Source: a virus | DNA: 20,080 nt | Strand: one strand, 5' to 3' | Virus record (IMG/VR): IMGVR_UViG_3300020421_000192 | Location: 1 to 20,080 of that record | Shown: in pieces, positions 1 through 20,080 of the stretch | Layout of the letters: the number at the start of each line of letters is the position of its first letter | Position numbering within the stretch: position 1 is the stretch's first letter | Notes under the pieces: model-generated | What the model saw: only the letters and a program-made list of their open reading frames with translations | Told to the model about the DNA's origin: nothing | The model's database searches: none | Position numbers and translations under genes: made by a program

Positions 1-662
1 TTTGGTCTAAATAACTCAACAACAAAGTGAAACTTTCTGGTGTCCACCCCTCTAAATGTGGCGTTTAACTGACCCCATTCAACCTTGAAGTCTCCGTCAA
101 GTCTAGCCTTAGTCATCTCTGTAAAATGCTTAGCAGTTAAGTGTTCTTTCAGTGGCTTATCATCAGCAAATTTAGACTCACCTCTAGTACATTTTTTACC
201 ACCATCTATTGTACCATCTGGTTTAAAAGTAATCCGATCCTTTTGAAGTTCCCAAACATTACTAACATCATAGTGTACTCGTCTAACATCTTCATCCATC
301 TCATATATAGCATATCTTTTATTGTTAGCAGTATATATATGTATTGATTGAGGTAAAAACCTAAGAAGATCCTCCTCTATGCTATGATAATAGTAATGTG
401 TTTTATTAGCGGGTGTAAAGTCAACATCAATACTATCATCGTTATAGTATTTAATCCTTGTCATCAAACCTCTTTCTTCTTCCGAGTCATTTCTATATGA
501 CATCTCTTGCTTAATAGCATACCCATCATCTTCTTTTTGAAGCACTAATGAACTTCGAGTATAGTTTAATCTGGCTAAACTTGTCTCATACTCATGAAAC
601 TTTATAAGAGATTCTTTAGTTTTAAAATCTGAATGTACAAAATCGCTATGACTATTACCCAT
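1..662 (-). CDS. Unknown phage protein, C-terminus beyond window edge
   Basis: An open frame runs from the ATG at 662 to the left edge without a stop, giving about 220 visible residues. The protein begins MGNSHSDFVHSDFKTKESL. An AGGAG SD lies 7-8 bases before the ATG, inside the end of the upstream VWA gene, whose TAA stop is one base away, so the two are almost certainly co-translated. The visible part is hydrophilic, rich in Asp, Glu, Lys and Tyr, with no membrane segment or motif that I recognise. It is the last visible member of the leftward operon downstream of the MoxR/VWA module and may belong to that module. Function unknown. The reading frame itself is secure because of its length, its SD and its tight coupling. 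Confidence 0.85.
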   Translation of the reverse strand, partial: MGNSHSDFVHSDFKTKESLIKFHEYETSLARLNYTRSSLVLQKEDDGYAIKQEMSYRNDSEEERGLMTRIKYYNDDSIDVDFTPANKTHYYYHSIEEDLLRFLPQSIHIYTANNKRYAIYEMDEDVRRVHYDVSNVWELQKDRITFKPDGTIDGGKKCTRGESKFADDKPLKEHLTAKHFTEMTKARLDGDFKVEWGQLNATFRGVDTRKFHFVVELFRP

Positions 663-663
663 T

Positions 664-1806
664 TTATTCTCCTGAGTTTTCTACGTTAATTACATCTCCA
701 AATGGTACACTAAGTGATGTTTCCTCGTCGCCATAGTTTACCCAAATCACTGGGTAGTCTGGCTCGTATGAAGGAAAAGAACCATACAAATCAGTTAGAT
801 ATATAAGTACACATGGACTCTCATCATTCTCTACAACCCAATCAAACGCAGGCTCGAAGGCAGTACCTCCTCGACCAACTACATTTAATGCTTCTGGTAT
901 ATCAAGTGCTTGGAATCTATGTATGTTTTGTACCTCAGTATCTACATCCATAATAATTATCTCATCAACATCACAATCCTGTGCTACTGAAACAATCTCT
1001 GACCATGCTTGAATAAGTATATCTGTATTCATTGAACCGCTAGTATCTACAGCAAATATAATCTTACGCAAGCCATCTATCTTTTGAATGGATGGTAAGT
1101 ATAACTCATCTGCAATAAACTTTCTCTGTGGTCTTTTCCAACTGTGTTCATCTCTCATTGGCTCCCTTGCTAACTCAGCAAGTTCATCAGCCCATGATAC
1201 TTTTGGATTGCGTATCTCATCTATGATCTCTTTAAACGCCCCGGGTACACTACCACGCTGAGTGCATGAGTTTGCAGCAGATAATATCTTCTGCTTCCAC
1301 TCATTCTCCATCTCTTGTTTCTTACCTTCACCCTCACCATCCATGTCAGTGAAGTGTCCAGTGCATGGCATATCATCAAGAGATTGTATAGATATGTTAG
1401 GATTATTACCCTCTAATATATCATTGTAAACAGCATCAGTATTCCAGTCAAAGTTATACTTCTTGTCATACAATACATCTTCTGGTGGCTTCATACCCTC
1501 ATCAACTAACTGATAGTTAATTACATAGTCACCTGCAATATTCCATAGCGTAGGATCTCTATGTCCTCTCCTAGTTAGATGGAAAAAAGCGGGGTGCATA
1601 ACCTCATGCAGTAATACAAACTGAATGTCATCCATACTAAGTTTGTTAAGGAAATCATCGTTATAAAAAATACTCCTCCCATCAGTAGCAAATGTAGGTA
1701 TCTCATCCTTGCGAACTATCTCCATTGACAAAAGTAAATGGCCAAAGAAAGGGAAGTCCATCAACGCTCTTGATCTTGCAATCTCTAACTTACGAGCCGA
1801 ATCCAT
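664..1806 (-). CDS. VWA-like domain protein with N-terminal HExxH metallopeptidase-like domain
   Basis: This 380-aa protein has two recognisable parts. The N-terminal region carries HEVMH at residues 67-71, a HExxH zinc-site motif, with a conserved-looking WNIAGDYVIN stretch at 88-97; this matches the DUF2201_N 'putative metallopeptidase' type. The C-terminal half is a von Willebrand A-like fold: DTSGSM (254-259) is a MIDAS-type DxSxS motif, followed by GGTAFEP (313-319) and TDLYG (338-342). Proteins of this architecture typically sit next to MoxR-family AAA+ ATPases and act as substrate adaptors or effectors, and here the AAA+ gene lies two genes upstream. The start ATG at 1806 overlaps the end of the preceding gene by 17 nt and has a GGAG SD seven bases away. 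Whether the metal site cleaves peptides is not known. Family assignment is good; the role in the phage is inference. Confidence 0.88.
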   Translation of the reverse strand: MDSARKLEIARSRALMDFPFFGHLLLSMEIVRKDEIPTFATDGRSIFYNDDFLNKLSMDDIQFVLLHEVMHPAFFHLTRRGHRDPTLWNIAGDYVINYQLVDEGMKPPEDVLYDKKYNFDWNTDAVYNDILEGNNPNISIQSLDDMPCTGHFTDMDGEGEGKKQEMENEWKQKILSAANSCTQRGSVPGAFKEIIDEIRNPKVSWADELAELAREPMRDEHSWKRPQRKFIADELYLPSIQKIDGLRKIIFAVDTSGSMNTDILIQAWSEIVSVAQDCDVDEIIIMDVDTEVQNIHRFQALDIPEALNVVGRGGTAFEPAFDWVVENDESPCVLIYLTDLYGSFPSYEPDYPVIWVNYGDEETSLSVPFGDVINVENSGE

Positions 1807-2722
1807 ACAGTTTCTCCATTGCTGTTAGTGGTTGTTCTTGGTTATCTGCTACATCATTAACAAAAATCATCTGCAATACCTTGCGAGCATGATTAATAGC
1901 ACGAGTCTGAGCAGGCTTGTTACCTCTTAGTGAGGCTGGTACAAACAAAAGATTATCTTTCATATACTGTTGTATATCTTTTAGTTTATCATCATTAGTA
2001 AAGTTAAGGCAATCAATAATTCTAATAAGATGATTCAATCCATCAATCCTAGTCTCACATATCCTAGGATTATCCTTGTCTAACACACTAATCAAACCAT
2101 TCATCTCATCTTTAATCTTATTATATAAAGACTCAACAGATGACTCCAAACTCTCATTCATACTCTGCTCTACCTCATCCTTGATGCGCTTGGCTTCTAT
2201 CTCACTCAGTCCAGTAAGCATCTCAAGACCATGAGCAGACGGCACCGGTCTAAGAAACTTCTTCATCTTAAACTTTGCTACAAAGTCCTCAACATCTGGA
2301 TAGTCATCGTATCTAAACATACCACCACTATCATTGAGTCTTTTCTTAGCCTCCTGCAAAGCCTCATGATACTTGCCGTCAACCAATTCATCTTTGGCTG
2401 TTTCCCATTCACGCTCAGCATCACGCCATATCTTACTGATGTTCATGATACGATTGTTAGGTAACAGATAAGTATTATCACTGTCATGCAAGTATGGCAA
2501 GGTGTTCTGCTTTACTGCTTGCTCTACCCTACGCTTGATATCTTGGAAAGGTTTAATATACTTCTGTGCTATAGTAATCTTGTTGAAGTTACCAGATGCT
2601 TGACTACCACCACTTACATTGTAGTCATCCGCTATCTTACTTGATACCTCCTTGTCTACCTTACGCCCAGAAGTTATACTAAAATCTACCTTAAACAACA
2701 TTGCTTTATTTTCTAGTTTCAT
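1790..2722 (-). CDS. Middle gene of the MoxR/VWA module, possibly DUF3150-like
   Basis: This 310-aa soluble protein has no membrane segment and no catalytic motif that I can point to. It is largely charged and probably helical, with likely coiled-coil stretches around residues 180-225. It lies exactly between the MoxR-like ATPase (5 nt upstream) and the VWA gene (17-nt overlap), so it is translationally linked to both. From memory, phage MoxR/VWA clusters often contain a DUF3150 protein of about this size in the same position, and length and position fit; I cannot confirm the family by alignment. A modest AGGA SD lies about eight bases before ATG 2722. Its likely role is as an adaptor or structural partner of the ATPase-VWA pair, inferred from gene context only. 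Confidence 0.8.
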   Translation of the reverse strand: MKLENKAMLFKVDFSITSGRKVDKEVSSKIADDYNVSGGSQASGNFNKITIAQKYIKPFQDIKRRVEQAVKQNTLPYLHDSDNTYLLPNNRIMNISKIWRDAEREWETAKDELVDGKYHEALQEAKKRLNDSGGMFRYDDYPDVEDFVAKFKMKKFLRPVPSAHGLEMLTGLSEIEAKRIKDEVEQSMNESLESSVESLYNKIKDEMNGLISVLDKDNPRICETRIDGLNHLIRIIDCLNFTNDDKLKDIQQYMKDNLLFVPASLRGNKPAQTRAINHARKVLQMIFVNDVADNQEQPLTAMEKLYGFGS

Positions 2723-2727
2723 TTGTA

Positions 2728-3738
2728 TTATCCTAATACGATATCGACATTATCCATAGCCCACTGACCAAACTCAGGTGTATCTTGAATCTCTGGCTTG
2801 ATCTTTCTGGCTTCCATGATACTTGTTACAGCATACTCACTTGGTAAACGACCAAGATACTTCATCACATTACCCATGTTATCAACATTAATCCAGTGTG
2901 CTAACCCTACAGCAATAGCATACTTTGCACTAGGATTCTCTGGAATCATAGTTTTCATAGGATTCTTGATGCAATCCTCTGGGTCTGGCACTTGATCTGC
3001 TATCTTCTCGTGACTTATAAACTCTGCAGCAACACCCTCACCAACAAGAGAAGCATACAACTGGAACCTTATCGAATCACTTGGATTACCTTGCCTTACT
3101 TGAGAAAGTTTGTACCATGATCTAGGTGTAGGATAAGCCCATGAGCCACCCTTTTCGGAAATTTTGTGCATCAAATCAGAGTGCGACTTAAGAAATGATG
3201 TCACGATAGTATCCGCACCTTTCTTAATAAAGTAAGTAATGATCTCTGACGCATCAACAATCACCTCAGCATGAGCAAACCTGTCCTTGAGTGGGGCAGA
3301 TAAACCACGATTGATACCGCCATGCTCTTTCTTGTTTCCCATTGCTACTATATGCCAACCATCTGGCAATACATAAGAGCCAACTCTACGCTCAAGAATT
3401 AGTTGTTGGATAGCAGTTAGCACCGCAGTTGTACCATCAAGAACCTCATCAAGAATAAATAGACCTGTCTTACCATCTCTATCCTCATCGGGTAGTAAGT
3501 CTGGCGTAGCAAAACGAGTGCGCCCATCTAGCACTTGAGGCACACCCATTACATCTACTGGATCAAGTTGAGACACCCTAACATCTTTTACATTACCTAA
3601 AAGTTCTAGCCCAGTTTCAGTAACCATCTCTGTCTTACCAATCCCTGGCAGTCCAGTAAACAAACAAGTAAACCCATACTTATGTGACGCTTTCAAAAAC
3701 TCAGGGATTTGACTAGGTGTTATAGTAACTTCTGACAT
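2728..3738 (-). CDS. MoxR-like AAA+ ATPase
   Basis: This 336-aa protein carries the full AAA+ ATPase signature set. The Walker A is GLPGIGKT at 29-36, the Walker B LFILDE at 93-98, sensor 1 lies in AMGNKKEHGG (132-141), and an arginine-finger-like PLKDRF is at 149-154. The DPVDVMGVP segment (59-67) before Walker B is typical of MoxR/CbbQ-type ATPases. Such ATPases form hexameric rings that use ATP to remodel a partner protein, usually together with a VWA-domain protein; that partner is encoded two genes downstream. The start ATG has a CGGAG SD seven bases upstream. The gene begins 12 nt after the stop of the small acidic gene. The substrate in the infected cell is unknown. Confidence 0.93.
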   Translation of the reverse strand: MSEVTITPSQIPEFLKASHKYGFTCLFTGLPGIGKTEMVTETGLELLGNVKDVRVSQLDPVDVMGVPQVLDGRTRFATPDLLPDEDRDGKTGLFILDEVLDGTTAVLTAIQQLILERRVGSYVLPDGWHIVAMGNKKEHGGINRGLSAPLKDRFAHAEVIVDASEIITYFIKKGADTIVTSFLKSHSDLMHKISEKGGSWAYPTPRSWYKLSQVRQGNPSDSIRFQLYASLVGEGVAAEFISHEKIADQVPDPEDCIKNPMKTMIPENPSAKYAIAVGLAHWINVDNMGNVMKYLGRLPSEYAVTSIMEARKIKPEIQDTPEFGQWAMDNVDIVLG

Positions 3739-3750
3739 TACATTGCTCCG

Positions 3751-3981
3751 TTAGTTGTAGGAAATTTTAGTTGGTAAAGAGTACATAACCAATGACGAAA
3801 TGTATGTATCTCTTTGATTATTAATGGCATAATGGGCTGTCTTATCATTAGTTCCCAATCGCCACACCTTAACCACTCTGCCATCGTGTACCTCATCAAA
3901 CTGGATTGGCACTTTAGAAAGGTCATCATACTCTGCATCTTCTTCATCATAGATGTCATCATCATATTCAGATACACTCAT
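3751..3981 (-). CDS. Small acidic unknown protein, 76 aa
   Basis: This frame encodes a 76-aa protein with a very acidic N-terminus (SEYDDDIYDEEDAEYDD, residues 4-20) and a more mixed C-terminus. It starts at ATG 3981, which overlaps the end of the upstream gene by 14 nt and is preceded by a GGGAGGAT SD. A competing methionine-rich frame of 79 aa overlaps it almost fully (3738-3977); I preferred this one because of the SD and the normal composition. No family recognised. It sits just before the MoxR ATPase gene in the same operon. Confidence 0.75.
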   Translation of the reverse strand: MSVSEYDDDIYDEEDAEYDDLSKVPIQFDEVHDGRVVKVWRLGTNDKTAHYAINNQRDTYISSLVMYSLPTKISYN

Positions 3982-4198
3982 TTTTAATATCCTCCCATGT
4001 TTTTTCAGAGTCTACCATCCTCTGTTGTTGTGCTTCTAGTTCGGACTCGGTGACGCAAACCTCTCGCTTACTTCTTTTACCTTCTTTTCTAGCGTCAATC
4101 TTATCCTGACGCGCAATCATATCAGAAAAGATCTTTAGTTTTTCTTTCTCTGTTAGTTGCTTGCCATCTAGATACTCTCCCGCAAAGTTAAATACCAT
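3968..4198 (-). CDS. Small charged unknown protein, 76 aa
   Basis: This is a 76-aa, highly charged, probably helical protein (for example LTEKEKLKIFSDMIARQDKI, residues 15-34) with no cysteine pair or membrane segment. Its start ATG at 4198 has an AAGGAG SD at a spacing of seven, among the better SDs in the left arm. It overlaps the start of the next small acidic gene by 14 nt, so the two are coupled. No family recognised. It could be a small regulator or DNA-binding accessory, but nothing in the sequence proves this. Confidence 0.78.
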   Translation of the reverse strand: MVFNFAGEYLDGKQLTEKEKLKIFSDMIARQDKIDARKEGKRSKREVCVTESELEAQQQRMVDSEKTWEDIKNECI

Positions 4199-4213
4199 TT
4201 GTATTTCTCCTTA

Positions 4214-4882
4214 CTACCCTATGTGGCTAGGGTGTTGCCTCTCCACGATACCGTGGAATCTTGTCTTAGCAATGAAACCCTCATTGCCTTTGATCGGAAT
4301 GTTTACCCAGTATTCATACCTAGGCTCAATTATATAGTCAGGTCTATAATCTTGGCACAAACTAATCCAATCATTACTATTCTCTGGACATTTATCATTA
4401 TCTTTAGGCGGTAACTGTGAGTTGGTTAGATTAAATATCACAAACTCCCTCTCATTAGACTCCGCCATCGCTATCAATCTGATCCATGTGTCCTCGCCAT
4501 CAGACCACCCGCTAACCAAGTGATAGCCCCAGTCATCCTCCCATCTTCTACCCAATAAAGCATTGCTTTTATTTAGGTTTAATAACTGTACTCTCCTGCT
4601 CTCACTACCTTGAAACCTTAACTTGCAATCCAAAAGATTTCTAGAGAGCCAAAGAATAGCGTTGTAATTAAGCATGAGTCGGAAAGATATACGATGATTT
4701 GTTACGTTCTCTATGTACCCACTATCAACTACAGCACCATACTCCTTCAGATACAGTACATTCTCAGACTTAGAAAACGCGTAAGCATAACTGACAAGAA
4801 CGTCTAATCTTCTGAGTAATTCATGAGAATATTTCTTATTCTCATACGCTACTTGTCTGGGCCAGTGCTTTCTATGTCTCAT
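4214..4882 (-). CDS. Unknown protein, 222 aa
   Basis: The frame is open from 4900, but I place the start at the internal ATG 4882 (MRHRKHWPRQ), because a GGGAGG SD sits five to six bases before it and this leaves an 11-nt overlap with the upstream gene. The 222-aa product is soluble, rich in Trp and Tyr (WLSRNLLDCKL, WEDDWGYHLVSGWSDGEDTW), with no membrane segment and no motif that I recognise. The many aromatic residues and strand-like stretches suggest a compact beta-rich fold, which is only an impression. Function unknown; it lies between the small early-type genes and the MoxR module. Confidence 0.82.
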   Translation of the reverse strand: MRHRKHWPRQVAYENKKYSHELLRRLDVLVSYAYAFSKSENVLYLKEYGAVVDSGYIENVTNHRISFRLMLNYNAILWLSRNLLDCKLRFQGSESRRVQLLNLNKSNALLGRRWEDDWGYHLVSGWSDGEDTWIRLIAMAESNEREFVIFNLTNSQLPPKDNDKCPENSNDWISLCQDYRPDYIIEPRYEYWVNIPIKGNEGFIAKTRFHGIVERQHPSHIG

Positions 4883-5147
4883 CTTCAGCCTCCCATACAA
4901 TACTTGATTCGTATAGAAGTTGCTGATCTAATCCATCCTTGATTAAAGGAAGGACGGGGATTCCGAAGGCAACTTTTGATTCATGCCTCCTTAAGGTTTC
5001 AGTCTCTGCTTTAGCGAGAATATCCGCATTTCTTTCTACATCAAAGACATCAAGGTACTGATCTAATCCATCCTTGATTAAACGAATCTCTTCAAGGGTT
5101 GATTCTGCAATTATTATTGAAACTAATTCATCAATCTTATCAGTCAC
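4872..5147 (-). CDS. Unknown protein with duplicated LIKDGLDQ motif, 91 aa
   Basis: This 91-aa acidic, probably helical protein starts at GTG 5147 with a GGGAGAG SD upstream. It contains the octapeptide LIKDGLDQ twice, at residues 23-30 and 68-75. The repeat reflects a perfect 25-bp direct DNA repeat, exactly 45 codons apart. Both copies precede a predicted helical segment and may mark two copies of a small binding module. No family recognised. It overlaps the start of the 222-aa gene by 11 nt. Confidence 0.78.
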   Translation of the reverse strand: MTDKIDELVSIIIAESTLEEIRLIKDGLDQYLDVFDVERNADILAKAETETLRRHESKVAFGIPVLPLIKDGLDQQLLYESSIVWEAEDET

Positions 5148-5164
5148 TATTACTCTCCCTATTA

Positions 5165-5662
5165 TTACAACGGTTCTCTAAACCATTCCGGCTTAGTCGC
5201 AGGTTTTTTCCACGTTGCTATATACCACTTAGCACCGCAGTAATAGTTGCGATACGCTTGCACAACATCATCATTTTTGTACTCATCAGGCATACACTGT
5301 GGCTTTTTTGTTAGACCCTCATCAGGTATACCCAACGGCAAAACACTCAAATGATCTAACAAATTGCCAGACTTATGCGGTGGTCTAGTAGGATACCGCC
5401 TCAGTTTCTCATCTAACAGAGCCTTGAAATGCTCTAACAGCCATAGATAATTATCCTTAGACTCACGCGCCCATATCGTAGACGGATGATTCAGATGCGC
5501 GGTCTTATACAATCCGCGCTCATCACAATACTCATCGCCACTGTGAAACCTATGAGCAGTTGACAAAATCTGTGCGCTCTCAAGGGGCATCTTGACAATG
5601 TGTTTGTCTAACATATCCCTAGCACAATCATAAGGGTCATCATGAATAAAAAATATATTCAT
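5165..5662 (-). CDS. Conserved phage protein with DKHIVKM signature, sometimes annotated as pyrimidine-dimer glycosylase
   Basis: The 165-aa protein belongs to a widespread phage family that I recognise by its ordered motifs: MNIFFIHDDP start, DKHIVKM (19-25), ESAQILSTAHR (28-38), LNHPSTIWARES (57-68), MPDEYK (124-129), YRNYY (137-141) and a C-terminal KW..WKKP..PEW. Members are often called hypothetical, and sometimes 'pyrimidine dimer DNA glycosylase/endonuclease V'. I consider that functional label unproven, since I see no reason in the motifs alone to assign a lesion specificity. The start ATG at 5662 lies three bases after the stop of the upstream 26-aa membrane protein, with only a weak GAG SD, so translation is probably coupled. 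A DNA-related role is plausible by family annotation only. Confidence 0.82.
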   Translation of the reverse strand: MNIFFIHDDPYDCARDMLDKHIVKMPLESAQILSTAHRFHSGDEYCDERGLYKTAHLNHPSTIWARESKDNYLWLLEHFKALLDEKLRRYPTRPPHKSGNLLDHLSVLPLGIPDEGLTKKPQCMPDEYKNDDVVQAYRNYYCGAKWYIATWKKPATKPEWFREPL

Positions 5663-5665
5663 AAT

Positions 5666-5746
5666 CTACTCATGAATCTTATGAATAAAGTACAAAATCC
5701 CAACGCCGAGCAGTACGGGCGCAATATTCCACACAAATTCCAACAT
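5666..5746 (-). CDS. Single-span membrane microprotein, 26 aa
   Basis: A 26-aa ORF reads MLEFVWNIAPVLLGVGILYF and ends with HKIHE after an Ile. It is nearly all one hydrophobic segment with a short charged C-terminus, as in small phage membrane proteins. An upstream GGAGG SD fits this ATG at seven bases; a second ATG two codons earlier would be only one base from the SD, so I favour the inner start. It is followed after three bases by the 165-aa gene and preceded by another membrane microprotein. Such peptides can act as holin-like or membrane-signalling peptides; the actual role is unknown. Confidence 0.68.
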   Translation of the reverse strand: MLEFVWNIAPVLLGVGILYFIHKIHE

Positions 5747-5771
5747 ACACATACCTCCGATAGAATTAAAA

Positions 5772-5849
5772 TTACAGCGTGACGTACAGCGTAGCGCACA
5801 CGCTAAGCGATATTACCGTGATATTCATCACAACTAATCCAATTGACAT
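5772..5849 (-). CDS. Single-span membrane microprotein, 25 aa
   Basis: A 25-aa ORF starts at ATG 5849 (MSIGLVVMNITVISLSVCAT, then LYVTL). It is almost entirely a single membrane segment, with no charged residues. A strong GGGAGGG SD lies six bases upstream, immediately after the stop of the 64-aa gene. Packing, SD quality and composition all support a real gene despite its length. It is paired with a second membrane microprotein 25 nt downstream. No family recognised. Confidence 0.65.
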   Translation of the reverse strand: MSIGLVVMNITVISLSVCATLYVTL

Positions 5850-5862
5850 ATAAAACCCTCCC

Positions 5863-6057
5863 TTACAGTGATAAATACTCAACAAATTCACCATCTTTAT
5901 ACTCATACTCGTATACCTCAGACGGAATAGCAACCGCCCACTCGAGATTATCCTCTAGAATTTCGAGTGCAGACCAGTCAAGGTCTTTCGTAAAGGTTTT
6001 ACGAACACCATCGTAAACATAATAAAAACGACTCTTATCTTTTTCAACAGTCCACAT
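5863..6057 (-). CDS. Small acidic unknown protein, 64 aa
   Basis: This 64-aa protein starts MWTVEKDKSRFYYVYDG and ends in an acidic, tyrosine-rich tail (EVYEYEYKDGEFVEYLSL). The alternating aromatic and charged residues suggest a small beta-rich protein. A GAGG SD sits seven bases before ATG 6057. Its 5' leader contains the dyad/hairpin at 6090-6116, so its expression may be controlled there. It heads the sub-operon with the two membrane microproteins. No family recognised. Confidence 0.75.
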   Translation of the reverse strand: MWTVEKDKSRFYYVYDGVRKTFTKDLDWSALEILEDNLEWAVAIPSEVYEYEYKDGEFVEYLSL

Positions 6058-6089
6058 ACAATGACCTCAGAATATCCCGCACAAGGTCG

Positions 6090-6116
6090 CAGGGAGCATA
6101 AAAAACGTGTTCCCTG
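6090..6116. repeat. Dyad GGGAGCA-N9-TGTTCCC, copy 1
   Basis: CAGGGAGCA (6090-6098) and TGTTCCCTG (6108-6116) form a nine-pair dyad with one G-T position and a nine-base spacer. It lies about 33 bases upstream of the 64-aa gene start. No T-run follows on either strand, so it does not look like an intrinsic terminator. The same arms with the same nine-base spacing recur at 7809-7833, which suggests an operator or a shared RNA hairpin. Confidence 0.6.
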
Positions 6117-6127
6117 GGCATATAGCA

Positions 6128-6165
6128 GGGGTTAGTAGTATGTACCCATAGGGTACGTGGGGTTA
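6128..6165. repeat. GTACCC hairpin flanked by GGGGTTA direct repeats
   Basis: A perfect GTACCC-ATA-GGGTAC hairpin (6142-6156) has a GGGGTTA copy on each side (6128-6134 and 6159-6165). It lies between the stop of the basic 75-aa gene and the dyad at 6090. No T-run follows it in the leftward direction. Possible roles are an mRNA processing or stability element, or a protein-binding site. Confidence 0.5.
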
Positions 6166-6180
6166 CAACTCGGGAGCAAA

Positions 6181-6408
6181 CTATTTGAAACGTCTGCGTT
6201 TACTTTTCGGCTTGGCTCGCGTGATCTTTCCGGCGGTACGCGGGAACGTGGAACGAGTGCAATTCTTGCCAGATTTGGGCACAATGATCCGTCGTTCGCT
6301 TTTGTCTTTTGACGGAATAATTCGTGCGGGGAAGTCGAGGCTCGGCGCAATTCCAGAATCGAACTGAGCACTAGACGCACCCGCAGAGTTATAGACAACT
6401 GTTTTCAT
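6181..6408 (-). CDS. Small basic unknown protein, 75 aa
   Basis: The 75-aa product starts MKTVVYNSAGASSAQF and ends in a strongly basic tail (ITRAKPKSKRRRFK), with one Cys. An AAGGA SD lies seven bases before ATG 6408, and I chose this frame over two overlapping ones (6132-6398 minus and 6185-6367 plus) because of the SD and leftward operon direction. The basic tail suggests nucleic-acid contact, but there is no recognisable domain. It sits just after the 186-aa gene, with one arm of a 21-bp inverted repeat in the gap. Confidence 0.65.
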   Translation of the reverse strand: MKTVVYNSAGASSAQFDSGIAPSLDFPARIIPSKDKSERRIIVPKSGKNCTRSTFPRTAGKITRAKPKSKRRRFK

Positions 6409-6422
6409 AAGATATCCTTATG

Positions 6423-6443
6423 GTTTATGGGCTTGTAGGATTG
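6423..6443. repeat. Left arm of 21-bp inverted repeat flanking the 186-aa gene
   Basis: The 21-bp plus-strand sequence here matches the reverse complement of 7073-7093 at 20 of 21 positions. The two arms bracket the 186-aa gene (6471-7031). This arm also opens a small imperfect hairpin (6438-6463, with CCTA-ATAAA-TAGG at its core). No T-run follows, so it is not an obvious terminator. Confidence 0.6.
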
Positions 6444-6470
6444 CCCTAATAAATAGGACAACCCCGCAGA

Positions 6471-7031
6471 CTACGCCGCTTTTTTGGCGTCTTGAAGCGC
6501 ACGTTTCTTAAGCGTGGCTAACTCGTTAGATAGTTCTTTTGCTATCTTTTGGACGGACGGAGAGTTGATTTGACTTTCCGCATCATCAGAGTTTTTCTGG
6601 ATTTTGGCAAGGGTCTGCTTGAGCAATTTTTCAAGCAACCATTCCGGCATTTCGGAGTCGTTCGCACTGATGTTAAACCATGCGTTATTCTCCAAGTCTG
6701 CCAAATGTTGCGCGTCGAAAGGCTCAGTCCTGAAAGTAGAAACCTTTTTGACTTTGAAAACGCTCAAGTCTTTAGCCCAGACTAGACCCATGTTTTCACT
6801 GATCCAGCGGGTTAAATCCTTACGCCAATTGCGAGGGGCGCACATTACTGCATGAGTGAGAAGTGAGGTATCGCCACCCTTTCCAGACTCGCCACCGTGA
6901 AAGTGCCAACCTGCCGACACAAGCGCCATTTGATGGTCAATTTGCGCCTGCTTTCCAGACTTGCCACTTTTCGTGAGTGCTTTTTTGACGTTAGAAGCGG
7001 TTTTTTCGATCTTGATAGTATTAGTAGGCAT
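6471..7031 (-). CDS. Early-type phage protein of unknown function, 186 aa
   Basis: This 186-aa protein is the first sizeable gene of the leftward operon. It has a Lys-rich N-terminus, a central GGDTSLLTHAVMCAPRNWRK region (72-91) and a helical Ala/Lys-rich C-terminus. The central part resembles a family of small early proteins in marine phages with a 'DxTLL..l..alPk..R..l..W' pattern; this is a recollection, not a database match. A GGAG SD lies nine bases before ATG 7031. It is the first well-supported gene downstream of the promoter at 7543-7571 and is flanked by a 21-bp inverted repeat, so it may be expressed early. Function unknown. Confidence 0.82.
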   Translation of the reverse strand: MPTNTIKIEKTASNVKKALTKSGKSGKQAQIDHQMALVSAGWHFHGGESGKGGDTSLLTHAVMCAPRNWRKDLTRWISENMGLVWAKDLSVFKVKKVSTFRTEPFDAQHLADLENNAWFNISANDSEMPEWLLEKLLKQTLAKIQKNSDDAESQINSPSVQKIAKELSNELATLKKRALQDAKKAA

Positions 7032-7072
7032 TTTATATGCTCCAGTTAATAGTTGATCGGATTGCGAGATTA

Positions 7073-7093
7073 CAATCCTACAAGACCATAAAC
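7073..7093. repeat. Right arm of 21-bp inverted repeat
   Basis: The reverse complement of this segment matches 6423-6443 at 20 of 21 positions. It lies about 40 bases upstream of the 186-aa gene start and overlaps the GGATTG/CAATCC hairpin at 7059-7078. Extension beyond 21 bp shows no further similarity. Confidence 0.6.
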
Positions 7094-7137
7094 GCTCTGC
7101 GTTGCTATTCTTCGCTAAGTCCTTCCTGCCTCATGGC

Positions 7138-7263
7138 TCAGACCTTTAAGGACACCAGACTTTTGCAAATGGTGCGGGCGCTGTAAACGCCTCGTTTATA
7201 TCCCTGCATGGGTAGCAACATCACCCGAGCCTTTCCGCACTTACCTTTTGAGGTGTAGAACAT
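7138..7263 (-). CDS. Possible basic small ORF, 41 aa
   Basis: A 42-codon frame begins at ATG 7263 (MFYTSKGKCGKARVMLLPMQ) after a GGTGG SD-like element and ends at TGA 7138-7140. It is basic, with two Cys. It lies in the otherwise gene-free leader of the leftward operon, where chance ORFs of this length are expected, so support is weak. No family recognised. Confidence 0.3.
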   Translation of the reverse strand: MFYTSKGKCGKARVMLLPMQGYKRGVYSARTICKSLVSLKV

Positions 7264-7542
7264 CCATCCACCGCACAAGCGGATAGAGCCGATTTAAAGT
7301 GTCAATGCTAGTCTATACAGTGGCATCAAAGGTAGACCATTAACGCGACAACTGATTAATAGCGCTGTTATTGCTGTATATAAGTGCGACTAACTCACTG
7401 CGGTACGCTCACAATGCTTTAGGTATCGAAACCGTTTATTCAGTGGTGCATTGTTAAAACCCTAAATGCGAACGGTACGCGACGCTTTAATACTTGTGCG
7501 CTTTGTTCCGCTCGGTAACTAAGTACATCAGCCACTAACAAC

Positions 7543-7571
7543 ATTATACCGCAATGCATTAGCCTATGCAA
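7543..7571 (-). promoter_or_regulatory. Sigma70-type promoter for the leftward operon
   Basis: Reading leftward, TTGCAT (7571-7566) is followed by exactly 17 bases and a perfect TATAAT (7548-7543). ATGCAA/TTGCAT repeats surround it (7566-7571, 7575-7580, 7599-7604), which may be operator half-sites or alternative -35 elements. It is the only strong leftward promoter that I see before the 186-aa gene. Confidence 0.65.
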
Positions 7572-7642
7572 CAAATGCAAGTTATTTAAAACGCTACTAT
7601 GCAAGGGTCTAGGGGGGGGTAGTATACTGAAGGTGAAAGTTT

Positions 7643-7698
7643 TGGAAGGTACTCCTGGGTGTGTGCCACAGCGTCCGAGGTTTAGGAGTCCCGTTCCA
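7643..7698. ncRNA. Strong foldback: candidate structured RNA
   Basis: Bases 7643-7656 pair with 7684-7698 as a 13-pair helix with one bulge and one mismatch (TGGAA..GG.ACTCCT against AGGAGT..CC.TTCCA). The 27-base apical part can form an inner TGTG/CACA stem. An outer GGGGGGG (7613-7619) can also face CCCGCCC (7699-7705) with one mismatch. A TATACT -10-like box lies at 7623-7628, but without a good -35. There is no T-run on either side, and tRNA arms do not fit. A 28-codon GTG-started frame also crosses the region (7633-7719) but lacks a separate SD. Confidence 0.4.
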
Positions 7699-7806
7699 CC
7701 CGCCCATATATATAAATAAAAAAAGGCATTAACACAACATTAAGCTGTTCCCAAGAGTTTATTAAGCTTTAGGTACCCCTACGTATAGGTTATTCTTTGT
7801 ATATAG

Positions 7807-7835
7807 CTAGGGAGCATGTTTTTAGTGTTCCCTGG
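7807..7835. repeat. Dyad GGGAGCA-N9-TGTTCCC, copy 2
   Basis: CTAGGGAGCA (7807-7816) can pair with TGTTCCCTGG (7826-7835) through a nine-base loop. The arms and the spacing equal the copy at 6090-6116, while the loop is T-rich here and A-rich there on the plus strand. Its right end runs into a GGAGG SD at 7834-7838, so on a rightward RNA the hairpin would partly mask that SD. Confidence 0.6.
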
Positions 7836-7845
7836 AGGTATAGAA

Positions 7846-7989
7846 TTGAAATTAGATGTGGGTATATCTATTGGTTATTGTCCCCCTATGGAATATTATA
7901 TTATGTTTACCTATATGGAGTATTGTCATATCTGGCTTAGCGGCAAAATTTTGGAAAGTGCGTTGCGTGTAGGCAGTGTCCGGGGCTAA
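7846..7989 (+). CDS. Possible 47-aa ORF with TTG start
   Basis: A 47-codon frame opens at TTG 7846 (MKLDVGISIGYCPPMEYYIM at the N-terminus) and stops at TAA 7987-7989. A GGAGG SD sits seven bases before the TTG, one of the best SD matches in this intergenic region, and the dyad at 7807-7835 abuts it. The peptide is rich in Tyr, Met and Cys and is not a clear membrane segment. No family recognised. A TTG start and short length keep confidence low, but the SD plus hairpin arrangement would make sense as a regulated small gene. Confidence 0.35.
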   Translation: MKLDVGISIGYCPPMEYYIMFTYMEYCHIWLSGKILESALRVGSVRG

Positions 7990-8045
7990 GAGACCTAGAA
8001 ATTTTTGATTCCAAATTTTTTGGGGGGTATATTTTTTATAAAAAG

Positions 8046-8180
8046 TTATTCAAAAGTTATACACAGGGTTATCCACAGGTAAAAAGTAGGTTAAATCTAT
8101 GATTATAAAGGGTAATCAGAAAGTTATCCACAGATAACCCCCTCCCTTATTATAATATATATATATTTATATTACTATAT
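8046..8180. other. Candidate replication origin with DnaA boxes
   Basis: Three perfect DnaA boxes (TTATNCACA) lie in the same orientation: TTATACACA 8057-8065, TTATCCACA 8069-8077 and TTATCCACA 8124-8132. A near-match, TTATTCAAA, precedes them at 8046-8054. The first three are spaced 11 and 12 bases, about one helical turn, apart. Immediately to the right is an uninterrupted AT-rich stretch (about 8147-8180, alternating T and A) that could serve as the unwinding element. The cluster lies between the divergent operons, where an origin is expected. This suggests initiation by host DnaA; no replication initiator gene is visible. Confidence 0.65.
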
Positions 8181-8265
8181 GGACAAAATTGGTAAGGATT
8201 TTCTTAGGTGCCTGGCTAATAAATTTGCTAACAGAATAAAAGTGTACACGTTTACCCCCCCAATA

Positions 8266-8274
8266 TGCTATAAT
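8266..8274 (+). promoter_or_regulatory. Extended -10 promoter for the rightward operon
   Basis: TGCTATAAT gives an extended -10 (TG at 8266-8267, TATAAT at 8269-8274). No good -35 is present at 17 bp; the spacer region holds a C7 run (8255-8261), and the nearest candidate, TGTACA (8243-8248), is 20 bp away. Transcription would start near 8281, just before the leader hairpin and about 97 bases before the first rightward gene. Confidence 0.55.
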
Positions 8275-8288
8275 ATAAGTAATGAATT

Positions 8289-8358
8289 TGGGATTGTACC
8301 AGCACATCTCTCCCCTCCTTGTTGAGGGTCCCTTCTCCCTTCTGTTGGTACAGTCCCA
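8289..8358 (+). promoter_or_regulatory. Long leader hairpin before the rightward operon
   Basis: Bases 8289-8301 pair with 8346-8358 through 13 pairs, one of them G-U. The 44-base interior holds a second small helix (CCCTC 8313-8317 with GAGGG 8324-8328) and a pyrimidine-rich tract. It lies between the extended -10 promoter and the AAGGAG SD (about 8366-8371) of the first gene. There is no T-run, so it is more likely a 5' stability or control element than a terminator. Confidence 0.55.
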
Positions 8359-8377
8359 CCTTACAAAGGAGATTAAA

Positions 8378-8608
8378 ATGCGTGGACCAGCAAAGATAGC
8401 AGGATCAAAGATGGGTTCAAAAACCTGTCCTGTATGTAAAGGAACGGGTAAAGTTTCTGGAAAGACTAAGCCAGGTGGTGGCCGTGGAGGAGGTATTGCA
8501 GGAAGTACAGGTGGCAAAAAGGGAGGCGGTTCAGGCGGTAGAGGTGGTCCAGGGGATAGAGGTGGAAAAGGTAAAGGTCCAGGCGGTCCTGGCAGAAGTA
8601 GAGCATAA
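8378..8608 (+). CDS. Gly/Arg-rich protein with one CxxCxGxG knuckle, 76 aa
   Basis: I place the start at ATG 8378, behind an AAGGAG SD; an earlier in-frame ATG at 8282 lies inside the leader hairpin and is unlikely. The 76-aa protein has CPVCKGTG at 17-24, a single DnaJ-type CxxCxGxG half-site, followed by a long Gly/Arg/Lys-rich tail with RGG-like units. One half-site cannot bind zinc alone in the usual four-Cys way, so dimerisation is possible. The tail suggests RNA or DNA contact. The stop overlaps the TerS start (TAATG), so it is coupled to the packaging genes and is first in the right-arm transcript. Function unknown. Confidence 0.78.
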   Translation: MRGPAKIAGSKMGSKTCPVCKGTGKVSGKTKPGGGRGGGIAGSTGGKKGGGSGGRGGPGDRGGKGKGPGGPGRSRA

Positions 8609-9069
8609 TGGCTGTTAATCCTGTAAAGCGTAGGGAAGGCAAGGTAGTACACAACAGTGTGTGGACCACAGCAAACAAGAAGAAAGTAATTGAGATGTTT
8701 GCTTGTGGGTCTACCGTTGTTGAAGTATGCAGGTTCCTTGGTATTCATAAGTCTACGTTCTACCGCTGGCTAAAAGACGAGAGAAAGGGTGATTTTCAGC
8801 GCACCATTGAGTTAGGTATACAAGCTTCTGAAGCTTACTGGATACAGATAGGTAGGGATAACCTAGAAAATAAATCATTTAATACATCACTATATGCATT
8901 CATGATGGTTAATAAGTTTAACTATAGATCCACCTATTCAAAGCAGGAAGTAGAAAAGAAAGAAACCAAGACTACAACTGTCGAGGTTAAGAAAGCTGTT
9001 GATGTAGAGTCTATAATTGATAAACTAAACGAAAGTATGAAGGAGGAGGAGCCAAAGCTCCTTAATTAA
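8608..9069 (+). CDS. Terminase small subunit (TerS)
   Basis: The 153-aa protein carries an N-terminal helix-turn-helix of the TerS kind (VVEVCRFLGIHKSTFYRWLK, residues 37-56), then a helical AYWIQIGRDNLENKSFNTSL region (76-95) with NKFNYR after it, and an acidic coiled-coil C-terminus. This layout, DNA-binding HTH plus an oligomerisation region, is that of small terminases that recognise the packaging site and load the large subunit. It is separated from TerL by three genes rather than adjacent, which is unusual but seen in phages. ATG 8608 overlaps the preceding stop. The alternative is a general HTH regulator; the size, the helical core and the nearby TerL favour TerS. Confidence 0.75.
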   Translation: MAVNPVKRREGKVVHNSVWTTANKKKVIEMFACGSTVVEVCRFLGIHKSTFYRWLKDERKGDFQRTIELGIQASEAYWIQIGRDNLENKSFNTSLYAFMMVNKFNYRSTYSKQEVEKKETKTTTVEVKKAVDVESIIDKLNESMKEEEPKLLN

Positions 9070-9070
9070 T

Positions 9071-9187
9071 ATGCCTAAAGTCGGAACTAAAAAATTTGCT
9101 TACACTAAAGCTGGTATGAAAAAAGCCAAACAATACGCTAAATCTTCTGGCAAGAAAGTACAGAAGAAGGCTCCAAAAGGGTACTAA
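9071..9187 (+). CDS. Lysine-rich microprotein, 38 aa
   Basis: A short frame from ATG 9071 encodes 38 residues (MPKVGTKKFAYTKAGMKKAK at the start), about one third Lys, ending KKAPKGY. It begins two bases after the TerS stop, with a weak or distant SD, and ends one base before the next gene. The KKFAYTKAGMKKAKQYAKSS pattern is common in small basic phage proteins. It may bind or neutralise DNA, but this is inference. It resembles in composition the basic proteins at 13571-14297. Confidence 0.7.
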   Translation: MPKVGTKKFAYTKAGMKKAKQYAKSSGKKVQKKAPKGY

Positions 9188-9188
9188 G

Positions 9189-10769
9189 ATGCCTGGATAT
9201 GGTGGAGGAGTTGGAGCGGACACAGATGGAGATAACGCTGATTACGGCGAAGGAATGGGTACTAAAGGTGCCGCCGCTTCCGACAACTCCATTGGAATGG
9301 GTTCTGAATCATCTCAAGATACCAGCACTATAGAAGGTTTTAGGGAAGCTCTCGCTAGGGCTATGGTCGGTTATGTAGATCAGAGCGTAAGAGACAAAAC
9401 GCAGGCTGCATTAGAAGCTAAAAATCAAGAAGCTTTAGCAAAAAAAACTGGAATATCTGTTGCTAAAACTACAGAGCAAATATCAAAAGAACAGCAATTA
9501 CAAAATCTGATAGATAAGTTTGATCCTAAAGCTAAGGTAGAACATAACCCTCATTTAGAGTCGCTTGAACCAGGGGCATATGACGCTAACGTCTCTTTAG
9601 ACTTAGACCAGCAGCTTGATCTTGGTCTTATTAGTCAATTTGAGTATGATTCAACAAAGGCCATGATTGATCAAACTATGCCTATTGGCAAAAATATTGA
9701 TCTGGGCATTAAAAATATGCCTACCGTTGATCCAGATGTCGAAAACGTAGATCAAGAAAAAATGGGCGCATTTAGAAATATTAGTTATGGTTCTTTTCCT
9801 TCAGCAGTTGTAGACGATGGTCTTCTAGGTGCAGCAACAAATACGGAAAATACAGATCCTCAAGAAAATCAAGAAGCAATAGATGCAATAGGGAGATCTC
9901 AAAGGTCCGCTCAAGAGCAAGCGATGAACGAGGCTGTTGCAATCGGAGCGCAAAGAACAGCAGCTTTAGGAGATCCAGCAAAAGAAGGGTTTAGAGGTTT
10001 AGAAAATAAAGCTATGGGTTCAACTGTAGAAAATAATGTTGACAGACAAGCTTTTGAAAACGCAATGAAAGAATCTGTTCAAGCTTATAGAGACATATCA
10101 GGAGAGTTAGGGCATCCTGATTTTGGTTTTAGCGGAACAGCAGTAGAAGGAGCCGCTCCTTCAGGACTAGAATCAAACGTGGGTGGACCATCATTAGGTG
10201 ATCCAGGACAATCAATAGGTGACAGAAACCTAGCAAACAGAAGTAGAAGGGCAGCTCTTGCGTTAGAAAGTTTAAACAATCTAGAGCAAACAGTTAAAAG
10301 AGATCCTAACTTAACAGAAAGGGAAAGAGCTAGAAAGTTAGCAGCCATAAAAGCCACAAAAAGAACTACAGAATATGGAATCTTGGTGGGCTACGCTTTT
10401 CCAGGACAAACTATAGCTGGAATAAAAACTTCTACATTAGCGAAAGCTCTAGCTTCCTTGCTTGGTCTGGGAATGCCGATAGGCATAATGAGTGTTTTAG
10501 ATAAAACTTTAGGTAAGAAAGGTTTTGGTCAAGTAGAAAGAGATGCTTTAACTTCTATAGCTAGGGATATTGAAGAGTCTGGAGGAAGCTCTGCTACAGC
10601 TGGATATGGTGGTGGTTCGGACGAAACGAAAAGAAAGTTTTATGAATACCTAATACAAGTTGAGCCTTGGGCAAAAGGTTTAAGCGACAGACAAATAAAC
10701 TATTATCTTGAAAATGAAGAAGAGCTTGAGTGGGTTAGAAATCTTTATAAAGATATGACAAATGCTTGA
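9189..10769 (+). CDS. Probable virion or internal protein, 526 aa
   Basis: This 526-aa protein starts with a Gly/Asp-rich segment (MPGYGGGVGADTDGDNADYG), continues with long helical, Gln/Ala/Glu-rich regions, has a hydrophobic stretch at about 397-437 (ILVGYAFPGQTIAG and on to GMPIGIMSVL) and ends with a second YGGG tract and an aromatic C-terminal domain (FYEYLIQVEPW). I do not recognise a family. Length, placement between TerS and TerL, and a potential membrane-inserting segment fit an internal or ejection protein, which is inference. There is no obvious SD; translation is likely coupled to the preceding 38-mer, whose stop is one base away. Confidence 0.8.
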   Translation: MPGYGGGVGADTDGDNADYGEGMGTKGAAASDNSIGMGSESSQDTSTIEGFREALARAMVGYVDQSVRDKTQAALEAKNQEALAKKTGISVAKTTEQISKEQQLQNLIDKFDPKAKVEHNPHLESLEPGAYDANVSLDLDQQLDLGLISQFEYDSTKAMIDQTMPIGKNIDLGIKNMPTVDPDVENVDQEKMGAFRNISYGSFPSAVVDDGLLGAATNTENTDPQENQEAIDAIGRSQRSAQEQAMNEAVAIGAQRTAALGDPAKEGFRGLENKAMGSTVENNVDRQAFENAMKESVQAYRDISGELGHPDFGFSGTAVEGAAPSGLESNVGGPSLGDPGQSIGDRNLANRSRRAALALESLNNLEQTVKRDPNLTERERARKLAAIKATKRTTEYGILVGYAFPGQTIAGIKTSTLAKALASLLGLGMPIGIMSVLDKTLGKKGFGQVERDALTSIARDIEESGGSSATAGYGGGSDETKRKFYEYLIQVEPWAKGLSDRQINYYLENEEELEWVRNLYKDMTNA

Positions 10770-10830
10770 AGAAGTTATAATTTTTATTATTTTTGAAATT
10801 TTAAATGGTGTAATATAACAGGTGTACAAC

Positions 10831-11130
10831 ATGGAGAAAAAAATGGTAGGTAATCAAATTAGAGCTATGGATAGAATGTTTGAGCGCATGATGGGTATGA
10901 CGGGACATCGTTCACCACTTGCAATGGTAGAGTCAACAATGGACAGGATGGAGTCGATGCTTAGCTCGATTCCAACCAACAGTGAAGAGTTCACGGTATG
11001 GAAGCTAACTCCTACGACGTATAGGACTGAAGTTCAAGAAGATGGTTCCATTCTGTTCAAAGTTGTTGAAGGCAAAAAAGATAATGGTTGGTCTGAAGAA
11101 GCAAAGGGACCTGACGTAGAGAAAAAGTGA
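10831..11130 (+). CDS. Unknown 99-aa protein before TerL
   Basis: I prefer ATG 10831 over the in-frame GTG at 10822, because an AGGTG SD lies six bases before it. The 99-aa protein has a Met-rich N-terminal helix (MDRMFERMMGMTG, 13-25), a middle region (ESTMDRMESMLSSIPTNSEE) and a C-terminal beta-like stretch (TPTTYRTEVQEDGSILFKVV). No family is recognised. The stop overlaps the TerL GTG start (GTGA), so the two are translationally coupled; a packaging- or head-related role is plausible. Confidence 0.78.
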   Translation: MEKKMVGNQIRAMDRMFERMMGMTGHRSPLAMVESTMDRMESMLSSIPTNSEEFTVWKLTPTTYRTEVQEDGSILFKVVEGKKDNGWSEEAKGPDVEKK

Positions 11131-12791
11131 GTTTACCAGAGATATCCAAAGATGTTTTTGCTGATACAAAAAATGCTGAAGCAGCCATCAAGTTTGCTCA
11201 ATGGGCGCAAGGTGCAGAGTACGATCAAGTCGTTGCTGCATATGCTAAGTGTCATAGCGATCCCAATCTTGATGATACTTTTATTCGCACTCTCGGTCAG
11301 CTTGACAGGTATTATCTTGGTGTTTTCCTATGTAACCGTCATGACATGCTTCATCCTTGGATATATGAAAGATGCCGTGAAGTCGAAAATGACAGAGATA
11401 GAAGACTCGATCTTTGGGCAAGGTTTCACTATAAAAGTACTATAATAACTTTTCTTGGTTGTGTTCAGGAAATATTATGTAATCCAGATATAACAATAGG
11501 TCTTTTATCTTTCTCTTCTAAGCAGGCTAAGCCATTTTTGCGGCAAGTTATGCAAGAGTTAGAAGCAAATGAAAAGCTTATTAATCTATATCCAGATATA
11601 CTGTACGAAAAGCCTAGGCAGCAAGCTCCTAAATGGGCAGAAAATGAAGGTCTTTGTGTAAAAAGAAAGTCAAACCCTAAAGAACAAACGGTAGAAGCTC
11701 ACGGTTTGGTAGATGGACAGCCAACAGGTAGACACTTTTCGTTAATTATATACGATGATGTTGTTGTTCAGGAAAGTGTGTCAACTCCAGAGCAGATAGC
11801 AAAGACAACCACGCAGTGGGAGCTATCATTAAACCTTGGGTCTACACATAATCCAAGATATCAGTACGCAGGTACAAGATATTCATACGGTGACACGTAT
11901 GGAACAATTTTACAAAGAGCAGCGGTAAAGCCTCGTATACATCCAGCCACACACAACGGTCAAATGGATGGAGTACCAGTGTTTCTTATGGATGAGCGCT
12001 GGGAAGAGATTAAAAAAACAACTTCTACATACACTGTAGCTTGTCAGCAGTTACTAAACCCAATTGCTGGTAGTGATGTAGCGTTTAAATCAGAGTGGTG
12101 GAGAGAGTGGGAAGTAAGACCATATACTATGAATGTATATATTCTTGTAGATCCAGCTAGCTCAAAAAAGAAAGGGTCTAACCGTACAGCTATGTGCGTT
12201 GTTGGTGTTGATTCGTTCTATAATAAATATTTACTCGATGGAGTTTGTCACAGACTGAGTCTTTCAGAGCGTTGGGACTATTTAAAAAAGTTACGATCTA
12301 AATGGAAGACGGCTCCAGGAATTAGAGAAGTAAAAGTTGGGTATGAGAGGTATGGAGCTCAATCCGACATAGACCATTTTAAAGAAATGATGCGTATAGA
12401 AGGACAAAGCTTTCCTGTATACGAATTAAACTGGGTTGGTGGTGGAGGGTCACAATCCAAAAAGGATAGGATACAAAGATTAGAGCCTGATTTAAAAGAC
12501 GGTTCATTTTTCTGGCCTTATCCAACAGATAAAAAAAGACTTACATCTTTGCAGTTAGACGTAAAAGACAGGAAGCAAGAGTTCCTTATGTCTAGAAAAA
12601 TAATGCGTAAAGATGAGAGCGATGTTGTTTATGATTTAGCAAAATGGGTAAGAGATAACGAGTATAATCTTTTCCCTACAATTCACCCTGATTTTTTAGA
12701 CGCATTATCAAGAATATACGATATTGACCCAACACCTCCAGTTATTCGCACTTATAGGAATCTGGAGCCAGAGGCAGAGGCAGCTTACTAA
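11127..12791 (+). CDS. Terminase large subunit (TerL)
   Basis: The 554-aa protein is the packaging motor: an N-terminal ATPase domain and a C-terminal RNase H-like nuclease that cuts concatemers. The Walker A-like loop is ARFHYKST (98-105), matching the phage-terminase 'RGHxKST' form with Phe in place of the usual Gly. Walker B is LIIYDD (206-211); the coupling motif is about GTR (249-251). Nuclease acidic residues fit D342 (in ILVDPASS), E407 (in GYERYG) and D525 (in PDFLDA). It starts at GTG 11127 inside the stop of the preceding gene. Full length and all motifs are in order, so it is likely functional. Confidence 0.96.
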   Translation: MSLPEISKDVFADTKNAEAAIKFAQWAQGAEYDQVVAAYAKCHSDPNLDDTFIRTLGQLDRYYLGVFLCNRHDMLHPWIYERCREVENDRDRRLDLWARFHYKSTIITFLGCVQEILCNPDITIGLLSFSSKQAKPFLRQVMQELEANEKLINLYPDILYEKPRQQAPKWAENEGLCVKRKSNPKEQTVEAHGLVDGQPTGRHFSLIIYDDVVVQESVSTPEQIAKTTTQWELSLNLGSTHNPRYQYAGTRYSYGDTYGTILQRAAVKPRIHPATHNGQMDGVPVFLMDERWEEIKKTTSTYTVACQQLLNPIAGSDVAFKSEWWREWEVRPYTMNVYILVDPASSKKKGSNRTAMCVVGVDSFYNKYLLDGVCHRLSLSERWDYLKKLRSKWKTAPGIREVKVGYERYGAQSDIDHFKEMMRIEGQSFPVYELNWVGGGGSQSKKDRIQRLEPDLKDGSFFWPYPTDKKRLTSLQLDVKDRKQEFLMSRKIMRKDESDVVYDLAKWVRDNEYNLFPTIHPDFLDALSRIYDIDPTPPVIRTYRNLEPEAEAAY

Positions 12792-12961
12792 TGGCAAGGA
12801 CAAGGAGAATAGGAAGAAAAACTTATCAGCCTAGGCGTGTAGCCTATCGGATGAGTAACGGAAAAGCTTTCTATGAAAAGCAGCCTCGTGATATTCCATA
12901 TGGAGTTCTCCCCTATGTTCAACCTACGTACTGGGTTGCAGGATATTGTGTGGATGATTAA
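12791..12961 (+). CDS. Small basic unknown protein, 56 aa
   Basis: A 56-aa frame begins at ATG 12791, which overlaps the TerL stop (TAATG). The N-terminus is Arg-rich (MARTRRIGRKTYQPRRVAYR) and the C-terminus holds aromatic and Pro residues (YGVLPYVQPTYWVAGYCVDD). The tight overlap, correct strand and basic composition support a real gene. No family recognised. It is followed two bases later by a secreted protein gene. Confidence 0.72.
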   Translation: MARTRRIGRKTYQPRRVAYRMSNGKAFYEKQPRDIPYGVLPYVQPTYWVAGYCVDD

Positions 12962-12963
12962 CT

Positions 12964-13353
12964 ATGAACCATATTAAATATTTATTAGCAACTATAGCAG
13001 CATTTACTTTTGTTATGCTTGTTATTATGACCCCTGTTCTTGTTAAGGCTCAACAACCTCCTCCAGATGATATGTATGAGTTTGCTGCTCCAATGACGTT
13101 TATGTGTGTTGATTCTTTTGTTAGGATGATGGAGATTTTAGAAAAGGATTATCAAGAGATACCGATGCTAATGTCTCACCTTACTCCTAACATGAGCGTA
13201 ATTGTATTTGTAAACTCTACATCCACAACGAGTACAGTTGTGGTAACTAAACGAACAAAAGAAAAAGAACAGGCTTGCATTGTTTTTGGTGGTTCCTCTA
13301 ATGGTACATCGTTTTCTTTGAACCCTAATCCTTCATTTCCGGTAGAAACGTAA
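12964..13353 (+). CDS. Secreted or periplasmic unknown protein, 129 aa
   Basis: The protein has a clear Sec signal peptide: a short basic start (MNHIK), a hydrophobic core at 6-27 and a VKA-QQ site giving cleavage after Ala29. The mature part is about 100 residues, Ser/Thr-rich, with beta-like patches (SVIVFVNSTSTTSTVVVTKR) and two Cys (FMCVDS and QACIVF) that could form a disulfide. The stop overlaps the next gene, which encodes a membrane coiled-coil protein. An exported protein in a lytic-gene neighbourhood may act at the cell envelope during lysis, but no enzymatic motif is visible. Confidence 0.8.
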   Translation: MNHIKYLLATIAAFTFVMLVIMTPVLVKAQQPPPDDMYEFAAPMTFMCVDSFVRMMEILEKDYQEIPMLMSHLTPNMSVIVFVNSTSTTSTVVVTKRTKEKEQACIVFGGSSNGTSFSLNPNPSFPVET

Positions 13354-13571
13354 TGACAATACCACCATACTTAATTAGCGCTGTTATATTTTTAATAGTT
13401 CAAACAACTACCGCAGTGTGGTGGGCTAGTAGTATATCAAGCGATGTTGATATGCTCAAGCGGGATAGTCACGACATGGCTATTATTATAGATAACCTAG
13501 ATGTTTTATCCTATAGATTAGAAGCATTAGAGACAATGTTAGAGCGAGTGCTGGGTCCAGAGGCTAGGTAA
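13353..13571 (+). CDS. Membrane-anchored coiled-coil protein, 72 aa (holin or spanin-like shape)
   Basis: The 72-aa protein has one N-terminal membrane segment (about residues 6-25, LISAVIFLIVQTTTAVWW) and then a charged, heptad-like helix (33-67) ending in ERVLGPEAR. This shape is shared by phage holins of the single-span class and by inner-membrane spanins. ATG 13353 overlaps the stop of the secreted protein gene, and the stop overlaps the next ATG, so it sits in a coupled chain. A lysis role is plausible from shape and neighbours, not from any motif. Confidence 0.75.
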   Translation: MTIPPYLISAVIFLIVQTTTAVWWASSISSDVDMLKRDSHDMAIIIDNLDVLSYRLEALETMLERVLGPEAR

Positions 13572-13870
13572 TGGCTGAAAGAAAACAAAAGTCAATACCA
13601 AAAACTACCGCAGGAAAAAAACCTAACTTTAGAAAAACTAAAGCAGGTGCAGGAATGACAAAAGCGGGAGTAGCCGCTCATCGCAAAGCAAATCCAGGAT
13701 CTAAACTTAAGACAGCTGTAACAGGAAACCCTAAGAAAGGATCTAAAGACGCTAAAAGAAGAAAGTCTTATTGCGCTAGATCAGCAGGGCAATTAAAAAA
13801 TTCTAGCGCTAAAACAAGAAATGATCCTAATTCAAGAATAAGGCAAGCAAGAAGAAGGTGGAAATGTTAA
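13571..13870 (+). CDS. DUF6321-like lysine-rich phage protein, 99 aa
   Basis: The 99-aa protein contains the series KTKAGAGMTKAGVAAHRKAN, NPGSKLKTAVTG, KRRKSYCARSAG and a C-terminal RRWKC. I recognise this from many marine phage and large-virus proteins, annotated as DUF6321. It is very basic, with Cys at 68 and at the C-terminus. The function of the family is not established; nucleic-acid binding or virion packing is a reasonable guess. It heads a run of three lysine-rich genes, and its ATG overlaps the preceding stop. Confidence 0.85.
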   Translation: MAERKQKSIPKTTAGKKPNFRKTKAGAGMTKAGVAAHRKANPGSKLKTAVTGNPKKGSKDAKRRKSYCARSAGQLKNSSAKTRNDPNSRIRQARRRWKC

Positions 13871-13891
13871 AAAAACAAAGAAGAAAAAATA

Positions 13892-14071
13892 ATGGCTTCT
13901 AAACCAACGCCTAGCGACCCATCTAAATGGTCTTCTGCAAAAGCAAAAGCAAAAAGAAAATTTAAAGTTTATCCTTCGGCTTATGCAAATGCATGGGCAA
14001 GTAAAGAATATAAAAGAATGGGTGGAACTTGGAGTGGTAAAGACAATAGAGTAAAAAAACGTGGCAAGTAG
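13892..14071 (+). CDS. Small basic protein with FKVYPSAYANAW motif, 59 aa
   Basis: A 59-aa frame from ATG 13892 encodes MASKPTPSDPSKWSSAKAKA followed by a KRKFKVYPSAYANAWASKEY segment and KRMGGTW. The FKVYPSAYAN pattern recurs in small basic proteins of marine phages and some giant viruses; the function is unknown. The end of this frame overlaps the GTG start of the next gene by 11 nt. There is no strong SD, though A-rich sequence precedes the ATG. Confidence 0.75.
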   Translation: MASKPTPSDPSKWSSAKAKAKRKFKVYPSAYANAWASKEYKRMGGTWSGKDNRVKKRGK

Positions 14072-14297
14072 TAAAGGTGGTCTCGGTAAATGGTTTGGAG
14101 AAGAATGGACAGATGTAAAAACAGGAAAGGCTTGTGGCCGAAAAACTGCCAAAGGAAAATCTAAAAGACCATACCCTGCTTGTCGCCCTAAAAAAGTAGC
14201 ATCTAAAATTTCTAAATCAGAAGCTAGCAAAAAAACTGGGCCTAAGAAAGTTAAGTGGTCTACTACCGCTAGTGGTAAAAAAAGAAAAAACAAATAG
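14061..14297 (+). CDS. Small basic protein with GGLGKWFGEEW motif, 78 aa
   Basis: The frame starts at GTG 14061 (MASSKGGLGKWFGEEWTDVK) and carries GKACGRKTAKGKSKRPYPAC, a pair of Cys within basic sequence, and a Lys/Ser-rich tail. This 'KGGLGKWF.E.WvDik...CGR...YP.C' pattern is found in a widespread family of small phage proteins of unknown function that is often beside DUF6321 and YPSAYAN proteins. The two Cys could form a small metal- or disulfide-linked hairpin. It overlaps the preceding gene by 11 nt. Confidence 0.82.
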   Translation: MASSKGGLGKWFGEEWTDVKTGKACGRKTAKGKSKRPYPACRPKKVASKISKSEASKKTGPKKVKWSTTASGKKRKNK

Positions 14298-14306
14298 GAG
14301 AATTAT

Positions 14307-14438
14307 ATGTGGGAAAATATAACAAAGACTTGGAACGCTCTAGATCGAAGAGTAAAAATAGTAATTGTAATCGTAGCAGGATTGGCTATCTTATCCGCAA
14401 TCTTTGGATCGCCCTCACCATCAGTTCCTGTACAGTAA
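14307..14438 (+). CDS. Single-span membrane microprotein, 43 aa
   Basis: From ATG 14307, six bases after an AGGAG SD, this frame encodes 43 residues: an amphipathic start (MWENITKTWNALDRRVK), a membrane segment (about 17-34, KIVIVIVAGLAILSAIFG) and a short SPSPSVPVQ tail. The SD and shape support a real gene, possibly holin-like. Its frame overlaps that of a lipoprotein that may start at GTG 14309 or further inside, an arrangement that recalls nested lysis genes. Confidence 0.72.
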   Translation: MWENITKTWNALDRRVKIVIVIVAGLAILSAIFGSPSPSVPVQ

Positions 14439-14770
14439 TAGCTGGATGTCAGAGCCTAAAGGAATCGACAGTAGTAGCAACAGGGTCAGCAATAGGTGCG
14501 GGTGTTGGGACTGCGATCAGTGGGGGTGTAGGTGCACCGATACTGGGAGCCATGACGGGTGCCTTTGTGACAGATGTAGCGACGGAGGTTTTGACAACAG
14601 GACAAGAGCCTCAGACTATTATCAAGGCGCCTGATAACTTTTTTACTTTGCTTCATAAAATGGTAGAAATAGGTGGGTGGGCTTTAGTATTAATATTCGT
14701 ATTGCCTATGATATTAGGATGGGCTTTACCAGGTCCAACAAAATTAAACAGAAAGAAAAATGATCAGTAA
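14309..14770 (+). CDS. Glycine-zipper lipoprotein with C-terminal membrane span
   Basis: The reading frame shows a lipobox, VIAGC (43-47 if counted from GTG 14309), after a hydrophobic stretch (LWIALTISSCTVIAG). The mature part has a glycine-zipper region (GSAIGAGVGTAISGGVGAP, about 59-77) and a C-terminal membrane segment (about 122-140) with a basic end. The start is uncertain: GTG 14309 gives a long hydrophilic leader unlike normal signal peptides, TTG 14330 is another choice, and no ATG lies upstream of the lipobox. The upstream 130 nt overlap the 43-aa membrane gene in another frame. A role in envelope disruption or lysis is plausible. It overlaps the next gene by 11 nt. Confidence 0.68.
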   Translation: MGKYNKDLERSRSKSKNSNCNRSRIGYLIRNLWIALTISSCTVIAGCQSLKESTVVATGSAIGAGVGTAISGGVGAPILGAMTGAFVTDVATEVLTTGQEPQTIIKAPDNFFTLLHKMVEIGGWALVLIFVLPMILGWALPGPTKLNRKKNDQ

Positions 14771-15815
14771 ATACGCAGCATCCATATTGTTTTGTTTTTT
14801 TGTAAGCGCGGGTTTTATTACTGTTGTTGCTGATTATAAAAGCACATTCTTAATAGGCGCCGCTCAATATAGTACATTATCTTGGCTTTCAGATGGATCA
14901 AATAATATTTGGCGAGAAAAGGTAATAGAAAAATTAAAGTTAAATGGTGATACCCATGCGGATGTCATGGCTAGAAACTATGATCCAAAATTTAAGGTAG
15001 TTGACGGTGTTAATAGAGTTGCTTGGCGTGATCGTCTTAATAAGTTGCGTGATAAAAATCTGGCTCCTGTAATGTGGCTGATATCTGACGATAGCCCGCA
15101 AGTATACAAACAGGGATTACAGAATCAGATAGACTACCAGAACCAAGTAGTAGATGCAGTAGATGATCTTGTTAGTCATTACGTTGTATGCCTTGAGTGC
15201 GATGAGTATTACTCAGCGCAAGAGGTTAGTGTCCTTATACAGAACCTTAGAAAGAAGGGTGTTAACAAGCCTATTGGAGTCCACCTAACACCAGGAGTAA
15301 AACCTGAATATTACAAAGATGCAGATGTTATTTATTTGCAAACTGGTTTTAATCTAAGTGAGTCACAGTTCAGAAAAAGAATTGAAGAAGCACTTCGGCT
15401 TGGTAAGCCCGTTGTCGTATCTGAGTACAACCTCAACGGAACGAGTGCGCTGGCAAAGAGGTATGGAGACATTGCTTGCTCGTACAAGGGAGTTGTGGGA
15501 ACAGGAAATGGCAGAGGATCAGCAACCTGCGAAACAATGCAGTGGGATCAAGGGCAAACAACTAAGTCCGAATGGGAAAGATGGGAAGACTTTGTAAAGA
15601 AAAACGATGATGAGTTATATGTATTTGCATTAGCACTGGTTACTATTAGTGCAGCTAATTTAATTGATCTTCCTTTTATGGCTACATTTAACTATGCTTC
15701 TGAAAACTACTATGAATTAATGTTACTTAGACCTATTACTGAAACCATAGATGCTGGCGTAACTATAAGAGATAATGGAAAAGTAATGGCTTTTGGTAAT
15801 TGGAGATTTAAATAA
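14760..15815 (+). CDS. Exported glycosidase-like protein, candidate lysin, 351 aa
   Basis: The 351-aa protein begins with a signal/anchor segment (residues 5-23). The body looks like a TIM-barrel glycoside hydrolase: CLECDEYYS (144-152) and VVVSEYNLNGTS (218-229) each place a Glu at the end of a strand, as in the acid/base and nucleophile positions of retaining clan-A enzymes. This is pattern-level evidence, not a family match. A region around 236-263 has two Cys (GDIACSY and SATCETM). The last 70 residues form a separate hydrophobic-then-beta domain (MATFNYASENYYELMLLRPI). It directly follows the lipoprotein (11-nt overlap) and precedes tail genes, so it could be a cell-wall enzyme for lysis or a virion-associated hydrolase. 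Confidence 0.7.
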   Translation: MISKYAASILFCFFVSAGFITVVADYKSTFLIGAAQYSTLSWLSDGSNNIWREKVIEKLKLNGDTHADVMARNYDPKFKVVDGVNRVAWRDRLNKLRDKNLAPVMWLISDDSPQVYKQGLQNQIDYQNQVVDAVDDLVSHYVVCLECDEYYSAQEVSVLIQNLRKKGVNKPIGVHLTPGVKPEYYKDADVIYLQTGFNLSESQFRKRIEEALRLGKPVVVSEYNLNGTSALAKRYGDIACSYKGVVGTGNGRGSATCETMQWDQGQTTKSEWERWEDFVKKNDDELYVFALALVTISAANLIDLPFMATFNYASENYYELMLLRPITETIDAGVTIRDNGKVMAFGNWRFK

Positions 15816-16400
15816 ATGGCAAATTTAACATTAAGGCAAACAAAAGGTGCTCCTCTTACGTTTGAAGAGATGGATGACAACCTTAGTAACCTAAATAATG
15901 ATAAGCTAGAGATTATAAATAATCTTAATATCGCAAGCACAATGGATATTAATGCTGATTATATTGCTATGTACGATGCATCTACTGGCGAAAATAGAAA
16001 GATATTAGCTAATGCTACAGCTTTTTCAAATAGGACATTAGTTATTAAGGTTATCGCTGACGGTCTTCCTACTTATGTAGGTAACGGAATTGCAAGAATT
16101 GTTATGCCTTCCACATTTGACGGGCTTAGGCTCAATAATGTTGGAGGACATGTATATACAGCTGGGACAGGATCAACAACAAACATTCAAGTGCATAATC
16201 AAACTAAAGGTGTTGATATGTTAACCACCTTGTTAACTATTGATGCTGGAGAAAATGATAGTAAAGATGCGGCAACGGCTCCAGTTATTGGGGCAAACAG
16301 TTTAGTTAATGAGTTTGATGTAATAAGATTTGACATAGATCAAATAGGTTCTGGAACTGCTGCTCTTGGTTTAGAGCTTAGACTAGAGTTTCACGCTTGA
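15816..16400 (+). CDS. Tail-fibre/adhesin protein, 194 aa
   Basis: The N-terminus LTLRQTKGAPLTFEEMDDN (4-22) is a very common phage tail-fibre attachment motif ('LRqtKGspLT..EmDdN'). After a short linker comes a domain of about 120 residues rich in beta strands (VIKVIADGLPTYVGNGIARI, HVYTAGTGSTTNIQVHNQTK), ending LELRLEFHA, consistent with a small receptor-binding or jelly-roll-type domain. A GGAG SD precedes ATG 15816. It is the first in a chain of adhesin genes. Receptor unknown. Confidence 0.82.
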   Translation: MANLTLRQTKGAPLTFEEMDDNLSNLNNDKLEIINNLNIASTMDINADYIAMYDASTGENRKILANATAFSNRTLVIKVIADGLPTYVGNGIARIVMPSTFDGLRLNNVGGHVYTAGTGSTTNIQVHNQTKGVDMLTTLLTIDAGENDSKDAATAPVIGANSLVNEFDVIRFDIDQIGSGTAALGLELRLEFHA

Positions 16401-17236
16401 ATTCATTTAAAGGGTATCCTCCTTCTGTACAAGTTTTACAGCCAATTCCAGATGTATTTGTTGCTGTAAATTCAGATAAAGAAGAAATAAGAAATAATAT
16501 AAAGAGCAGTGTTTCTTTAGGATTGCCGCAGGTAAAACCATTTGAAACGCAGTGGGACAAAGAAATATGCCTTGTTACTGGCGGTCCATCACTTAAAGAT
16601 ACATTTAATATAGTAAAAGAAAGATACGAAGATGGTGTTCCAATTGTAACAGTAAATGGAACTTATCAATATTGTCTAGATAATGGAATTATTCCTAATG
16701 CTTTTATAATGCTAGACAGCAGAGAGTTTAATAAAAGATTTATTGAAACTCCAGTAGAAACATGTAAATACTTAATGGCATCTCAATGTCATCCAGAAGT
16801 ATTTAAAATGCTTTCAGGCCGCAATGTTTGGTTGTGGCATTGTGATACTCAAGAAGAAAACATAGACGTTCTTGAGGGTCAATACGGAAAAGCATACGAA
16901 GACTTCTTCCCTATTATGGGTGGCTCCACAGTAACACTTAGATCAATGCATTTGCTAAGAATTTTAGGATTTCATAAGTTTGAAATTTTTGGTTTTGATA
17001 GTTGTATTATGGATCATCATCATGCTTACGAGCAACCAGAAAATGATAAGGAAGAAGAGATAGATTTGGTTGTAGGTGGGAAGCAATTTAGATGCACTGT
17101 AGCCCATTATCATCAGGCAAAGGAGTTTGTTCAGTTAATAAGCGTTACAGGCTCAAGTTATGATCTTATTGTTCATGGCGAAGGACTTATATCACACATA
17201 ATTAAGAATCCAGAATCGTTAAAGGAGGCGGCTTAA
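16397..17236 (+). CDS. DUF115/MptE-like protein, putative glycosyltransferase
   Basis: The 279-aa protein has the signature of the DUF115 (6-hydroxymethylpterin pyrophosphokinase MptE-like) superfamily: a nucleotide-binding start CLVTGGPSLKD (58-68), then IVTVNGTY (83-90), FIMLDSRE (103-110), GGSTVTLR (175-182) and FGFDSCIMDHHHAY (198-211). In bacteria this fold is linked to flagellin or surface glycan modification (Maf-type) and sugar-phosphate transfer. It starts at TTG 16397, overlapping the preceding stop (TTGA). Its place inside the tail-adhesin chain suggests glycan modification of a virion protein or of host surface sugars; the substrate is unknown. Confidence 0.75.
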   Translation: MNSFKGYPPSVQVLQPIPDVFVAVNSDKEEIRNNIKSSVSLGLPQVKPFETQWDKEICLVTGGPSLKDTFNIVKERYEDGVPIVTVNGTYQYCLDNGIIPNAFIMLDSREFNKRFIETPVETCKYLMASQCHPEVFKMLSGRNVWLWHCDTQEENIDVLEGQYGKAYEDFFPIMGGSTVTLRSMHLLRILGFHKFEIFGFDSCIMDHHHAYEQPENDKEEEIDLVVGGKQFRCTVAHYHQAKEFVQLISVTGSSYDLIVHGEGLISHIIKNPESLKEAA

Positions 17237-17680
17237 ATGGCGGCTACAGCATGGAGTTTTTTCAACAGTTTTAGGGAGTACCTTGGTAATGGTCAGTTTG
17301 ACCTTGACGGTACTAGTGTTAAATTTTATATGGCATTGCATACCAGTGCCGCAAGTGCAAACGTAAACAACGTTGCATTATCTACTCAAGCCTCTCTAGC
17401 TAATGAAGTGGCTAACGGTAATGGGTATGCTACTGGAGGTAAATCAGTTTCTTCCAGAACATGGGCGTCAGCGGCAACAAACAAGTATCGGTTTGACTCG
17501 ACGGCTTGTGTATGGACTGCTACTGGTGGTGATGTATCTAATGTTAAATACGCTGTTATTTATCAGTCAGGTGGAAAACTAGTTTGCTTTTCTCGCTTGA
17601 CATCAAGCCAGTTTACATTAGCACAAAACAACACACTTACCGTAACGCCTAGCGCTACTGGTATTTTTGAACTTACGTAG
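17237..17680 (+). CDS. Virion structural protein, tail/adhesin type, 147 aa
   Basis: This 147-aa protein matches a phage structural family that I recognise from its order of motifs: AWSFFNSFREYLGNGQFDLD (5-24), VKFYMALHTS, LANEVANGNGYATGG (54-68), RTWA, VWTATGGDVSNVKYAVIY and a SGIFEL-like end (ATGIFELT). It is mainly beta, with no enzymatic residues. It follows the DUF115 gene directly and precedes more tail genes. Exact placement in the virion is unknown; tail decoration is the usual guess. Confidence 0.8.
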   Translation: MAATAWSFFNSFREYLGNGQFDLDGTSVKFYMALHTSAASANVNNVALSTQASLANEVANGNGYATGGKSVSSRTWASAATNKYRFDSTACVWTATGGDVSNVKYAVIYQSGGKLVCFSRLTSSQFTLAQNNTLTVTPSATGIFELT

Positions 17681-17688
17681 GGGGAGCT

Positions 17689-17955
17689 ATGGCACTAGAA
17701 AGCGCAAGTTGGGTAACTCAATTAGTAAACACAAACCCTACAGTTTCAGACCCTGTAGCAGAAGGCGATGACCATCTTAGAATGTTAAAAGTTGTTCTTA
17801 AGAATAGTTTTCCATCGTCATCTACTGCGGCTATAGTACCTAATATGTCTGGTCAGTCTGGAAAATATTTAACCACAGATGGCACTGATGCTTCTTGGGG
17901 AACCGTAACAGCGGCATCTCCTGGTTTTGCAGTTGCTATGGCTATTGCGTTATAG
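17689..17955 (+). CDS. Short tail-fibre-like protein, 88 aa
   Basis: The N-terminus has the 'W...LV.TNPT.SDP..EGDDHLRMLK' tail-fibre signature (SWVTQLVNTNPTVSDPVAEG and DDHLRMLKVVLKNSFPSSS). Full-length fibres continue into a long shaft; this one ends after KYLTTDGTDASWGTVTAASP and a short hydrophobic tail (FAVAMAIAL). It may be an intact mini-adaptor that attaches other subunits. A GGGGAGC SD lies just upstream of ATG 17689. Confidence 0.78.
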   Translation: MALESASWVTQLVNTNPTVSDPVAEGDDHLRMLKVVLKNSFPSSSTAAIVPNMSGQSGKYLTTDGTDASWGTVTAASPGFAVAMAIAL

Positions 17956-17964
17956 GAGAGCATA

Positions 17965-18297
17965 ATGGCACAAGATTTTGAACGAGCGGCGGCATCAGCG
18001 GTAGGAACGGGAGAGACAACTCTTCTTACTAGTAACTCTGATGACGCATTAATTGGTATTAGAGTAACTAACATCCTTACAGCCGCTGTAACTTGCGATT
18101 GTTATATTGATAAGACAGGCTCTGGTACTGACTACCACATTTGCAAAAGCCTAACCATTCCACCTAGTTCCTCTGTAGAACTTATTCAGGGTGGCGCAAA
18201 GGTTGTAATGCAAAACACAGATGTCCTTCATATTAAATCTAACACAGGATCTGCTTTAGATGTGTGGGTTTCATATGTAGATAGCATTTCTACGTAA
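17965..18297 (+). CDS. Small beta-rich virion protein, 110 aa
   Basis: The 110-aa protein is Thr/Ser/Val-rich with short strands (TTLLTSNSDDALIGIRVTNI, CDCYIDKTG, VELIQGGAKVVMQNTDVLHI) and a C-terminal VWVSYVDSIST. This pattern is common in small marine phage virion proteins with a jelly-roll-like shape. An AGGAGAG SD lies before ATG 17965. No catalytic motif. Role: probable tail or capsid decoration, inferred from neighbours. Confidence 0.75.
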   Translation: MAQDFERAAASAVGTGETTLLTSNSDDALIGIRVTNILTAAVTCDCYIDKTGSGTDYHICKSLTIPPSSSVELIQGGAKVVMQNTDVLHIKSNTGSALDVWVSYVDSIST

Positions 18298-18306
18298 GGA
18301 GGAATC

Positions 18307-18480
18307 ATGGCTGAAGTAGTTAATGGAAATCAATATATAGGTCAAGCACCCGCAAAAGACGGGTTCTTTATTCATCAGGAAACTATTGATGGAGATCATA
18401 CCATTGAATCAGCAGTTCTTGCAGGGCCAGTAACTATGACAGGTACAATCATTGTTACTGGTACATTGGTGGTTGTATGA
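18307..18480 (+). CDS. Short repetitive adhesin-like protein, 57 aa
   Basis: A 57-aa frame follows an AAGGAGG SD (ATG 18307). It starts MAEVVNGNQYIGQAPAKDGF and ends in a beta-repeat VTMTGTIIVTGTLVVV, like fragments of fibre shafts (alternating Thr, Ile and Val). Its stop overlaps the next gene's start (ATGA). It lies in a coupled adhesin chain; role unknown. Confidence 0.7.
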   Translation: MAEVVNGNQYIGQAPAKDGFFIHQETIDGDHTIESAVLAGPVTMTGTIIVTGTLVVV

Positions 18481-19139
18481 GCACTATAAATGTAAACGCA
18501 ATCGACAAAGAATCTGGTTCAACGCTTACGTTGGGCGGTTCGGGTACGCAAGTCACCCTTCATGCTTCAGCAACTTCATCTGGTTTTGATAGCGGTCTTG
18601 CATCGGTACAAGTTTTTACCTCATCGGGAACTTGGACAAAGCCAACTGGGATTACAAAAGTGATGGTGGAGGTTCAAGGTGCGGGAGCAGGAGGCAATAA
18701 TAGTCAATCGTCTAGTGGATACGGCACAAATGGTTCTTCTGGCGGGTATGTCAGAAAGTTGATCGATGTTTCGTCAATCTCCTCGGCAACAATAACTATC
18801 GGCTCAAAAGGTGCCGGCAGTGCTACCAGAGTAGGCAATGACGGTGGCGATTCTGTCTGGTCAGATGGGGCGAACACTTTAACAGCGGGTGGTGGTATTG
18901 CGTCAAATAGCAATTATCTTGCCGGAACTGCGGGAGGTTCTGCAACAGGTGGAGATTTAAATATTCAAGGCGGGAACGGTGCCAACGCGGATGCCGGTGC
19001 GGGGGTATCTCAATTTGGAGATGGAGGGAAAACTTATCTCTATAACGCTACTGGTTATGGAGCGGGGGGGAAGTATCAATACAATGGAACAGGCGGTAAC
19101 GGTAGCGACGGCATCGTAATTGTAACGGAATATAAATAA
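18477..19139 (+). CDS. Glycine-rich tail-fibre tip adhesin, 220 aa
   Basis: The N-terminus (STINVNAIDKESGSTLTLGG) is a tail-fibre base motif. From residue 47 comes FTSSGTWTKPTGITKVMVEV, the signature of glycine-rich (PGII-sandwich type) adhesins, followed by many Gly-rich loops (about 70-210, for example GAGAGGNNSQSSSGYGTNGS) and the terminal GSDGIVIVTEYK. These loops form receptor-contact surfaces and vary between phages. ATG 18477 overlaps the preceding stop. It is likely a host-receptor binding tip. Confidence 0.85.
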   Translation: MSTINVNAIDKESGSTLTLGGSGTQVTLHASATSSGFDSGLASVQVFTSSGTWTKPTGITKVMVEVQGAGAGGNNSQSSSGYGTNGSSGGYVRKLIDVSSISSATITIGSKGAGSATRVGNDGGDSVWSDGANTLTAGGGIASNSNYLAGTAGGSATGGDLNIQGGNGANADAGAGVSQFGDGGKTYLYNATGYGAGGKYQYNGTGGNGSDGIVIVTEYK

Positions 19140-19450
19140 TGAAATACGCAATTGTAAACAGTGGAGTTGTTAATAACATAATCGAGTGGGATGGCGTTTC
19201 AGAATACAACGTAGACGGTGAATTAATTCAAGCAGACGATAACGCAAAGATTGGCGGTTCATGGGATGGAAATGTGTTTTCTTTTGTTGATCCAGAGCCA
19301 AAACCAGACACAAGAACTTATGCTGAAAAACGTAGAGAAGCATATCCATCTTGGCAAGAGCAAATGGACATGATGTACCACGATCAAACAGAAGGCTCTC
19401 GCACTTGGCTTGACGCTATCGAAGCCGTTAAGGAGGCACATCCAAAATGA
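19139..19450 (+). CDS. Tail-fibre assembly/chaperone-like protein, 103 aa
   Basis: The 103-aa protein has an N-terminal beta part (MKYAIVNSGVVNNIIEWDGV) and a C-terminal helical domain, YAEKRREAYPSWQEQMDMMY and then TWLDAIEAVKEAHPK, which matches phage tail-fibre assembly proteins ('Y..kR...YPs..eQlDmly..g...W...i..VK..yPK'). Such proteins help fold or attach fibres and often sit beside the adhesin gene, as here. ATG 19139 directly follows the adhesin gene, and its stop overlaps the next start. Confidence 0.75.
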   Translation: MKYAIVNSGVVNNIIEWDGVSEYNVDGELIQADDNAKIGGSWDGNVFSFVDPEPKPDTRTYAEKRREAYPSWQEQMDMMYHDQTEGSRTWLDAIEAVKEAHPK

Positions 19451-19830
19451 GTAATTTAAAAGTTGATTCGATGGAATCAAGGACGGCCGGTGGAACTGTT
19501 GCCGTATCTGCCACATCAGGAAACATTACAACGCTTACGTCTTCTGCAAGTATTACGATTGATTTTTCGGATAGCAATAACTTTAAGGTTACGTTAGGGC
19601 ATAACGCTACGTTTAATAATCCGTCAAATATTACAGCAGGGCAAACAGGTTCTATCTTTATTACGCAAGACGGTACTGGTTCACGCACTGGGTCTTGGGG
19701 TTCTTACTGGGACTTTATAGGAGGCACTGCGCCTACACTAACCACGACTGCGGCAGGAGTAGATCGTATTGATTACGTTGTTCTTGACAGCACTAACATT
19801 CAAGCAGTGGCGACCTTAAATTATTCATGA
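19447..19830 (+). CDS. Tail-fibre beta-domain protein, 127 aa
   Basis: The protein carries a domain often found in marine phage fibres: ITIDFSDSNNFKVTLGHNAT (36-55) and then FNNPSNITAGQTGSIFITQD and GTGSRTGSWGSYWDFIGGTA, ending DYVVLDSTNIQAVATLNYS. It is a single domain as an independent cistron, coupled by ATGA overlap at both ends. Probable fibre component; receptor unknown. Confidence 0.8.
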   Translation: MSNLKVDSMESRTAGGTVAVSATSGNITTLTSSASITIDFSDSNNFKVTLGHNATFNNPSNITAGQTGSIFITQDGTGSRTGSWGSYWDFIGGTAPTLTTTAAGVDRIDYVVLDSTNIQAVATLNYS

Positions 19831-20080
19831 GCGGATTAACTGGCAACAACATACTCTCTGGCTCATCTGGTCAGTCTACTGGCTACGACATCGAAAGGTC
19901 TGTAGTTCTTGATACTAACTCTTATTTCACCAGAACGCCTAGTAGCTCGAGCAATCGAAAAACTTGGACTTGGAGTGCTTGGGTAAAAATTAGTCCGGCA
20001 GGAGATGTTGGTGACCAAGATGTTTTATTTGAATGTTACGAAGATAACGAAAATAGATGCGGATTTTTTATTGGCGACAG
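19827..20080 (+). CDS. Start of tail lectin-like protein, runs off right edge
   Basis: An open frame starts at ATG 19827, overlapping the previous stop, and stays open to the window edge (84 codons seen). Visible sequence: MSGLTGNNILSGSSGQSTGY, SVVLDTNSYFTRTPSSSSNR and KTWTWSAWVK, which is the usual start of ConA/LamG-like lectin domains in marine phage tail proteins. The rest lies outside the window, so total length is unknown. Confidence 0.82.
   Translation, partial: MSGLTGNNILSGSSGQSTGYDIERSVVLDTNSYFTRTPSSSSNRKTWTWSAWVKISPAGDVGDQDVLFECYEDNENRCGFFIGD

Follow-up and report, generated by a model that had tools for sequence, protein, structure and literature searches.

A putative Maf-type glycosyltransferase gene strictly linked to a fibre-adaptor-like gene in the tail block of marine phages

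The stretch of DNA analysed here (the window), a virus record of 20,080 bases, comes from an uncultured marine phage and contains a gene of the DUF115/MptE-like family (PF01973) whose product most resembles the Maf flagellin glycosyltransferase. The gene belongs to the core of a podovirus-like group of marine phages, called group 1 below, and its constant partner is the downstream gene for a 147-aa phrog_644 protein, not the upstream gene for a 194-aa protein. We propose that the product is a soluble Maf-type transferase which glycosylates a phage tail protein, likeliest the 147-aa protein and possibly the 194-aa protein, with a donor supplied by the host; in our judgement the chances that this proposal is right are about even. 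Table 1 lists the features concerned.

Table 1. Features of the tail block of the window, and GT9-like genes in group-1 records (loci L083-L093)
Feature	Position	Strand	Basis
194-aa protein, usual group-1 upstream neighbour, second candidate acceptor	15816..16400	+	position; distance correlation
TTGA, overlap of the DUF115 start with the stop of the 194-aa gene	16397..16400	+	sequence; same in relatives
Putative PF01973 (DUF115/MptE-like, Maf-type) glycosyltransferase, 279 aa, TTG start	16397..17236	+	PF01973, fold, conserved start, dN/dS
AAGGAGG ribosome-binding site of the 147-aa gene, within the last DUF115 codons (LKEAA)	17222..17228	+	sequence
147-aa phrog_644 protein, fibre/neck-adaptor-like, candidate acceptor	17237..17680	+	phrog_644 E 1.2e-18; linkage; fold
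88-aa tail protein, next in tail block	17689..17955	+	phrog_6465 tail protein E 1e-6
GT9-like (heptosyltransferase-like) gene	L083:2779-3870		
GT9-like gene	L086:9367-10437	-	
GT9-like gene	L089:1511-2590		
GT9-like gene	L093:16433-17506		

The DUF115 ORF is a real protein-coding gene under purifying selection. When compared with four relatives its dN/dS is about 0.065-0.11, and the gene is therefore kept as a protein. The TTG start (16397-16399) overlaps the TGA stop of the upstream ORF (16398-16400), so that the TTGA coupling described in the first-pass annotation is present in the sequence, and the same layout recurs in relatives. All 43 of the nearest relatives in IMG/VR, which are at least about 77% identical, have this start at the same position, with no alternative start close by.

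Searches of IMG/VR for relatives gave 118 stretches with the window protein as query and 170 with the alignment as query. Through a distant branch with about 43% DUF115 identity we reached group 2, another 90 stretches that encode relatives. Between the two groups TerL is 22.6% identical, and no similarity was detectable when their capsid genes were compared. In group 1, all TerL loci that extend for about 4.2 kb or more downstream have DUF115, and the 147-aa gene comes next wherever the DNA reaches it. Exactly one PF01973 gene was found in 18 of the 20 records searched and none in the other two, which may be fragments. Isolated Vibrio phages, for example 219E41.1, whose locus tags read PODOV, have a capsid gene with about 52% identity to that of group 1, which suggests that group 1 is a podovirus. 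The window protein and two group-2 members had no tblastn match in 50,697 phage records, and a search of the papers available for DUF115 or MptE-like together with phage returned nothing relevant; one apparent DUF115 match, in a BREX paper, was actually DUF1156. A first scan of genome contigs found no relatives, and a second found three MAG contigs (L303-L305), of which L305 is clearly a group-1 phage contig. This contig was binned in a MAG labelled Candidatus Thioglobus, the sole hint of a host, and binning is weak evidence.

The surroundings of DUF115 are tail genes, with phrog_6465 tail protein and phrog_863/6202 tail fibre matches, which agrees with the earlier description of the gene as embedded among tail-fibre genes. 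Among 148 distinct DUF115 genes, a phrog_644-like gene lies directly 3' in 138, one gene intervenes in 3, and no DNA is left in 7. A gene of this kind might equally have been met in non-tail contexts, but within the subfamily the tail linkage is strict, with phrog_644 next or one gene away in 141 of the 141 testable genes. All queries used to collect the sample were DUF115 proteins of this subfamily, so these counts apply to the subfamily and not to more distant PF01973 proteins. The same gene order is kept in the three MAG contigs and in the viral loci L308-L310. The junction is also alike: the AAGGAGG inside the end of DUF115 precedes the ATG of the 147-aa gene at 17237, similar junctions are found in L033, L049, L148 and L296, and they recur in group 2. 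In group 2 the gene upstream of DUF115 is itself of the phrog_644 family in nearly all loci.

The phrog_644 profile covers residues 1-146 of the 147-aa protein. Its predicted model is of middling confidence (pLDDT 69.7), and the top fold match, the GP4 fibre/fibre-tail adaptor 8JOU_a (Z 8.2 over 121 residues), is borderline and near chance level. The five top matches, all with borderline scores, are all phage parts, namely the GP4 adaptor, the Sf14 neck, the Bas63 connector, the HFTV1 tail and the phage 7-7-1 tail fibres; Foldseek gave an E of 0.17. Serine and threonine make up 24% of the protein, which is similar to the adjoining tail proteins and about twice the value for TerL.

The 194-aa protein, on the other hand, has no Pfam and no PHROG match, and its earlier description as a tail adhesin is therefore not established. 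The co-occurrence with DUF115 which had been expected of it stands only in part: it is the direct upstream neighbour in 64 of 81 distinct group-1 genes, but it lies elsewhere in the locus in 12, and it was found near DUF115 at none of the 67 group-2 genes. In a mirror-tree comparison, the DUF115 distances correlate with those of the 194-aa protein at r 0.75, of the 147-aa protein at 0.68 and of TerL at 0.38. The comparison does not single out an acceptor because linked genes are inherited together, and as it speaks for the 194-aa protein no less than for the 147-aa one, both stay candidate acceptors.

The 279-aa protein matches PF01973 MptE-like, for which the curated cut-off is 34.6 bits, with a score of 74.8 bits (E 9.1e-21), and the DUF115/MptE family assignment of the first-pass annotation is thus upheld. 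The match covers residues 34-204, Pfam gave no second domain in the 279 residues, and all 20 members of the sequence set A2 match the family. The predicted model of the protein is again of middling confidence (pLDDT 70.7, higher for residues 61-150). Structure comparison with Maf proteins had been recommended, and the Maf flagellin glycosyltransferase 5MU5 proved to be the best fold match of the model (Z 16.4, rmsd 3.3, 224 residues), followed by archaeal MptE 8SD5 (Z 13.2 over 192 residues). The order is the same by sequence, since a two-group profile reached 5MU5 at E 2.3e-4 and MptE at 0.093, and its alignment placed the GVD..HH of Maf opposite the GxDSC..HH of the phage proteins. Maf and the phage protein share the PF01973 core fold and a GxGPS-like loop. 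GT29 sialyltransferase chains scored Z 7-9, and Cst-II was absent among the matches listed; the PF01973 domain of Maf is described as resembling this sialyltransferase (PMC11339370). Maf differs from the phage protein in carrying extra N- and C-terminal domains (PMC11339370), whereas the phage protein is a stand-alone domain, and Maf acts on flagellin in a flagellar context, whereas the phage gene has tail genes on both sides.

MptE itself is an archaeal 6-hydroxymethyl-dihydropterin pyrophosphokinase, and the phage protein could in principle perform the same type of chemistry, transferring pyrophosphate from ATP to a pterin or other small molecule. The Pfam name and the shared PF01973 fold speak for this reading, but MptE falls behind Maf by both fold and sequence, the phage gene stands in a viral tail context, and neither the window nor the tail blocks that were read showed a recognisable pterin or folate gene near DUF115; we consider it very improbable. 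The name MptE-like is also attached, by annotation only, to the BFVD proteins A0A6J7XC21, A0A6J5PVH5 and A0A6J5L5C1 from uncultured Caudovirales, which are 28-33% identical to the phage protein over the domain in the fold alignment, but several of them are much longer (540-700 aa).

The motifs GGPSL and DSR are both present in the window protein. Their predicted conservation in relatives holds for the first Gly of GGPSL, Asp107 and Arg109, which are invariant across the two phage groups, and nearly so for the second Gly; the Pro and Ser of GGPSL and the middle Ser of DSR vary. Among the residues invariant in both groups, in window numbering, are N87, D107, R109, F111, N112, W147, H148, G175, G176, T178, R182, D201, S202, C203, H208, H209, Y211, Q213, E215 and N216. 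The polar residues N87, D107, R109, N112, H148, D201, H208, H209, Q213, E215 and N216 among them probably belong to the active site. Group 2 lacks the His237 and His239 found in group 1, so a Cst-II-like general base at this place is unsupported. Their absence would suit a non-catalytic protein, whose fold now serves as a chaperone or a structural piece of the fibre base, and so would the strict one-to-one linkage with a tail protein. Such an assembly role is improbable in our view, as the probable active-site polar residues are retained at 43% identity and the methyltransferase fusion described below suggests an enzyme pathway.

In 52 of 67 group-2 genes the DUF115 domain has a class-I methyltransferase domain fused to it or ending directly at it (METHYLTRANSFERASE link). 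In three group-1 genes, a separate methyltransferase gene lies between DUF115 and phrog_644 (186 aa in L042), and it is related to the fused domain of group 2 (BLASTP E 2e-7). The recurrence of a fused or adjacent methyltransferase in both groups suggests methylation of the DUF115 product or of its acceptor.

On the reading that we prefer, the Maf-type enzyme would be produced together with the tail genes, would be soluble and, in the host cytoplasm, would attach an activated sugar supplied by the host to one of the phage's tail proteins. We infer the acceptor from gene linkage, which makes the 147-aa protein encoded next the most likely one, perhaps with the 194-aa protein as well, and the donor from analogy with Maf. 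Flagellins are O-glycosylated with nonulosonic acids by Maf enzymes (PMC11339370), and the donor here may be a CMP-activated nonulosonic acid or Kdo. No CMP-sugar synthetase (PF02348) was found in 20 records, and such a donor would therefore have to come from the host. In relatives, the probable substrate of the fused or adjacent methyltransferase is the sugar or the same protein. Against this proposal we weighed the mirror-tree result, the model confidence of about pLDDT 70 for both proteins and the occurrence of phrog_644 in phages without this DUF115 family, including mycobacteriophages. In Teaspoon, the one mycobacteriophage region read, phrog_644 follows minor tail genes with no glycosyltransferase annotated alongside.

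Glycan modification encoded by phages is well known, and this general precedent also fits a different target. During infection the enzyme could act on LPS or capsule glycans at the host surface, excluding other phages or altering receptors, with its position in the tail block incidental; the LPS Kdo transferase WaaZ is found among the weak NCBIfam matches and PF01973 relatives (E 0.0069). However, the strict tie to one tail protein in unrelated phages and the universal presence of DUF115 in group 1 are better explained by a role in the virion than by a host-specific one at the cell surface, and the protein has no strongly hydrophobic segment (highest 19-residue hydropathy mean 0.97). We therefore regard modification of the host surface as unlikely.

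Virion glycosylation is a kind of modification that is already known. The mycobacteriophages Che8, Rita and their relatives, cited in PMC11256854, encode glycosyltransferases and carry sugars on virion proteins. The glycosylated proteins there are major capsid proteins, whereas here the linked gene is fibre/neck-adaptor-like, the enzyme is of PF01973 and glycosylation is predicted. The enzyme family and the fibre-adaptor linkage are the new part. More tentatively, and at somewhat less than an even chance, a dedicated tail-glycosylation cassette may be common to unrelated aquatic phages, made up of a Maf-type transferase, an optional methyltransferase and a fibre-adaptor acceptor with its ribosome-binding site inside the enzyme gene.

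Other genes were seen in the window and in relatives. The GT9-like gene of Table 1, which encodes about 360 aa, is found a short way past the capsid gene in each of the four group-1 records holding that region and might be a second virion glycosyltransferase. It was set aside as a member of the shared cassette because only one of the four members tested gave a Pfam match, which was below the cut-off (E 4.4e-4), a sequence search of the PDB gave nothing significant, and inspection by eye of G021, a group-2 record, showed no such gene. On the minus strand of the window, positions 664-1806 and 2728-3738 appear by sequence to encode a VWA/metallopeptidase-like protein and a MoxR-type AAA ATPase, separated by a 310-aa gene, and similar genes are also present in records G001, G004 and G021. 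About 1.2 kb of the window (~7032-8281) between the leftward and rightward gene blocks has no long ORFs and is possibly a regulatory or origin region. The fibre region of record G005 (L093:3694-9219) holds several non-structural-looking genes, one of them flavin-halogenase-like by eye, and the 59.5-kb record G001 has a gene (L082:1607-2191) that is peptide-deformylase-like by its motif GIGLAATQVN.

If the proposal is true, many uncultured marine and freshwater phages would carry a protein-glycosylation system directed at their own tail, and a simple pair of enzyme and acceptor would be available for testing. The system would offer a possible reason for the tuning of fibre-receptor binding or for hiding from host defences, and it would provide a working annotation for phage proteins that are presently misnamed as pterin kinases.
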